Positions 1-64,000 of a stretch of DNA of 64,000 bases are shown in pieces. The notes beneath the pieces were generated by a model. The model saw only the letters and a list, made by a program, of their open reading frames with translations, was not told the origin of the DNA and searched no databases. The position numbers and the translations under genes are program-made. The DNA is taken from assembly GCA_011390785.1 (NCBI GenBank), contig JAABRR010000002.1, positions 1 through 64,000 on the forward strand, in the 5' to 3' direction. Positions within the stretch are counted from its first letter, which is position 1. Every line of letters starts with the position of its first letter. The DNA comes from Sphingobacteriia bacterium (GTDB taxonomy: Bacteria > Bacteroidota > Bacteroidia > Bacteroidales > UBA7960).

Positions 1-450
1 AAAGCCATCAGTCGCAAGAGAGATTTTAAACTCACTGCCCAAAAGGTGAGGAAAATGAAGCCTAAAGAATCTGACGCTCTTTTTCAAAAGCTACAAGTAG
101 AAGCCTTCCTTCATATCAATTGTCTGGAATGTGCCAATTGTTGCAAAGGATTGGGGCCCCGTCTTTTCGATCGCGATATTGAAAGATTGTCTAGGGCTCT
201 TAAGATGAAAACATCTGTTTTTATTGATCAATACACCCGTGTGGATGAAGATGGCGACCGGGTTTTCAAATCGATGCCATGCCCGTTTCTGATGCCCGAT
301 AATTATTGTATGGTTTACGAATCGCGCCCCAAAGCCTGTCGCCAATACCCTCATACCGATCAAAAAAACATACGAAGCATTTTGTCGCTTTGTGTAAAAA
401 ACTCTGAAACCTGCCCGGCGGTGTATGAAATTTTTTCCAGGTTAACATAG
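1..450 (+). CDS. YkgJ-family cysteine-cluster protein (5' partial)
   Basis: The reading frame is open from base 1, so the true start lies before the window and the 149 visible residues are a C-terminal part. A GTG at 46 and an ATG at 55 exist, but the residues before them look coding. Seen: a Cys cluster CLECANCCKG, later CPF...YC and a KACRQYPH segment, which is the spacing of the YkgJ/CxxCxxCC zinc- or iron-binding family (family knowledge). Molecular function is unknown in most members; a metal-binding or redox role is the usual guess. It ends 250 bp before the next gene with no clear terminator. Confidence 0.8.
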   Translation, partial: KAISRKRDFKLTAQKVRKMKPKESDALFQKLQVEAFLHINCLECANCCKGLGPRLFDRDIERLSRALKMKTSVFIDQYTRVDEDGDRVFKSMPCPFLMPDNYCMVYESRPKACRQYPHTDQKNIRSILSLCVKNSETCPAVYEIFSRLT

Positions 451-703
451 GAATTGTCAGAGACATAAATCACATCTTTTCAATTTACTTAAGGTACAAT
501 CAGGTAATATGGTGTTTGCAGCAATTTGAAGTTGCTTCAATTAACTAATATTCCGGAAGTATCAGTGATTATTTTCTACAAATTGAATTTTGGATTAAAA
601 TTCTATGTAAATTTAAATAGCTGTTTAGATTAATCATCTCAATTATGCATTAAACAGTCTTATTCAAAATTACCGTGTTATTTCATAGTAAAGAACTTTT
701 TTT

Positions 704-2251
704 ATGAACAAGATGTGCACCCAAATAAAGAGTGGATCAGGATTCTATATCCTTTTGATTTTCATGCTATACTCTTCAAATGTTTTTCCCATATCAGCCA
801 ACTCAGGAATTTATACAGCTTTTATTCATTCATACTCTGAGAACTTAAGGTTAGCCAGCCCTGAAATCCATGACGAAGGCCGAAAGTATATTGGTGTAAG
901 CGAATCATCAGTTAAATCGGATCATTATGTCATGAGACTCGATAGTATTTCCAGAAAAACTGACCTGCAGAGGAAGGAGATCTATTCTTACGATGAAAAC
1001 TTCAGGATTGCATTAAGACATGATTATGTTTTTGCATGGGACACTGAATGGCAAAACTGGTGGCAATATTTCTATGAATATGATGAACTGGGTTACATAA
1101 CCCTGGCCTGGGATCAGCGGTGGGACAATTTCGATAAAAAGTGGGTGCCTTATCGAAAATATGAATATACCTATAATGAAAGCAATAATATCATCCTCTA
1201 TTTGAGTTACGAATGGAAAATTGAACAGGAAGAATGGCGCTATATCGGTAAAGATGAGTTTATCTATACCCCATTTTTCTTTGTTCAGGAAATAGTGTAT
1301 AGTAATTGGCAGCAACCGTTTGGCGAAGAGGGAAGGTGGGTGCCAAGCTATAAGGAGGAGTACATTTACAACAATAACTTTGGCCTGCTAGAGTTCATTG
1401 AGTCCGGTTGGAAATCATTTTCAGAAGAATGGGAAGTACAATACAAAACAGTTTATGAGCGGATAAGCCTAAACCGGGTTTCTGTCGAAACAATCTACAC
1501 CCCCGATGATGAAGATTGGATCGGCCACAGAAAATATGAATATACCTATCCTTCGGACAATAACTTCAATATTTTGACAAAAAAGGGTTCTCTTTTCGAT
1601 TGGTGGGAAACCCAGGAATGGGAAAATACGGACAGTTTAGCCTTTTCCTACCATCCCGTTTCTGGCTTTATTGAATCGGAATCGTATTACTATTGGGAAG
1701 CTCAGGATTCGATCTGGTTGTTCTCTCAAAAAGATGATTATTTGTATGACGAGAATTTCAATCTGATAAATTACCAACGGGAAAGGTGGTCACAGATTTT
1801 AAATGATTGGGAATCCTACATTGAAGAACAAGCCTCTTTCAATTCTGCAAATTTATCAGCCGAATATATTGTAAAACCCTTCTGGTACGAATGGACAAAC
1901 ATGATTGATGAATACAAAAGAAGATTATGGGAATTTGACAACTGGAGAGAGACGAACCATACCTTCTTTTACTATTCTCCCCTTGATGCAACTTCTGTAA
2001 GTGAAAACCTGAAAGAAGAACTTAAGGTTTATCCCAATCCGGCAAGGGAATCTGTTTTCATTGATCTTTCCGGATCAAAAACTGATGCTGTATTCGAGCT
2101 GTATGATCTCACCGGAAGAAGAATCATCACCAGAACAATTTCAGGATCATCACAGGTTACCCTTGACGGTTTGCGCGAAGGTCTTTATCTGTATATTATA
2201 ACTATGCCTGGCCAACATCGGTTCTCCCGAAAGCTGGCAGTAACTGAATAA
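704..2251 (+). CDS. Trp/Tyr-rich repeat protein with C-terminal T9SS sorting domain
   Basis: A secreted protein of 515 residues. Residues about 10-33 form a hydrophobic signal peptide. Residues about 90-430 are degenerate repeats of roughly 35-45 residues, each with one or more Trp (EW, NWW, KW), then an aromatic strand such as KYEYTYNE and an N-rich turn; this resembles YD/RHS-type or DUF4595-like beta repeats. Residues about 440-515 are a type A T9SS sorting domain (LKVYPNPA start, then YDLTGRR and GLYLYII). Inference: exported through the outer membrane and surface-attached or released. The ligand is unknown. It forms a run of exported proteins with the next two genes. Confidence 0.75.
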   Translation: MNKMCTQIKSGSGFYILLIFMLYSSNVFPISANSGIYTAFIHSYSENLRLASPEIHDEGRKYIGVSESSVKSDHYVMRLDSISRKTDLQRKEIYSYDENFRIALRHDYVFAWDTEWQNWWQYFYEYDELGYITLAWDQRWDNFDKKWVPYRKYEYTYNESNNIILYLSYEWKIEQEEWRYIGKDEFIYTPFFFVQEIVYSNWQQPFGEEGRWVPSYKEEYIYNNNFGLLEFIESGWKSFSEEWEVQYKTVYERISLNRVSVETIYTPDDEDWIGHRKYEYTYPSDNNFNILTKKGSLFDWWETQEWENTDSLAFSYHPVSGFIESESYYYWEAQDSIWLFSQKDDYLYDENFNLINYQRERWSQILNDWESYIEEQASFNSANLSAEYIVKPFWYEWTNMIDEYKRRLWEFDNWRETNHTFFYYSPLDATSVSENLKEELKVYPNPARESVFIDLSGSKTDAVFELYDLTGRRIITRTISGSSQVTLDGLREGLYLYIITMPGQHRFSRKLAVTE

Positions 2252-2346
2252 TGATACAATATCCCTGAAATACAGAATTGATTTAGCAGGTATTTTGGGG
2301 ATAAAAAGAATGTTAAACTCCTATCCACCTAATTAACCCAAAATCT

Positions 2347-3255
2347 ATGAAATTCACAAATTCTTTTATTGCTTTGGCTTTTGTCCTTCCGCTTTTGTTT
2401 TCATCATGTGGCGATGACAATGATGAGATTATTGACGATGACCCACTCGATAGCCTGATAATAGACTCGGAGCTCTGCCGTGTGCAAAGCATCATCAACT
2501 CTAGTCTTAAAAATGTATTCACTTACCAGTATCTGCTGGATTACCCTGAACTTCTTGATTACTATTATGAACACGATCCCCTGTCAGGGCAGGTCAAGGA
2601 ATCCCACAAATTCATTTATGGATCTGCATCCGGTAATAAGGTGCGTGTTGATACAAGCTTTTATTATATCGGAGATCTGTTTTTGTATAGTGAAAACCAG
2701 TTCGTAACCGCACATTCCTATCATTATACCAACTATGGATCAAATAACGACCGTGTTGACTCCGTAATGGTCTTTGTTTATACCAACATTCCCGAGGAAC
2801 CTTTTGGTCATAAAGGGACGATCTATTATGAATACGATGGGGAAACCCTGCTAATTTCTGAAATCTATGAGGATAACCCTGATTACTTGCCTGGCACTGC
2901 GGCCGACAATTATGAAATCCTGTATATTTATGATAACAGAGGCCGACTAACTGAGTGGACCTACTTCAACTTTGAAGACAAAATTACCTATTATGAAAAA
3001 TACGAACTGACAGATTATTATAAACCCAATTACAAATTCACCGTTATTCCACAACTTGCCTGGGCTAATCGTTTTGCCCCATCAAAGCTTACCTTGCCTA
3101 AATATGTAAATGGCGGCATTGCAGGAACCAGTGAATACAATTACCGATATCAGGTTAACGACAAGGATTACATCGTTGAAAAAGTAGTCATCTATGAGCC
3201 TGGGGTAGAAGAACTTCTGGAATTGATCACCTATGAATGCAGAGATGATGATTGA
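2347..3255 (+). CDS. Putative lipoprotein with YD-like Tyr-rich repeats
   Basis: A 302-residue protein with a signal peptide and lipobox LLFSSC; Cys21 is the predicted lipidation site. An acidic stretch (GDDNDE) follows the Cys, a composition compatible with surface lipoprotein export signals in Bacteroidota (family knowledge). The body is rich in Tyr and carries strand-turn units such as YEYDGETLLISE and YIYDNRGRLTEW, like YD or DUF4595-type repeats. No catalytic motif is visible. It starts 95 bp after the upstream T9SS protein, and the shared repeat style suggests related surface roles. Exact function not recognised. Confidence 0.65.
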   Translation: MKFTNSFIALAFVLPLLFSSCGDDNDEIIDDDPLDSLIIDSELCRVQSIINSSLKNVFTYQYLLDYPELLDYYYEHDPLSGQVKESHKFIYGSASGNKVRVDTSFYYIGDLFLYSENQFVTAHSYHYTNYGSNNDRVDSVMVFVYTNIPEEPFGHKGTIYYEYDGETLLISEIYEDNPDYLPGTAADNYEILYIYDNRGRLTEWTYFNFEDKITYYEKYELTDYYKPNYKFTVIPQLAWANRFAPSKLTLPKYVNGGIAGTSEYNYRYQVNDKDYIVEKVVIYEPGVEELLELITYECRDDD

Positions 3256-3348
3256 TTATGAGCATTGCAATAAGTCGGGCTTATTGCTTACCCAATCTCA
3301 TTGCTTCACCTGAAACAAAAAACCAGAAGATTGACTCCGTTCATTAGT

Positions 3349-5292
3349 ATGTTTAAAAAGAAAGTCATGAAAGAATCAAATTTACCGCCTCTTCCAGATA
3401 TGGTAGTTGAACGAATAACCCCAAAAATAAAGAAGAAAAGGGGATTCGTGCATACCTACCGAAACTTCACATCCTTCATTGTGTCCCAATCTACCATTTG
3501 GAGTATTGCTTTTATTCTTTTTCTACAGAATTACTCAACTGCCCAAAGTTTGCTTTGGGGCACCAGGGCTGGAAATCAGTGGCGTACAGAAGCAATGACA
3601 GTGGCTATTGAAAACAGCCCGGGTGGTGGAATATTTGAAGGATTCCCCAGTATAATTGTGGCTGGTGAGTTTTTGGGAAATACCGATTTTGATCCGGGTG
3701 AAGGTGAATTTATACTGGAAAATGATTCCAACACATGGGATGTTTTCGTTCAGAAACTTGATCACGAAGGAAATCTTGTTTGGGCTAAACGCTATGGAAA
3801 TGAGGTACGTGAATTGGAAGATGTAATCATGGCCATCGACTCGCAAAATAACATCTATCTCACAGGCTATTTTATAACTTCCACCAATTTGAGTACTGAC
3901 CCGGAAACCGACCTTATTTTTGAAGTCGCGGAAGGTTCAAATGAGATGTACCTTTTGAAACTCAACAGCCAGGGCAATCCTGTTTGGGCGCGTACTTTCC
4001 CGGTAACAAATTCTACATTTGTGAATGTAATCAAAATTGATAGTGATGACAATATTCTTCTCGCTGGCCATTTTAGAGGCACTATGGATTTTGACCCATT
4101 ACCCAATGTGGATGGTAGCGATATAAACCAATTACTCATTACACCCAAAGAAAGATATGACGCCTTTGTGTTGAAAATAAACTCAGAAGGTGAGTATATA
4201 TCCCACTACAATTTTGGTCCCACTACTGCTTCCAGAACAGATGTTACCGGGCTGATTACTGATCAGGACAATAACATTTACCTTGCTGGAGAATTTCGTG
4301 ATGAAGTTGATTTTGGAAATGCAAACCCCGAATCCAGTTTAACATCACAAGGGTTTGATGATGGTTTTCTTATGAAACTCAATACTGAAATGGAGCTTCA
4401 ATGGGTAAGACAGATTGCTTCGGGCGATGATTCTGTTGATATGAGAGGACTTTCGATAAACTCCGAAGGAAAACCGGTTGGTATTGTTGTATTTGGAAGG
4501 CCAGTAAACCTTTCACCACACACTGATGCAACAATTGTTATCCCTGCTGAGGAAGGACATTCTGATTTTCTGATTTATCAGCTAAATCCTGAAAATGGAG
4601 ATGTACTCTGGCACAAACATTTCAGGGGACTTACAGAGGAAGATTCAGGCTTTAAGGAGCCCAACAGTATTGGTTTAGATGCAGATGATAACATTTATAT
4701 TACAGGTGCTTTTAAAAAGTATTTGGATGCTGATCCGGGAGAAGGGGAACAATGGCTGGGTGCAAACCACAATTCTTACACATCATTCTTGATACGATTA
4801 GCCCCCGATGGCTCCTATATCTGGTCGGGAGGAATTGGTTCGGGAACCACGGTTTTTGCACATGATCTGGCTGTTGGAGACGAAGGGCAGATTGCAGTAG
4901 TGGGCACTTTCAGCGGACAAGTTGACTTTGATCCGGGAAATGGTGTGTTTTTCATGCAATCCGGATCAAACATTAGCGATATATTTACTCTGCTGTTTTC
5001 AGGCGAAACCAATCAAAATACATCAGCATATCAATTTACAGAGCTTACATCACCTTACAAAGTTTACCCAAATCCTTTTTCCAACAATATTTCTATTGAA
5101 TCGCGTTACTCCAACCAGAAATTGAATATCCATCTAACGGATATTGCCGGAAGAGTAATATGGTCTGAATCGATTTATGCTCAAAATGAATCTGAGCATA
5201 AACTAGCTTTGGGAAATATTACACCTGGGATATACTTTTTGTCTTTGGAATCAAACGAAGGGAGGGAGACTGTAAAGTTGATCAAAAAATAA
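3349..5292 (+). CDS. Propeller-like (SBBP-type) repeat protein with T9SS sorting domain
   Basis: A large secreted repeat protein. Units repeat the pattern FDPGEG...D.FV.KL...G...W followed by IYLTG or IYITG strands, as in SBBP-type beta-propeller proteins common in Bacteroidota. The last 75 residues are a T9SS type A sorting domain (YKVYPNPF start, then LTDIAGRVIW and GIYFLSLES). The N-terminus is odd: the hydrophobic signal segment (FILFLQNYSTAQ) is preceded by about 40 polar and basic residues. Possible starts are TTG 3301, ATG 3349, ATG 3367 and ATG 3400; ATG 3349 is used here without a decisive RBS. Convergent with the next gene, 6 bp apart. Function unknown beyond extracellular binding or adhesion. 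Confidence 0.7.
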   Translation: MFKKKVMKESNLPPLPDMVVERITPKIKKKRGFVHTYRNFTSFIVSQSTIWSIAFILFLQNYSTAQSLLWGTRAGNQWRTEAMTVAIENSPGGGIFEGFPSIIVAGEFLGNTDFDPGEGEFILENDSNTWDVFVQKLDHEGNLVWAKRYGNEVRELEDVIMAIDSQNNIYLTGYFITSTNLSTDPETDLIFEVAEGSNEMYLLKLNSQGNPVWARTFPVTNSTFVNVIKIDSDDNILLAGHFRGTMDFDPLPNVDGSDINQLLITPKERYDAFVLKINSEGEYISHYNFGPTTASRTDVTGLITDQDNNIYLAGEFRDEVDFGNANPESSLTSQGFDDGFLMKLNTEMELQWVRQIASGDDSVDMRGLSINSEGKPVGIVVFGRPVNLSPHTDATIVIPAEEGHSDFLIYQLNPENGDVLWHKHFRGLTEEDSGFKEPNSIGLDADDNIYITGAFKKYLDADPGEGEQWLGANHNSYTSFLIRLAPDGSYIWSGGIGSGTTVFAHDLAVGDEGQIAVVGTFSGQVDFDPGNGVFFMQSGSNISDIFTLLFSGETNQNTSAYQFTELTSPYKVYPNPFSNNISIESRYSNQKLNIHLTDIAGRVIWSESIYAQNESEHKLALGNITPGIYFLSLESNEGRETVKLIKK

Positions 5293-5298
5293 ATTTAG

Positions 5299-6543
5299 CT
5301 ATTCATAATCTTGATTCGCCGGAGCAACGGTTATATCTTTTTCCTTAAAGAAAATCAGGTAGGCAAAAAGAATAAATACCGACATAAGAGCAGTGATGCC
5401 CCAGATTTTATCCCATTGATAAACCAATCCAGATGGCCCTTGTGTCGAAAAGATGTTGATAATCCATCCACAAACGAAATTTCCGGCAAGCAAACCCATG
5501 GCAAAAGTGATAAAAAATATCATTCCCTGTGCTTGTGCTTTCAGGTGATCGGGAGCTATTTGATCTGTATATATCTGTGCCCCAAGATGGTAATAGCCAA
5601 AAATAATTCCATGCACCCCGGCACCCAGAAGTACAAACCCCAGAGTGGCTTCATTACCTGCAAAATATAAGGAAACATAACGAATTACCAGCGCAATAAT
5701 GCCTATGAGCATGGTTTTGTGCAATCCTATTTTCTTTATAGAAAAGGGTACAGAAAGTAATATAACCAGCTCAAGCATTTGTCCGGTGCTCATTGTTACG
5801 GTTATTAGCCTGTATCCACTACTGGCCAGATACTCAGAAAAATATGACCAGTACATAGAAAAGGGTATCATGGCCAGAAAGAATATGATCATAAAAGTCG
5901 CATAATTTCTGTTTCGAAACAAAACAAAACTTCTGAAACCCATAATATCAATTAAGGTGGCCCTGGTGCCTTTCCCTTTGGCTGGCGTATCTGGCAGGGT
6001 AAGGTTTACCAACGCACCAAGAAAACTTAATCCTGCACCAAAATAGAAGGGGATGTTAGTGCCGTCGAAGTCCCGATTGAACCACCCCACACTTACAGCA
6101 CTGAAAACCCCGGCCAGAATCCATCCCACTGTTCCAAAAACCCTGATACGGGGAAAAAGATGGGAAGGAGCACCTGACAAAGCAATGGAACTTGTTAATC
6201 CCCATGTAGGCATATAGAAGAGCATTCCGGCAAATAATACAACAAACAATACAGTTCCATTCGATACGGAAGCGGCAATAAGTAGCATTATCCCCACCAA
6301 AATATTGCATGTGGCCAAAACGTATTGTCCTCTGAAATATCGGTCGGCCAAAGAACCAACCATGGGTGCCGTAATCGACCCAAACGCCATAGAGCTTAAA
6401 ATGAGCGCCGTAAGACCTCTTGTTAGACCCATCTCAGATAAGTAAGCAGCCAGGGGAATCCACCAAACGGCAAACATCATGTACTGAAAAAACATCATGG
6501 CTGAAAGCCTTATGAATATATGGGATTGTTGCTTGTCCATCAT
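5299..6543 (-). CDS. MFS permease, nucleoside:H+ symporter-like
   Basis: A 414-residue membrane protein with about 12 hydrophobic segments. The N-terminus (IRLSAMMFFQYMMFAVWWIP) and the loop GSLADRYFRGQ after the second helix resemble the nucleoside H+ symporter-like branch of the major facilitator superfamily (NupG/XapB type). Substrate cannot be fixed from sequence; nucleosides are the family default, but sugar-type substrates occur in related Bacteroidota proteins. A second Met lies one codon in. A well-formed promoter is 155-184 bp upstream on the same strand. It appears monocistronic. Confidence 0.7.
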   Translation of the reverse strand: MMDKQQSHIFIRLSAMMFFQYMMFAVWWIPLAAYLSEMGLTRGLTALILSSMAFGSITAPMVGSLADRYFRGQYVLATCNILVGIMLLIAASVSNGTVLFVVLFAGMLFYMPTWGLTSSIALSGAPSHLFPRIRVFGTVGWILAGVFSAVSVGWFNRDFDGTNIPFYFGAGLSFLGALVNLTLPDTPAKGKGTRATLIDIMGFRSFVLFRNRNYATFMIIFFLAMIPFSMYWSYFSEYLASSGYRLITVTMSTGQMLELVILLSVPFSIKKIGLHKTMLIGIIALVIRYVSLYFAGNEATLGFVLLGAGVHGIIFGYYHLGAQIYTDQIAPDHLKAQAQGMIFFITFAMGLLAGNFVCGWIINIFSTQGPSGLVYQWDKIWGITALMSVFILFAYLIFFKEKDITVAPANQDYE

Positions 6544-6697
6544 AAATATTATGTATGATTAGATGAATACTGGAAAAGAATGTAGATCAATTTCAATTCA
6601 TTCAGAACAACATGGTATCCAATTGTTTGGAATATGGAAGGTGGGTTTGCTTTATGGCTTAAAAAGATTAGGGCTTTTTTTTATTCACACGTTAAAA

Positions 6698-6727
6698 CAA
6701 AGTTACCAAAAAACAGATATGATCAAA
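6698..6727 (-). promoter_or_regulatory. Bacteroidota-type promoter of the MFS gene
   Basis: Read on the minus strand: TTTG (-33 element, 6724-6727), an 18-bp spacer, then TAACTTTG (-7 element, 6698-6705), matching TAnnTTTG. The transcript would have a leader of about 150 nt before the MFS start. Spacing equals that of two other promoters in this window. Confidence 0.6.
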
Positions 6728-7026
6728 TCTTTTTTAAATTTCAAAGTCTCTCAAATTTTTATTTATATGGAATATGTTTTCCTTCTTTGGTACCCCAGCA
6801 TTAATTTTATGGTCATATATTCTGAAATTCCTATTCAAATAGCCAATTCAAACAATAACTCAATACAGGTATTTAAAACTTTTTAAAAACCTGATAAATT
6901 TAAAAATCAATTAGGAGACACAAATAATTTAACACATAAAATCGATAATAACTATTGTTTAAGCGAATAAAAATTGTTTTGTGGCTCTGAATTGTTAAAA
7001 TGTCTGGTTAATTCAAAATTTGCATT

Positions 7027-7034
7027 TACTTTTG
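7027..7034 (+). promoter_or_regulatory. -7 element upstream of SusC-like operon
   Basis: TACTTTTG matches TAnnTTTG and is followed by CGG. No good TTTG lies 18-20 bp upstream, so the -33 element is weak or absent. If used, the SusC leader would be about 240 nt. Confidence 0.45.
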
Positions 7035-7161
7035 CGGTACCATGAAACCAGGATAACTCCATTTTCTTCTAACCAGAGAAAATCCGGGACTTACCCTACC
7101 ATTTTTCCGTAAACTTATATTTAATCCCGCTGTTTTTTGCAGTTGTGTAGATTTTGTTATG

Positions 7162-7200
7162 ACGTCTTTCCCGCACGGGACGTAATATCGTTCTTTTTTT
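7162..7200 (+). promoter_or_regulatory. Hairpin plus T-run in SusC leader (possible attenuator)
   Basis: ACGTC, then CCCG, then CGGG and ACGT form an imperfect stem (7162-7183). A run of T at 7193-7200 follows about 10 nt later, 83 bp before the SusC start. The layout could be a leaky terminator or the end of a short leader RNA. The gap between stem and T-run weakens the call. Confidence 0.3.
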
Positions 7201-7283
7201 ATGTTGTTTTTGTTAATAATTGCCCGTTAGCCGATTACACCAATAAACTTTTTTCGGTTTAATTACTAACTAAAACAAGCAAA

Positions 7284-10200
7284 ATGAAAAAAATTTTCTT
7301 GCTCGGTGTATGCCTGTTTTGTATGGGGGCTACACTATTTTCGCAACAGATCACAGTGTCCGGTACCGTTACCGACCCTGATGGTATTACCTTGCCGGGT
7401 GTTGCGGTTCTGTTAAAGGGTACAACACAAGGTGCCACAACGGACATCAATGGCGGATACCAGCTTACAGTCCCTGCTGATGGAACCCTTGAATTCTCAT
7501 TCCTGGGTATGATCACACGTGAGGTGGACATTGACAACCGCAACATCATTGATGTTATGTTGTTGCCCGACGTTGCTACACTGGAAGAAATTGTGGTGAC
7601 AGCGGTGGGTATCGAACGTACAAGGCGCAGCTTGGGTTATGCCGTGTCAGAAGTAGATTCTGAAATGGCTATCCAAAAGGGTGAGCCAGATCCTCTGAGG
7701 GCTCTCGAAGGACGCATTCCCGGAGTTAATATCAGTGGATCAAGCGGGGCCGCAGGCTCTGCCACCAGGGTTACTATCAGGGGTAATTCATCTTTCCTGG
7801 GTGGAAACCAACCTCTGTACATCGTTGATGGCATTCCTTACAGTAATAACGAAGTTACCACAAGCAATCAACTGCTGGGAACCGGTGGGGCTTATGGGAG
7901 CAGTTTTTCAACCCTTGACCCAAACGACATTGAATCGATCAATGTACTCAAAGGTGCTGCTGCTGCAGCCATTTATGGTTCAAGAGCTGCCAATGGAGCC
8001 GTGATCATTACTACCAAATCGGGCTCAAAACAGAGAAAATTCTCCCAAAAAGGGATGGAAGTGACGCTTAGATCTTCTATGGTGTGGGAACAGGTTGCCA
8101 ACCTTCCTGACTATCAAAACACCTTTGGCGCTGGCGCTGATTTTGTGGCCAACAATTACAACGGATCATGGGGGGCACCCTTTGCTGAAGTGGAATCATT
8201 CAATACATGGCCAGGTTATCAGGCTGCCTATCCCGAACTATTTGGCTCAACCGTGCCCTACCAGGCGCATCCTGATAATGTTAAGGATCTTTTTGAAACC
8301 GGGAGCATTCTCGAAAACTCTGTAAATGTTAGTACTGTTTCTGACAGAGGCAGTTACAATCTTACCCTTTCACGGGCTAATCAGCAGGGATACATTCCCC
8401 ACTCTGGATTTGAGCGTACCAACGTTAGTGTTGGGGGTACCCAAAGGCTCGAGAATGGCCTGAGAGTTGGTGGATCTGCATCCTACGCCCGCTCAGTGCA
8501 GGATGGTGCTATCTTTGGTGCCAGTAACTACAGCGGATCGGCATCTTCTTTTGCACGTACATTGTTGTTGGCGCGCAATTGGGATATGTCTTTACCCTAC
8601 GAAACTCCCGAAGGCGATAACCTTATGTTTGTAGGAACCAACCAGTCCGACAATCCGCTCTGGTCATGGAAATACAACAATATCAATACCATCATGAACC
8701 GCTCCGTAGCCAACATTAACATGGGCTACGATCTTACCGACTGGTTGCAAATTGACTATACCGTGGGTATAAACCAATATTCGCAAAGAAGAAACGAGTA
8801 TATTAACCCCGGAAGCCGTGGTGCTGATGGTCGCGGTCGTATCCGTGATGACTACTATGCTAACCAGGAAATCGAGTCTAACCTTTTGCTGACACTCTAC
8901 AGAAAGGTAAACAATGACTTTAACGTAAAGGCTACTTTTGGCCATAATGTAAACCAGCGTACTGCCGAAAGACAAGTAACTACAGGATATAATGTGATAA
9001 CGCGTGGAATCAGAAACCTTGACAACACTGAAGAACAAGTTATTGAAACCACCGAGCTTTTTTTCGTTCCATGGCAAAGGCAACGATTATGGGCCTTATT
9101 TGGCGATGTTTCATTAGAATACAAAAACTTTCTCTTTCTTAACCTTACCGGGCGCAACGACTTCTCATCTACCCTGCCCAAAGATAATCGCTCCTTTTTC
9201 TACCCTGCTATTGCCGGTTCATTTGTGTTTACTGATGGGCTCAACATCCAGAATGATGTGTTGACAGAAGGGAAAATAAGAGCCAGTTGGGGAAGGGTTG
9301 GTAATGATGCATTGCCCTATTATGTTGGTGGATTTTTTACCCTTGGTGCTCCATGGGCAGGAAACAATACCATGTATGTACCATCCGAAAGTTTTGATCC
9401 AAAGCTAACGCCTGAATTTACCACGGAAATAGAATTGGGTACTGAACTACAGTTTTTTGGTGGAAGGGCTTTGATCGATTTTTCATGGTATGACCGTCGC
9501 ACCACTGACCAGATAGCCCCTGTTTCACTTCCTTATAGCTCGGGAGCTGGTACCTATTACACAAATTTTGGTGAAATGCAAAATACAGGTATCGAAATTG
9601 GATTGAACCTTGTGCCTGTTCAAATGGAAAATTCCTTCAAATGGGATATCTATACCACATTTACCCAAAATAGAAGCGAAGTATTGTCGCTTATTGATGG
9701 TGTTGAAAGAATTGAATTTTTCACAGGTGGCTCAGGAATAAAAGGTGTTCTTGAAGTGGGGCAACCCTACGGTGTGTTAAGGGGTACAGTTGCTGCCCGC
9801 GATGAAGCAGGTAACTTCCTGATCAACCCCCAAAGCGGAAAAATGATAGAATCTACTGAATTGGGATATCTGGGAAACCCTTCACCCGACTGGCGAAGCA
9901 GTATGGGCAATACTTTCTCTTACAAAGGAGTCAGCCTGGGCTTCGTTTTTGATATCTCTTATGGTGGTAGCATTTATTCCAATACCATTCAGGCTTTATT
10001 GGGCCGAGGCGTTACAAAAGATACTGAAGACCGCTTCGGTACACGCATTCTGCCAGGAGTTTTGGGTGATGCAGACACACAAAAACCCATACTGGATGAA
10101 AACGGAAATACAATCCCCAACTTTGTTCAGGTTTCGGAAAACTCTTTATGGTTCGACAACTCCTTTGCCATCAATACTATGGATGAATTCAGTGTATTCG

Positions 10201-10457
10201 ATGCAACAGTTTACAGGCTAAGAGAACTTAGTGTTACTTATGATCTGCCCCGCAAATGGTTTGATAAAACCTTTGTCGGTTCTGCCTCACTCTCATTTAT
10301 CGGACGAAATCTATGGTTCCATGCACCCAACGTGCCCGAACATACCAATTTCGACCCGGTTATCAACACTTTTGGAGCCACCAATATTCAGGGTATAGAG
10401 CATGATGCAGCCCCCACTGTAGCACGCTATGGTTTCAATCTAAGGGTTAATTTCTAG
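7284..10457 (+). CDS. SusC/RagA-family TonB-dependent outer-membrane transporter
   Basis: A 1057-residue outer-membrane importer. In order: signal peptide (about 1-21, ending LFSQQ), a CarboxypepD_reg-like domain (about 22-105; VSGTVTDPDG start), a TonB-box-like region (EEIVVTAVGIE), a plug domain (about 115-245, with PLYIVDGIPY and AAAAIYGSRAANGAVIITTK, hallmarks of the SusC family), then a 22-strand-type barrel ending in an aromatic residue (LRVNF). No STN domain is seen, so no FecI/FecR signalling is expected. It is followed 24 bp later by a SusD-like gene. The cargo is not evident because no enzyme or regulator accompanies the set. Confidence 0.93.
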   Translation: MKKIFLLGVCLFCMGATLFSQQITVSGTVTDPDGITLPGVAVLLKGTTQGATTDINGGYQLTVPADGTLEFSFLGMITREVDIDNRNIIDVMLLPDVATLEEIVVTAVGIERTRRSLGYAVSEVDSEMAIQKGEPDPLRALEGRIPGVNISGSSGAAGSATRVTIRGNSSFLGGNQPLYIVDGIPYSNNEVTTSNQLLGTGGAYGSSFSTLDPNDIESINVLKGAAAAAIYGSRAANGAVIITTKSGSKQRKFSQKGMEVTLRSSMVWEQVANLPDYQNTFGAGADFVANNYNGSWGAPFAEVESFNTWPGYQAAYPELFGSTVPYQAHPDNVKDLFETGSILENSVNVSTVSDRGSYNLTLSRANQQGYIPHSGFERTNVSVGGTQRLENGLRVGGSASYARSVQDGAIFGASNYSGSASSFARTLLLARNWDMSLPYETPEGDNLMFVGTNQSDNPLWSWKYNNINTIMNRSVANINMGYDLTDWLQIDYTVGINQYSQRRNEYINPGSRGADGRGRIRDDYYANQEIESNLLLTLYRKVNNDFNVKATFGHNVNQRTAERQVTTGYNVITRGIRNLDNTEEQVIETTELFFVPWQRQRLWALFGDVSLEYKNFLFLNLTGRNDFSSTLPKDNRSFFYPAIAGSFVFTDGLNIQNDVLTEGKIRASWGRVGNDALPYYVGGFFTLGAPWAGNNTMYVPSESFDPKLTPEFTTEIELGTELQFFGGRALIDFSWYDRRTTDQIAPVSLPYSSGAGTYYTNFGEMQNTGIEIGLNLVPVQMENSFKWDIYTTFTQNRSEVLSLIDGVERIEFFTGGSGIKGVLEVGQPYGVLRGTVAARDEAGNFLINPQSGKMIESTELGYLGNPSPDWRSSMGNTFSYKGVSLGFVFDISYGGSIYSNTIQALLGRGVTKDTEDRFGTRILPGVLGDADTQKPILDENGNTIPNFVQVSENSLWFDNSFAINTMDEFSVFDATVYRLRELSVTYDLPRKWFDKTFVGSASLSFIGRNLWFHAPNVPEHTNFDPVINTFGATNIQGIEHDAAPTVARYGFNLRVNF

Positions 10458-10481
10458 TTTTTCACCAAAGAAAATAATGAT

Positions 10482-12146
10482 ATGAATAAGATAATTAAAA
10501 GTATAATGGCTCTTTCCATGGTCTTCATGCTATCCTGCGAGGAAGATTTTCTGGATATTAACAAAGACCCCAACGTTCCCTTTGATGCCAACGTTGAACA
10601 ATTGCTTACCGGTGCACAGACAAGACTGGCAGAAGCCAATACAACCGGTGATTTTATCTCAACCCCATTGATGGTATATACCCATCAGTTTTCAGCAAGA
10701 GAGAATCCTGATCAATATGGCATGCCGGCATCATCCGTTCTGATGAACAATACCTGGATGTACATGTACCTGCATACGCTTCCCAATCTTGATGCTATCA
10801 TAGCTATTGCAGAAGACGGGGAAGATGCAGAAAAATGGACCAACCATGCCGCGGTGGCCAAAATCTTGAAAGCCTTTATGTTTACTCAATTGGTAGATAT
10901 ATGGGGAGATGTGCCTTTTTCAGAAACCAACCGCAATCTTTCCGGCATTATTCAACCCAAAGTAGATGACGACAAGTTTATTTACAATGAGTGCTTCAAT
11001 CTTATTGATGATGCCATGCAAATGATCAATCCCAATGCATCTATTTCTGGCGATCTGATTTACGGCGGCAATATGAACAGTTGGTTGCGATTATGCAATA
11101 CACTGAAAATTAACATGCTCAATAAAACCCGTTTGGTTAAAAGTGACATCCAGGATTGGAGCAATAAGATGCAACAGGTAATGGATAGCCCCATTGGGTT
11201 TATTGAAGAATCAGAGCACTTTGAAATGTATTTTACATCATCCATTGCCCCCGATCAAAGGCATCCGGGTTTTGCCAGCGGTGCTTATGCAGGAAGTCAG
11301 CTTACCGACTATATCAGTCCCTGGGTCTATGAAATCATGAATGGACTTACCTTCAACGCTACTGAAAATCCTTTTGAAGGAATTGAAGACCCCAGGGTGC
11401 CCTATTTCTGGGTAAATCAGCTGGAACCCGGACAATACCCCGACAACCCACACGAATATAAGCATGGTCAGTTTTTAAGTATTTTCTTCGGTTCTATCGG
11501 GCCCTACAGGGCTTCCGGGCAGGATAAAAGTGGTACCACAGCAGGTATTTATCCCGTTGGTGGCAAGTTTGATGATGGTGCTGGTGGTGCTCTCAGCATT
11601 TCTGATGGAACAGGTGCTGCCCCTCAAAAGTACCTTACCTATTCCGATTATCTTTTTGTTAGGGCTGAACTGGCTTTTAAAGAAGATAATGATATTGAAG
11701 CAGCAGGAGATTTTCTAAGACAAGCCATTGTGGCTTCGTTGGCCCATGTGGACAATGTAGTGGCAAATAGTGGCACTTCGCAGGAGGTTCCTGTTCTATC
11801 GGGTATGCATGACGATTTTATAGATGCCATCATGGATCGGTATGAAGATGCCGCTGGTGAAAAGAAATTTGAAATCATCATGACCCAGAAATGGATTGCT
11901 GCATTTTATAATCCTATCCAAAACTATGCTGATTATCGCAGAACAGGGTACCCTGTTTTATATGATCCCAATGGCATTTCTGTCAGTCCCGATCCCTTTG
12001 ATCCGGAGCAGCCTATTGTTCCAACCCAACTTACCCGAAGTTTCCCTTCCTCATTGTGGTATCCCCAACGTGAAGTGGAGAACAACCCAAATATCATTCA
12101 AAAGGGAAATCAGGCAGATGCAAAAGTTTTCTGGGTAACACAGTAA
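10482..12146 (+). CDS. SusD-like outer-membrane lipoprotein (SusD-like_2 type)
   Basis: A 554-residue binding partner of the upstream SusC protein. Lipobox FMLSC puts the lipidated Cys at residue 19. The following EEDFLDINKDPN and the segment QLLTGAQTRLAEANTTGDF are typical of the SusD-like_2 (PF12771) branch rather than classical RagB/SusD. Alpha-helical TPR-like substrate-binding fold is expected (family knowledge). This branch is often paired with SusC proteins of unknown or non-glycan cargo. It sits 24 bp after SusC and 21 bp before the next lipoprotein, so all three should be co-transcribed. Confidence 0.88.
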   Translation: MNKIIKSIMALSMVFMLSCEEDFLDINKDPNVPFDANVEQLLTGAQTRLAEANTTGDFISTPLMVYTHQFSARENPDQYGMPASSVLMNNTWMYMYLHTLPNLDAIIAIAEDGEDAEKWTNHAAVAKILKAFMFTQLVDIWGDVPFSETNRNLSGIIQPKVDDDKFIYNECFNLIDDAMQMINPNASISGDLIYGGNMNSWLRLCNTLKINMLNKTRLVKSDIQDWSNKMQQVMDSPIGFIEESEHFEMYFTSSIAPDQRHPGFASGAYAGSQLTDYISPWVYEIMNGLTFNATENPFEGIEDPRVPYFWVNQLEPGQYPDNPHEYKHGQFLSIFFGSIGPYRASGQDKSGTTAGIYPVGGKFDDGAGGALSISDGTGAAPQKYLTYSDYLFVRAELAFKEDNDIEAAGDFLRQAIVASLAHVDNVVANSGTSQEVPVLSGMHDDFIDAIMDRYEDAAGEKKFEIIMTQKWIAAFYNPIQNYADYRRTGYPVLYDPNGISVSPDPFDPEQPIVPTQLTRSFPSSLWYPQREVENNPNIIQKGNQADAKVFWVTQ

Positions 12147-12167
12147 TTAACGTAAAAAATAATCTTT

Positions 12168-13256
12168 ATGCAAAAATTAATAAAAGCAGTAATGATCGCC
12201 TTATTGGTCGGATTCATTACCACATCCTGCAATCAGGATTCCGATTTGCCATACCCGATAGAAGAGGTAAAAGAGGGTGTATTGGTTGACATTTCACAAA
12301 AGCCCAATACCGACGGTTTTATTGACGCCATAGCGCCTGATACGCAACCCAACCTTGGCGTATCTCTCAATTTGGTTCCCAAAGGTGATGGACAATGGGA
12401 CAAAATAGACCTTGTTATCATTTATCAAAGTAGTTATGATAATACTTACCGCAAATTTGTTTACCAGGAAAACATCACATCTTTGCCACAAACTATCGAC
12501 CTGGACTATGATAAAATCCTTGACGGTTTTGAGTTGGAAAGAGAAAATCCTGGTGATAATTTTCATGTTGTTATCGACATTTATTTGCCCAATGGTTTGG
12601 TGGTATTTGGATGGACACCCTATACCGGTTTTACCAACACCGATTTTGCCAGCTGGCAATTTGAAGGAAGGAGCTACAGCCGCAAAGTTGTTTATCCTGC
12701 TGCATGCCCTATTGATCCTGACTTTTGGGCTGGACCTGCTCAGTCACTGGATGTTGGAGAAGGGTTTGCTGAGGATGCAATGCTTAGCGTTCTTGCAACT
12801 GATGATGTTCCAGACAATGCTTATTTCGAATCTCTGGGAATGGATGCCAATGAAATTAATGCACTTGAACTTATTGGTTTCGAATTGGAAGGGTTTTTCC
12901 TGGATTCTGATCCTCTTACCCAGGAAGGAGATACATCTAAATTGAAGTTCTGGATTAATAAGGCTAGTTTCCAGGTATTTATACCTGACCAACCCACAGG
13001 ATTATCATGGAATATTGGTGCTGCATTGGGTGGGGCTGATGACTTTCAGGAAATTTGGGTTACCGAAGTGGTTACAGCAGAAGCCAATACTTGCAACGGT
13101 ACTATATCATTCGTTGCCAATTGGATGCCCATTGGTGAATCAGGCTATGGGTTTGGTGAAATGGAATTCCAGATTAATATTCTTGCGTTTAATGATCAGG
13201 TTAAGAATTCTATGGTATCAAGAACAAATGTGCTTCAATCAATAGCAAAAAGGTAA
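12168..13256 (+). CDS. Hypothetical lipoprotein, third gene of SusC/D operon
   Basis: 362 residues. Signal peptide and lipobox FITTSC give a lipidated Cys at residue 21. The body is beta-rich with alternating hydrophobic strands; no catalytic motif is visible. Its position immediately after SusC and SusD, followed by a terminator, is where SusE/SusF-like surface binding proteins are normally coded. I infer an auxiliary surface ligand-binding role, but no sequence family was recognised. Confidence 0.6.
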   Translation: MQKLIKAVMIALLVGFITTSCNQDSDLPYPIEEVKEGVLVDISQKPNTDGFIDAIAPDTQPNLGVSLNLVPKGDGQWDKIDLVIIYQSSYDNTYRKFVYQENITSLPQTIDLDYDKILDGFELERENPGDNFHVVIDIYLPNGLVVFGWTPYTGFTNTDFASWQFEGRSYSRKVVYPAACPIDPDFWAGPAQSLDVGEGFAEDAMLSVLATDDVPDNAYFESLGMDANEINALELIGFELEGFFLDSDPLTQEGDTSKLKFWINKASFQVFIPDQPTGLSWNIGAALGGADDFQEIWVTEVVTAEANTCNGTISFVANWMPIGESGYGFGEMEFQINILAFNDQVKNSMVSRTNVLQSIAKR

Positions 13257-13278
13257 AAGCTTTTTAATTAATTTCAAT

Positions 13279-13308
13279 AAGGCTATTCATTTTGGATAGC
13301 CTTTTTTG
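13279..13308 (+). terminator. Rho-independent terminator of SusC/D operon
   Basis: Stem AAGGCTAT (13279-13286) pairs with ATAGCCTT (13296-13303) around a 9-nt loop, then the T-run continues to about 13307. It lies 23 bp after the third gene's stop. Confidence 0.85.
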
Positions 13309-13448
13309 TTTAGGAAACACCTATGATATTTCGTCAGATAAAAAGTTCTAAACCTGTCATAATGACTGATTCAGGGTGCACTATGACTAAGAATAAATCG
13401 TGGTATAAGATTTGGCATTGGCGCCTAATAAATTTCAAATCAAATAAT

Positions 13449-13748
13449 ATGTTAGGTAATTTTCAAAAAATAATAAGCGGAGACACACCTGTTTTGGTTG
13501 ATTTTCATGCTATCTGGTGTCAACCCTGCAAGATGCAAAGCCCTATTTTGCAGGAATTTGCCCGTGAAGCAAGTGATAAAATTAAGGTGATAAAAATTGA
13601 TGTAGATAAAAATCCTGAAATAGCTCAGCGATTTCAGATTCAGGGTGTACCAACCCTTGCTATGTTTAAAAATGGTAGTTTGGTTTGGCGTCAATCTGGT
13701 ATTACTCCGAAGCAGGGATTAATTGATGTTTTGAAACAATTTGGATAA
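13449..13748 (+). CDS. Thioredoxin
   Basis: A cytoplasmic disulfide reductase of 99 residues. The redox motif is WCQPC (Cys24, Cys27) rather than the common WCGPC; the cis-Pro loop GVPT is present downstream. An in-frame ATG at 13323 would add 42 residues of basic, non-conserved sequence, so I place the start at ATG 13449, giving the usual family length. Gln in the motif could shift redox potential or partner choice (inference). The gene is flanked by terminators on both sides and appears monocistronic. Confidence 0.85.
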   Translation: MLGNFQKIISGDTPVLVDFHAIWCQPCKMQSPILQEFAREASDKIKVIKIDVDKNPEIAQRFQIQGVPTLAMFKNGSLVWRQSGITPKQGLIDVLKQFG

Positions 13749-13786
13749 GGTTACTCAAATGTGGGAATACTTTTTATATTAACCCA

Positions 13787-13819
13787 AAATCCCCCACAAA
13801 GAAGCATTGTGGGGGATTT
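13787..13819. terminator. Bidirectional terminator hairpin
   Basis: A 13-bp perfect stem (AAATCCCCCACAA, 13787-13799, with its complement 13807-13819) around a 7-nt loop lies between the convergent thioredoxin and LuxR genes. It has a GC-rich core with A/T flanks, but no long T-run on either side. Confidence 0.65.
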
Positions 13820-13887
13820 ACCCTTTTGGTTTTTCAAATAATCCGCACTCGCCAAGGATAAGCTTTCTATATGTTTATATCTTCTTA

Positions 13888-14565
13888 TTAATTCAATCCA
13901 TTTTCTCCAGCAAAATTAACCAGCCCGGCCATATTTTTTACTCCTATTTTTTTCATTAAATTTTTTCGGTGATTATGCACTGTGTGGTGGCTTATCCCCA
14001 GCATTTCAGCTATTTGTTTTGTTTTGAGCCCATTGGCAAAGTACTTGATTACTTGTAATTCTCTCCGGGTTAATAATTTTATAGTTTCATGATTATTTTC
14101 CATGATTTTGACCCTGGAAAATAGCTTAAGATTTTTATCATAGGTTATTTCATTGGAAAGACTAATGGATACTCCTACAATTTCAAATACTGACAAATCT
14201 TCATTTTTTCTAAAAACATTACTGGCCGTTGCCAGCCAAACGTAGTTTCCTTTAATATCCCGGAATTGAAAAATTGCTGTGAAGGTTTTATCGCCATTTT
14301 CGTTTTGAAAAAAGGTTTTCATCTCTGTTAGCATATTTCGGTCTTCAGGATGGTAGATATCAATCAGTACTGATTTAGGAAGTTTTCTTGTAGATTTTTT
14401 GTATCCAAGGATCTTTTTAAAACCTTCGCTGGCCCAAATCATTCTAAAAGCGTTTAAATCAAAAACAAATACAATTGCGTTAAGCGAGGCAAAGACCTTT
14501 TCATAGAAAAGAACATTCTCTGTGTAGCTCAAATTAAATTTTGTAATAGTATGATCATTTATCAT
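13888..14565 (-). CDS. PAS-domain LuxR-type transcription regulator
   Basis: 225 residues. An N-terminal PAS fold (about 20-135; FDLNAFRMIWASEGFKKILG and the later FQFRDIKGNYVWL strand) is followed by a LuxR/GerE helix-turn-helix (about 160-225; LLTRRELQVIKYFANGLKTK then ISHHTVHNHRKNLMKKIG). No receiver domain is present, so the PAS domain probably senses a small ligand or acts through a partner. Neighbours are convergent thioredoxin on one side and a 0.9-kb intergenic region on the other; targets cannot be inferred. Confidence 0.85.
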   Translation of the reverse strand: MINDHTITKFNLSYTENVLFYEKVFASLNAIVFVFDLNAFRMIWASEGFKKILGYKKSTRKLPKSVLIDIYHPEDRNMLTEMKTFFQNENGDKTFTAIFQFRDIKGNYVWLATASNVFRKNEDLSVFEIVGVSISLSNEITYDKNLKLFSRVKIMENNHETIKLLTRRELQVIKYFANGLKTKQIAEMLGISHHTVHNHRKNLMKKIGVKNMAGLVNFAGENGLN

Positions 14566-15459
14566 TGGGAAGTAATATTTTGCAACATAAATGATAAATT
14601 AAGGATTTTCTTTTGGTTTTTTATTTTTATGGAAAGAGAATGTATCTAAATTCTGTTCTTGTTTTCTGTATAAGGAGTATTTCCAAAGTTTTCTAATCTG
14701 TCCCCTATAAATACCCAGTCTCCTTTTAAATAATGTGCTAATATAAATAAAAATTTGGAATAGAGCCTATGATAATTCGCATAAATTAAAAAATATTACA
14801 ATGCAAACATTTTATTTACTATTAATTCTGAATATTTTCGTCTTTATGAATATTTTCCTTTTATAATTGGACAAAACAGTTCAGCATTATAAATATTTTG
14901 TGTTTTATTTTTTCGATCAGTTTGTGTAAATATCTATAATACAGTGAAATATGAATAATTTATCACTTTAAGATTAGTTATTATTAACATATTAGATTAA
15001 GATTTAGAAGAAAGTATAATGAAATCGCAGAATAAATACAAAATGTAAATATAAATAGACGAATAAACGTCAAAATAAAATTAAGATAAGATATGCTTTG
15101 ATTGTAATGGTATTCTTTTTGTTTCTGTTTTTATGCTTATTTGGCTATATTTTTGATCATGAAAATACTTTTTTACAAATTATCATAAGTGATTTTTATT
15201 TTCGGCCTTAAAAATCATGTAAATTTCAGCCTGTAAATCTGTTAAAGCCACCAATAAATCGAATGAAAGAAAAAAAATTAAAGACAAGGATCTTTAATGG
15301 TATCTGGAAAAATACCAACCCGGTGTTTTCTTATTATTAAACATGCAATTTTGAACTAATAATGCAGGGGTAAATCCCATTTTTAAAAATGTTCATCAAC
15401 AGAGTATAAAATAAAAAAGCCCGACACCGGGCTTTTATTGATGTAATCTGTATTGTTTT
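14566..15459. other. Long AT-rich intergenic region
   Basis: Nearly 900 bp without a credible gene on either strand. It holds a terminator for the elbB-like gene at the right end and a small hairpin (TGGTAT/ATACCA, 15298-15317). A TAnnTTTG match at 15148-15155 on the plus strand has no -33 partner and no downstream gene. Otherwise I see nothing in it. Confidence 0.5.
15413..15436 (-). terminator. Rho-independent terminator of elbB
   Basis: AAAAGCCCG (15415-15423) pairs with CGGGCTTTT (15428-15436) around a 4-nt loop; on the minus strand it is followed by a T-run. It is 24 bp after the elbB stop. Confidence 0.85.
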
Positions 15460-16110
15460 TCAATTCATACTCTTAAGCATGGCCCTGATAATGTTTTCAG
15501 CTCCTTCACCAATTTCCAAAATAGTTGCATCCAGCATATAGCAAGGAGTAGTAAATACGTTGTTGTCCGGATCTATTACAACTTCACCATGGTTTGTTTT
15601 TTTGTGTTTTGATCCCATTTTTTCAATAGCCTGAGCTGTTTCCTTGTCTTCACCAATTGTCAATTCTACTTTTCCCAGTAATTTTGATACCAGTACCGGA
15701 GATATACACAGGGCGCCAATGGGTTTACCTTCTTTATGCATATTTAAAACTGCCTTCTTAACATCCTGATTGATTTCACAGTCAGGACCATCAAAAGCAA
15801 ATGTAGAAAGGTTTTTAGCCGCGCCAAAGCCACCCGGAAATAAAATGGCATCAAATTTATTAACTTCAAATTCTGATAAGGGTATGATTTTTCCCCTTGC
15901 AATTCTTGCCGATTCAATTAAAACGTTTCGTTTTTCCTCCATGGGTTGCCCGGTAATATGGTTTATAACATGATATTGATCAATATCCGGAGCAAAAATT
16001 TCATAATTTGCTCCTTGTTTTTTAATAGCATACATACTGAGGGTGGCTTCATGGATTTCTGCCCCATCAAAAACACCACATCCGGATAAAACAATTGCAA
16101 AGTTTCTCAT
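15460..16110 (-). CDS. elbB: DJ-1/PfpI-family glyoxalase-like protein ElbB
   Basis: 216 residues, the full ElbB length. Seen: IVLSGCGVFDGAEIHEA at the N-terminus, ILFPGGFGAAKN in the middle and the nucleophile elbow GALCISP with Cys135. These mark the ElbB branch of the class I glutamine amidotransferase-like/DJ-1 superfamily, described as a glyoxalase-like protein historically linked to isoprenoid synthesis. Monocistronic, with its own terminator. A TAnnTTTG match at 16203-16210 on the minus strand may be its promoter. Confidence 0.88.
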   Translation of the reverse strand: MRNFAIVLSGCGVFDGAEIHEATLSMYAIKKQGANYEIFAPDIDQYHVINHITGQPMEEKRNVLIESARIARGKIIPLSEFEVNKFDAILFPGGFGAAKNLSTFAFDGPDCEINQDVKKAVLNMHKEGKPIGALCISPVLVSKLLGKVELTIGEDKETAQAIEKMGSKHKKTNHGEVVIDPDNNVFTTPCYMLDATILEIGEGAENIIRAMLKSMN

Positions 16111-16321
16111 AAGATTAAAGTTTTATGTTATGTTTTTAAATTGTTTCAATTATTTAGATTATTAGGTTTATAAGGTGAAGTGATTCAGAGAAGATTTGTT
16201 CACAAATTTACCTTTGATATTGAAACTGTATTAAGGTTGGTGTTAGGATAAATCAGATGTAAATTCTTCATCCAATCATTCCTACTTATAAGCAGATTTT
16301 TTTCTTCGTTACATTATGTGT

Positions 16322-17662
16322 TTATTCGTAACGCAGAGATGTTACCGGGTCTTTTTTGGCAGCTTTGCGGGCTGGCATATATCCGAAAATAATCCCAATC
16401 CCGGCAGAAACCATAAAGGATAAAATGACAGACGAAAGAGAAACTATGGTTAATATGTCTGTTAGTTCCATAATAATTTTAGAAAGGGCGATACCCATAA
16501 ATACACCAACGATACCTCCTGTTATGCTTATAAATACGCTTTCTGATAAGAACTGAAAGATTACATCTGTTTTTTTAGCGCCAACAGCCAGTCGTATACC
16601 AATTTCGCGCGTGCGTTCCATTACAGAAGCCAACATAATATTCATAATACCTATACCTCCAACCAATAAAGAGATAGCTGCGATGGCACCCAATACAATG
16701 TTGAAAATATCTTTTGCTCTTTGTTCTTGCTCCAGAAGCAATTCGGGAACGATAACCTCGAAATCTTCTACACCATTATGTCGCCTTAAAATCATTCTTT
16801 GGATAAGATCGGCAGTTGGTGTAAGCATTTCAGAATTCTCAACCTGAACCACAATTCTATCTAATTGATGGTAGCTCTTAGGTTTTTGCGACTCATCTTC
16901 TTCTCCATTAGATGATCTTCTTCCTCTTCTGCCTCTTTGCTGCTGAATGTCGGTAGCAGTTATTGCCGATCTGTCGATAAAACGAAGTAATGCTGTTCTT
17001 ACAGGAATATAAACGATATTTCCAAATTCGCTTATACCGAGTCTTTCGGTTGATTCACCTCCCGTTGTCCGGTCTTCTACTACCCCAATAACTGTTAGCC
17101 AGTTGTTACCCATTTTTAGTTGTTTGCCTATGGGATCGCTATTTCCAAAAAATGAGGCTCTAACCTGATTGCTTATAATGCAGACTGGTGCACCATATTC
17201 TGATTGTTCATTGGTAAAGGCTGTGCCCTGTGAGAATTCTATGCCAAATAAATCAAAATAGCTTGATCCGATTCCGGCAACCCTTATGGTTTTTCTTATA
17301 CCGTTGTTAAACCCAAAAGTATTAACTTCAATTTCAGGGCTGATTTTTTCAATTTGCGGTATCAGTTGTTGTATGCTGTGGGCATCTAGCAAAGAAAGAC
17401 CAGGGGAAAATCGTCCTTCGAGTAACTCTTCATGAGCATCGTCTTCAGCAAAAAGAGGTCTGATAATAATATTGTTCACTCCAACCAGTTTCATCTGATC
17501 GAGAATTTCCTGTCTGGCCCCGTTACCGATTGCAAGCATGGCTATTACTGCACCTACACCAAAAATGATCCCCAGGGCAGTGAGAAGAGAGCGGAATTTA
17601 TTGGCAAAAACCGCATCCATCGCAATATTAATGTTGTATATATACCTTTCTGTTTTTATCAT
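16322..17662 (-). CDS. MacB-like ABC transporter permease (FtsX domain, no ATPase)
   Basis: 446 residues. Residues about 20-245 form a MacB-type periplasmic core after the first helix (KFRSLLTALGIIFGVGAVIA); three C-terminal helices form the FtsX domain (about 325-446, with GIMNIMLASVMERTREIGIR). There is no nucleotide-binding domain, unlike E. coli MacB, so a separate ATPase must supply energy. A low-complexity Arg/Glu-rich insertion (RGRRGRRSSNGEEDESQKPK) lies in the periplasmic part at about 240-260. It starts 9 bp after the HlyD-like adaptor gene, so the two are co-transcribed. Cargo unknown. Confidence 0.85.
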   Translation of the reverse strand: MIKTERYIYNINIAMDAVFANKFRSLLTALGIIFGVGAVIAMLAIGNGARQEILDQMKLVGVNNIIIRPLFAEDDAHEELLEGRFSPGLSLLDAHSIQQLIPQIEKISPEIEVNTFGFNNGIRKTIRVAGIGSSYFDLFGIEFSQGTAFTNEQSEYGAPVCIISNQVRASFFGNSDPIGKQLKMGNNWLTVIGVVEDRTTGGESTERLGISEFGNIVYIPVRTALLRFIDRSAITATDIQQQRGRRGRRSSNGEEDESQKPKSYHQLDRIVVQVENSEMLTPTADLIQRMILRRHNGVEDFEVIVPELLLEQEQRAKDIFNIVLGAIAAISLLVGGIGIMNIMLASVMERTREIGIRLAVGAKKTDVIFQFLSESVFISITGGIVGVFMGIALSKIIMELTDILTIVSLSSVILSFMVSAGIGIIFGYMPARKAAKKDPVTSLRYE

Positions 17663-17671
17663 AACCAGATA

Positions 17672-18913
17672 TTAAAGGTTTACCATACGGTATTCTTCTG
17701 GTTTCCCGGGTATGGTAAGGAAAACAATATCTCCTTCGTTAAGCCCCTCTGCAATAATAATATGATTTTCGTTTCTAATCCCGGTTTTAACTTCTTTGGT
17801 AACTATTCTGCTTGTGGCATCCAAATAAACAAAGCTCGTAGAATCGATAACATGAATTGCTTCAATAGGAACAAACAAAACATCGTTTTCTGTATGAGTA
17901 ACTATGGTGTTTTTGGTAGTCATTGCAGGTCTGAGAATTGTATCTGATTCATTGATCTGAATTTTAACTTCAAAAACTCGTGCATCCTGATTTGGCCTTT
18001 GCTCTCCTATATTAGCAACCTCAGTTACCTGCCCGGTAAAACTTTTTTCAGGAAAAGCATCTACAATAATTTCAGCTTTCTGGTCTATTTTAACTTTGCT
18101 AATATCAACTTCATTAACAAAAGTTCGGCTCATCATTATTGAAAAATCAGGGAGTGTGGCAACGGTATTATCCCATGTACTTATTTGTGATCCAACAGTA
18201 ACCTTTGATCCATCCCAGTTTCTGCGGTAAATTACCATTCCTTCCCGTGGAGCCATTATGGTAAACTCTTCGAGAACACTTAACATGTTTTGGTATCGGC
18301 GTTGCACCTGGTTGAGGCTGGCAGTAACTTCCTGCATTTTTGCTTCTGCCTGTTCAAGTCTTAATTCGTAGTTGTGAGAAGCCTGATTGAATGAACGTTG
18401 TGCTTTGTCAAGAGTAATTTCGGCCTGTCTGATTGCTGCCGGGGGTTCAAACGAACTTTGGTCAAGGGCAATCCGGGCTTCTTCCAGAGCGTAGTCAAGG
18501 TTAACAAGTTCATTTCGGGCGCTACGCATCTCCATGGTAGTATCGAGTCGTGTTTGTGTATGTGTGGTTTGAAGTTTTTCCAGTTCTGTTTCCAGATCCT
18601 TAATCCGGTTTGAAATTTCTGTTCTGTCCAATGTGGCTACCCAATCGCCTTCTTCAACGATTGTACCCTCAGGTATTAATTCGCTTATCTGAACGTTCCA
18701 TAGCCCCACAGATCTTAATCCGGTAGGACCCTGAATATTTTCAGAGTATTTTGCTTCCAACTCTCCACTGGTGTAAACACTCACTACAAAATCTCCTCTT
18801 TCTACTTGTACTTTTAAATGTTCTGGTCCTTGTTGCTCAGCCCGAAGAAAAAACCAGAGTGCGAAAATGGTTACCGCTAATACTGATGTAATAATGATTT
18901 TTTTATTGTGCAT
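17672..18913 (-). CDS. HlyD/MacA-like periplasmic adaptor protein
   Basis: 413 residues. One N-terminal membrane anchor (about 5-22), a first half-lipoyl/barrel region (GDFVVSVYTSGELEA), a coiled-coil hairpin (about 100-210, rich in Glu/Gln/Leu), then lipoyl, beta-barrel and membrane-proximal domains. This is the membrane fusion protein of tripartite exporters. Its partner is the MacB-like permease directly downstream. Neither the ATPase nor a TolC-like channel is coded nearby. A -7-like element lies upstream at 18999-19006. Confidence 0.85.
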   Translation of the reverse strand: MHNKKIIITSVLAVTIFALWFFLRAEQQGPEHLKVQVERGDFVVSVYTSGELEAKYSENIQGPTGLRSVGLWNVQISELIPEGTIVEEGDWVATLDRTEISNRIKDLETELEKLQTTHTQTRLDTTMEMRSARNELVNLDYALEEARIALDQSSFEPPAAIRQAEITLDKAQRSFNQASHNYELRLEQAEAKMQEVTASLNQVQRRYQNMLSVLEEFTIMAPREGMVIYRRNWDGSKVTVGSQISTWDNTVATLPDFSIMMSRTFVNEVDISKVKIDQKAEIIVDAFPEKSFTGQVTEVANIGEQRPNQDARVFEVKIQINESDTILRPAMTTKNTIVTHTENDVLFVPIEAIHVIDSTSFVYLDATSRIVTKEVKTGIRNENHIIIAEGLNEGDIVFLTIPGKPEEYRMVNL

Positions 18914-18998
18914 CTTAATTTTAAGTATGTTATGAATAAATAAAAATGTATTTCTTACTTTTTTATTGAAAATCCTACATTGGTTTGATTTTATTGCT

Positions 18999-19006
18999 CA
19001 AATTTA
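18999..19006 (-). promoter_or_regulatory. -7-like element upstream of exporter genes
   Basis: On the minus strand TAAATTTG matches TAnnTTTG, 86 bp before the adaptor start. No -33 TTTG at the preferred distance; AT-rich context makes chance matches common. Confidence 0.35.
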
Positions 19007-19157
19007 TCTCTAATTTTTCTTTAATCACTGATATTCTTTTAACGTTAAGTATATTTTATGATTGTAGAAGAATATTATTTCAAGAACTCTTTTTAATTTA
19101 AAACGAGCATTTAACAATTTTTTTAAAGGCTGGTGTTTATCGCCTTACTATTTTATT

Positions 19158-19165
19158 TAAATTTG
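19158..19165 (+). promoter_or_regulatory. -7-like element upstream of Cys-repeat protein
   Basis: TAAATTTG matches TAnnTTTG and would give a leader of about 35 nt. The -33 element is not evident. Confidence 0.4.
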
Positions 19166-19206
19166 GTCTAAATAAAAATAAGTATTAATCAAAAAGAAAA
19201 TACCCT

Positions 19207-19752
19207 ATGAAAAAATACATCTTAACATCACTTTTAAGTTTAACTTTTGTTATTGGCCTTAGCTTAGTGCTAACTGCTACTGAAACTGAAAATAAAGAAA
19301 AAGCAAATAATGGTTGCGCCAGCGCTACTCAAACCGCTGAAGTAATTAAATCATCTTCTGATTGTTCATCAACTGCTACTGCTGTTCAAACTGCTGCTAA
19401 ACAATCTGATTGTACATCATCTTCTACAGCCGTTCAAACTGCTTCTGTTGCTTCAGGTTGTGGATCATCTGCCACAGCAGTTCAAACAGCTGCTAAATCT
19501 TCTGATTGTTCTTCATCGGAAACAGCCGTTCAAACTGCATCTGTTTCTTCTGATTGTGGAGATAAATCATCTGAAACTTCAGATGTTCAAATGATCCAAA
19601 CTGCAAATGTATCAGCTGGTTCTTCTTCTTGCATTGGTTCAGCTGGTTCAGCTGCCGATTGCGGAAGTAAAACCAATGAAGTTAAAGCCGAAGGCGAGTG
19701 CACAAAACTTCCTTCAGGAATTTCAACTCAACAAGCCAACAGAAATAAATAA
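19207..19752 (+). CDS. Secreted Ser/Thr/Ala-rich protein with 16-residue Cys repeats
   Basis: 181 residues. Signal peptide about 1-24 (MKKYILTSLLSLTFVIG...). Cys residues sit at 37, 53, 69, 85, 101 and 117, exactly 16 apart, then at 142, 152 and 165. Units 2-5 follow C-[STG]-S-S/T-x-T-A-V-Q-T-A-[AS]-[KV]-x-S-[DG]. Units 2 and 4 end AAK, units 3 and 5 end ASV, so a 32-residue pair was duplicated. No known domain recognised. Possible roles: a disulfide-linked or metal-binding repeat fibre, or a multi-core peptide precursor (speculative; no modifying enzyme is nearby). It has a strong terminator and sits divergent to the exporter pair. Confidence 0.7.
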   Translation: MKKYILTSLLSLTFVIGLSLVLTATETENKEKANNGCASATQTAEVIKSSSDCSSTATAVQTAAKQSDCTSSSTAVQTASVASGCGSSATAVQTAAKSSDCSSSETAVQTASVSSDCGDKSSETSDVQMIQTANVSAGSSSCIGSAGSAADCGSKTNEVKAEGECTKLPSGISTQQANRNK

Positions 19753-19796
19753 AGATATTCCCTCTTAATTATTATTTTCAATTACTGTGCTTTTTT

Positions 19797-19829
19797 CCCG
19801 GGTCTGTTTTTTCAGGCCTGGGTTTTTTT
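19797..19829 (+). terminator. Rho-independent terminator of Cys-repeat gene
   Basis: A 10-bp stem with two G-T wobbles (19797-19806 and 19813-19822) around a T6 loop, followed by seven T. Confidence 0.85.
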
Positions 19830-19877
19830 ATAATATTAGGTTGGTCAATTATAAAGCCGCCATTTTCATGGATGTAA

Positions 19878-21917
19878 TTATTCTTTAAGATATCTGCCAA
19901 GCCAATTATAGAGTTCTTCATACCAGTAAATAGAATTTTGTGGTTTTAAAATCCAATGGTTCTCATCAGGATAATATACCAGCCTTGCATCTAACCCCAT
20001 TCCTTTGTATATTCCATAAACCAGTAACCCCTGAGCCACCGGAACCCGATAGTCAAGTTCTCCATGAATAACCATCATAGGGGTTATAAAATTGTGTGCA
20101 AATTGAGATGGATTTTGTGAATTCAATACATCAAAATTTTCCCAGGGTGTGCCACTGTACTGATAACCACGGCCGCCAGCATAGTCAGAAGCAAACTGTA
20201 AATGAAGATCATAAACTCCGGCATGATTTACCAATGCCGCAAATCTATCGGTATGGCCAGCTATCCAGGAAACCATGTAGCCGCCATAACTTCCACCGGT
20301 GGCTGCCATTTTGTTTTCATCAATGAAACCCCTTTCAATCATATAATCAGTTCCTTTCATAATATCTTCAAAGGGTTGGTTTGCGTGTTCACCGTGGATT
20401 GATATTGCAAAATCTTGCCCAAAACCAGTAGAACCATGAAAATTGGGTAAGGCTACTACATAGCCTGGAGCTGCAAATAAGTGTGCATTCCAGCGGTAAT
20501 GCCAATTATCTCCAAAAACACCATGAGGACCACCATGAATCATTAGAACCAAAGGATATTTTTTTGTTGGGTCGAAATCTGGCGGATACACAATAAACAT
20601 TTGTACATCAGCATCATTTGCCCCTTTGAATGTTACATCTTCTACTTTTCCAAAATTCAGGTCTCTGAGATATTTGTCATTGAAATGTGTTATTTGAGTA
20701 GGCTGCCCTCCTTTCGTTTCTATCTTGAAAATTTCTGAAGGCATATTAATGTTATTATGTAAAAATACCAATTCTTTATCCTTTCCACCTGAAAGCTTTA
20801 AATTGCTGTTGGTTCCTTCTGCAAATATCGTATTGTATAATCCCCCTTTTGTTGGTATGCTGAATATTGCATTTCTGGAATTCATTTCTGCACGGAAATA
20901 GATTGTTTTTCCGTCGGGTGACCATATCCAATCGGCACAAGAAAGGTCTATATTACGGGTAAGATTGGTTTTAGATTGGTCTTCGAGATTAAATAAAACC
21001 ATTTCAACCTTATCAGCATAGAAATGATAGATGTTTTGTTGGCCATAGAGAATATTTTTTCCATCGGGACTAAAAACCGGGCTGCTGTCTCCTGCCTGAT
21101 TATCTGAAGTTATGTTTACCATACCTCCACTGCCATCTGTTGGAAGAAGAAAAACATCATAACCCAGTTTCTGAAAAGGGGGGGCTGTATTGTTCATACT
21201 TAAAGCAATCTGTTTGCCATCAGGCGAAATATCGAATGATGCACCACCCATCATATTGAAATAATTATTTATATCTGGCATTAGGTCGGTAACTTCGCCT
21301 GTTTCAATTTCTACACTAAATAGTCTGGAGAAATAACCATCTGTAAGCCATCGATCCCAGAATCGATACATAGCATTTTCAGTAGCTTTAGCAGTAACCT
21401 TGCTTTTTTTCTTCTCTTCGATCAGCTCTTTTAATTTGGTAAAATCTCCATTATAATCAGGTAAAATATTGGCGCCGAAAGCAATCTTGCTATTGTCGGG
21501 AAACCATTTTATTGAATAAACACTCACTGGCAAATCGGTGATTTTTTTAGCTTCACCACCCTCCATATCTAAAATATAAACCTGACCCGGGGCATCATGG
21601 CGATTTGATACAAAAGCAATCTTTTTCCCGTCAGGGCTCCAAACAGCAGATGATTCTTTTCCAGAAAAAGTAATCTGCCGGGTTGACATGTTATTAAGAC
21701 TCATTAGGTGTAGGTCGGTGGTTGAATTATTTTCATCAATATTATATTTTGTTACCGGAAAAACGATTTGTTGCCCATCTGGTGAAATGTCGAATGCACC
21801 AACACGCTCCATTTGCCACATTGTTTCGGCTGTAAAGGTTGTATCACCATATTGAGCAAAGCCAAGTTGGGATATTAATAACAATAGTAAAAATGTGATG
21901 TTATTTTGTTTTTTCAT
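19878..21917 (-). CDS. S9-family prolyl oligopeptidase-type serine peptidase
   Basis: 679 residues with an N-terminal signal peptide (about 1-21). The N-terminal half is a beta-propeller with PD40-type repeats (FDISPDGQQIVF, AVWSPDGKKIAFVSNR, VFSPDGKNILY). The C-terminal alpha/beta-hydrolase domain (about 425-679) carries GGSYGGYM with Ser543, Asp622 in GELDYRVP and His654 in ENHW, the complete triad. Family knowledge: an acylaminoacyl- or dipeptidyl-type exopeptidase acting on short peptides, here in the periplasm. It converges on the Cys-repeat gene with a terminator between them. Confidence 0.92.
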   Translation of the reverse strand: MKKQNNITFLLLLLISQLGFAQYGDTTFTAETMWQMERVGAFDISPDGQQIVFPVTKYNIDENNSTTDLHLMSLNNMSTRQITFSGKESSAVWSPDGKKIAFVSNRHDAPGQVYILDMEGGEAKKITDLPVSVYSIKWFPDNSKIAFGANILPDYNGDFTKLKELIEEKKKSKVTAKATENAMYRFWDRWLTDGYFSRLFSVEIETGEVTDLMPDINNYFNMMGGASFDISPDGKQIALSMNNTAPPFQKLGYDVFLLPTDGSGGMVNITSDNQAGDSSPVFSPDGKNILYGQQNIYHFYADKVEMVLFNLEDQSKTNLTRNIDLSCADWIWSPDGKTIYFRAEMNSRNAIFSIPTKGGLYNTIFAEGTNSNLKLSGGKDKELVFLHNNINMPSEIFKIETKGGQPTQITHFNDKYLRDLNFGKVEDVTFKGANDADVQMFIVYPPDFDPTKKYPLVLMIHGGPHGVFGDNWHYRWNAHLFAAPGYVVALPNFHGSTGFGQDFAISIHGEHANQPFEDIMKGTDYMIERGFIDENKMAATGGSYGGYMVSWIAGHTDRFAALVNHAGVYDLHLQFASDYAGGRGYQYSGTPWENFDVLNSQNPSQFAHNFITPMMVIHGELDYRVPVAQGLLVYGIYKGMGLDARLVYYPDENHWILKPQNSIYWYEELYNWLGRYLKE

Positions 21918-22026
21918 AACGAATATTTTTAATGTTTAAGGAATGGTTATTTAAATATTTTTCCAAGTACAAAATTTATGGTTTTCTCAGAGATTCAGAA
22001 AATTGATAATTGAGACTTATTTTGGT

Positions 22027-22791
22027 TTATTTTTCCAGAAACGCCTTTACAATATTGAAAAACTCATCGGGTTTTTCTGCATGTAACCAATGTGAAGCAC
22101 CCTCTATGGTTTCAATGTGGGATTGTGGGAAGAGCTTTTTTATTCGGGGAATATGTTTTTGCTTAATATATGGGCTCTCACTTCCACGTATAAAAAGTGT
22201 TGATTTGGTAAATGGGTTAGGAGAATCCAGTGCTCTGAAGACTTCATGTAAGTTTTCCAGTATTACTTCCAGATTTGCTTTCCACCCTAAAGATGAGCGA
22301 TCTTTCCAAAAAAGATTTTTTAATAGAAATTGTCTTATGCGCGGGTCTGAAATGGAATTTGCCAGTTCTTTATCAACTTCTGATCGTGATGAATAATTTT
22401 CAAGTTCAACAGAAAGCATAGCATCGATCAGAATGTCGTGTTTATGGCTATATTCATCAGCGCTGATATCGGCTATAATAAGTTTATCTATTTTGGCGGG
22501 GTAGTCGAATGCAAATTGCATAGCAGTTTTCCCGCCCATACTATGGCCAAGAATATGAGCTTTTTCCAGGTTTTGCATTTCAAAGAAACCAACAAGGTCA
22601 TCAACCATGGCTTCATAATTAAAAACATTATGTCTTCCTGATTTGCCGTGGTTTCGCTGATCAATTGTATAAACGGAATAATAATCTGCCAGTCGACGGG
22701 CATGTGTTACCCAGTTATCAGACATACCAAACAAGCCATGAAGAATAATTAGTGGTTTACCTTCACCATAATGTTGATAATATAAATCCAT
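22027..22791 (-). CDS. Alpha/beta hydrolase (YbfF-like esterase)
   Basis: 254 residues, no signal peptide, so cytoplasmic. Oxyanion segment ILHGLFG (16-22), nucleophile elbow GHSMGG with Ser84, and catalytic His234 in GASHWLHAEKP. Length and motif order match the YbfF/acyl-CoA esterase-like branch; the natural substrate is not known. It lies 41 bp downstream of pdxJ on the same strand and is probably co-transcribed. Confidence 0.85.
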   Translation of the reverse strand: MDLYYQHYGEGKPLIILHGLFGMSDNWVTHARRLADYYSVYTIDQRNHGKSGRHNVFNYEAMVDDLVGFFEMQNLEKAHILGHSMGGKTAMQFAFDYPAKIDKLIIADISADEYSHKHDILIDAMLSVELENYSSRSEVDKELANSISDPRIRQFLLKNLFWKDRSSLGWKANLEVILENLHEVFRALDSPNPFTKSTLFIRGSESPYIKQKHIPRIKKLFPQSHIETIEGASHWLHAEKPDEFFNIVKAFLEK

Positions 22792-22832
22792 TTGATTAGT
22801 AATTTTATAGGTAATAAGAGGGAATTTACAAA

Positions 22833-23549
22833 TTAGAACATAAGCTCACGAAGGTATAAACGGATAGTGTTTTCAAGACCATAATACAAAGCATCAGAAA
22901 TAAGGGCATGTCCAATTGATACTTCCTCCAGATCAGGTATATTTTGAGCAAAATATTTTAAATTTTCAAGGTTTAGGTCATGACCGGCATTAATACCCAG
23001 GCCAACCTCTGATGCTACCCTGGCTGCTTTAATAAAAGGAGCAATTGCTTCTTCTTTACCCATTGGATAATTTGTTGCATATGGCTCGGTGTATAGCTCA
23101 ACACGGTTTGTGCCAGTTTTAACGGCATAATAAATCATTTCGGTTTCGGTGCCGATAAAGATTGAGGTTCTGATACCGTTCTCTTTAAATTCTGCAATAG
23201 TATCCTTTAAGAATTCCAGGTGGGTAATGGTATCCCAACCAGCATTGGATGTAATTGCTTCCGGTGGGTCAGGAACCAGCGTAACCTGCGCAGGCTTTAC
23301 ATCAATAACCATATCTATGAACTTTCTCGACGGATAACCTTCAATATTAAATTCAGTGGTTATTAATGGCTTGATCGCATAAACATCTTTGATGGTTATA
23401 TGTCTTTCATCTGGTCGGGGGTGAACTGTAATTCCTTGAGCTCCAAAACGCTCACAATCATATGCTGCTTTTACTACATCAGGAATAATTCCTCCTCTTG
23501 CGTTGCGTAGTGTAGCAATTTTATTTATATTTACACTTAGTCGTGTCAT
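22833..23549 (-). CDS. pdxJ: Pyridoxine 5'-phosphate synthase
   Basis: Condenses 3-amino-2-oxopropyl phosphate with 1-deoxy-D-xylulose 5-phosphate to form pyridoxine 5'-phosphate, the last ring-closing step of DXP-dependent vitamin B6 synthesis. From ATG 23549 the protein has 238 residues, the family length, and begins [19 protein letters not shown]. Also seen: [12 protein letters not shown] (phosphate/catalytic loop), [17 protein letters not shown] and [14 protein letters not shown] longer frame from ATG 23579 adds ten residues but crosses a -7-like element (23564-23571), so the shorter start is preferred. Confidence 0.93.
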
Positions 23550-23563
23550 ATTATTTTTTGTTG

Positions 23564-23571
23564 CAAAGCTA
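23564..23571 (-). promoter_or_regulatory. -7-like element at pdxJ
   Basis: Minus-strand TAGCTTTG fits TAnnTTTG 14 bp before the preferred pdxJ start, which would leave a leader of only about 8 nt. No -33 element is clear. Confidence 0.35.
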
Positions 23572-23838
23572 TGAAACATTCATGATAGTTGTTATTAAAG
23601 ATAATGACACCGTTAAAAGAATTCGACACCTGATCATTTTTGAAATTTATTTATTACTTTCCCGTTAATTAAATATTTCTTTCTAACTTGCGCTTAGCAT
23701 GTTGTTATAAGGTAAATGACAATTTACATCAATTGTTTTAATTACGGGTAAAACGCATGATTTTTATAATGGGAAAAGATGTTTAAAAAGTAAATTGTTT
23801 TAATAAAATATATAATTTTATAGACTAAACATAAATTT

Positions 23839-24504
23839 ATGCTGGCTAATGAATTGATAAGTGATGTTATAATACCTCTGCGTACTTCCGACACAGGTTC
23901 TACAGCATTAAGCTGGATGGAAGAAATGCGTATTTCGCACTTACCCATTGTAAACAATGAAGCATTTTTAGGGCTGGTTTCAGAAAAGGACATTTATAAT
24001 ATGAATGATTTTGATGAACCGATGGGGAATTATCATCTGTCTCTGGCCCGTCCCTATGTTTTATATAATCAGCATCTTTTTGATATTATAAGAATAGTAG
24101 ATTCACTTAAACTTACTCTGATTCCGGTATTGGATGAACATGAGAACTACAAGGGCTGTATAACACAGACTGTATTGCTCGAAAAAATAGCTGAAATAGG
24201 TTCATTCAATCAACCAGGGGGTATAATCGTGTTGGAAATGAATGTGATTGATTACTCTATGCACGAAATTGCCAGGCTGGTTGAAACCAATGACGCGAAA
24301 ATTCTAAGCTGTTGTACACGTACATTTTCAGATAGCACTAAAATAGAGATAACACTCAAACTAAATAAAATTGATGTTTCGTCAGTAATTCAAACTTTTA
24401 ATCGTTTCGACTACCATATTATTGCCTCTTTTTCTGATGAAAATGATCATGACGATATGCTTCGTGAAAGATTTGACTCTCTGATGAACTACCTCAACAT
24501 TTAA
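23839..24504 (+). CDS. CBS-pair domain protein with ACT-like C-terminus
   Basis: 221 residues, soluble. Two CBS motifs (about 1-56 with ISHLPIVNNEAFLGLVSEKD, and 65-125 with LTLIPVLDEHENYKGCIT) form a probable adenosyl-ligand-binding Bateman module. The C-terminal part (about 135-221, GGIIVLEMNVIDYSMHEIAR) has the strand-helix order of an ACT-like domain. Such proteins are found near NAD kinase, pdxJ and outer-membrane assembly genes in Bacteroidota, as here with pdxJ and an Omp85 protein; no NAD kinase is present in this copy. Role is likely nucleotide sensing (inference). Confidence 0.8.
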   Translation: MLANELISDVIIPLRTSDTGSTALSWMEEMRISHLPIVNNEAFLGLVSEKDIYNMNDFDEPMGNYHLSLARPYVLYNQHLFDIIRIVDSLKLTLIPVLDEHENYKGCITQTVLLEKIAEIGSFNQPGGIIVLEMNVIDYSMHEIARLVETNDAKILSCCTRTFSDSTKIEITLKLNKIDVSSVIQTFNRFDYHIIASFSDENDHDDMLRERFDSLMNYLNI

Positions 24505-24528
24505 TTATTGATTATTACTCACATTAAT

Positions 24529-26004
24529 ATGTTACGCAGGATAGTTATTATATTTCTGATCTGGAGTTTCTTAGCCGGACTTTCTTCTCAGGATCAGTTG
24601 GCTGCTTTCGGTAACCTGCCAAATTATATTCCTGTTGATTTTGGTGAAGATGTTCCTGAGCTTAATGTATCCAGTGAATATATAATTGTGGATAAGATCG
24701 AATTTGAAGGCAATCGGTCAACAAAACAACATATATTGTTGCGGGAACTCTCTTTTGCCCCCGGTGATACTCTATACCAGGATGAAATATCTCTTATCCT
24801 TGGGCAAAGCCGGGAAAACTTACTGAATACATCACTCTTTAATTTTGTGGATGTTTCCCTCCTTTTTCACGAACTGGCCCCATCAGCCAATGTGAGATTT
24901 ACTTTTGTTGAACGTTGGTATATATGGCCTTTTCCCATTTTTGAGGTGGCTGAAAGGAATCTGAATGACTGGATACTTAATCCTAATATAAAACGTACCA
25001 ACTATGGTGTTTATATAGTAAAGGAGAATTTTAGAGGGCGGATGGAAAAAATCAATTTTCTTGCCCGTTTTGGCTACAAGCAAAAATTCAACTTAGGGTA
25101 TGCAATTCCTTATATAAATCGTGCCCAAAAGATTGGAATAAGTTTTACTGTTGGCATGGATCGTAGGAATGAAATAGAATATATGACCATGGGAAACAGT
25201 CAGCTTTTTTACTCTGAAGAGGGTGGTTATGCGCTGTCTCATTTTTATTTAAATACCAATCTTTTCTACCGAAGAGGAATTTATAACAGGCATACATTTA
25301 GCTTAAATTATAATCAAATACGTTTTTCTGATTCTCTTTTGGTCCTGAACCCACTTTTTTCGCCTGGGTCTGAATCGTTTGCGCCGTTTTTCTCTTTCGA
25401 GTATGAATTTAAGCATGATTTCCGCGATATTAAAGCTTATCCTTTAAATGGTCATTATTTTGATGTGAGGCTTAAAAAACAAGGTTTGGGTATATTACCA
25501 AAAGAAAAAATGGATATTTCATCGGCAGAAACATCACTTCGGAAATTCTGGACAATTAGCCCAAGGTGGTATTTTGCTTCCGGCATCAATGCCAAAGTGT
25601 CTCTTGGTAATTTTCAGCCTTATTATTTACAGCAGGGTCTGGGTTTTAAAGGCGATATTGTAAGGGGTTACGAAAATTTTGTAATTGATGGGCAACATTT
25701 TTTGGTTTTTAAAAGCAATTTTAAATACGCTTTGGTACCCAACAGAGTAAGTCGCATAGGCTTTATCGGTAATGAGAAATTTTCTTTGATCCATTATGCG
25801 TTCTATGTTAATTTCTTTACTGATTTTGGGTATGTTCAAGATAATATTTTTTTTAAGAATAATCCTTACTCCAATACCATTTTGGCTGGCACTGGTGTAG
25901 GTTTAGATCTTGTAACTTATTACGATAAGGTTTTCAGAACAGAATTTTCCATAACAAGGCAGGGGGATATCGGGTTCTATCTCCATTTAATAGCACCAAT
26001 CTAA
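24529..26004 (+). CDS. Omp85/BamA-TamA-like outer-membrane protein
   Basis: About 491 residues from ATG 24529, which gives a clean signal peptide (LRRIVIIFLIWSFLAGLSSQ); a TTG at 24508 is less likely. One POTRA-like repeat is visible (about 50-125, IIVDKIEFEGNRSTKQHILL then SRENLLNTSLFNFVDVSL), then a beta-barrel resembling the bacterial surface antigen domain, with VRGYENFVIDGQHF near the end (the VRGF/Y motif of Omp85 proteins). At this size it is much shorter than BamA. It may insert or translocate specific outer-membrane proteins. It follows the CBS gene by 24 bp. Confidence 0.8.
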   Translation: MLRRIVIIFLIWSFLAGLSSQDQLAAFGNLPNYIPVDFGEDVPELNVSSEYIIVDKIEFEGNRSTKQHILLRELSFAPGDTLYQDEISLILGQSRENLLNTSLFNFVDVSLLFHELAPSANVRFTFVERWYIWPFPIFEVAERNLNDWILNPNIKRTNYGVYIVKENFRGRMEKINFLARFGYKQKFNLGYAIPYINRAQKIGISFTVGMDRRNEIEYMTMGNSQLFYSEEGGYALSHFYLNTNLFYRRGIYNRHTFSLNYNQIRFSDSLLVLNPLFSPGSESFAPFFSFEYEFKHDFRDIKAYPLNGHYFDVRLKKQGLGILPKEKMDISSAETSLRKFWTISPRWYFASGINAKVSLGNFQPYYLQQGLGFKGDIVRGYENFVIDGQHFLVFKSNFKYALVPNRVSRIGFIGNEKFSLIHYAFYVNFFTDFGYVQDNIFFKNNPYSNTILAGTGVGLDLVTYYDKVFRTEFSITRQGDIGFYLHLIAPI

Positions 26005-26166
26005 TCATCCGATTTCCAGAAAAATACACATCATTTTGTTGCTCGAAAGATTATTATTAGCAATAAGAGTTTTACATCACAGGTTGTTTTTTTGATTGAT
26101 TGAGAAGGCAGCTAATCATTTTAAGTATAATATCAGATTGCAATATATTCTCTATCAGATTATTGT

Positions 26167-26174
26167 TATTTTTG
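26167..26174 (+). promoter_or_regulatory. -7 element upstream of sugar transporter
   Basis: TATTTTTG, followed by CA, fits TAnnTTTG and would give a leader of about 65 nt. No -33 TTTG at 18-20 bp. Confidence 0.4.
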
Positions 26175-26246
26175 CATCCGTTTATAATGAAAATAATTGG
26201 TAATAATTATGAGTTATAGGAATTATTTATCCTAAATATATGTGAT

Positions 26247-27623
26247 ATGAAACAAAAACCCCGCTTGAGTTTCTGGCAAATCTGGAACATGAGTTTTGGA
26301 TTTATGGGTATACAAATGGGTTTTGCGTTGCAGAATGCCAATGCCAGCAGGATTTTACAAACCTTTGGGGCTGATGTAGAGCACCTTTCATGGTTTTGGC
26401 TGGTTGCACCTATTACAGGAATGATTGTGCAACCCATAATAGGGCATTATAGCGATAAAACCTGGACACGCTTAGGGCGAAGAAGACCTTATTTTCTCTC
26501 CGGTGCCATATTGGCTGCTATCGGGCTGATCCTTATGCCAAATGCATCGATGTTTACCGCTTATATGCCTGCATTATGGATAGGTGCCGGGATGCTGATG
26601 ATTATGGATGCGTCTTTTAATGTTGCCATGGAACCATTCAGAGCATTAGTAGCTGATAAACTTCGTACTGATCAGCGCACATTAGGTTTTTCTGTTCAAA
26701 CCTTACTTATCGGCATTGGAGCTGTTGTTGGTTCATGGCTTCCATATGTGCTGGCAAATTGGTTCGGATTAAAATCAGAAGCTGCCCCAGGTGAAATTCC
26801 CTTGAATCTGATTCTTTCTTTTGTAATAGGAGCGGTTATTTTAGTGGGATCAATCCTTTGGACGGTTATTCGCACTCATGAATATTCGGAGGATGAGCAA
26901 AAACAGTTTGACGATCATATTGAAGATATACCCGGAGAAATAGTTGGAAAAGGAATTGGTGAGATTTTTACCGATTTTGCCAAAATGCCTAAAACTATGA
27001 AACAACTAGGTCTGGTGCAGTTTTTTTCCTGGTTTGCACTCTTCTCAATGTGGGTATTTACTACTCCGGCTCTTGCACAGCATGTATGGGGATTGCCTGC
27101 TGATGATACCAGCTCAGCTGCATTTAACGAAGCAGGAAATTATGTGGGTGTAATATTTGGGGTTTATAATCTGGTGGCTGCTGCTTTTGCATTAATGTTA
27201 CCTGTAATTGCCTACCGTATTGGCAGAAAGAAGACACATGCCATATGTTTAACCATTGGTGGATTAGGGCTAATGTCAATTATTTTCATTAATACACCGG
27301 ATTTGAAATGGGTACTAAATATATCAATGGTTGGTGTTGGCATAGCATGGGCAAGTATTCTGGCTATGCCTTATGCCATTCTTGCTGGTTCTATACCGTT
27401 AAAAAAGATGGGTGTATATATGGGTATCTTTAACTTTTTTATTACTTTTCCGCAAATTGTTAATGGTATTTTTGGAGGCCCTATTGTAAAGTTTTTTTAC
27501 GGAGGCAATGCAATGTATGCTATTTTTACTGCTGGTATTATATTGATTCTGGGAGCGGTTTCAGTATTGTATGTTGATGATAAAGACGATGTTTTAATAA
27601 TTCCTACCCACGATAAATTATAA
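26247..27623 (+). CDS. MFS sugar transporter, SLC45/maltose type
   Basis: 458 residues, about 12 membrane helices. After helix 2 the loop IGHYSDKTWTRLGRRRPYFL is the signature of the SLC45/sugar:cation symporter-like branch, and NVAMEPFRALVADKL follows in helix 4-5. In Bacteroidota this branch is commonly coded with maltose-processing enzymes. Here it precedes a GH77 4-alpha-glucanotransferase and a PfkB kinase, so uptake of maltose or maltodextrins across the inner membrane is the best inference. Confidence 0.82.
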   Translation: MKQKPRLSFWQIWNMSFGFMGIQMGFALQNANASRILQTFGADVEHLSWFWLVAPITGMIVQPIIGHYSDKTWTRLGRRRPYFLSGAILAAIGLILMPNASMFTAYMPALWIGAGMLMIMDASFNVAMEPFRALVADKLRTDQRTLGFSVQTLLIGIGAVVGSWLPYVLANWFGLKSEAAPGEIPLNLILSFVIGAVILVGSILWTVIRTHEYSEDEQKQFDDHIEDIPGEIVGKGIGEIFTDFAKMPKTMKQLGLVQFFSWFALFSMWVFTTPALAQHVWGLPADDTSSAAFNEAGNYVGVIFGVYNLVAAAFALMLPVIAYRIGRKKTHAICLTIGGLGLMSIIFINTPDLKWVLNISMVGVGIAWASILAMPYAILAGSIPLKKMGVYMGIFNFFITFPQIVNGIFGGPIVKFFYGGNAMYAIFTAGIILILGAVSVLYVDDKDDVLIIPTHDKL

Positions 27624-27766
27624 ATTTGTAGCTTAGCTATTTCTTTGCAACCCGTTTTAAACTCATTTAATTACTTTTAGTGGCTGTTTTAAAAACTATT
27701 GGTTAAAAACCCCCGGTAAGGAGGTTTTAAATTTAAAATTCTAAGAGTAAGTTCTAAATCATAATT

Positions 27767-29254
27767 ATGGAAACAACACGTTCAAGCGGCATATTATTAC
27801 ATATAACATCACTTCCCGGAAAATACGGTATTGGTACTCTGGGAAAAGAAGCCTTTGATTTTGTAGATTTTCTTGTTGAGTCGGGACAAAAAGTCTGGCA
27901 GATACTTCCTCTGGGCCACACAGGCTATGGAGATTCTCCCTACCAATGCTACTCAGCTTTTGCCGGAAATCCACTGCTCATTGATCTGGAAAAACTTGTA
28001 AATGAAGGTCTTCTGAAAAAGGAAGATCTGCCGGATAATATTTATTTTGATGATGAAAAAGTCGATTTTGGGAAAGTTCATACTGTAAAATACCCTTTAT
28101 TGCATAAAGCTTACGAGAACCATAAAAAGATAAATGATAAGCTTAGATCTGTAAAGTTTCAAAATTTTTGTAATAAAAATGGTAAGTGGCTTGAAGATTA
28201 CTCTTTTTTTATGGCACTTAAGAAACATTTTAAAGATGTTGCCTGGACACAGTGGGAGCACGATATAAAATTTAAAAGGCCAGATTCTGTCAATTATTTC
28301 AGAGAACATCTTCATGATGATATCAATTATTATCGTTTTATTCAATACCTCTTTTACAAGCATTGGCTGGAATTAAAGTCTTATGCAAATTTAAATGATA
28401 TAAGTATTATTGGGGATATCCCTTTATACGTTGCTTTTGACAGTAGTGATGCCTGGTCCAATCCGGGTATTTTCGACTTTGATGATAACCTTAATCCGAT
28501 TAATGTGGCCGGTGTTCCACCAGATTATTTTAGTGAAACAGGCCAATTATGGGGTAATCCTCTTTATAAATGGGAAACACTTAAAAATACTGGTTATCAA
28601 TGGTGGATTGACAGAATTGAAGCAAACTTTACCCTTTATGATATTTTGCGTATTGACCATTTCAGAGGGTTAGCTGCTTTTTGGGCCGTGCCATTTGGTG
28701 AAGAAACTGCTATAAATGGCCAATGGATTGAAGCACCGGGAGAAGATATGCTCAAGACAGTTTTTGATAAACTGGGTAGTCTTAATATTATAGCTGAAGA
28801 TCTGGGTGTAATAACACCTGATGTTGTGGCATTGAGAGAAAAGTTCAATATGCCTGGAATGAAGATACTTCAGTTTGCCTTTGATTCTGGTGAAGAAAAT
28901 GATTTTATGCCCCATACATACGATAAGAACTGTGTGGTTTATTCAGGTACACATGATAATGATACCACTTTAGGCCATTTTCACCACAGTAAAGAATCTG
29001 ATAAACATCTTATGATGGAATACTTTGGCGTAAATAAAAAAGACCCTGCCTGGTCATTTATAAAACTGGCATGGTCAACAGTTGCCAATATATCCATTGC
29101 TCCTATGCAGGATATTTTTCGACTTGACACAGATGCCCGGATGAATTTCCCTGGTAAGGCTTCAGGCTATTGGAAATGGCGTTATTCAAAAAATCTGCTA
29201 ACTACTTCACATGTTGAAGATTTATTAAAAATAACCAAACTTTATGGCAGGTAA
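27767..29254 (+). CDS. malQ: 4-alpha-glucanotransferase (GH77, amylomaltase)
   Basis: Transfers alpha-1,4-glucan segments between maltodextrins, releasing glucose. 495 residues, the short bacterial amylomaltase form without extra N-terminal domains. Seen: GILLHITSLPGKYGIG at the N-terminus and the catalytic set Asp297 (LRIDHFRG), Glu344 (IIAEDLG) and Asp397 (GTHDNDT). Cytoplasmic, no signal. It lies 143 bp after the MFS transporter and 74 bp before a PfkB kinase; the gap before it holds an imperfect inverted repeat (27703-27730) of unclear role. Confidence 0.94.
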   Translation: METTRSSGILLHITSLPGKYGIGTLGKEAFDFVDFLVESGQKVWQILPLGHTGYGDSPYQCYSAFAGNPLLIDLEKLVNEGLLKKEDLPDNIYFDDEKVDFGKVHTVKYPLLHKAYENHKKINDKLRSVKFQNFCNKNGKWLEDYSFFMALKKHFKDVAWTQWEHDIKFKRPDSVNYFREHLHDDINYYRFIQYLFYKHWLELKSYANLNDISIIGDIPLYVAFDSSDAWSNPGIFDFDDNLNPINVAGVPPDYFSETGQLWGNPLYKWETLKNTGYQWWIDRIEANFTLYDILRIDHFRGLAAFWAVPFGEETAINGQWIEAPGEDMLKTVFDKLGSLNIIAEDLGVITPDVVALREKFNMPGMKILQFAFDSGEENDFMPHTYDKNCVVYSGTHDNDTTLGHFHHSKESDKHLMMEYFGVNKKDPAWSFIKLAWSTVANISIAPMQDIFRLDTDARMNFPGKASGYWKWRYSKNLLTTSHVEDLLKITKLYGR

Positions 29255-29328
29255 AAAGTAATTAAATGTTGAAATTTTTTTGATTCAATAATCAACCTTA
29301 ATAATCATAACTAAGAAAAAACATAAAC

Positions 29329-30432
29329 ATGGAACAGATTGGTATTTTTAAAAGTGCTTTGAAAAAACTGAATAAATATGATGAAAGCAAGCACCTTGTT
29401 GTAGGCTTTGATGGGTTTATTGACGAAATTATTCATGTTGTGGATCAACGGAAAAACGATCTGGAATATAAGCGAATCTCTGATATTAAATCTTACTCGG
29501 ATAGGATTGCAGCAGTAGCCGGATTAAGCGCGAATATTGAGTTGGTGCCCACCCAGATTAAGCTTGGTGGTAACGGGCCAATTATGGCCAATGCATTGAT
29601 TTCGCAAGGTCATGAAGTGACTTACATTGGTGCTATTGGTGCACATTATATTCATCCTGTTTTCAGAGAGTTTGCTGATGCCTGTAGAAAGGTTGTTTCT
29701 CTTACCGAGCCCGGGCATACAGATGCGCTGGAGTTTTTCGATGGAAAAATCATGATGGGAAAAATGAATAACATGGTAGAAGTTAGCTTTGAAAATCTCA
29801 TTGAAAAAGTACCTCTTCCTGAATTGAAAAAACTTCTTTCAGAAACTGATCTTATTGCATTTACCAACTGGACCATGCTTTCTAATCTCAATGGAATCAT
29901 TACCGAATTTAGTAAGATCATTAAAAGTCTTTCTAAAAAACCGAAAATTTTTATAGATCTTGCTGATCCCAAAAAACGCACGCAGGAAGATATCAGGGAA
30001 GTTCTGAATATTATTTCCGCTATTCCGGCAGAAACCGTTCTCAGTATGAACCTAAGTGAATCTACTATTATTTCTTTAATTTTGGGTATCAAGGAAGATC
30101 AGTTGCTTAGCAGGGCGATACAAATCAGAGAAAAAATGAACATTGCAGGTATTGTAATCCATCCAACCAATGGAGCAGCTGTTTCTACTGTAAAGGAAAG
30201 CAGATGGGTAGATGGGCCCTATACAGCTAAACCAAAGCTTACTACCGGTGCTGGCGATAATTTTAATGCTGGGTTCTGCAACGCCTGGCTGGCTGGTATG
30301 GAACCATCAGAATGTCTTGCTTTGGGGGTTTGTTCTTCAGGTTTTTACGTTAGAAATGCAGGGTCGGTAACCAGAGAAGACCTTCGTAGCTTTATGAAGC
30401 AATGGATTGATGCAGGATTAGGAGAAATCTAA
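29329..30432 (+). CDS. PfkB-family carbohydrate kinase
   Basis: 367 residues. N-terminal GFDGFIDEI, the substrate-side glycine pair LGGNGP, and the C-terminal ATP/anion-hole motif LTTGAGDNFNAGF with the catalytic Asp. These define the ribokinase/PfkB fold. The subgroup with the long N-terminus cannot be assigned a substrate; its place behind malQ suggests phosphorylation of a hexose from maltodextrin breakdown, or fructose (inference). Ends 14 bp from the convergent Nudix gene. Confidence 0.82.
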   Translation: MEQIGIFKSALKKLNKYDESKHLVVGFDGFIDEIIHVVDQRKNDLEYKRISDIKSYSDRIAAVAGLSANIELVPTQIKLGGNGPIMANALISQGHEVTYIGAIGAHYIHPVFREFADACRKVVSLTEPGHTDALEFFDGKIMMGKMNNMVEVSFENLIEKVPLPELKKLLSETDLIAFTNWTMLSNLNGIITEFSKIIKSLSKKPKIFIDLADPKKRTQEDIREVLNIISAIPAETVLSMNLSESTIISLILGIKEDQLLSRAIQIREKMNIAGIVIHPTNGAAVSTVKESRWVDGPYTAKPKLTTGAGDNFNAGFCNAWLAGMEPSECLALGVCSSGFYVRNAGSVTREDLRSFMKQWIDAGLGEI

Positions 30433-30446
30433 TTCCTTTTAAAGGT

Positions 30447-30857
30447 TTATTTTTTCATCCAAAATTGATCCAAATAGTATTTCCAAACTTTAATATCGGC
30501 TTCGATCCAGTTTAAAGATGGAAGATTCCCGGGAAATATCCAGTCAACATGCTGATGCTCCCCGGGAATTATTTTTTGGCTATCAATGTTGCATATAAAA
30601 GGGTAAAGCGCAATAGTTTTATCCGGATAACGATGATAAAATACAGGTAGTTCAATTTTAATTTTGATATTTATAGATAGTTCTTCATAAATTTCACGCA
30701 GCAAACATTCACGTGTTGTTTCTCCAGGCTCTATTTTCCCTCCCGGAAACTCCCATTTGCCTGCATGTGTCATGTTTTCGCCTCTCTGAGCCACCAGAAT
30801 CTTTCCATCATTTTCAATTAATGCACAGCTTACATTTAATAATAAGTCTGGTGTCAT
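30447..30857 (-). CDS. MutT-like Nudix hydrolase
   Basis: 136 residues. The Nudix box spans residues 40-62: Gly40, Glu46, Arg54-Glu55 and Glu58-Glu59 are in place, but the usual Gly near its end is Ser61. AGKWEFPGGKIEPGE is the typical MutT/8-oxo-dGTP diphosphatase start, and QHVDWIFPGNLP is typical of the C-terminal half. Likely sanitises oxidised nucleotides, or hydrolyses another nucleoside diphosphate derivative. Convergent with the PfkB gene; separate from pth, 100 bp away. Confidence 0.85.
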   Translation of the reverse strand: MTPDLLLNVSCALIENDGKILVAQRGENMTHAGKWEFPGGKIEPGETTRECLLREIYEELSINIKIKIELPVFYHRYPDKTIALYPFICNIDSQKIIPGEHQHVDWIFPGNLPSLNWIEADIKVWKYYLDQFWMKK

Positions 30858-30958
30858 GTTCTTAAATTTATATTAATGGGTCCGATAAACTGCTAATCGA
30901 ATATCATCGTTTTTAAGCACTTATATCAACTATCAACAGGATAATATTATACTGTTCG

Positions 30959-31573
30959 TTATTCCTGATTTTCTGATGTAGATGCAGGTTTTTCGGGTTT
31001 CTTTTTCTGGGGCTTGGTGTTGAAATAATTCATTGTCCGTTCAATTCCAACAGTGGCGAAACTTACAACCAGATCTACACATTTTTTCATTTGGGGCTCA
31101 ATGATTTCTAGCTCATCTTTACTCCATTTTCCTAAAACAAACTGCACTTGCGTACCCTTTGGAAAATCATCGCTAATACCAAATCTGAGACGGGGAAATT
31201 CCTGTGTTCCTAAGATAGAAATAATACTTGCCAATCCATTGTGGCCTCCATCACTACCTTTTGCTTTCAGTCTTAAGGTTGCCAATGGCAAGGCCACATC
31301 ATCTGTAATAACAAGTAGTTTATCAGTTTCAATCTTCTCTTTGGTTAACCAGTAATGAATAGCCTTGCCGCTCAGATTCATAAAGGTACTGGGTTTAAGC
31401 AAGACAAAAGTGCGTCCTTTGTACTTAAACCGACAGGTATCTCCGTATCGTGTTGGTTCGAAAATAGCATTTTTTAATCGCGCAAGTTCATCAAGAATCA
31501 TAAAACCGATATTATGACGGGTGTTTTGGTAATCAGGTCCAATATTGCCTAATCCGACAATCAGGTATTTCAT
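30959..31573 (-). CDS. pth: Peptidyl-tRNA hydrolase
   Basis: Releases tRNA from peptidyl-tRNA dropped from ribosomes. From ATG 31573 the protein has 204 residues and begins MKYLIVGLGN, with Asn10 and catalytic His20 at the standard positions; the segment KGSDGGHNGLASI is also conserved. A longer frame back to 31663 (or ATG 31639) adds a basic 22-30 residue leader, but the 31663 start lies inside the rplY terminator hairpin, so it is rejected. The C-terminus has an unusual Lys/Pro/Ser-rich tail (KPQKKKPEKPASTSENQE). Confidence 0.92.
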   Translation of the reverse strand: MKYLIVGLGNIGPDYQNTRHNIGFMILDELARLKNAIFEPTRYGDTCRFKYKGRTFVLLKPSTFMNLSGKAIHYWLTKEKIETDKLLVITDDVALPLATLRLKAKGSDGGHNGLASIISILGTQEFPRLRFGISDDFPKGTQVQFVLGKWSKDELEIIEPQMKKCVDLVVSFATVGIERTMNYFNTKPQKKKPEKPASTSENQE

Positions 31574-31650
31574 GGTATTTTCTTCTGTGTTAATCTGGTC
31601 AGTTTTTCTGGACCAAAACCTTTTTAAGAAATGAAGCATTGGCTGTATTA

Positions 31651-31687
31651 AAAAATAAGGCATAAAGATATCACCTTATGCCTTATT
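31651..31687 (-). terminator. Rho-independent terminator after rplY
   Basis: A 12-bp perfect stem (AATAAGGCATAA, 31654-31665, with its complement 31676-31687) and, on the minus strand, a following T-run. It separates rplY from pth. Confidence 0.85.
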
Positions 31688-31709
31688 GTATTTAGAAAAC
31701 TTTTAAAGT

Positions 31710-32327
31710 TTATTCTTCGGGAGCAGCTTCCTGGGCAGTCTCTTCTGAATCAGCATCTTCATCCTCATCGCCAACATCACCAGCTCCTCGGGTCATCTTT
31801 ACAATAACAACTACTGCATTGGCAGGATTCAGAAACTCAAGGCCTTCAACAGCAAGTTGTCCTACTTTTACCGAATCGGCAATGTTAAGCTTAGAAATAT
31901 TAACATCAATATTATCTGGCAATGCATCCATTAAACCTTTTACTTTGAGCTTGCGCAACTTTGTAATCAATTTACCCCCTTTGATAACACCAGGAGAATT
32001 ACCTGATACTTTAATAGGAATTTCAATCTTCAAAGGTTTATCAGGAAAGATTTGTAGAAAATCGCAATGGATAATTTTTCCTGTAACAGGGTGAAATTGT
32101 GCATCCTGGAGAATAACATCATAAACTTTTTTGTTAATATCCAGTTTTATCAAACAGGCTTCAGGAGTGTAGATGATATCTTTGAAATCAAGATCGGCCA
32201 TTGAAAAGCTTACTTGTTCCTTACCACCATAAAGTACGCAAGGTACTTTGCCCTGACGGCGCAATTCCTTAGCATCTTTTTTCCCTACGTTCTCTCTGAG
32301 AGAACCGCTCACAGATACTGTTTTCAT
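31710..32327 (-). CDS. rplY: 50S ribosomal protein L25/Ctc
   Basis: 205 residues, the long Ctc form: an N-terminal L25 domain that binds 5S rRNA (about 1-95, with RRQGKVPCVLYGG) and the TL5-type C-terminal domain (about 96-185). An acidic tail (about 186-205, rich in Asp and Glu) is typical in Bacteroidota. Located between prs and pth, the usual order in the phylum, but hairpins on both sides suggest its own transcript end. Confidence 0.93.
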   Translation of the reverse strand: MKTVSVSGSLRENVGKKDAKELRRQGKVPCVLYGGKEQVSFSMADLDFKDIIYTPEACLIKLDINKKVYDVILQDAQFHPVTGKIIHCDFLQIFPDKPLKIEIPIKVSGNSPGVIKGGKLITKLRKLKVKGLMDALPDNIDVNISKLNIADSVKVGQLAVEGLEFLNPANAVVVIVKMTRGAGDVGDEDEDADSEETAQEAAPEE

Positions 32328-32372
32328 TATTATATTTTTTAAATGTTAATAAACAAGAGTTTTGCCTTATGC

Positions 32373-32410
32373 AAAACCGGCTGCAAAGGTAATACTTTAC
32401 AACCGGTTTT
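32373..32410 (-). terminator. Probable terminator between prs and rplY
   Basis: An 11-bp stem with one wobble (32373-32383 and 32400-32410) around a 16-nt loop, followed on the minus strand by TTTTGC within the stem end. Could act as terminator or partial attenuator ahead of rplY. Confidence 0.55.
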
Positions 32411-32430
32411 TTATGGTATTTTTTTAAAAA

Positions 32431-33375
32431 TTATAAAATAGTAGTAAACCCAAAATGAGAGCTTATAGATTGATGGTTGTTTACCCGTTTTATTACATCG
32501 GCAAATAGCTTTGCTGTGGACAAAACTGTAATTTTGCTGCATTGTCTTGCCAGAGGAATAGAATCCGAAACAATAAACTCAATCATAGGACTTTTTTCAA
32601 TTTTTTCTATTGCATTACCTGAAAGTATCGGATGGGTACAAACTCCTCTTACACTTCTGGCCCCATTTTCCATCATCAAATAAGCTGCTTTGGTAATAGT
32701 GCCTCCAGTATCAACAATATCATCTATCAAAACTACATCCTTATCGGTAACATCGCCAATAAGCATCATCCGTTCTATTACATTGGCTTTCGCTCTCTGC
32801 TTATAACAAACCACCATTTCACAATTTAAAAATCTGCCGTATGCACCAGCTCTTCGGGTTCCACCTGTATCGGGTGATGCCGTAACCAAATTAGGAAGAT
32901 TGAGGCTTAAAATATAAGGGACAAATATTGATGACGCATACATGTGATCAACAGGTACATCGAAAAATCCTTGTATCTGATCGGCGTGTAAATCCATTGT
33001 AATTACACGATTAACACCGGCAGCAGTTAGCAGATTGGCTATTAATTTTGCCCCTATAGGAACCCGGGGCTTGTCTTTACGGTCCTGACGTGCAAATCCA
33101 TAATAGGGTATAACTGCTACTACCTGCTTTGCTGATGCGCGTTTGGCAGCATCAATCATTAATAATAATTCCATCAGATTGTCTGATGGAGCAAAGGTAC
33201 TTTGGATAATAAAAACATGACTGCCTCTAACCGTTTCTTCGAATGATGGCTGAAATTCACCATCACTAAATTTTTCTACAATTTCATTTCCAAGAGGCTG
33301 GCCGTAAATGTCAGCTATCTTTTGAGCCAGATAACGTGATGCAGAGCCAGAGAAAATATGTACAGTAGAAGCCAT
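32431..33375 (-). CDS. prs: Ribose-phosphate pyrophosphokinase (PRPP synthetase)
   Basis: Makes PRPP from ribose 5-phosphate and ATP for nucleotide, His and Trp synthesis. 314 residues, class I length. Seen: FSDGEFQPSFEETVRGSHVF (ribose-phosphate side), KDKPRVPIGAKL (flexible loop), MDLHADQIQGFFD and the PRPP-binding motif DVVLIDDIVDTGGTI. A -7 element is found 39-46 bp upstream of the start, divergent from the tRNA-Leu promoter. Confidence 0.95.
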   Translation of the reverse strand: MASTVHIFSGSASRYLAQKIADIYGQPLGNEIVEKFSDGEFQPSFEETVRGSHVFIIQSTFAPSDNLMELLLMIDAAKRASAKQVVAVIPYYGFARQDRKDKPRVPIGAKLIANLLTAAGVNRVITMDLHADQIQGFFDVPVDHMYASSIFVPYILSLNLPNLVTASPDTGGTRRAGAYGRFLNCEMVVCYKQRAKANVIERMMLIGDVTDKDVVLIDDIVDTGGTITKAAYLMMENGARSVRGVCTHPILSGNAIEKIEKSPMIEFIVSDSIPLARQCSKITVLSTAKLFADVIKRVNNHQSISSHFGFTTIL

Positions 33376-33413
33376 GGGATTTATTTTTGTGGAAGATTAC
33401 GTTCAAACTTGCG

Positions 33414-33421
33414 CAAAATTA
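33414..33421 (-). promoter_or_regulatory. -7 element of prs
   Basis: Minus-strand TAATTTTG fits TAnnTTTG and gives a leader of about 30 nt. -33 element not obvious. Confidence 0.45.
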
Positions 33422-33471
33422 GGAAATTAAAATAACCTGACAGTTTAATCACAAACGAAATTGCAATTTTT

Positions 33472-33501
33472 TTTGTGGAATAAGATTTATGTCTATCTTT
33501 G
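33472..33501 (+). promoter_or_regulatory. Bacteroidota-type promoter of tRNA-Leu
   Basis: TTTG (33472-33475), an 18-bp spacer, then TATCTTTG (33494-33501), 33 bp before the mature tRNA 5' end. It is among the best matches to the phylum consensus in the window. Confidence 0.75.
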
Positions 33502-33534
33502 CACACACAAAAAAATGCTCATTTTTTATTGAAT

Positions 33535-33618
33535 GCCCGGGTGGCGGAATTGGTAGACGCGCTGGTCTCAAACACCAGTGATAGCAATATCGTGCCGGTT
33601 CGATCCCGGCCCCGGGTA
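33535..33618 (+). tRNA. tRNA-Leu (anticodon CAA)
   Basis: 84 nt with a long variable arm, as class II tRNAs have. Acceptor GCCCGGG pairs with CCCGGGT (G-T at position 1-72), the anticodon stem is CTGGT/ACCAG with loop CTCAAAC (anticodon CAA, reads UUG), and the T-arm is GCCGG-TTCGATC-CCGGC. The 3' CCA is not encoded (ACA follows). Confidence 0.95.
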
Positions 33619-33650
33619 CAAAAACAGTGTGAGAGGGAAGAGCGAGAGCA

Positions 33651-33965
33651 ATGAACTTTTACGCTGTTTTTTCATCACTCTCAAACTCATACTACACTTT
33701 TTTCCTAAAACTCATTGGTATTTTAAAATATCCTATAGATGACTTAGTTAAAAAATTGGTTTGGTGTTTTTCGACATCACACTGGATTTTTCTGGGAGCA
33801 TCTAACCAGGTAAAGTATTATGTGTTCCATCCTGATGACAATATTCAGGAATATTCCTTAAATGAAGCTCAGAGACTAATAGATCAGATAAAAAAATCCG
33901 GAATCAGAATTGGGGTGAAAACTTCGCTCACCCATTTCATCATTCAGCTATTTTACTCCTTATAA
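33651..33965 (+). CDS. Small hypothetical protein after tRNA-Leu (uncertain)
   Basis: A frame of 104 codons starting 33 bp after the tRNA. The first residues (NFYAVFSSLSNSYYT) faintly recall the start of GIY-YIG domains, but the rest does not fit that family. The part from about residue 50 (YYVFHPDDNIQEYSLNEAQ then IDQIKKSGIRIGVK) has protein-like composition. Its end overlaps the convergent SGNH gene by 26 bp, which weakens the call. No function recognised. Confidence 0.33.
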   Translation: MNFYAVFSSLSNSYYTFFLKLIGILKYPIDDLVKKLVWCFSTSHWIFLGASNQVKYYVFHPDDNIQEYSLNEAQRLIDQIKKSGIRIGVKTSLTHFIIQLFYSL

Positions 33966-34686
33966 GCCCAATCCACTTAGTGTAGCCAGCTGGAGACAAA
34001 TGAACATTGTCGTAAGTGTAGGCAGCCGGCAGGTCGCCATTTTCGTCTGCCATGTGCTGGTAGGTATCTAACAGCTCATACTCACGATTTTTTATGCCTT
34101 TCAAAAGGTCATTGATTGATATGAGTTTCGATTTTTTATCATGACCCGAACCCAACGGCATAATAGTTTGAACAATAATCTCAGATTCTGGCAGTTTGGA
34201 CGCGAGAAAAGAACCTATTGAATCTATATTATCCTTAATTCTCTCCGGACTATAGCTTAAAAAAAGATCGTTGGTGCCAATCATAATAAAAACAGTAGAA
34301 GGCTTCCTGCATATTAATTCATTTAATCTGGCCAATACTCCATCAGTATTGTCTCCCGCTATACCACGGTTCTTTACGTTTATTCTCTCAAGTTTTGTAT
34401 TCCAATTACCTCCTTTTTCAGTCAGGCTATTGCCAAGCATCACAAAATCCCCCTGGTCAATGGTATCAGCCATAAAAACCCTTATTCTGGCGGCGTAATT
34501 AGATCGTGTGAATGTGGTATGGGAGGCAATCACAGTATCCAAAGGTGGATAGAGCTTCATACAAATGGCATTTTCTGATGGGTCAGTTGGAACCCCATTG
34601 TCTGTTTCGAATTTTTTGCAACCTTTTGTTATAGTTACAACTAATATCAGTAATATCGAAAACACAATAATTTTTTGGATTTTCAT
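33940..34686 (-). CDS. SGNH/GDSL-type esterase lipoprotein
   Basis: 248 residues. Lipobox with Cys23 (ITKGC). SGNH blocks: nucleophile Ser87 in MLGNSLTE (GNS replaces GDS, frequent in this subfamily), Gly in RGIAGDNTDG, Asn139 in IGTND, and the Asp226/His229 pair in DNVHLSPAGY. A deacylase on carbohydrate esters is the common role of such lipoproteins. As the last gene of the galactan locus it could remove acetyl groups from pectic galactan or its oligosaccharides (inference). It is separated from GH53 by 310 bp holding a repeated element. Confidence 0.82.
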   Translation of the reverse strand: MKIQKIIVFSILLILVVTITKGCKKFETDNGVPTDPSENAICMKLYPPLDTVIASHTTFTRSNYAARIRVFMADTIDQGDFVMLGNSLTEKGGNWNTKLERINVKNRGIAGDNTDGVLARLNELICRKPSTVFIMIGTNDLFLSYSPERIKDNIDSIGSFLASKLPESEIIVQTIMPLGSGHDKKSKLISINDLLKGIKNREYELLDTYQHMADENGDLPAAYTYDNVHLSPAGYTKWIGLIRSKIAE

Positions 34687-34996
34687 CTGTTTATATTCTT
34701 TAAATTTCTGATAAACTGTATCTTAGAATTCGTATTTAACATAATATTTTCGAGCTATTTAGTACCATATAATCATGCTCGTGTGTGTTAAAATTCTTTA
34801 TCATGGGTGTTTCATCTGTTTATAATTTGATTAAGTTGGTCAGATAGCTTGTCTCGTCTTTTATGACGAGAGAGCTTACCAACAATACTCTGACTGCACG
34901 TTTTACCACGCTGCGAATTATAATCATCCGTCTCGTTTTTTTTACGAGACAAGCTGTGTGTGTCAATAATATTGTCATGGTTCGGTTCATTTAACA
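34687..34996. other. Intergenic region with hairpins, between SGNH and GH53 genes
   Basis: Next to the SGNH start is a hairpin with arms TTTAACA/TGTTAAA (34735-34741, 34786-34792) and inner arms CGAGC/GCTCG (34751-34755, 34777-34781). Beyond it lies repeat copy A (34811-34993). No gene is credible here; a 61-codon frame across the repeat is a by-product of the repeat. Confidence 0.6.
34811..34993. repeat. Intergenic repeat copy A (downstream of GH53)
   Basis: About 183 bp, clearly related to copy B at 38278-38410: both share TTTCATCTGTTTATAATTT, TTAAGTTGGTCAGAT, CAACAATA.TCTGAC, TTTTACCA.GCTGCGAATTA and TGTCAATA.TATTGTCATGG in the same order. Copy A carries two extra hairpin inserts: TCTCGTC/GACGAGA (34852-34858, 34865-34871) and GTCTCGT/ACGAGAC (34930-34936, 34944-34950). 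On the minus strand the unit ends in ATAAACAGATGAAA, like the start region of the SGNH gene. Confidence 0.8.
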
Positions 34997-36709
34997 TTAT
35001 TTTTTTATGAATTTAAAAGTATACACACCTGCATCGGTTATCAATCTGATGATTTTTATTCCAGAAGGCAAGTGTTCAACTGATATCCTTCTTTCACGGC
35101 TTTCAATGATCTGATGCTTATAACCTCCCAGGTCAAAAATCTCAATGCCTACTATCTCCACTGCCCCTCCAATACTTAGTTCCTCTGCAACAACAGTTGG
35201 AAATAAGTAAACATGCTCAGGCTCCTTTGCCCCGGGAAAAGTGCTATTTGGAATTTGATCGCAGCTCCCCCAGGCAAAATCAAACTGCACTTGCTCACCC
35301 TTTATCCAATACAACCGATGGGTACCCCATTTTAATGCACAGTTTTCCGGGACCACTTCCCGGTAAGCATCCGACCAGATATCGTTATTGTAATATACAT
35401 ATGCTCCTTCTGATCTGCCGGGGATAATTGTGGAATACTCATAAATATTCCCAGATGCTTTGTTCATTAACAAAAACTGCCAGTTTTCCCCTGAAAAATC
35501 TCCTGTAACATACACCCCATCTTTAGTGTCAATGCCCGTCATGTTTACAATAAATGTAACCAGCTGGTCTTCCAATGCGACAGGCTTTTGATCGTAGTTG
35601 AAGGATAGAAAATCGGCTCCGGAGTGTATTTGGTTATTAAAGTCAAAAAGCGTTGCATTCTCATAATGAGATCCGGTATTCCAGTAATTTTGACAATTTG
35701 TAGATACCCAGGCAGGTTCCCAGTATATGACTCCCAGCCCACCGTTCTCTTTGACCAGCCAGGAGAGTTCGACCATGAAATCCCTTTGAATTTCGATTGA
35801 AAAGTTATTTGAGTAGGTGAATAACCTACTGTCCCAATTAAGGATATTTCCTGCCTGATCCAGACCATTACTTGTCCAGGGATAGCCCGTTTCAACAATC
35901 ATCACTTCCCGGTTGAATTGATTTTTTAAGGCAGTCACAAAGTCTCCAACTTCACGAACACCCAAATCGTGCCATTGAGGATAATAGGATAGACCTATAA
36001 TGTCAAAGGTGTCAAGGCCTTTTAAAAAGGCATTTTCAAGCCAGTATTTTGCGCTTTTGGGATCAGCGATATGAATGATAGTCTTGATATCCACATCAAG
36101 ATTGATTTCAACATTGGCAACGGCTTCCAAAGCTCGGTTAAATAGCAATGATTGCCTGTCCCAGTCGATAGGATACAAGTTGGGGGACCCACTGCTAAGA
36201 TCTTCAGTACCACGTTTTATCAAAATATTTCCATTGGTTTCATTTCCAATTTGTATCATTTCAGGTAATAATCCTTCCTGGTATAATTTATTGAGTGTAT
36301 TGTATGTATAATTATACAAGGAATCTCCAAGAATTTCATCTGTCTCAACATCCTCCCAGGCTTCAGGTCGCCATTGTCTGCCGGGGTCAGCCCAAAAATC
36401 AGAATAATGAAAGTTAAGTAACACATTCATACCTTTTGATTTTGCCCTGGTTATGGAAGCCTTTACATCGTCAAAATTGCTGTAGTTGGTCCATTGAGGG
36501 TTATGCCACAGTCTAAGCCTCACCAGGTTGGCTCCTTTCGTGCTGAATATTTCATAAGGGTCCATCTCTGTGCCGGATTCGTTTTTATAAACAGCACCAC
36601 AATCTTCCATCTCATTGACATAGGAAAGATCCACACCCAGATAAAATTCCTGGGCTATGACCTGAGATAGCACAAAAAAAAGCAGGACCGAAAAATAGGC
36701 TCTAATCAT
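34997..36709 (-). CDS. GH53 endo-beta-1,4-galactanase with T9SS sorting domain
   Basis: Cleaves beta-1,4-galactan (type I arabinogalactan, pectin side chains). 570 residues: signal peptide 1-20; GH53 domain about 21-385 with acid/base Glu157 (IQIGNETNG), nucleophile Glu273 (IVETGYPW) and VRLRLWHNPQW; a beta-sandwich about 395-490 (FIVNMTGIDTKDGVYVTGDF, resembling a CBM20-like starch-binding fold); and a T9SS sorting domain about 500-570. It is thus predicted to be exported by T9SS, not as a lipoprotein. Its start overlaps the SusD stop by 8 bp, indicating translational coupling. Confidence 0.92.
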   Translation of the reverse strand: MIRAYFSVLLFFVLSQVIAQEFYLGVDLSYVNEMEDCGAVYKNESGTEMDPYEIFSTKGANLVRLRLWHNPQWTNYSNFDDVKASITRAKSKGMNVLLNFHYSDFWADPGRQWRPEAWEDVETDEILGDSLYNYTYNTLNKLYQEGLLPEMIQIGNETNGNILIKRGTEDLSSGSPNLYPIDWDRQSLLFNRALEAVANVEINLDVDIKTIIHIADPKSAKYWLENAFLKGLDTFDIIGLSYYPQWHDLGVREVGDFVTALKNQFNREVMIVETGYPWTSNGLDQAGNILNWDSRLFTYSNNFSIEIQRDFMVELSWLVKENGGLGVIYWEPAWVSTNCQNYWNTGSHYENATLFDFNNQIHSGADFLSFNYDQKPVALEDQLVTFIVNMTGIDTKDGVYVTGDFSGENWQFLLMNKASGNIYEYSTIIPGRSEGAYVYYNNDIWSDAYREVVPENCALKWGTHRLYWIKGEQVQFDFAWGSCDQIPNSTFPGAKEPEHVYLFPTVVAEELSIGGAVEIVGIEIFDLGGYKHQIIESRERRISVEHLPSGIKIIRLITDAGVYTFKFIKK

Positions 36710-38192
36710 AACCCTGGTTTTGATCTAAGTTTGGATTTCTATCAATCTCGAATTGAGGTATGGGATAAAGAACATGGAATTGTTGGGCATTTGCAATGCC
36801 TCTTTCATTAGCTTTTTGTATGTATTTGCCATGTCTGAGAAGATCATCTCGTCGATAATTCTCAGCATAAGTTTCCCAGCTTCTTTCCAAAAGAATATAA
36901 TCCCTTAAAGCCTCCTTATTCGCAAAATCTGAAAGCTGAATCCTTTTGGTTGGATCATTATTAAAAGCACGATCTCTAAGCGTATTGATAAGGTCAATCG
37001 ATTCCATGTTTGGACCAATTTCTTCGTTGAGAGCCTCAGCCAAAGTAAGGTAAACTTCCCCAAGGCGGTGCAACACGATGTCATTCCCACCCCATGGGCC
37101 AACTCGATTTGGGTCAGGTTCATACTTTATAATCATGGCTCCATTTGACACTGTTTTAGAATCACCTCCTGCCGTTGTATAATCCTTAATCAGAAAAGAT
37201 CTTCTTATATCATCCTGATCAAAAGAATCGTAAAATGAATTTCGGGCCAGATGACCACCCCAGCTTCCAATAATATAATCAGACTGGGATGTATGCGCCA
37301 CCAAAGTATTGCCTATCCCCGGTTGAGCGATGCTTGGCAGAGTAAGAATAATCTCCGGATTATTTCCATTATCAAGGCCAAAAATCTCACCGTACTCAGG
37401 AGACAAACTATAGTTAAGAGCTATCACCTCCCGCGCTGCTTCAATCGCCTGGCTCCAGTTTTTCTGGTTAAGTTGAAATCTTGCCAGCTGACCCAGAGCT
37501 GTCCCTTTTGTAAACCTTCCATAGTCAGAGGGCGGATAACTCTCTGGCAAAAGATTGGCAGCCTCTGTGAAGTCATCAATGATCAATTGTGCAATTTCAG
37601 CTGGGGGCACTTGCTCTGGCAGGTTCAACGGGTCACTTTCAGGTTTGGTTATCTTGGGGATATTCCCATACAAACTATAGGCAGCATTATAAAATAATGC
37701 CCGCCCAAAAAGGGCCTCACCTCTTACCCGATTCCGTGTCTCTTCGCTTAATTTTTCGTTTCCTTCCACATTGGCAAGCACATTGTTGGCAATAAATATA
37801 CCCTCGAACAGGTCACCAAACAGCGAACCAAAGTTTCCATAGCTGGAAGGAGTTAAGGTAAAGTTGCTAAATACATTGAAATTTGCCCACTGCACGAATA
37901 GTTCGTCAGTCTGCACTTGTTGGTAATTGAATATTGTTGCTTCACCATACGCAAACATACCCCAACCCTCTTGCTGTCCTGATTGACCGGTAACCGTTCC
38001 ATCAGCCCTCATTTTGGCATAAATTGCATTGACTGCAGTGATCGCATCTTTATCGTTTTGAAAAAAATTATTCGATGCTATATCAACAAATACATCCTCT
38101 TCAAGGACTTTTTCACAGCTTGTGATGAAAAGAATCAATGAAAGAAGTACTGGGACAAAAAAAAGATTGAGATTTCTATTTGTGTTTTTCAT
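36702..38192 (-). CDS. SusD/RagB-family glycan-binding lipoprotein
   Basis: 496 residues. Lipobox FITSC with Cys26; then SusD-type sequence with SNNFFQNDKDAITAVNAIYA, the TPR-rich region FTKGTALGQLARFQLNQKNW and the C-terminal VLYPIPQFEIDRNPNLDQNQGY, all hallmarks of RagB/SusD. Forms the lid on the SusC barrel and binds galacto-oligosaccharides (inferred from locus). Coded 225 bp after SusC with repeat copy B between them, and overlapping the GH53 start. Confidence 0.94.
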   Translation of the reverse strand: MKNTNRNLNLFFVPVLLSLILFITSCEKVLEEDVFVDIASNNFFQNDKDAITAVNAIYAKMRADGTVTGQSGQQEGWGMFAYGEATIFNYQQVQTDELFVQWANFNVFSNFTLTPSSYGNFGSLFGDLFEGIFIANNVLANVEGNEKLSEETRNRVRGEALFGRALFYNAAYSLYGNIPKITKPESDPLNLPEQVPPAEIAQLIIDDFTEAANLLPESYPPSDYGRFTKGTALGQLARFQLNQKNWSQAIEAAREVIALNYSLSPEYGEIFGLDNGNNPEIILTLPSIAQPGIGNTLVAHTSQSDYIIGSWGGHLARNSFYDSFDQDDIRRSFLIKDYTTAGGDSKTVSNGAMIIKYEPDPNRVGPWGGNDIVLHRLGEVYLTLAEALNEEIGPNMESIDLINTLRDRAFNNDPTKRIQLSDFANKEALRDYILLERSWETYAENYRRDDLLRHGKYIQKANERGIANAQQFHVLYPIPQFEIDRNPNLDQNQGYD

Positions 38193-38277
38193 GTGTTTAT
38201 AATTTTTATATTTCGGTCACATGGAATCGCATGAATAAACATTATCCTGTGTGACAAGATTTGTTGTCATGCTTATT

Positions 38278-38410
38278 TCATCTGTTTATAATTTTATTAA
38301 GTTGGTCAGATGCAGCTCGCCAACAATATTCTGACTTTATGTTTTACCATGCTGCGAATTATTATCATCTGCTTTATGTCAATAGTATTGTCATGGCTCG
38401 GTTCATTTTA
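38278..38410. repeat. Intergenic repeat copy B (between SusC and SusD genes)
   Basis: About 133 bp matching copy A at 34811-34993 in the same orientation but without its two hairpin inserts. On the minus strand the unit ends ATAAACAGATGAAATAA, a start-like sequence closed by an immediate stop; the functional SusD start (38192) has the near-identical ATAAACACATGAAA 89 bp further on. A hairpin with GTCACA/TGTGAC arms lies between the two. Confidence 0.8.
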
Positions 38411-38416
38411 TTATTT

Positions 38417-41400
38417 TTAAAATGTGGCACTTAGTCCAATGCTATAGGTCTTTGCATTGGGATATTGCACAAATTCATCAGTTTCAGGATCATTTCCTTT
38501 GTAAGGTGTAATCGTGAAAAGGTTTTGCACATCGGCATAAACCCTAAGGTTCGAAACTCCGTTTATGTTCATAAAAGTATAACTCAGGGTTAAATTTCTT
38601 AATCGTACAAAAGACGAATTCTCTATATACCAGCTATTGTTTGCGAACCCACCCAGTATGTTGTCAGCTCCCGGTACAGTTGCATCAAGATTATTGGGAG
38701 TCCAGCGGTCAAGCACAGTACGTGCTTTATTAAAGCCTTCGGGCAGGTCGTCAACGTCTTCCAGATAGGCTCTTGTGAAATTCATCTTCTTTTTTCCTAA
38801 GGATCCCTGAAAGAAAAAATTAAGGTCAAAATTTTTATATTGGAAAGTATTGTTAACCCCAAATGTATACTTTGGATCATACTGACCGAGTAGCACCCGA
38901 TCTTCAGGTGTAATTCTCCCATCTTCATTAGTGTCAGCGTATTTAAAGGTTCCGGGTGCTGCAATTGCCACTGCTGATTGATCCGGAGAATTGTCGATTT
39001 CATCCTGGCTTTGGAAAAGCCCAAGAACCTGGTAGCCGTATATACCACTTAAAGGACCATATTCTTCAGCAATCTGTTGTCCCTCAGGATAGAAACCCGC
39101 CCGGTCGTTCCATTGATTCTGGTTGTAAGCAAAATTTGCCGAGGTGGTCCACTTAAAGTCACCAACCAGATTTCTGGATGTCAATGCAAACTCAATCCCT
39201 CGGTTATTAATGCTGCCGGCATTTAATGTCACTGCATCAAATCCAGCCGTACCCGGCAACTGGAAATCAAGTAGCACATCTGTTGTTAACTTGTTATAAA
39301 CATCAACAGATCCATAAATGCGATTATCAAGAAGAGCAAAATCCAATCCCAGATTATACTGGGTGGTCTTTTCCCATCGTAAATCAGGATTGTCTGGCCG
39401 TAATGCTGCCAACCCCTGTATAGGTTGTCCTCCAATAACTGCACGTCTTGTTACATTGTATAATGATTGAGACCGTTTATTTCCGATTTCCTGATTACCT
39501 ATATGACCGTAACTGGCTCTGATTTTCAGCTCATTAATATATGAAGAGTTGAAAAACTTTTCATTGTGGATTTTCCAGGCAAATGCTCCGGAGGGAAAGA
39601 AACCCCATTTATTATTGGGTCCGAATTTCGTGGATCCGTCCGCACGGAAACTAAAAGTGAGCAGGTATTTATCTTCAATGGAATAGTTAACCCTTCCCAA
39701 ATAGGAAAGCAATCTTGAGCGTTCTTTGAACCGGACCACACTCAAGGTATCTGCATTGGTTATCTTTGAGAAATCCGTTGTTTGATCGGCAAAATTAACA
39801 AAGAAGGTCGTGTTACCTTCTCTGTCGAATTGCTGGAAGGTAGTGCCTCCAAGGACATCCAGCCGACTATTATTGCCCAATTCCAGATTATAATTAAGAG
39901 TGAATTCACCCAATGAACTCCAACTATCAATTTCGCCTACTTCGCCTTCACCGTTTGACTGCTCTCCTCTTATCACGGATAGAGGAATTAAAGCTTCCCT
40001 TTCCGAATTTGACTGATCGCTACCCACATTAAGTTTGGCCTTCAGTCCTGAGAATAGTTCATATTCGAAAAAGGCAGTGCCAAACAATCTGTTAGTCTCA
40101 ATGCGGTCATCAATGTTAAGCAATGACATTGGATTTGGAATAAGTGATCGAACCGGATGAACAGTAAAATCGCCATTTTCGTCACGTACAGGAAGTAGTG
40201 GAGACCAATTTCTCGTATTATCAAACAGCCCTCCAAACTCTGCTGCATTGGAATTCGCTCCAAAAGGAACTTGTCGATCATGCGTATTAGAGTATGACAT
40301 GCTCAAGCCTGCATTAACTTTCTTCTTACTGTAATCAATATTTACCCGACCACCAATCCTTTCTAATTCAGAAATTTCTACAATCCCTTTATGTTGGTAA
40401 TAATTAGCAGACGCATAGTATTTCAGGTTATTATAGCTGCCACTTGCTCCAATTTGCTGTTGATGAATAGTTCCTAATCTGGTCAATTCATTTATCCAGT
40501 GGGTGCCCTCTCCAGCATTGTTGATCTGTGCAGCTGAATAGATCGGGTCATCTTCAGGGTTTTTAAGTAAAAAGACTTCATTGGACACGGTAGCGTATTC
40601 TTTGGCATTCAGCATGTCGTATTCACTGTTGAGATGCTGCAAACTAAACGATGAGCTATAGTCCAGTGTCAATCTCTGACTTTTTCCTCTTTTTGTGGTA
40701 ATAAGCACTACACCATTTGCACCGCGTGCTCCATAGATAGCTGTGGAAGAAGCATCTTTCAAAATCTCAATAGAAATAATGTCCTGAGGATTAATCCCGT
40801 TCAGCGGATTTCTGGGGGGTGAATATCGGTGGCGGGAAGATGACCCGGGCTGTATATTATCGCTTGTAAGAGGCAATCCGTCTACAACATAGAGAGGGCC
40901 GTTCGCACCCAGAACAGAGGACGCACCACGAATCTTTACATCAAAACCACCACCTGGCTGAGAGCTGGATTGGGTGAGCACTACACCAGGAGCAGTACTT
41001 TGCATAAGGTTACTCACAGATACATTTGGACCCGGATTCATATCCTCTTCTCTTACAGAAGCCACTGATCCTGTAATATCGCTCTTTTTTTGCGTTCCGT
41101 AACCAATCACCACGAACTCATCAAGTGTTTCCAGATCAAGGTCCAGCTGCACGGTTAGTTCTGTCGATGTCCCCACCTGAATATACTGAGTTATATAACC
41201 GAGATAAGAAATAACGAGGGTATCTTTATTCTCTGCCATCAATGAAAAATTACCTTCATTATCAGTAATTGTTCCGCTAAGAGTTCCTTTTATGGTTACA
41301 GTAGCTCCGATAAGCGCTTCACCGTCATCGGAAAATACTTTTCCGTTAATTCGAGTCTGCCCATGGGCAATCATATTGCAAACTAAGAGAGCAGCTACTA

Positions 41401-41440
41401 TTGCTATTCGAATACTACCAACCAGGCCAGATTTGATCAT
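38417..41440 (-). CDS. SusC/RagA-family TonB-dependent transporter (galactan locus)
   Basis: 1007 residues: signal peptide (about 1-28), CarboxypepD_reg-like domain (about 29-110), TonB-box region (LDEFVVIGYGTQKK), plug (about 120-250 with PLYVVDGLPL and STAIYGARGANGVVLITTK) and a C-terminal barrel ending in SIGLSATF. Outer-membrane importer of oligosaccharides, working with the SusD lipoprotein. The promoter region 41441-41650 holds a shared putative operator and GAnnTTTG element. Confidence 0.94.
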   Translation of the reverse strand: MIKSGLVGSIRIAIVAALLVCNMIAHGQTRINGKVFSDDGEALIGATVTIKGTLSGTITDNEGNFSLMAENKDTLVISYLGYITQYIQVGTSTELTVQLDLDLETLDEFVVIGYGTQKKSDITGSVASVREEDMNPGPNVSVSNLMQSTAPGVVLTQSSSQPGGGFDVKIRGASSVLGANGPLYVVDGLPLTSDNIQPGSSSRHRYSPPRNPLNGINPQDIISIEILKDASSTAIYGARGANGVVLITTKRGKSQRLTLDYSSSFSLQHLNSEYDMLNAKEYATVSNEVFLLKNPEDDPIYSAAQINNAGEGTHWINELTRLGTIHQQQIGASGSYNNLKYYASANYYQHKGIVEISELERIGGRVNIDYSKKKVNAGLSMSYSNTHDRQVPFGANSNAAEFGGLFDNTRNWSPLLPVRDENGDFTVHPVRSLIPNPMSLLNIDDRIETNRLFGTAFFEYELFSGLKAKLNVGSDQSNSEREALIPLSVIRGEQSNGEGEVGEIDSWSSLGEFTLNYNLELGNNSRLDVLGGTTFQQFDREGNTTFFVNFADQTTDFSKITNADTLSVVRFKERSRLLSYLGRVNYSIEDKYLLTFSFRADGSTKFGPNNKWGFFPSGAFAWKIHNEKFFNSSYINELKIRASYGHIGNQEIGNKRSQSLYNVTRRAVIGGQPIQGLAALRPDNPDLRWEKTTQYNLGLDFALLDNRIYGSVDVYNKLTTDVLLDFQLPGTAGFDAVTLNAGSINNRGIEFALTSRNLVGDFKWTTSANFAYNQNQWNDRAGFYPEGQQIAEEYGPLSGIYGYQVLGLFQSQDEIDNSPDQSAVAIAAPGTFKYADTNEDGRITPEDRVLLGQYDPKYTFGVNNTFQYKNFDLNFFFQGSLGKKKMNFTRAYLEDVDDLPEGFNKARTVLDRWTPNNLDATVPGADNILGGFANNSWYIENSSFVRLRNLTLSYTFMNINGVSNLRVYADVQNLFTITPYKGNDPETDEFVQYPNAKTYSIGLSATF

Positions 41441-41564
41441 TTTTTATGATGTTTAGAAAATATTTATTGCGTTGAACAGCAAAAGGTTAAATAGGATGAA
41501 CAGACCTATCATAGTAAGACCAATTATAATATTCCTCTTTTTGATTTTCGTTTGATTCATGGAT

Positions 41565-41572
41565 CAAAGTTC
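41565..41572 (-). promoter_or_regulatory. GAnnTTTG -7-like element of SusC operon
   Basis: Minus-strand GAACTTTG, the same element as at the GH2 gene. It differs from the TAnnTTTG consensus in the first base. Leader about 118 nt. Confidence 0.45.
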
Positions 41573-41594
41573 TGAAAAACCATAAGGAGTCCAG

Positions 41595-41627
41595 TTGAAA
41601 AAATCAGCAATAAGCGGGGGGATTTTC
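41595..41627 (-). promoter_or_regulatory. Putative HTCS operator upstream of SusC operon
   Basis: On the minus strand this begins GAAAATCC and contains TTGCTGATTTT. It matches the site at 46893-46925 in 21 of 33 positions and lies 55 bp from the GAnnTTTG element. Confidence 0.5.
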
Positions 41628-41649
41628 AATTTACCAGAAAAAATAACGA

Positions 41650-44600
41650 TTATTGATACTTTTTAGCATATTCACTTGGTGATACTCCAAATTTCTTCTT
41701 GAAGATTTGACTAAAATATTTCTTATCAGAGAAACCAACTTCAAAACACGTTTCAGATACTGTAAATTTGTATTTGGCCAGAATTTCACTTGCTTGCTGC
41801 AATCGATAATCACGAACAAATTCGACCAGATTGAACCCTGTAAGCGCTTTGAGCTTTTTATACACTACCGAATGACTCATTCCCATCTCCATACTTATCG
41901 TTTCGGCATCCAGCTCTGAATTATCCAAATTTCGATCCAGGATTTGTACCAGTTTCTTTAGGAATTGCTCATCCGGTGTTGCCAAATTCAAATCAATTGG
42001 ACGGGTAGCAATCTCATTGCGGATATGATCGGCAAGAGCCTTCCTTGCTTTTAAAATATTATTAATTCTTACCAGAAGGGTGGCTGAATTAAATGGTTTC
42101 GTGATATAGTCATCAGCACCATTTTCAAATCCTTCTCTTTTAAAGACCGACCCCGTCCGGGCAGTAAGCAAAATTATTGGGATATGGCTGGTTATTGGGT
42201 TTCGCTTAACAAGTCTTGTTAAAGAAATTCCATTCATCTCGGGCATCAAGACATCCGAAATGATTAAATCAGGGGATTGATCTTCTAATAGTTTGTATGC
42301 TTCTTTTCCATTCGAAGCTTCTAAAACACGAAATCTCTGAGAAAGCGTTCTTACAAGGAATTTTCTGATTTCAAAATTGTCCTCCACAATCAATATTTCT
42401 TCCTTTTTTGAGAAATCCTGTTCTGTTTCCGGAATTTCCACATCTGCTATGGAATATTCCGTAACAGTTTCGCTATTTCCGAGATTACTCATCAGACTTT
42501 CTTCGTCGAAATGGTCATTACCAGATCTTAAGCAAACAATGAATCTACTTCCTTTACCAACTTCGCTCTCTACCATGATATCACCTTTGTGCAATTTGAC
42601 TATTTCCTTAACAATAGATAACCCTATACCAAATCCCTGGCGAGATATATCAGGTGTATTATCCTTCTGATAGAATCTTTCAAACACGTCATCCAGCTCC
42701 TTTTTGGGAATACCGTGTCCTGTATCCTCAATAACAGCTTCAACTCCATCAACAGACAGATTGATTATGAATCTGATGGTGCCGCCGACAGGAGTGTTTT
42801 TAAAAGCATTCGATATCAGATTGAAAAACACTTTTTCAAGTTGATCACTATCATACCATAAATCAATGACTGCTTGTTCTGAAGAGAAATCGAAGTGGAT
42901 ATTCTGAGCTTCTGCCTTACTAGTGAAGGAGAGATAAATCTCTTTGCAAAAATCAACAAAATTCTCCTGCCCCACCTTGATTTGTATGCCTCCCTTTTCA
43001 AGTCTTCTGAAATCGAGTAGTTCATTCACAAGCTGCATCAAATGATTACCGCTATTCCGAAGATTCCTTATTGATTCTGCAACGAACTTAGATCCACCAC
43101 TTTTCATCCCCAGCTGATCGATTTCCCCAAAAATAAGTGTAAGCGGCGTCCTTATCTCGTGCGATATATTGACGAAGAAGCGTTGCTTGATATTGCTGAT
43201 TTCTATATCCTTTTCCCGGCCTTTTTTTTCTAGTTCCAATTGATTCTTTATCTGCTCCAAATTAATAGAATACCTTTTAAAAACAGAGAGCAGAGCAATA
43301 AATGCAATACTTACCAGACTATATGCCCACCAGGTTTTCCACCAGGGTCTGAGAATCCGGAAATGAAAACTATTATTCGATTTTGAAGAAGCATTGCGTA
43401 CTGAGAAAATATACTCCCCCGATTTGAGGTCTGCGAATGTCATTGTACGTTGATGCCCTACATTGATCCAATCATTGTGAATCGGTTTAAGCATTACTTC
43501 ATAGGTTTCGTATCTTGCGCTTGGATAAGTAGGTGTTGTATAGGTAAACGTTAGCACATTCTGATCATGTCTAAGCTCTGTTAAGTTAGTGTCAGAAAAC
43601 GACTTCTGGATATCGTCTAATGAGTAGTTAAATGCCTTTACATCCAGAATTTGTATGTCTTTATTATTTGGCACTGCAATTTCTTCGGGTAAAAATGAAA
43701 TTACACCTTCAGTACCTCCAAAAAACAAACGACCGGAATTGTCCTTGTATGATGAATTAATATGGTAATTTTGATGAGGGAATGACATTTCCATAATTGC
43801 TGAATCCGATGATACCCTTAGAATTTGTTCTCCGGTTGCAAGCCATAGATTTTCATTGTCTGGCAGGACCGAAAGAATATTGGTATTAGCAGACAGGTGA
43901 TCACCAATTATCAACCCAGAAGATAAGAAAGGATATTGCGTGAAATGAAGTCCCTCTCCCCAGGTACCCACCCAGAATCCATTTTCGGCAGAGCAAATAG
44001 ACACTATGTTATGGATATGTTTCAGAATTCTGGAAACAGATAAGTCGGAAGGTCTAAAAATGAACAAACCTTGTCCGAAAGTGCCAACTAAAATCTCATC
44101 CTGGCTAATTCTATTCAGAATAACCACATCCTTTGGATTACCGTTTTCTATATGTAAGTTTTGGATGATTTCAGTTTTCTCATCGAACAGATTTAAACCT
44201 CCTCCCCATGTAGCGATTAAGAACAAATTATCATCAATCTGCTCTACATCACGGACATCATCATGGCTAAGTCCATTCCTTGTAGTGAAGTGCGATACCT
44301 GGCCATTATTCGTATCGTCCATAAGAAAGAATCCCGAATGAAAAGTACCCAACCAGTGTTTATTGTCAATTTTATTAATGAAATGGATGTAAGCATTTGA
44401 AGGAATCCTGCCCAATATATCATTACGATTACTGCCTTGTTTATCTAAAGAAAGTCCGGCCCCATCTGTACCCAGCCATAGTTGTTTGTCTTCCTTGTAA
44501 ATACTCAATACTCCTGATGGTTCTGTTCCTTCAAAATCACTGTAAATAAACTGAAAGTTTTCAAACCTTCGATCGATCAGACTAATACCATCCCATGCGG

Positions 44601-45519
44601 ACCCAAACCAAATACTTCCGTCCCGATCTTCGAAGCAAGTTTGCACGGAATTGCTGGCAAGTGAATTCTTTTGGGTAGTTTTTTCCTTATGGTTCTTCCA
44701 TTCAGTGCCATCCCAACTGAATATACCATGACCATCTGTACCTACCCAGAAGGTGCCACTTTTATCACGAATAATGTCTCTGATATCCAGAGCCTCTATA
44801 GGTGTCTTTGTGAAGGATTTATCTGAAAGATTAAAAATCCAAAGTCCGTTCTGTCGCGTACCAATAAAAAGTCTTTCATTATCTAGTGCATAAATCTTTT
44901 GTATGCTCAAACCCGGAGTTTCAACTTCCAGCGAATAGGATGCGCTGGCACTATTTTTATCCACACTGTGCAACTCTCCGTTTGTGGTTCCGATCCAAAT
45001 AACACCCTTATGTTCCAATACTGAAGAAGCATTTGCAATTCTATCTGTTGACAAAAAGTTATTCGTAATGTTGAGATGAGCATCTATTTTTGCTAATCCC
45101 TTGTCGGATAATACCAAAATAGATGAATCGGAAATGGTGATGAGGGAAATGATATTTTGCCCCAGGTTCGTTTGCTCATAGGGCAACACTTCCTTAGTTC
45201 CGGATTTCATAAGGTATAACCCACTGCCAATTGTTCCAATCCACAAATGACCTGAATCATCTATTAACAATTTTGAAATATCATTGGATGTAATTTCAGA
45301 ATTGCCGGTATGGTAATGGATGAACTCTGAACCGTCATACCTATTCAGACCCTTCTTGGTGCCAACCCAGATTAAACCCTGATGGTCTTGTACAATACTC
45401 GTAACAGATCCGGAAGCTAATCCATCCCTTAGCGAAATACTGTAGAAGTGCAGCTGATCCTGCGCAAAACAGATACTCAACGAAAAAATGAAATGACAAA
45501 AAAGTAAAGTTTTGACCAT
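41650..45519 (-). CDS. Hybrid two-component system (HTCS) regulator
   Basis: One-protein sensor and activator of 1289 residues. Signal peptide 1-19; periplasmic sensor of two-component propeller repeats (about 20-640, repeated IWVGT or LWLGT blades) and a Y_Y_Y domain (about 645-720); one membrane helix (about 731-748); HisKA with His787 (NISHEIRTP); HATPase (NAFKNTPVGG, EDTGHGIPKKE); receiver domain with phospho-acceptor Asp1089 (IISDVLMPEMNG); C-terminal AraC-type HTH (about 1190-1289). Family knowledge: binds oligosaccharides directly and activates its own locus. It lies between SusC and the putative binding lipoprotein, all on one strand. Confidence 0.95.
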   Translation of the reverse strand: MVKTLLFCHFIFSLSICFAQDQLHFYSISLRDGLASGSVTSIVQDHQGLIWVGTKKGLNRYDGSEFIHYHTGNSEITSNDISKLLIDDSGHLWIGTIGSGLYLMKSGTKEVLPYEQTNLGQNIISLITISDSSILVLSDKGLAKIDAHLNITNNFLSTDRIANASSVLEHKGVIWIGTTNGELHSVDKNSASASYSLEVETPGLSIQKIYALDNERLFIGTRQNGLWIFNLSDKSFTKTPIEALDIRDIIRDKSGTFWVGTDGHGIFSWDGTEWKNHKEKTTQKNSLASNSVQTCFEDRDGSIWFGSAWDGISLIDRRFENFQFIYSDFEGTEPSGVLSIYKEDKQLWLGTDGAGLSLDKQGSNRNDILGRIPSNAYIHFINKIDNKHWLGTFHSGFFLMDDTNNGQVSHFTTRNGLSHDDVRDVEQIDDNLFLIATWGGGLNLFDEKTEIIQNLHIENGNPKDVVILNRISQDEILVGTFGQGLFIFRPSDLSVSRILKHIHNIVSICSAENGFWVGTWGEGLHFTQYPFLSSGLIIGDHLSANTNILSVLPDNENLWLATGEQILRVSSDSAIMEMSFPHQNYHINSSYKDNSGRLFFGGTEGVISFLPEEIAVPNNKDIQILDVKAFNYSLDDIQKSFSDTNLTELRHDQNVLTFTYTTPTYPSARYETYEVMLKPIHNDWINVGHQRTMTFADLKSGEYIFSVRNASSKSNNSFHFRILRPWWKTWWAYSLVSIAFIALLSVFKRYSINLEQIKNQLELEKKGREKDIEISNIKQRFFVNISHEIRTPLTLIFGEIDQLGMKSGGSKFVAESIRNLRNSGNHLMQLVNELLDFRRLEKGGIQIKVGQENFVDFCKEIYLSFTSKAEAQNIHFDFSSEQAVIDLWYDSDQLEKVFFNLISNAFKNTPVGGTIRFIINLSVDGVEAVIEDTGHGIPKKELDDVFERFYQKDNTPDISRQGFGIGLSIVKEIVKLHKGDIMVESEVGKGSRFIVCLRSGNDHFDEESLMSNLGNSETVTEYSIADVEIPETEQDFSKKEEILIVEDNFEIRKFLVRTLSQRFRVLEASNGKEAYKLLEDQSPDLIISDVLMPEMNGISLTRLVKRNPITSHIPIILLTARTGSVFKREGFENGADDYITKPFNSATLLVRINNILKARKALADHIRNEIATRPIDLNLATPDEQFLKKLVQILDRNLDNSELDAETISMEMGMSHSVVYKKLKALTGFNLVEFVRDYRLQQASEILAKYKFTVSETCFEVGFSDKKYFSQIFKKKFGVSPSEYAKKYQ

Positions 45520-45559
45520 ATACTTTATTCTATACTGCCTGTAAATGTAAAATATTTAT

Positions 45560-45591
45560 AGCGAAAAAGGGACATTTGTCCCTTTTTCGCT
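45560..45591. terminator. 32-bp perfect palindrome between lipoprotein gene and HTCS gene
   Basis: 15-bp arms (45560-45574 and 45577-45591) with only two bases between them. The core is A-tract, GGGACA/TGTCCC, T-tract, so in each direction a stem is followed by five T: a compact bidirectional terminator. It could also be a dimer-binding operator for the HTCS gene. Confidence 0.6.
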
Positions 45592-45616
45592 TAATTTGAA
45601 AACTTTTAATCAACTA

Positions 45617-46798
45617 TTATTCTGCATCAACAATTCTTAGATTCCTAAAATATATAGCATTGTCCGATTGTCCATCACCATACCCACCTCCTGCTACAAT
45701 TTTCACGCCATCAACTACATCGGAAGTAGCTGCGCTTTCATTTCCTGAACCATAAAAATTCCCACCACTTTCAACATAGAGTTCATCAAATCTAAGGGTA
45801 ATCCATTTATTCGCTTCTGTAATATACTTCTCGTATCCAATAAACATTCCTGATCCATCCGGATTCAACCTATGGTCAGCATGTTTTGTCAGCATAAGAA
45901 AGATGGAATATCCCCGGGTTTTGTCAGAACCAAATGCCGGATTATCTCCAATTGCCACATTTTCCCCCCACATATCTGCGAAAGGTAATCCTTCTGAATC
46001 TTCATAATATACATCAATTTCAACATATTTAGTTCCAGGTGTAAGGCCATCCAAATTTGCATTCATTTGAGGAAGTTCTTCCACCATAGCCTGATCAATT
46101 GAAGTATCAAAACCAATCATGATATGAGACCATCCGGAAGCGCCCCAACCTGCTGGTTGCTTAATCACCTTCATCGCTTTTCCCTGGTAAACAATATCCG
46201 GTGTGGCATCTGGATTTGCTGCCCCCGTTTCTATTGTAAACTGGTTATTCACATTCTCGAACGTAGCACTAGAGGACAAATTTCCATTTACATTGAATGT
46301 CGTAATGGTTCTGTCAGCATCCCAATGAGTAGGATCGATTGTAGACAATGTGACACTGCTTCCTTCTTCTCCGGCAAAATCAGCTAAAAGAAAGCCGAAA
46401 TCACCCACAGCTTCCAATTCTATTACTTCACTCTCTGTTGTTGTGCCCTCAGCATCCTCTACAACAAAGATCAAACTGATTATTCCATTCTCCGTAGGGA
46501 TGTATTCATGTTCAAATGAACTTTCAGTTTCTCCCTGAGAATAGGTCTTAATATTATCTCCATTAAGGCTAACGCTGCTAAGGCCGGCGTCAGCAGATAC
46601 AGAGATAGTAAATGAAAATGGACTTGCTACCAAAGCTTGCAGATCGCTTAAATCAGCAGGGGATGTAATTTCTATAACTGGGGGATCAAAAGTTTCTTGA
46701 TCATCCCCTTTGTCACATGATACTCCAAGTAATAATACACTCATAGCTAAACCAAGAGCGATCGCATTGGGGGCTAAAAAAAGTTTTTTGGTTTTCAT
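45617..46798 (-). CDS. Putative surface glycan-binding lipoprotein
   Basis: 393 residues. Lipobox GVSC with Cys28, followed by acidic residues (DKGDDQE). Residues about 38-130 look like an Ig-like/Big domain (VIEITSPADLSDLQ start). The rest (about 135-393) is a beta-sandwich-type region with many Trp and Gly and no catalytic motif, ending in AIYFRNLRIVDAE, like carbohydrate-binding modules. Position in a galactan locus matches that of surface glycan-binding proteins, so binding of galactan is inferred. It has its own putative HTCS-controlled promoter. Confidence 0.65.
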   Translation of the reverse strand: MKTKKLFLAPNAIALGLAMSVLLLGVSCDKGDDQETFDPPVIEITSPADLSDLQALVASPFSFTISVSADAGLSSVSLNGDNIKTYSQGETESSFEHEYIPTENGIISLIFVVEDAEGTTTESEVIELEAVGDFGFLLADFAGEEGSSVTLSTIDPTHWDADRTITTFNVNGNLSSSATFENVNNQFTIETGAANPDATPDIVYQGKAMKVIKQPAGWGASGWSHIMIGFDTSIDQAMVEELPQMNANLDGLTPGTKYVEIDVYYEDSEGLPFADMWGENVAIGDNPAFGSDKTRGYSIFLMLTKHADHRLNPDGSGMFIGYEKYITEANKWITLRFDELYVESGGNFYGSGNESAATSDVVDGVKIVAGGGYGDGQSDNAIYFRNLRIVDAE

Positions 46799-46861
46799 AA
46801 TTTTTTTGGTTTTCGTTAGTTTTCTTCGAGCTAATTAAATCGGTAAAAATTTATTAATTGT

Positions 46862-46869
46862 CAAATGTC
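46862..46869 (-). promoter_or_regulatory. GAnnTTTG -7-like element of lipoprotein gene
   Basis: Minus-strand GACATTTG, 64 bp before the lipoprotein start. Third member of the GAnnTTTG set. Confidence 0.45.
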
Positions 46870-46892
46870 CACTTTTATATCAGAAAAGTATT

Positions 46893-46925
46893 CTTGGAAA
46901 ATCATCAAACATGGAAGGTATTTTC
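46893..46925 (-). promoter_or_regulatory. Putative HTCS operator upstream of lipoprotein gene
   Basis: On the minus strand this begins GAAAATACC and contains TTGATGATTTT. It lies 56 bp from the GAnnTTTG element and matches the SusC site in 21 of 33 positions. Confidence 0.5.
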
Positions 46926-46973
46926 GACCGCTTTTTTTATCACACACCAAATGAGTACAAACTGTAGTAAGTT

Positions 46974-47001
46974 GAATTCACATACCCTTTGTGCCGAAAA
47001 T
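46974..47001 (+). promoter_or_regulatory. Putative HTCS operator upstream of GH2 gene
   Basis: GAATTCACATACCC followed by TTTGTGCCGA. It lies 56 bp from GAACTTTG and agrees with the lipoprotein-gene site in 15 of 28 positions. Eleven of 28 positions are shared by all three sites. Confidence 0.42.
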
Positions 47002-47029
47002 GTAAGGCATCTATAATAATGAAAAACAG

Positions 47030-47037
47030 GAACTTTG
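47030..47037 (+). promoter_or_regulatory. GAnnTTTG -7-like element of GH2 gene
   Basis: GAACTTTG, 26 bp before the GH2 start; identical to the element before SusC. Confidence 0.45.
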
Positions 47038-47063
47038 ACTTTTTGTAACCTTAATTAAATACT

Positions 47064-49391
47064 ATGAGATTCTTTTCCATTTTAGCCATCACAATTTTGC
47101 TGTATTCTTGTAATTCAAAATCCAATAATTACAATCAACCGAATGATTTTGCACCTGTTAGTATAAATAACGGATGGGTTTTTCAAGCTGAAAGTGATGA
47201 AGCTATTTCTGTCAATCTTCCACATATACCGCGAATTGAACCTTTAATAGTCAACGACCAGTGGCAGGGAAAACATACTTACACCAAAGTATTAAATTTG
47301 AAAGCTGTTGAGAATCAAAATACATTCCTACACTTTGAAGGAGTAATGCATGAAGCAACTGTATTTGTGAACGGGAAAAAATTGAAAAAACATGTAGGTG
47401 GATATCTCCCTTTCTCTGTTGATTTAACAGGTCATATAGTCGATGGTGATAACGAAATTCACTTAGAGGTATCTAATTCCAACAATGAAAACATCCCTCC
47501 CGGTAAACCACTCGAAGAGCTGGATTTTAACTATTACGGAGGAATCTATAGAGATGTATGGCTAATCAGGAAGAACCATATCTATATCACCGATCCATTC
47601 ATTGAAAATACCAATGAAGCCGGTTGGCTTATTAATTTCGATGATGTTTTAGAAAATAAAGCAAGTGGCACTCTGCGACTACATATCAAAAACGATAGTG
47701 ATATTAACGAAAGACTTACGATTAAGGTAAAATTATCTCAAAGTGAATCTATTCATGAATTTCAACAAGAGTTAACCATTGAGCATTCAGAATCTGAATT
47801 AACTTCTGTTCCTGTCGAAATTGATTCCCCACTTCTTTGGTCAACAACTAATCCGAATCTCTATGATTTGGAAATTCAGGTTTTGTCGTCGGATGGAATT
47901 GCGCTTGACCAAATTGAAGATAGAGTAGGAATACGAAAAATTGAGCTCAGGAATAATGGGTTTTATTTAAATGGCGAAACACAGTTCATTCGTGGCACAA
48001 ACAGACACCAGGAATATCCATATATCGGATACGCCATCTCCAATAATGCCAATTATAGAGATGCTTTGAAAATTAAAAATGCAGGTTTCGATTTTGTTCG
48101 TTTAAGCCATTATCCTCAGGATGAAACGTTTCTTGACGCGTGCGATGAACTTGGGCTATTGGTCATGAATGCAATCCCTGGTTGGCAGTTCTATCAAGAG
48201 GGAGCGTTTACTGAAAACTCGTTTCAGGACATAAGAGATATGATCCGCAGAGACCGCAATCATCCTTCAGTTGTGTTTTGGGAAGTCTCCTTGAATGAGT
48301 CTCAAATGACCAATGAGTACATACAAAAAGCCAATGAAATTCTTAAAGAAGAATTGCCTTTTGAGAATATCTATTCTGCCGGATGGATGGATCATCCTGC
48401 GTATGATTTGTTCATTCCCGCGCGTCAACACTCGACGCCTCCTCACTATTGGAATAAATACAGGAACGGAGAGCGCAGTATTTTCATTTCTGAATACGGA
48501 GATTGGGAGTATTATGCACACAATGCAGGCTTCAACCAATCTGCATTCACTGATTTATCGGATGAGGAAAGAAATAGCCGACAGTTACGCTCACATGGCG
48601 AGGCGAGATTGCTTCAGCAAGCAATGAACTTTCAGGAAGCTGCCAATTCTAACCGAAGAGGATTAAGTACGATTGGTCACTCCAATTGGTTGATGTTTGA
48701 CTATAACAGAGGTTATGCAGACGATATTGAAGCTTCTGGCATAGCAGATATTTTTCGCATCCCAAAATTCACCTATTTCTTTTACAGAAGTCAACGTTCG
48801 CCTGAAGAAGTGATTAGCCATCAATTAGTTGATCAGGGTCCCATGGTGAAAATTGCCAGTTACTGGACGGATGACTCTCCTACTAATATTCGGGTTTTCA
48901 GCAATTGCGAACAAGTTGACCTTTGGCTAAATGATAGTCTCATTGCTATGCAGACTCCTACAATTAAGCAATTCTCTGATCAACTTCCCCATCCACCGTT
49001 CGAGTTTGTTGTTAATCATTTCGAGCCTGGTAAACTTACTGCCCGAGGTTTCATAAATGGAAATATGGTAGCTATGGATAATGTGTATACTCCTGGTAAC
49101 CCAAATGCCCTAAGACTTAGCATTGACGCTTTAGGAGGCGGTAAGGAAGAATTAAATGACATTATATTTGTCTATGCAGAAGTTATAGATTCAGCTGGTA
49201 CTCTGGTACCAAATTCTACTAACAAAGTCCAATTCGAGCTATCAGGTAAAGGGGAGCTTATTGGTGTTAATCCAGTTAATGCTGAGGCAGGAATTGCCAG
49301 CATTCTTTTTAAAGGTGATGTAAGCGAAATAATGATAAAAGCTTCATCTCAAGGTCTAATTCCGGATAATTATAAAAATAGTATTGAATAA
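47064..49391 (+). CDS. GH2 beta-galactosidase lipoprotein
   Basis: 775 residues. Lipobox LLYSC with Cys16, so membrane-anchored, probably facing the periplasm. Domains: GH2 sugar-binding jelly roll (about 30-170), Ig-like domain (175-290), TIM barrel (about 295-560) with acid/base Glu412 (SLNES) and nucleophile Glu477 (IFISEYGDWEYY), then a C-terminal DUF4982-like/Ig region (about 610-775). Expected to release galactose from beta-galacto-oligosaccharides made by the GH53 enzyme. Divergent from the rest of the locus and preceded by the shared operator; ended by a strong terminator. Confidence 0.9.
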   Translation: MRFFSILAITILLYSCNSKSNNYNQPNDFAPVSINNGWVFQAESDEAISVNLPHIPRIEPLIVNDQWQGKHTYTKVLNLKAVENQNTFLHFEGVMHEATVFVNGKKLKKHVGGYLPFSVDLTGHIVDGDNEIHLEVSNSNNENIPPGKPLEELDFNYYGGIYRDVWLIRKNHIYITDPFIENTNEAGWLINFDDVLENKASGTLRLHIKNDSDINERLTIKVKLSQSESIHEFQQELTIEHSESELTSVPVEIDSPLLWSTTNPNLYDLEIQVLSSDGIALDQIEDRVGIRKIELRNNGFYLNGETQFIRGTNRHQEYPYIGYAISNNANYRDALKIKNAGFDFVRLSHYPQDETFLDACDELGLLVMNAIPGWQFYQEGAFTENSFQDIRDMIRRDRNHPSVVFWEVSLNESQMTNEYIQKANEILKEELPFENIYSAGWMDHPAYDLFIPARQHSTPPHYWNKYRNGERSIFISEYGDWEYYAHNAGFNQSAFTDLSDEERNSRQLRSHGEARLLQQAMNFQEAANSNRRGLSTIGHSNWLMFDYNRGYADDIEASGIADIFRIPKFTYFFYRSQRSPEEVISHQLVDQGPMVKIASYWTDDSPTNIRVFSNCEQVDLWLNDSLIAMQTPTIKQFSDQLPHPPFEFVVNHFEPGKLTARGFINGNMVAMDNVYTPGNPNALRLSIDALGGGKEELNDIIFVYAEVIDSAGTLVPNSTNKVQFELSGKGELIGVNPVNAEAGIASILFKGDVSEIMIKASSQGLIPDNYKNSIE

Positions 49392-49578
49392 TAAATATCC
49401 TGAACGTTAGTACTGGCATTTTCAAAGACAATCATTACCGCTAAAGTGGAAGAAATGACTTTAGAAAAAGTGAAGAATTTGATAATTTCATCAAAACATT
49501 CATCAAATTGAAGTTAGACCCGCCAAATCAAATCCAAATCCTACAGAAAAGTTTCGGAAAACACTAGCCCTGGTGCTT

Positions 49579-49607
49579 AAAGCCGCTAATTATTAGCGGC
49601 TTTTTTT
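49579..49607 (+). terminator. Rho-independent terminator of GH2 gene
   Basis: An 11-bp stem (AAAGCCGCTAA, 49579-49589, with its complement 49593-49603) and T-run to 49607. Confidence 0.88.
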
Positions 49608-49634
49608 GCGATAGCCAGGGATAAATTATTTTTG
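49605..49634 (+). promoter_or_regulatory. Bacteroidota-type promoter of amylase gene
   Basis: TTTG (49605-49608) within the preceding terminator's T-run end, an 18-bp spacer, then TATTTTTG (49627-49634). The leader would be about 150 nt. Confidence 0.6.
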
Positions 49635-49792
49635 AAGAACTTTTTCTATTCTTGTTTGCTTTTACACTTTTCAATGTTATTTTTGATTTTTTTTTCTATG
49701 CTAAATTGCCTCAATAAAACAAGGCAATCCAAACAACGTTTTTAATAAAACCCTTTTCTTTCAATTTTCCAATTTCATCAAAAATAACCATC

Positions 49793-51655
49793 ATGAACAA
49801 AACCTTTTCTAATAAGTCATTGCTGCTATTTGTGGCATTAATAGCCCTATCTTGTTTTGATGTTTTCTCTCAAAAGGCCCCTGAAAAAGTAGAACCCCCT
49901 TTCTGGTGGACTGGCATGCAACATACCGAATTACAGGTTCTTGTTTATGGTGAAAATATTTCTCAAACCCAGGTATCTTATAGTTATCCGGGTGTGAAGC
50001 TTAGAGAAATAGTAAAGGTAGAAAGTCCTAATTATCTGTTTTTGTATTTCGATATAGAAGATGCTCTGCCCGGGAGTTTCGATATAGTGTTTACCAGCGG
50101 CCGACGTGCTTTGTATCGCTACACCTACGAATTAAAAGCCCGAAAGGAAGATGCCCGCTACATTGAAGGTTTTGATGCTTCTGATGCCATGTATCTCTTA
50201 ATGCCTGACCGTTTTGCCAATGGCAATACCGATCTTGATTTTGTGGAAGGGATGATGGAAAATGTTGATCTTTATGATCCTGATGGCCGGCATGGTGGCG
50301 ATATACAGGGTATAATAAATAACCTGGATTATATTTCGTCAATGGGTTTTACCGCTGTCTGGATCAATCCATTGCTCGAAAATAATCAACCCCGGTATTC
50401 TTATCATGGGTATGCCATTACTGATTTTTACAAAGTAGATCCCCGATTTGGCACCAACGAGGATTACAAAAAACTTATCGATGAGGCCAATAGTAAGGGA
50501 ATAAAGATTGTAAAGGATATGATTTTTAACCATTGCGGCCATTACCACTGGTGGATGAAGGATTTACCCATGTCCAGCTGGGTGAACGAATGGCCCGAAT
50601 TTACAAGGACTACCTACCGCATGAGCAGTATTCTCGACCCTCATGCAGCTGAAAGTGACTTTGGCAGAATGACCTATGGCTGGTTTGATGTAAATATGCC
50701 TGATTTAAACCAGAAGAACAGGTTGTTGGCAACCTATCTGATTCAAAATTCTGTCTGGTGGATAGAATATGCTGGTATCCAGGGAATCAGAATGGATACA
50801 CAGCCCTATTCTGATAAGTACTTTATGGCCGACTGGGGAAAATATATTCAGAAAGAGTATCCCAATTTTAATATTGTGGGTGAATCGTGGAGTGGCGTTG
50901 CAGCGCTGACCAGCTATTTTCAAGGGGGCAAGCCCAGGCATGATGGGTACAATTCTCATATCCCCACAGTGTTCGATTTTCCCCTTTACGATGCCATTGG
51001 GCAGGGTTTTAATGAATCTGATGGATGGGATAGCGGAATGATGCGTCTATATAATTCCATTTCGCTGGATTTTCTGTATAGTGATCCTTTTAACCTTGTA
51101 ATTTTTGGAGATAATCATGATACTGACCGTTTCATGAAAAGAATGCAGGATGATGTAAGAAAACTAAAAATGGCTCTTTCTCTCCTTGCCACCACACGAG
51201 GTATCCCCTCCATTTATACAGGCACCGAAACACTCGAATCTGCTTTTGAAGGCGATGGACATGGCATTATGCGGGTTAGATTTCCCGGAGGCTGGCCAGG
51301 TGATTCCGTTAATGCCTTTACCCGTGAAGGCCGTACCGACGAACAAAATGAAATTGTGGACTATATCAGCCTGCTGTTAAATTTTCGCAAGAATAAAGAA
51401 GTGCTTCATTACGGACTTCTAAAACAGTTCGTTCCGGAAAATAATGTTTATGTATATTTCCGATACAACGAGAACGAAACTGTAATGGTGGTTCTTAATA
51501 ATAATGATGCAGAAACTACCCTTGATACCGGCCGTTTTGCAGAAGCTACTTCTGGCTTCAACCTGGCTTATGATATCATTTCGGGTCAATCATTTCCCGT
51601 TTCAGAAAGTTGGAAAGTACCTGCCCGTTCGGCATTGGTGCTGGAGCTTAAGTAA
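49793..51655 (+). CDS. GH13 alpha-amylase / neopullulanase, SusA-like
   Basis: 620 residues. Signal peptide 1-27 (a Cys at 21 could make a lipobox ALSC). Residues about 30-115 are a cyclomaltodextrinase-type N-terminal Ig domain (Cyc-maltodext_N; PPFWWTGM start). The GH13 barrel has catalytic Asp335 (GIRMDTQPY), Glu364 (VGESW) and Asp443 (NHDTDRF); the C-terminal domain ends VPARSALVLELK. Hydrolyses starch or maltodextrin fragments in the periplasm, feeding the maltose transporter and MalQ coded 22 kb away (inference). Monocistronic; converges on a membrane protein gene 33 bp away. Confidence 0.93.
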   Translation: MNKTFSNKSLLLFVALIALSCFDVFSQKAPEKVEPPFWWTGMQHTELQVLVYGENISQTQVSYSYPGVKLREIVKVESPNYLFLYFDIEDALPGSFDIVFTSGRRALYRYTYELKARKEDARYIEGFDASDAMYLLMPDRFANGNTDLDFVEGMMENVDLYDPDGRHGGDIQGIINNLDYISSMGFTAVWINPLLENNQPRYSYHGYAITDFYKVDPRFGTNEDYKKLIDEANSKGIKIVKDMIFNHCGHYHWWMKDLPMSSWVNEWPEFTRTTYRMSSILDPHAAESDFGRMTYGWFDVNMPDLNQKNRLLATYLIQNSVWWIEYAGIQGIRMDTQPYSDKYFMADWGKYIQKEYPNFNIVGESWSGVAALTSYFQGGKPRHDGYNSHIPTVFDFPLYDAIGQGFNESDGWDSGMMRLYNSISLDFLYSDPFNLVIFGDNHDTDRFMKRMQDDVRKLKMALSLLATTRGIPSIYTGTETLESAFEGDGHGIMRVRFPGGWPGDSVNAFTREGRTDEQNEIVDYISLLLNFRKNKEVLHYGLLKQFVPENNVYVYFRYNENETVMVVLNNNDAETTLDTGRFAEATSGFNLAYDIISGQSFPVSESWKVPARSALVLELK

Positions 51656-51663
51656 CATGCTTT

Positions 51664-51680
51664 CTTGCCAGATTGGCAAG
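51664..51680. terminator. Short hairpin between convergent genes
   Basis: CTTGCCA/TGGCAAG with a 3-nt loop between amylase and the next minus-strand gene. No T-run, so a weak terminator at best. Confidence 0.4.
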
Positions 51681-51687
51681 CTCAGTT

Positions 51688-53535
51688 TTAATCTTCAGGA
51701 ATAAGCTTTATCCGTATATCATCAAAATATACATCATTTTCATACGGATTATGGCAATAGAACCTGATGGGCTTCTGATCCAACTCTTTGGGGATTTCAA
51801 TGGCCATTACCAGTTTTTCCCACCCAGGCATATCAGAAGGCACGCCAACATTGGTGTTTTTGTAAAGAATGCCTTGCTCTTCTGATTGGGCAATCAGATA
51901 ACCATTTTGCATTTCTGACCTGCGTAACACAGATACTTCGAAAATATCTCCTTCCTCTGGCACTACAATGGTGGTAGTAAATCCGAAAGGTGCCTTGTTG
52001 TTAAGTTTAATTGAATTTTGCCCTGAGTAGGAATATTCTGTTGAAATATGATCGACCCCATTGAAAAAGTAAGCTTTGGAGGTTGATTTAAAAACCTGTC
52101 GGGCAAGGTTAATCTCCTCGGCATCACAAAGAATATCATCCATCAATCCGAAATCTCTGCTGTGATAAGGAGTGCGAAGTAAACTTTCAAAACGCCCGGA
52201 ACGTGTTTCGTTCATAAAGGAATCCCAAAAGGCCTCTTTGGTCATAGAATCATGATGAATGGCATTGTGCAGGTATTGCAGATTGGTAAAATATCCATAG
52301 TATGTCAGCATGCCTAAAATTGCAATTACAGGCACTTTTATCCACCATTTTTTCTGTATTATATAATACAGAAACGCTGCCATTGGAATGCCCAACAGCG
52401 CATAGGAATCGATAAACGCCCTCAATCCAAGGCCTCCACCATACCACCAGCTCCACCACGAAAGGATCACATACACATTGATTAGCAAAAATATCAAAAT
52501 GGGCAGGAAAAACTTTTTTAACTCCTTTTGCTGTAGAAGAAAAGGTATTGCCAAAACTGAAACAAGCATTACCGGAGTATAAACAAACCACCCTTTTCGG
52601 TAACTAAATAATCCATTAAATATTTGAGGGTTGTTGAAAAAGAATACCCCTCTGTCTCCATAGGAATTAATGATCCATGACCCGGAAATGTATTTCCAGT
52701 ATAACAGCTGAGGTACTGTTACCAAAAAGGCAAAGATGATTAAAACAATAATGAACCGGGTGTTTTTAAGGTAAAAATTAAACTTTTCTTTAAATCCTTC
52801 GAAGGTTGTAATTCCATATAAGATGAAAACCAAAGCAACAAGGCCGTTATTGGGTCTGATGAGTACTATCAGCCCAAATATTAGTCCGGTTATTACCGAT
52901 ATAAATATACCGGGAGCCTGGTGCCATTTTATGGAAAGGAGAATAAAAATACTGATCAGGCTAAAGCTGTAGGCATGAGACATGGTTGCTTCAAATGTGG
53001 AGTACCAGTAAAGGTTTGTGCCCCAAAACAGAATTGCAATTACGATTCCCGCAATATTATCCGGAACATATTTAAGCAATACTCTTCGTAATGCCAGTAA
53101 ACCCAGCATAAGGTAGAATACTGAACTTGCCAGCAGAAAAAAGAAATAGGGGGGAGAATAGCCTGTTGTTTCGGCCCCGGTTACCAAAGCAACCAGATGG
53201 CCCATAAGGAAAAAGGGCATATACAAAATAGCCAGGCCCATGGTGGTGATGATCAGCTTATTTCCGTTGGGTAAAGGGTCGGGCCAGATTCGGTCTGCAT
53301 ATATTTCCGGCTGTTCATCAATAAACGAAAAAGTAAGATCGCCATGAATTAATACTGCGGGCAGGTATGCATAGTATGATTTCACATCCCAAAATACAAC
53401 CCTCTCTTCTTTTTTCCAAAGCCGGTGAGAGTAAAAGGAACTCATGAGAGAAAGCAGGACAATAAAAACTACAATTGCCGAAACAAAATTCTTCTTTATT
53501 AGGATCTTACCTATCCAGAATCTGATTAATTCCAT
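51688..53535 (-). CDS. GT-C-like polytopic membrane protein with C-terminal beta-sandwich
   Basis: 615 residues, about 10-12 helices. After helix 1 a periplasmic loop VVFWDVKSYYAYLPA carries an Asp where GT-C glycosyltransferases have a catalytic acid. Paralogous to the gene at 55252-57033: both share FFFNNPQIFN.LFSY.KGW and ASWWSWW.GG..GLRAFI.SYALL. The last 140 residues differ: a soluble beta-rich domain resembling CBM4/9-type carbohydrate-binding sandwiches, ending NDVYFDDIRIKLIP. Likely adds a sugar from a lipid donor to a surface glycan (inference). Precise function unknown. Confidence 0.7.
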   Translation of the reverse strand: MELIRFWIGKILIKKNFVSAIVVFIVLLSLMSSFYSHRLWKKEERVVFWDVKSYYAYLPAVLIHGDLTFSFIDEQPEIYADRIWPDPLPNGNKLIITTMGLAILYMPFFLMGHLVALVTGAETTGYSPPYFFFLLASSVFYLMLGLLALRRVLLKYVPDNIAGIVIAILFWGTNLYWYSTFEATMSHAYSFSLISIFILLSIKWHQAPGIFISVITGLIFGLIVLIRPNNGLVALVFILYGITTFEGFKEKFNFYLKNTRFIIVLIIFAFLVTVPQLLYWKYISGSWIINSYGDRGVFFFNNPQIFNGLFSYRKGWFVYTPVMLVSVLAIPFLLQQKELKKFFLPILIFLLINVYVILSWWSWWYGGGLGLRAFIDSYALLGIPMAAFLYYIIQKKWWIKVPVIAILGMLTYYGYFTNLQYLHNAIHHDSMTKEAFWDSFMNETRSGRFESLLRTPYHSRDFGLMDDILCDAEEINLARQVFKSTSKAYFFNGVDHISTEYSYSGQNSIKLNNKAPFGFTTTIVVPEEGDIFEVSVLRRSEMQNGYLIAQSEEQGILYKNTNVGVPSDMPGWEKLVMAIEIPKELDQKPIRFYCHNPYENDVYFDDIRIKLIPED

Positions 53536-53568
53536 TGCTTTTTTAATTAAAAGAATTAAAACGATGAA

Positions 53569-54207
53569 TTAGAATTTCTTGTAAACAACAAACCCCTGGG
53601 TCAGAATTACCATTCGGTTGAGCTTGCTGAATTGTAAGGCTCCGTAATTATTGGAGACAGTGATGACTTCAGAAAATTTCAGGGGGCGTTCATCAAAAAA
53701 GAACCATATGCCTGCCAACTCTGAAAGTTTACGGGCAATTTTATACTGCCATGTTGGAGTAGGGAAAGAAATAATTACAATACCACCAGGTTTGGCCATG
53801 TCAAAGTGAGTCTTTATAGCTTTTGCTGTCCCTTCTTTATCAAAATGTTCTATCAAACCGATGCTGAAAACAAGATCAAACTGTTGTGTGGGCTTAAGAT
53901 CTAAAATATCAACATTTTCAAAACTGGTAGCCGGATCGTTGGCCGTCATTTGGGCAAATAAATCGAGCCCTTTTGTATTGTTGTCAATGGCATGAAATTG
54001 AGCTGGTTGTAGTTGGGTGTTAATGGCCTTGTAGAAACAACTATTTGCACCACCCAGTTCGGCTATCTTACATTTGGCTGGTTCGGGAATGTATTTTCTT
54101 ATCAGTTTGATAAGAAGGTTTTCGGTGGTCTTGCGGGTAAATCCGGTTATCAAATAGGTTTTACCATAATAATGATCCCAGTCTGTTTTAGCTTTTTTAT
54201 TACTCAT
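53569..54207 (-). CDS. SAM-dependent methyltransferase
   Basis: 212 residues, soluble. Class I Rossmann motifs: IAELGGANS (motif I with a Gly-rich loop), HAIDNN, then DLVFSIGLIEHF and GGIVIISFPTPTWQY, typical of Methyltransf_23/11-type enzymes. Located between two membrane glycan genes and a GT2 gene, 33 bp from the downstream one, so it probably methylates a sugar or lipid-linked intermediate (inference). Confidence 0.85.
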   Translation of the reverse strand: MSNKKAKTDWDHYYGKTYLITGFTRKTTENLLIKLIRKYIPEPAKCKIAELGGANSCFYKAINTQLQPAQFHAIDNNTKGLDLFAQMTANDPATSFENVDILDLKPTQQFDLVFSIGLIEHFDKEGTAKAIKTHFDMAKPGGIVIISFPTPTWQYKIARKLSELAGIWFFFDERPLKFSEVITVSNNYGALQFSKLNRMVILTQGFVVYKKF

Positions 54208-54234
54208 AAAGAAATGAATGTGTGGGAGATAGGG

Positions 54235-54948
54235 TTAGTTTAGTCTTAGGAAACCGTATTTGAAAATGGTCCATAATATTTTCAAACCATCGATGTTTTT
54301 AAATTTTTTCCCTTCACCCTGGTTGCGTGGGAAATATTGCACAGGTACCTCAGCAATGTTATTCTTTTTTATGCGCATTGCCTTTATGATCAGTTCTGCT
54401 TCAAATCCAAACCGTTTCTCTTTCAAATTGATATGCTGGTAAAGGTCTCTTTGAACTAATTTATACCCACAAGCCATATCAGTTATTTTTACATTAATAA
54501 GTACTGAAGTAAGAAAGGTAAAAAGACGGTTGGCGAGATATCTTTTAAATGAAGACAGAGGTCTTACAACGCCTGGTAAATATCGGCTTCCATTTACAAA
54601 GCCGATATTCAAACTATGCATAGCATCAAGAAGACGGGGGATGTCATTTGGTATCAGTTCAAGGTCGGCATCCTGTATGAGAAAAACATCACCCAGGGCA
54701 TGACTAATTCCGGTATGCACAGCCATTCCTTTGCCCATGTTCTGTTCATGGCAAACCAATCTGATAAATGGTTTATCCTTTATAAATTCGGAAACACGTT
54801 CAAATGATTCATCTGTTGATTTGTCATCAACTACAATGACTTCATATTTTTCAAGGTACGCGGGGAAACGGACCTGACTAATAGACCTGAGGACGGGCAA
54901 AATATTGCTGCCTTCGTTATACAGGGGCACAATAATGCTTAAAAACAT
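54235..54948 (-). CDS. GT2 glycosyltransferase, polyprenol-phosphate sugar synthase-like
   Basis: 237 residues. GT-A fold: IIVPLYNEGSNI, VIVVDDKSTDES, and the metal site QDADLE. The size, lack of C-terminal helices and the motif VNGSRYLPG match dolichyl/polyprenyl-phosphate mannose or glucose synthases (DPM1-like). Such enzymes make the lipid-linked donor that GT-C membrane enzymes use, which fits the paralogous GT-C-like genes on both sides. Starts 27 bp before the methyltransferase start-side boundary; probably co-transcribed. Confidence 0.85.
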   Translation of the reverse strand: MFLSIIVPLYNEGSNILPVLRSISQVRFPAYLEKYEVIVVDDKSTDESFERVSEFIKDKPFIRLVCHEQNMGKGMAVHTGISHALGDVFLIQDADLELIPNDIPRLLDAMHSLNIGFVNGSRYLPGVVRPLSSFKRYLANRLFTFLTSVLINVKITDMACGYKLVQRDLYQHINLKEKRFGFEAELIIKAMRIKKNNIAEVPVQYFPRNQGEGKKFKNIDGLKILWTIFKYGFLRLN

Positions 54949-55251
54949 ATTATCCCGTTCTAAAACAGTAAATAAAATAATCTAAGAAAAATAAACGCTA
55001 AGCTTGCCAAATCAGCGTTTCACTATAAGCGAAACAGATTTTTAAATGTAGCAAAATATTTTTAAAAAGCAGCTGTTATATTTAGTCTTACTGAAAATAT
55101 ATTTCCAGATACCTATGTCTCATTTGATTTATTTGCAGGCAACTGCTGATGGCAGAAGTACCCTTAAGGTTTAAGATTACCGTGAATATGTATTTACGGA
55201 TTTTGTATCTTTGCTTTCTTTTAAAACAAAGGACTTTTTAAACAAACCACC
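54949..55251. other. Divergent intergenic region
   Basis: Lies between the minus-strand GT2 and the plus-strand membrane protein. It contains a plus-strand -7 element (55206-55213) and nothing else I can support. Confidence 0.5.
55206..55213 (+). promoter_or_regulatory. -7 element of membrane protein gene
   Basis: TATCTTTG, followed by C, is identical to the tRNA-Leu element; leader about 32 nt. No TTTG at the 18-bp position. Confidence 0.5.
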
Positions 55252-57033
55252 ATGTTTCAAAACCTTCTTACCTGGTATAAGCAAAAGCTTATCAAAAGAA
55301 CCATTGGGCTTATTTTATTGATTATTGCCGTTACCATTTTTATACATGCCCGTTTCAACAAACCCGAGGGGGTGGTAATCTGGGATATAAAATCTTACTA
55401 CTCCTATTTGCCAGCCACTTTTATTTATCATGATCTCACACTGGGTTTTCTCGATGATTACCCCGGCAAGTTCAGTCAACGAATCTGGCCTATTGAAACC
55501 CCTACAGGCAAGCGAGCCATAACCACTACCTATGGAATGGCTGTTTTATATACCCCATTTTTCCTCACAGGTCATTTGGCAGCGCTAATCGTACCGGCAT
55601 GGGAGGCAGATGGCTATTCCTGGCCCTATTATTTTGCCATGAATTTCAGCGCGCTGTTTTATATGTGGATAGGTCTTACCTTCCTGGCTAAGGTGCTTAG
55701 TCGTTTTTACCGCGAAAAAATTGTGGCGTTTACCCTTTTTGCCGTGGTAATTGGAACGAACCTGTTTTATTATACCACGGTTGAAGCGCCCATGACCCAT
55801 GCTTTCAGCTTTACCTTGTTTTCCATTTTCCTTTGGCGAACCATAAAGTTTTATGACAATCCAACCTTAAGAAATATTCTGATTTCCGGATTACTGGCAG
55901 GATTTATAACCCTTATAAGGCCTACCAATATTATTATTCTTCTGATATTCTTTCTATGGGGGATAAATAGCTGGAAATCTTTCACTGAAAGGTTTATGTT
56001 TTTCATGAAGAGGTTTCATTGGGTTATTCTCATGGCGGCATTATTTGTTTTGGCCTGGGTGCCGCAGTTTATTTACTGGTATCATGTTTCGGGCAAAGTA
56101 TTTTATTTTACTTATGGAGAAAAAGGGGCCAGTTTTTTCTTCAACAATCCGCAAATATTCAATATTCTCTTCAGTTACAAAAAGGGCTGGTTGGTTTATA
56201 CCCCTATAATGATCTTTGCTTTGACCGGCATTTTTATGTTACCAAAGAAAATTCCCGGTGCGTTTCTTCCCCTGTTTATTTTTAAAATTTTGAATATTTA
56301 TATTCTGGCATCCTGGTGGAGCTGGTGGTTTGGCGGTGCTTTCGGATTAAGAGCCTTTATTGAATCTTATGCATTGCTTGCTTTGCCATTTGCAACCTTT
56401 GTAGATTTTAGCACGCGGCAGGTTAAATGGGTGAAAACAACAATCCTGTCAGTTCTGATAATTCTTATCGGCTACAATCAGTTTCAAACAAGACAATATA
56501 ACAACAATGCCATTCATTATTGGTGGATGAATAAGGAAGCCTATTGGGAAACCTTCCTGAAACTGAAACCTACCGATCGGTTCTGGGTTGTTGTTACCCT
56601 TCCTGATTATGAAGCTGCCCGCAAGGGAATATACAGAGAGTTAAAATCATCCAGGGCTTTAAGGCTGGAAGCCGAAGCTAAAGAGTGGCGATCATGGAAA
56701 CAACCGATACCCGAAGAAAATATTCTTGAATGGCTTGCAGAAAAATATGCAACTGAAACTCTTTTTATATCAGAAATGAATCTGCAATTACTTGAAGCGC
56801 ATGATATGGATACTCTTGCAGCAGCAAAAGAAATGGCAAAACAGCGTTTTGATGAGCTGGGATACAAGTATTGGGAAAGCAAGATGGGCTTGGAACTGGT
56901 TGTGAAGGAGATCAAAGGAAAACCCAATCTGATGAAGGTAATAGAAGAAAAAGCTTTGGAAAATGGACTTCCTGTTGATACCCAGGTTGTTTATGATGCT
57001 AAGTGGCTTTTTAAAAACGGACGTGATTTTTAA
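55252..57033 (+). CDS. GT-C-like polytopic membrane protein (paralog of 51688-53535)
   Basis: 593 residues, about 10-12 helices. Loop 1 has VVIWDIKSYYSYLPA and then IWPIETPTGKRAITTTYGMA; the shared FFFNNPQIFN and ASWWSWW motifs mark it as a paralog of the minus-strand gene. Its C-terminus (about 440-593) is charged and alpha-helical instead of a beta-sandwich, so the two proteins probably act on different acceptors or partners. The only plus-strand gene in the glycan region, with its own promoter. Confidence 0.7.
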   Translation: MFQNLLTWYKQKLIKRTIGLILLIIAVTIFIHARFNKPEGVVIWDIKSYYSYLPATFIYHDLTLGFLDDYPGKFSQRIWPIETPTGKRAITTTYGMAVLYTPFFLTGHLAALIVPAWEADGYSWPYYFAMNFSALFYMWIGLTFLAKVLSRFYREKIVAFTLFAVVIGTNLFYYTTVEAPMTHAFSFTLFSIFLWRTIKFYDNPTLRNILISGLLAGFITLIRPTNIIILLIFFLWGINSWKSFTERFMFFMKRFHWVILMAALFVLAWVPQFIYWYHVSGKVFYFTYGEKGASFFFNNPQIFNILFSYKKGWLVYTPIMIFALTGIFMLPKKIPGAFLPLFIFKILNIYILASWWSWWFGGAFGLRAFIESYALLALPFATFVDFSTRQVKWVKTTILSVLIILIGYNQFQTRQYNNNAIHYWWMNKEAYWETFLKLKPTDRFWVVVTLPDYEAARKGIYRELKSSRALRLEAEAKEWRSWKQPIPEENILEWLAEKYATETLFISEMNLQLLEAHDMDTLAAAKEMAKQRFDELGYKYWESKMGLELVVKEIKGKPNLMKVIEEKALENGLPVDTQVVYDAKWLFKNGRDF

Positions 57034-57071
57034 CCGAAACCAATATCTCTGCAGGGTGGATTTTATACCTG

Positions 57072-57686
57072 TTAAGTTTCCTCAGTTTTAGAAGGTTCAT
57101 AACCAGGCGGATAGTTGAATTGTTTTATCTCTCTTGCCGGAATACCTGCTACCATGGTATAGGGTCTTACATCCTTATTTACAATAGACCCTGCTGCCAC
57201 AACAGCTCCTTTCCCAACCCTTACTCCCGTTAAAATGGTTGCTCCGATCATGATACTGGCTTCATCTTCAATAATAGTATCACTTACAATATATCCCAAA
57301 TCCTGAATTTTTGTTCCGGGATGATACTGACTAAGATCGCGATTATGTGCCAAAACCATCACCCGGTTGGTGAGTATAACGCCATCTCCCAGGAATATTT
57401 TTTTGGGGTAAACACTGTCAATAATTACGTCAGTTCCGATAATTACCCTTTTGCCCACATGCACACCACGCCATCTGTGCAACATCGGGCGAAGTGTTCG
57501 TGCATTCAGGGGTGCAAGAATCATAGAGTGCCGGGCAATCTTTTGAAGAATTTCGTTTTTCCAGTAAATCAGCGTTTTTTTTAAAAGCCTGCCAAAGCTC
57601 ATGTTTCCATAAGATTTGGGTGAAAGGCTGATACCCAGCGCTCGCAAAATTCTGAATGTTAATGAATATTTCTGTTCCTGTGCCAT
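57072..57686 (-). CDS. Hexapeptide-repeat acyltransferase (WcaF/LacA-like)
   Basis: 204 residues. C-terminal left-handed beta-helix with hexapeptide repeats ([40 protein letters not shown]), the catalytic-type His in VLAHNRD, and the end [13 protein letters not shown] basic amphipathic N-terminus (about 1-70) precedes it. Expected O-acetyltransferase acting on a sugar in surface glycan assembly. Directly upstream of nothing on its strand within 38 bp of the convergent GT-C gene; 16 bp after the YbhN-like gene's partner start, so likely in one operon with it. Confidence 0.82.
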
Positions 57687-57701
57687 TGATTTTTTTTTAA
57701 T

Positions 57702-58655
57702 TCAACTCTTTTTATTTAGAATGGGATTGTTTTTCAGACTATTTACCAGGTAGTAAACCCCTCCACCCATGCCCTGCAACACCATTATGGACGAAATGAT
57801 GAAGGCAATGGAGAAAGCGTAATCAGAGCCTATTCCAATTTGTGGGAAGACCACCACGGCTATATACTCGCGCAGCCCAATGCCGCCCACCGAAACCGGA
57901 ATTACCCGCGATAGCATAATAAAAAATACCACGGCAAAAAATGCGGGTATGTTAAACTGGATAGAACCCATCAAAGCCCAACCAACCAGTAAATAGGTAA
58001 AGGCAATAAGAATATGTCGTGAAACGGCTGCAAGGGTATTAAAAATTATCTCTTTAGGGTAACCTTTTCTTTTGTCGAAATGGATGTTTATTTTTGAGAA
58101 AACAGGATGGATTTTTACCATAAAATCCTGTAAACTTTTAAAAATAAGGGGTTGATTCAGAATAACAAGTAAAAATATTTCAAGTATTAGCAGGGCGAAT
58201 ACTGTCCAGGTAATGATGATGTTGACGTCAAATATTGAAACCAGGAGAATAGGGGTAAGCAAAATTGTTAGTCCGAAAGTGTAGATGAGACGATCAAGCA
58301 ATACCACCATGGTGTTTTTCCAGTAACTGGAACCGTAAGCCGTTTTAAACGATTGGATTTTGTAGGCATCGCCCAGAAACGGAAAAATAAGCGAGAAAAA
58401 CATACCCTGCCACTTAATGCTCACCACCTTGAATAATTGGGTTGCAACCCCGTAAAACCGGTATAAGGAAACAATACGGTAGCCGTTTATGAGCAAGTCG
58501 AGAAACAACAATGCCGGAATAATCAGAAAGGGGCGGTAATCCATTTGCCGGGTAATTTCCAACAGGCTGCCGAGTTCTATCTTCGATAATGCCAGATAGA
58601 GAAGGAAGATGGTTGCTGCCAGCTGAAGTATCCATTTTATTGCCTTTTTGCTCAT
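57702..58655 (-). CDS. YbhN/AglD-like membrane protein (LPG synthase TM domain family)
   Basis: 317 residues with about eight helices. The family marker region VIPVSVGGIGLREYIAVVVF near the C-terminus and the N-terminal helix with LALSKIELGSL identify the lysylphosphatidylglycerol synthase transmembrane (UPF0104, PF03706) family. No catalytic domain is attached, so a lipid- or glycolipid-flipping or accessory role is assumed (inference). Common next to GT2 and GT-C genes in glycan clusters, as here. Confidence 0.8.
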   Translation of the reverse strand: MSKKAIKWILQLAATIFLLYLALSKIELGSLLEITRQMDYRPFLIIPALLFLDLLINGYRIVSLYRFYGVATQLFKVVSIKWQGMFFSLIFPFLGDAYKIQSFKTAYGSSYWKNTMVVLLDRLIYTFGLTILLTPILLVSIFDVNIIITWTVFALLILEIFLLVILNQPLIFKSLQDFMVKIHPVFSKINIHFDKRKGYPKEIIFNTLAAVSRHILIAFTYLLVGWALMGSIQFNIPAFFAVVFFIMLSRVIPVSVGGIGLREYIAVVVFPQIGIGSDYAFSIAFIISSIMVLQGMGGGVYYLVNSLKNNPILNKKS

Positions 58656-58802
58656 TTCAGATAATTTTCATTCAAAGGTAATTGATAATATATTTGATGG
58701 ATAGCGTGTAAAATCTGACAAAAACCTTATTGGCCATAAAAAGGACTTTGTTCTGAAAATTGTAACAGGTAATACCAAAACTCTTTTGATTTAATAAACA
58801 GA

Positions 58803-59729
58803 TCATTTATTCCTTATATAAATCTCCTTGCATGTTGTAAATAAACCCTTAAACTCTTCAAGCATTTTAATAAGATTTTTCTCGGTTGTTTCTCCCTTGT
58901 TAATCCAGTAAAGAGGCCGGTTATTTGGGTTTTCAGCGGGTATGGGTTTTCGTGATATATCAATCGGGTGCATATAAAACATGGAATCGCCTTTTTCCAG
59001 AGCTTTTTTTAAAACACGTTTGAAGTAGATAGGACCCAATAACCTAAAAAAGTAGCCGCCGCCAGCCGGAAGTGTTATGAAGGGGGCCACCCGGTAATTG
59101 CTCCATGGTAGCTCCAGTAAATTGCTTGTTGGATTATCGGCAGACATGTCATTGGTGTTAATGTAATAAGGTGTAGCCGGAATTGCTCTTAATTTTACAT
59201 TGGTTTTATTGTAAATGGTGTTGAATGCCACAGAAGAATCATACCTGAACCCAATCTCTTCCAGCAAGGGTAACATCCAATTAGCCAGCACTGCATTTGG
59301 TGCCCTGAAGCCAATCACCTGGGTTTTGAAAATATTCTCAAGTACTTTTTTTGCTTCAGCTTGTTCGTTGTGCCAATCTTTATAAGAAACCATAGGTTCT
59401 TTACTTTTGGCATCTATACCTGATTGATGGGTAAGGCTATGCGAGGCAATTTCATGACGACTGCCGCGCAAAGCATCAACAATTTTTGGGTATCGTTTTG
59501 CAACATCGGCCACCATAAAAAAGGTTGCAGACACTTTGTAGTGATCCAGAATCTCAATAAGTCTGACGGTTTCATCCGAAATACAATCTACAGATTCCTG
59601 TGGGTTTTGTTTCAAAAAGTCTTCCAGGGTGGGATATTTGGCAAATGATGAGCCGGTTACCAGCGGAGTGTGATACCAATCTTCAATATCAAACGAAAGG
59701 GCAATAAGGTTTTTGTTTTTTTTTGTCAT
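58803..59729 (-). CDS. Polysaccharide deacetylase (NodB/DUF3473 type)
   Basis: 308 residues, no signal peptide. NodB-type barrel: ALSFDIEDWYHT holds the metal/base Asp residues, and HEIASHSLTHQSGID holds the two metal-binding His. The C-terminal half (about 170-308) ends with YMHPIDISRKPIP, as in the DUF3473-linked deacetylases of exopolysaccharide clusters. Likely removes N-acetyl groups from a cytoplasmic lipid-linked sugar or polymer. Its promoter-side region (59730-59986) has stacked hairpins. Confidence 0.85.
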   Translation of the reverse strand: MTKKNKNLIALSFDIEDWYHTPLVTGSSFAKYPTLEDFLKQNPQESVDCISDETVRLIEILDHYKVSATFFMVADVAKRYPKIVDALRGSRHEIASHSLTHQSGIDAKSKEPMVSYKDWHNEQAEAKKVLENIFKTQVIGFRAPNAVLANWMLPLLEEIGFRYDSSVAFNTIYNKTNVKLRAIPATPYYINTNDMSADNPTSNLLELPWSNYRVAPFITLPAGGGYFFRLLGPIYFKRVLKKALEKGDSMFYMHPIDISRKPIPAENPNNRPLYWINKGETTEKNLIKMLEEFKGLFTTCKEIYIRNK

Positions 59730-59903
59730 GAAGTAGTGGAAATAAGCGGCGGAAATATCTCTGGTTTGGTCTTCAAATCTTATTTAGTGTCAGCAAGAAA
59801 ACTCCTGTTTTTTATATGTGCTTGATAAGAAAGCGTCAAGTGCAAGGGTTATTCTTTTTGGTCATGAGCTCAAAACCTTCAGTTTTTCGGTTGTGATGAC
59901 TGA

Positions 59904-59981
59904 AAAACAGAAGTCTCGTTGAAAAAAAACGAGATGACTGTTTTGAAGGCAAGCATAACGCAGCAATTGGCGTTTTCTTGC
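59904..59981. repeat. Two adjacent hairpins between GT2 and deacetylase genes
   Basis: First, AAAACAG/CTGTTTT (59904-59910, 59938-59944) encloses TCTCGTT/AACGAGA (59914-59920, 59928-59934), like the TCTCGT/ACGAGA inserts of repeat copy A. Second, GCAAG/CTTGC (59949-59953, 59977-59981) encloses AACGC/GCGTT (59957-59961, 59970-59974). They lie just past the GT2 stop and may end or attenuate its transcript. Confidence 0.6.
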
Positions 59982-59986
59982 AAGCA

Positions 59987-61087
59987 CTATTTATACAATC
60001 TTTCATTATCCTGAATATCCATCCACATGGCAAATAGTAACGATTGGAAGGAACTCACAATCAGAAAAACAAACATCAAAGAGTTAAGAATGGGTCTTTC
60101 GCCGGGAATATCGTTGATCATGTAGCTAATAATTCTCCAGGCAAAGGGCAAACTGGCAAACAGCAAAACAAACCCCATGTTGTAAAGAATGAATAACGGG
60201 TGAAAGTCCTTAATGAAATATTTAACCCAGATTCTCTTAAAGAAGAGTCTCAGCAGCAGGAAAGATATTTTAGGAATAACCTTGCTTACTTTCATTTTTG
60301 ATTGTTCTCCTATCCGATATACGGGTTTAATGGGCACTTCTCTTATGGTGCAGTAAGCCATATTCAACTTTACCAGCATATCATTGGGCATGCCGTATCG
60401 TTTGTATATCTTGTAGAGTTTAATGGAGTTTAGCGCTTCGTTCGATATGGCTGTATAGCCTGTTTGTGTATCAGAAATACGCCAGTAACCTGCTGCGATT
60501 TTTGTTACCAGCGAAAGAATACTGTTGCCCAGAAACCGTGTTTTGGGAATATACAGATTGGCACTGCCATGTATCAGTCTGTTTCCCTTAACATAATCCA
60601 CTTCTTCGTTTACAACGGGCATACATATTTTTTTCAGTTCACCGGGGTCCATTTGCCCATCGCCGGCCATTACAGCAGTGCACTCAATGTTGTAATCCTT
60701 GCACCACTTATAACCACGGGCAATGCTTCCTCCTACTCCGGCATTGGGACTGTTGCTGATGATGATGATACGGTCGTTTTCAGGGTTTTTATTAAATAGG
60801 GTAGAGGGAGTAAAATATTCCATTTCTTTTTCGTTGAGTTCCTGTAAAATCAATTCGGCCTGGTTGTAGAAGTTGGGTTCTACTGCTTTTCTTGAAACCT
60901 TTACGGATGTTTTGTTATGATCTGTTGAAAGAAATGAAGCTGCTTTCTCGAGGGTTTTATCAGTCGAATTATCATTCACAATAATGATACGATCAACAAA
61001 ATCGGGCATGGTTTCTATAACCATTCCTATTTGAGTTTCTTCGTTGTAGGCGGGTACAACTACGGCAATAGTTTTATTATCGAGCAT
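59987..61087 (-). CDS. GT2 glycosyltransferase with C-terminal membrane helices
   Basis: 366 residues. GT-A domain: IAVVVPAYNEETQIGMVIET, IIIVNDNSTDKT, MAGDGQMDP (metal site) and the GYTAISNEAL region; then about three C-terminal helices (about 265-355). An insertion (about 75-120) splits the N-terminal half. This resembles membrane-bound polyprenyl-phosphate sugar transferases (GtrB/DPMS-like with TM tail). Likely makes a lipid-linked sugar for the polytopic proteins nearby. The ATG lies 105 bp after the next minus-strand gene's stop. Confidence 0.85.
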   Translation of the reverse strand: MLDNKTIAVVVPAYNEETQIGMVIETMPDFVDRIIIVNDNSTDKTLEKAASFLSTDHNKTSVKVSRKAVEPNFYNQAELILQELNEKEMEYFTPSTLFNKNPENDRIIIISNSPNAGVGGSIARGYKWCKDYNIECTAVMAGDGQMDPGELKKICMPVVNEEVDYVKGNRLIHGSANLYIPKTRFLGNSILSLVTKIAAGYWRISDTQTGYTAISNEALNSIKLYKIYKRYGMPNDMLVKLNMAYCTIREVPIKPVYRIGEQSKMKVSKVIPKISFLLLRLFFKRIWVKYFIKDFHPLFILYNMGFVLLFASLPFAWRIISYMINDIPGERPILNSLMFVFLIVSSFQSLLFAMWMDIQDNERLYK

Positions 61088-61191
61088 TTTTTTGTATAAT
61101 CTTTTAAGGTTTTCCGCTGATGGTTAAGTCACAAATTATCTTCTTTGTCTTGAAAAAAATTATCTGAATCTTCCTTTTCTGCAATGTAAAA

Positions 61192-62832
61192 TTATTCTTT
61201 ATTGTTGGATTCCATATCAGAAAGGAGAATTATGCTTCTGTTTCTCTTGAAAGTAAATTCCGGAACTATAAAAATGGTATAAGAATTTTTATTGATTATT
61301 TCTATATTTTCTTCTCCAAAAATGTCATATACCCTTTGTAAGGGAATACGTTCATCGTAAACAATAAAATTAAATACGGGCACGTGATCACCAGGTTTTT
61401 GGGGGTAATACCATGAGCGGGCTATAGCCAGCGGATAAAGCTTCAGGTCGTTGTAAACCTGGCGTAACTTAACTCCATTTCGCGAGAACAAAGTACCCGT
61501 TTTTGCTGAGAGGTAAAGACTAATGCCGTCTTTTAGTTCGGTTTCTTCAGCAAGGTCGTCCAGGGCTTGAGAAATTTCCGGGTAATAGTTTTTCTTTTGG
61601 TTAAACCTTTCAATAACTGGTGTTTTAGAAACAAAAATAGTGGTTATAATAACTCCGGCCAGCAAAAAGATGATTGATAGGTAAAGACTTACAGGTTTTT
61701 GAATCCTGATCTTATCATATAAGAAAAAATGCACCAAAAGGCCCGTATTAAGCAAGGGTAGGATCAGAATAAAGAAGTTGTACCTTACTGATGCCAGTCC
61801 GAAAAACATACCGTTTACCGCTGGTGCAAAAAATACCAGGAACGTAAATGCCAGGTTTACCCACATCCATAAATGAAAGTTTTTATCTTCTTCTGATAAG
61901 TTTTCCGGGTTATTAGGTTTGAATAACTGAACCGCACACCAAACAAGATTAAAGGCAAAAAATGCAAAGGCAAAAATTACAACAATTGTCATAGGTGTGG
62001 TTTGCATTAACACCTCAGTATAGGTTTTAAAAAGTGCATTAAATGATGGGATTACATTTTCCCATGAAAACATTTTGGTGCGGGCAAAAGTAAAAATTAA
62101 AAGGTTCTTAGCTATTACCCATAGTAAAACACCACCGGCAGCACCTCCAAAGTTTAACCATATGCTTTTTAACAGAGCTTTTTTGGAGATTTGTTTTTGC
62201 CAAAAGGCAATTGTCATAGCGCCCAACCAGGGTAAAAGAAACATTATAAGAAGAATTCGATTGCTGAAAACCCCCAAAACCCCCATGATAACTATAATCG
62301 TAGCGGTTGATTTTTTTGGTAGCTGATAATAAGAAAGATTGGCTGCAGCCAAAAGAAAAAACACAATAAAAGAACCAAAATGATAGGGGTGGATAAACAG
62401 ACTGGTAATATAAGGATCGTTTCTAATAATGGCATCGATAAACAACAAGTTGATCAATACTAAACCTGGAACATGCCAATGCATGAGTAATGAAGGTCTA
62501 AGGGTTTTGTAGAGCCAGTAAACAGATCCAAAAAACAGAGAGTATTGCAGTAAGCCATGAATAACGTTGCTTACAAAAGGATTTTGATTAATAATAAATG
62601 CCAATAAATAGAGAATAGCATTGGGAAAAAGGTTAAAAACCGTATTCAAATCCCATCCGTAAAGCGTGTTCCCATCAATAAGTAAATCCTGGTAGAGAAT
62701 CTGAAAGAAGAGAGAATCTGAATTGATCAAAGGGAAAATATATCGAAGCTCAACCGACGCAGTGGCTGCCCCTAAAACTATAAGGCCTAGCAGTGACGTC
62801 CCCCAAAACAAGGCTTTTTGAAATCTTTTCAT
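61192..62832 (-). CDS. Polytopic membrane protein, possible GT-C glycosyltransferase
   Basis: 546 residues with about 11 hydrophobic helices and a C-terminal soluble part (about 415-546). The first loop after helix 1 has INSDSLFFQILYQDLLIDGN, with Asp residues as in GT-C enzymes. No signature motif is decisive. It belongs with the glycan cluster by position and topology only. Not a paralog of the two WDxKSYY proteins by eye. Confidence 0.6.
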   Translation of the reverse strand: MKRFQKALFWGTSLLGLIVLGAATASVELRYIFPLINSDSLFFQILYQDLLIDGNTLYGWDLNTVFNLFPNAILYLLAFIINQNPFVSNVIHGLLQYSLFFGSVYWLYKTLRPSLLMHWHVPGLVLINLLFIDAIIRNDPYITSLFIHPYHFGSFIVFFLLAAANLSYYQLPKKSTATIIVIMGVLGVFSNRILLIMFLLPWLGAMTIAFWQKQISKKALLKSIWLNFGGAAGGVLLWVIAKNLLIFTFARTKMFSWENVIPSFNALFKTYTEVLMQTTPMTIVVIFAFAFFAFNLVWCAVQLFKPNNPENLSEEDKNFHLWMWVNLAFTFLVFFAPAVNGMFFGLASVRYNFFILILPLLNTGLLVHFFLYDKIRIQKPVSLYLSIIFLLAGVIITTIFVSKTPVIERFNQKKNYYPEISQALDDLAEETELKDGISLYLSAKTGTLFSRNGVKLRQVYNDLKLYPLAIARSWYYPQKPGDHVPVFNFIVYDERIPLQRVYDIFGEENIEIINKNSYTIFIVPEFTFKRNRSIILLSDMESNNKE

Positions 62833-63009
62833 TTTCCTTTTTCGTATTCGCAGTTAAAAGTTATTATAAAACAGAAGTTACAACGCAGCGAAGATATTTA
62901 CAATTCCTTCGATAAGGTTAATCGATTATTTAAACTTAGGTAGCAACTGTATAAAAAAATGCAAAGTAACTAAATTAGTTTTAATTTTTTTGCTAAGAAT
63001 TTGGATTAC

Positions 63010-63738
63010 CTAATGGAAAACTGCATCTAAAATTGGATATGATTTTATTTCTCTAAACCCTTCCAAATGCAAACGGTAGTAATCTATTAGTCGGGGCAAA
63101 AGCGTTTTTTTTACACTTTGCGGTATATTTATTATTTCGTCATCTTTGGTAGGCTTTTTAAGCGAAATTTGATATAAATAATAGCTTGGATCCTTTTCAA
63201 GGCTATAGCCTCCAATATCGCGAGTTGCCTGATATATACCTTCGCGAAGATTAAAATACTGATTTGTTGCTGAATAATTTTCTCCTGGGCTGAAACCCAA
63301 AAACCGGCTCAGTTGTATCAAAAACCGAATATGAAACAAAGAAATATTTTTTTCTGCTGCATCAAGTTCAACTATTGAATTGGCGATAAAATCAAAAGCA
63401 TCTGCTTGTGGTTCCTGATGTTTGAATGCATTGAGCAATACCTCGCTTAAGAAAATAGCCAGAGATGTCTTCCTTATATCTGCCGAAAGGTATGGGAGGT
63501 TTTGAGTAAGACGAATTTCTTTGATTCTTTGCAGGCCTGACCGCTCCTTGTGATAAACCACCATCTCAACAAGATGGAAGGGTTGAAAGATGTTGGCCTT
63601 TAATCGTGACTTGCTCTTTCTGATTCCCGGTATCAGGTAAGCTTGTAAACCCATCTGTCGGGTCAGAATTCTTACAATCAGTGATGTGTCGCTGTATTTG
63701 AATCCGTGAAGTACTATGCCTTGTGTGCTGTGAAGCAT
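63010..63738 (-). CDS. recO: DNA repair protein RecO
   Basis: 242 residues. N-terminal OB fold: GIVLHGFKYSDTSLIVRILT and GLQAYLIPGIRKSKS; a helical C-terminal domain follows. Loads RecA on SSB-coated DNA with RecR in the RecF pathway (family knowledge). The zinc-finger Cys residues found in some RecO proteins are absent here. Stands alone, 34 bp before the start-side of a PorZ-like gene's stop on the same strand. Confidence 0.9.
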   Translation of the reverse strand: MLHSTQGIVLHGFKYSDTSLIVRILTRQMGLQAYLIPGIRKSKSRLKANIFQPFHLVEMVVYHKERSGLQRIKEIRLTQNLPYLSADIRKTSLAIFLSEVLLNAFKHQEPQADAFDFIANSIVELDAAEKNISLFHIRFLIQLSRFLGFSPGENYSATNQYFNLREGIYQATRDIGGYSLEKDPSYYLYQISLKKPTKDDEIINIPQSVKKTLLPRLIDYYRLHLEGFREIKSYPILDAVFH

Positions 63739-63772
63739 AATTTGGAAGCCTGCTGATTAGTAGTAAAGAGAA

Positions 63773-64000
63773 TCATTGCATAAAGAGTATCTTGGTTACC
63801 ATGGTTTCTTCACCATCAGGATTGGTAGAAAAAACCAGATATACGCCGGATGATGGTTTTTTGCCAAAAAGACCGTAGCCATCCCAAATAAATTGTCCAC
63901 CTTCGGCAAAGCCATCGTAAACAAGGTTTCCGGCAATGTCGGTAATTTTAACTCTTGCATTGGTAACCAGCCCTTTTATGGCAATGTATCCGTTGTAACC
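63773..64000 (-). CDS. PorZ-like T9SS protein, C-terminus (partial)
   Basis: The frame is open to base 64000 and gives 75 residues ending in KILFMQ. The visible part is a C-terminal domain: [28 protein letters not shown], then [10 protein letters not shown] and VTKILF. This is the T9SS C-terminal domain type, and the position next to recO matches PorZ in Bacteroidota as I recall it. PorZ takes part in T9SS surface attachment. The rest lies outside the window. Confidence 0.65.

Follow-up and report, generated by a model that had tools for sequence, protein, structure and literature searches.

A family of cysteine-rich, predicted exported proteins behind a conserved, probably Fur-type operator in one Bacteroidales family

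The gene at 19207-19752 of the window (the whole 64,000-nucleotide stretch of DNA analysed here) belongs to an orphan family of cysteine-rich, apparently exported proteins with a conserved Fur-type operator; the family is new, and a function can be proposed for it. Our preferred reading, held with somewhat less than even confidence, is that the product is an exported, disordered polythiol, made under the control of a Fur-family repressor, and would serve as an envelope thiol buffer rather than as a fibre. The coding gene, the selection on its cysteines, the predicted disorder of the protein and the operator, together with the sites related to it, were all computed. Actual export, binding of the repressor, the inducing signal and the thiol chemistry are what we infer. 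What sets this unnamed family apart is that the cysteines and a terminal motif are the sole strongly kept features of the mature protein, and that its genes are wired to an apparent iron/oxidant regulon.

The cysteine-rich protein and its family

The features of the locus are as follows.

19153-19175, + strand: putative 23-bp inverted-repeat operator, TTATTTA-AATTTGGTC-TAAATAA, from sequence comparison
19158-19165, + strand: Bacteroidota -7 element TAnnTTTG (TAAATTTG), inside the operator, from sequence
19207-19752, + strand: coding sequence of the cysteine-rich protein, 181 aa with 9 Cys, export predicted
19207-19278, + strand: Sec signal peptide, residues 1-24, predicted cleavage after A24
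19306-19353 and 19546-19593, + strand: degenerate units flanking the regular array
19354-19545, + strand: four regular 16-residue units (x-S-D/G-C-x4-TAVQTA-AK/SV), repeated in DNA and protein
19693-19719, + strand: C-terminal motif GECTKLPSG (family consensus G[ED]CxKxP[SA]G)
19797-19832, + strand: intrinsic terminator CCCGGGTCTG/CAGGCCTGGG, a 10 bp stem with 7 GC, then T7

In the preliminary description the protein was given a signal peptide and the gene a strong terminator. The first is plausible, A24 being invariant in 16 homologs, and the second is present 3′ of the gene at 19797-19822, with a terminator-like hairpin at the matching place in other carriers. The mature chain has 157 residues, is rich in Ser, Ala and Thr, and contains no F, W, Y or H. 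Its cysteines lie at residues 37, 53, 69, 85, 101 and 117, exactly 16 apart as first described, and at 142, 152 and 165, the regular series thus taking in just six of the nine. In 20,000 shuffles of the mature sequence, a six-cysteine arithmetic progression of any spacing from 3 to 30 was equalled once, and a 48-nt repeat in the DNA matches the period of the protein. Units 2 and 4 (ending AAK), like units 3 and 5 (ending ASV), are identical at 12-13 of 16 amino acids, versus 10 of 16 for most neighbouring units; the suggested duplication of a 32-residue pair is therefore reasonable.

The protein is predicted to be intrinsically disordered. In the AlphaFold2 model, built on a shallow 16-row alignment, mean pLDDT was 45 and the signal helix (residues 3-24) was the only ordered part, while values of 33-44 across the repeats gave no ordered repeat fold. 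Searches of Pfam and NCBIfam with the window protein and 16 family members returned only sub-threshold, composition-driven matches, and no meaningful match to the cysteine-rich protein was found in the PDB, in keeping with the earlier statement that no named family has this pattern. No Rfam element was matched near the gene.

The 19 members all fall within one Bacteroidales family, where the gene occurs in 10 of 11 congeners and in genera g3, g5, g6 and g7; outside this family, no homolog was found in 393 order-level or 395 class-level genomes. Where hosts are named, they are uncultured Bacteroidales MAGs; many carry the label CSSed, which belongs to Cock Soda Lake sediments (PMC6704655), and several hosts derive from soda-lake sediments.

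Common to the family are the signal peptide, a CC pair near residue 37 (one Cys only in the window protein) and the motif G[ED]CxKxP[SA]G, which is present in 17/19 members and is the best-conserved part of the mature protein. The spacing of the cysteines is not conserved. A period of 16 is found in the window protein and in G022, of 11 in G017 and of 14 in G028; G030 has mixed repeats, and the remaining members have no significant internal period. Moreover, the AVQTA core begins six residues past the Cys in the window protein and four past it in G022, so that the two arrays of 16-residue units probably have separate origins. Homologs without the 16-residue spacing had been named beforehand in the preliminary description as what would refute its reading, and most homologs turned out to be of this kind. 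Because the spacing varies in this way, we regard the period as a product of lineage-specific tandem duplication and not as a functional feature. An exact cysteine period in one genome can thus reflect duplication within a lineage rather than a fold.

By contrast with the spacing, the number and identity of the cysteines are kept, and purifying selection acts on the middle region. Cysteine is retained at 92% of aligned middle positions, compared with 64% for Ala, 65% for Thr and 58% for Ser, where 92% is an upper estimate, as aligners favour Cys-Cys columns and may inflate it slightly. Over the same cysteine-rich middle, dN was 0.11-0.37 and dS 0.71-1.67. Members have 6-13 cysteines, an odd number in 13/19, making up 5.7-12.7% of the mature chain (about 6-8% typically, 12.7% in G024). 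Spacings are mostly 1 or at least 8, and CxC and CxxC motifs are nearly absent. In the divergent member G024, HGHTHTH is inserted between CC pairs, as it might be in a metal binder.

The operator and the genes that share it

A box of the form TTATTTAnnTTT(G/A)GTCTAAATAA lies over the promoter -7 element in 19/19 members, including the genes of both divergent g3 proteins. Across these members variation of the 23-bp operator is confined to three columns, with one member carrying a TTTAGTC variant, and in the alignment of upstream regions TTATTTAnnTTTGGTCTAAATAA and an A-rich tail stay the same from genus to genus, in contrast to the remaining intergenic DNA, which diverges. The box is matched once in the window and never in 100 shuffles of it, and no box of the cysteine-gene type was found elsewhere in the fetched neighbourhood loci. 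TAnnTTTG is the -7 promoter consensus of Bacteroidota, and the conservation of the box reflects in part the promoter and not the operator. Transcription would start at or just downstream of the inverted repeat, and, since the box embeds the -7 element, a repressor bound to it would lie over the promoter.

A related palindrome, TTATTTAGAATnATTCTAAATAA, was counted 14 times in the window's genome versus once for the reversed control, and 15-16 times versus none in G007 and G016. Such sites lie upstream of Fur-family genes in G000 (two), G010 and G011, the last of these assigned by sequence likeness, and also precede genes of aldehyde:ferredoxin oxidoreductase (AOR), of [2Fe-2S] and 4Fe-4S proteins and of a molybdopterin enzyme. 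With a weight matrix made from 46 palindromic sites, some of them preceding Fur-family genes and no cysteine-gene box among them, the window box scored 19.5 bits and ranked first of 63,978 positions, the runner-up reaching 8.2 bits; in members carrying TTATTTATC, the box scored just about 12 bits.

Boxes of the cysteine-gene type precede an exported Fe/Mn superoxide dismutase (SOD) in G011, G016 and G024, an ABC solute-binding protein in G000, G007 and G011, and multihaem cytochromes in G000 and G007. In G011, genes for a two-domain permease and an ATPase come after the solute-binding gene; a ferric-transporter ATPase model is one of several close models for that ATPase, and the transporter may be of the iron type. 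The window's genome has one Fur-family protein nearest to Fur models and another nearest to PerR, both below curated cut-offs.

With sites like the operator upstream of both Fur-family genes and iron/oxidant genes, the operator is most likely of Fur-family type (Fur or PerR), judging from its sequence, and would be bound by such a repressor. The operator sequence does not discriminate between iron, peroxide or another signal. In our model, the repressor would keep the cysteine gene low until iron shortage or oxidants release it, and the protein would then be made together with the exported superoxide dismutase, the iron-type ABC transporter and the multihaem cytochromes. Expression under iron shortage or oxidants would be expected because a Fur-family repressor is the likeliest controller. 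We found no paper on a Fur-controlled, cysteine-rich exported protein and none giving a Fur consensus for Bacteroidota; the sites collected here would outline, for the first time, a Fur-family regulon in this uncultured Bacteroidales family.

Several other loci with the box were observed. The boxed Fe/Mn-SODs (L179:3452-4252, L182:3565-4350, L184:2629-3375) have the GTCTAAATAA half-site in common with the cysteine gene, and each has an N-terminal signal, apparently lipoprotein-like, with CQQ after a hydrophobic stretch. A secreted orphan of ~93 residues stands behind the box in G007, G010, G015 and G016 (L157:2750-3031, L164:3534-3818, L177:11-289, L185:2824-3102), the box being exact in G007 and G010; two members scanned had no Pfam match, and the genes soon after it in G010 and G016 include one for a PsiE-like membrane protein and a pyrG-like one. 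In G018, where no cysteine gene was detected, an exact copy of the box (L166:3494-3640; G018:C128:21993 onward) is followed within ~100 nt by a very stable hairpin (fold z = -5.2) and a T-run, with no ORF, possibly a Fur-family-controlled small RNA. Finally, at L172:3173 (G016) and L173:3628 (G022) a box-like palindrome precedes ~250 nt that are nearly identical and without obvious ORF, possibly a conserved non-coding RNA.

Neighbouring genes and possible roles

In the polythiol model, a small disordered protein would be exported by Sec, with free cysteines and the conserved C-terminal GECxKxPxG as its working parts. Tandem duplication and loss of short units would shift the spacing between species, with cysteine density staying at about 6-8%. 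Outside the inner membrane, this flexible polythiol might act as a thiolate buffer for Fe(II) or soft metals, or it might be oxidised in place of other envelope proteins; the evidence does not separate the metal form from the redox form. We count in favour of the polythiol the OsmC gene just downstream in most congeners and the HGHTHTH of G024. The metal binder among the roles first suggested survives as one form of this reading, although single cysteines 16 apart, without His, would make an unusual high-affinity metal site. A search of the window's complete genome gave no match to the DsbA, VKOR or Thioredoxin_4 families, which makes free thiols plausible there, if weakly supported; most congeners have a weak DsbA-family match, so that disulfides may form across the family.

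More generally, the proteins could stand for a new class of polythiols, ribosomally made, left unmodified, exported and switched by a Fur-family repressor, in which selection acts on thiol number and end motifs while the spacing drifts by unit duplication. Anaerobes of iron-poor, sulfidic and alkaline sediments would thereby have a genetically encoded metallophore with thiol ligands, or a sink for oxidants. We offer this wider proposal as a speculation that is rather doubtful at present.

The same cysteines might instead cross-link exported chains into an envelope mesh, with the repeats as spacers. Such a disulfide-linked structural protein or fibre was the first role suggested, and exported, low-complexity Ser/Thr/Ala-rich repeats with regular cysteines would suit it, as would the weak DsbA-family matches of most congeners. 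However, we consider it unlikely: neither the constant period nor the ordered repeat fold of a fibre or solenoid was found, as the model is disordered and no period is common to the homologs (16, 11, 14 or none), the number of cysteines is variable and often odd, the window's complete genome lacks the three thiol-oxidation families searched, and a structural protein would not usually stand under a stress-type operator.

Polysulfides are unusually stable in soda-lake sediments (PMC6704655), the source of several hosts, and free thiols react with polysulfide; the protein could accordingly carry or trap polysulfide and sulfane sulfur in the envelope of cells living in sulfidic sediment. In some congeners cysN/D/C-like sulfate-assimilation genes, named from sequence, lie just downstream, but this neighbourhood is not conserved, no sulfur-specific enzyme is conserved beside the cysteine gene, and the operator points to iron or oxidants. 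We find this role improbable.

Bufferins and oxazolins are small, cysteine-rich proteins with a Sec signal, sometimes built of repeats, which are tied to metal stress and modified by MNIO enzymes (PMC12452194). A RiPP precursor of this outline, in which each cysteine unit would be a core modified by a dedicated enzyme before Sec export, was among the early suggestions as a multi-core peptide; the protein has the Sec signal and the multiple, repeated cysteine units of such a precursor, and its strongly conserved terminal motif could serve as a recognition sequence. Nevertheless, MNIO (PF05114), whose gene normally lies beside that of the precursor, is absent from all 15 carriers searched. It was matched only in G002, G041 and G047, where no cysteine gene was found, and G002, the only congener with MNIO, is the congener that lacks the gene. 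Neither this nor any other modifying enzyme is conserved beside the cysteine gene in the neighbourhoods compared, and no bufferin family model (DUF2282 or other) in Pfam or NCBIfam matched any of 16 members, leaving the precursor reading with very little probability.

The neighbouring genes were compared across the family. MacA-like, MacB-like and ElbB-like genes are divergent from the cysteine gene in most carriers, and their operon is conserved across the family. The adjacency noted in the preliminary description is real, although the window's MacB-like protein (16322-17662) has MacB_PCD and FtsX domains but no ATPase domain. Downstream of the cysteine gene, most congeners have the OsmC gene and an FlK-like thioesterase; in G010, a different, membrane-like ORF of 169 residues (L027:1864-2373) takes the place of OsmC between the cysteine gene and the thioesterase. 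That the protein is a substrate or partner of the MacA/MacB-like system, exported or sensed by it, is highly improbable despite the divergent adjacency. The operon is equally conserved in g3, g4 and g8, genera in which most or all members lack the cysteine gene; in G024 and G028 the divergent arrangement of the two has been lost; a Sec signal is predicted on the protein itself; and no box of the cysteine-gene type precedes macA in genomes without the gene. Because the operon persists without it, we regard MacA, MacB and ElbB as neighbours rather than as partners or a dedicated exporter.

Comparison with known systems

Like metallothioneins, the family has short chains, predicted to be disordered, with few or no aromatic residues, in which cysteines are probably the functional residues. 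Metallothioneins, however, are cytosolic, with a cysteine content of roughly 20-30% arranged in CxC and CxxC clusters, whereas the present proteins are predicted to be exported, nearly lack such clusters and stay at 5.7-12.7% Cys. Exported copper storage proteins of the Csp1 type likewise carry many cysteine thiols, but these are folded four-helix bundles, unrelated in sequence to the predicted disordered chains described here. Bufferins and oxazolins share the small size, Sec signal, cysteine richness and occasional repeats; they are beta-helical, whereas the present family is predicted to be disordered and lacks the EGKCG motif, the bufferin domain and, in the 15 carriers searched, MNIO. If its thiols are free, the protein would be an envelope thiol buffer that, unlike bufferins, needs no modifying enzyme. 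As in known Fur and PerR regulons, an inverted repeat of the 7-1-7 type lies over promoters, and such sites precede Fur-family genes as well as genes for SOD, Fe-S enzymes and an iron-type ABC transporter, while the half-sites (TCTAAATAA) are unlike the consensus of E. coli Fur and of B. subtilis PerR.
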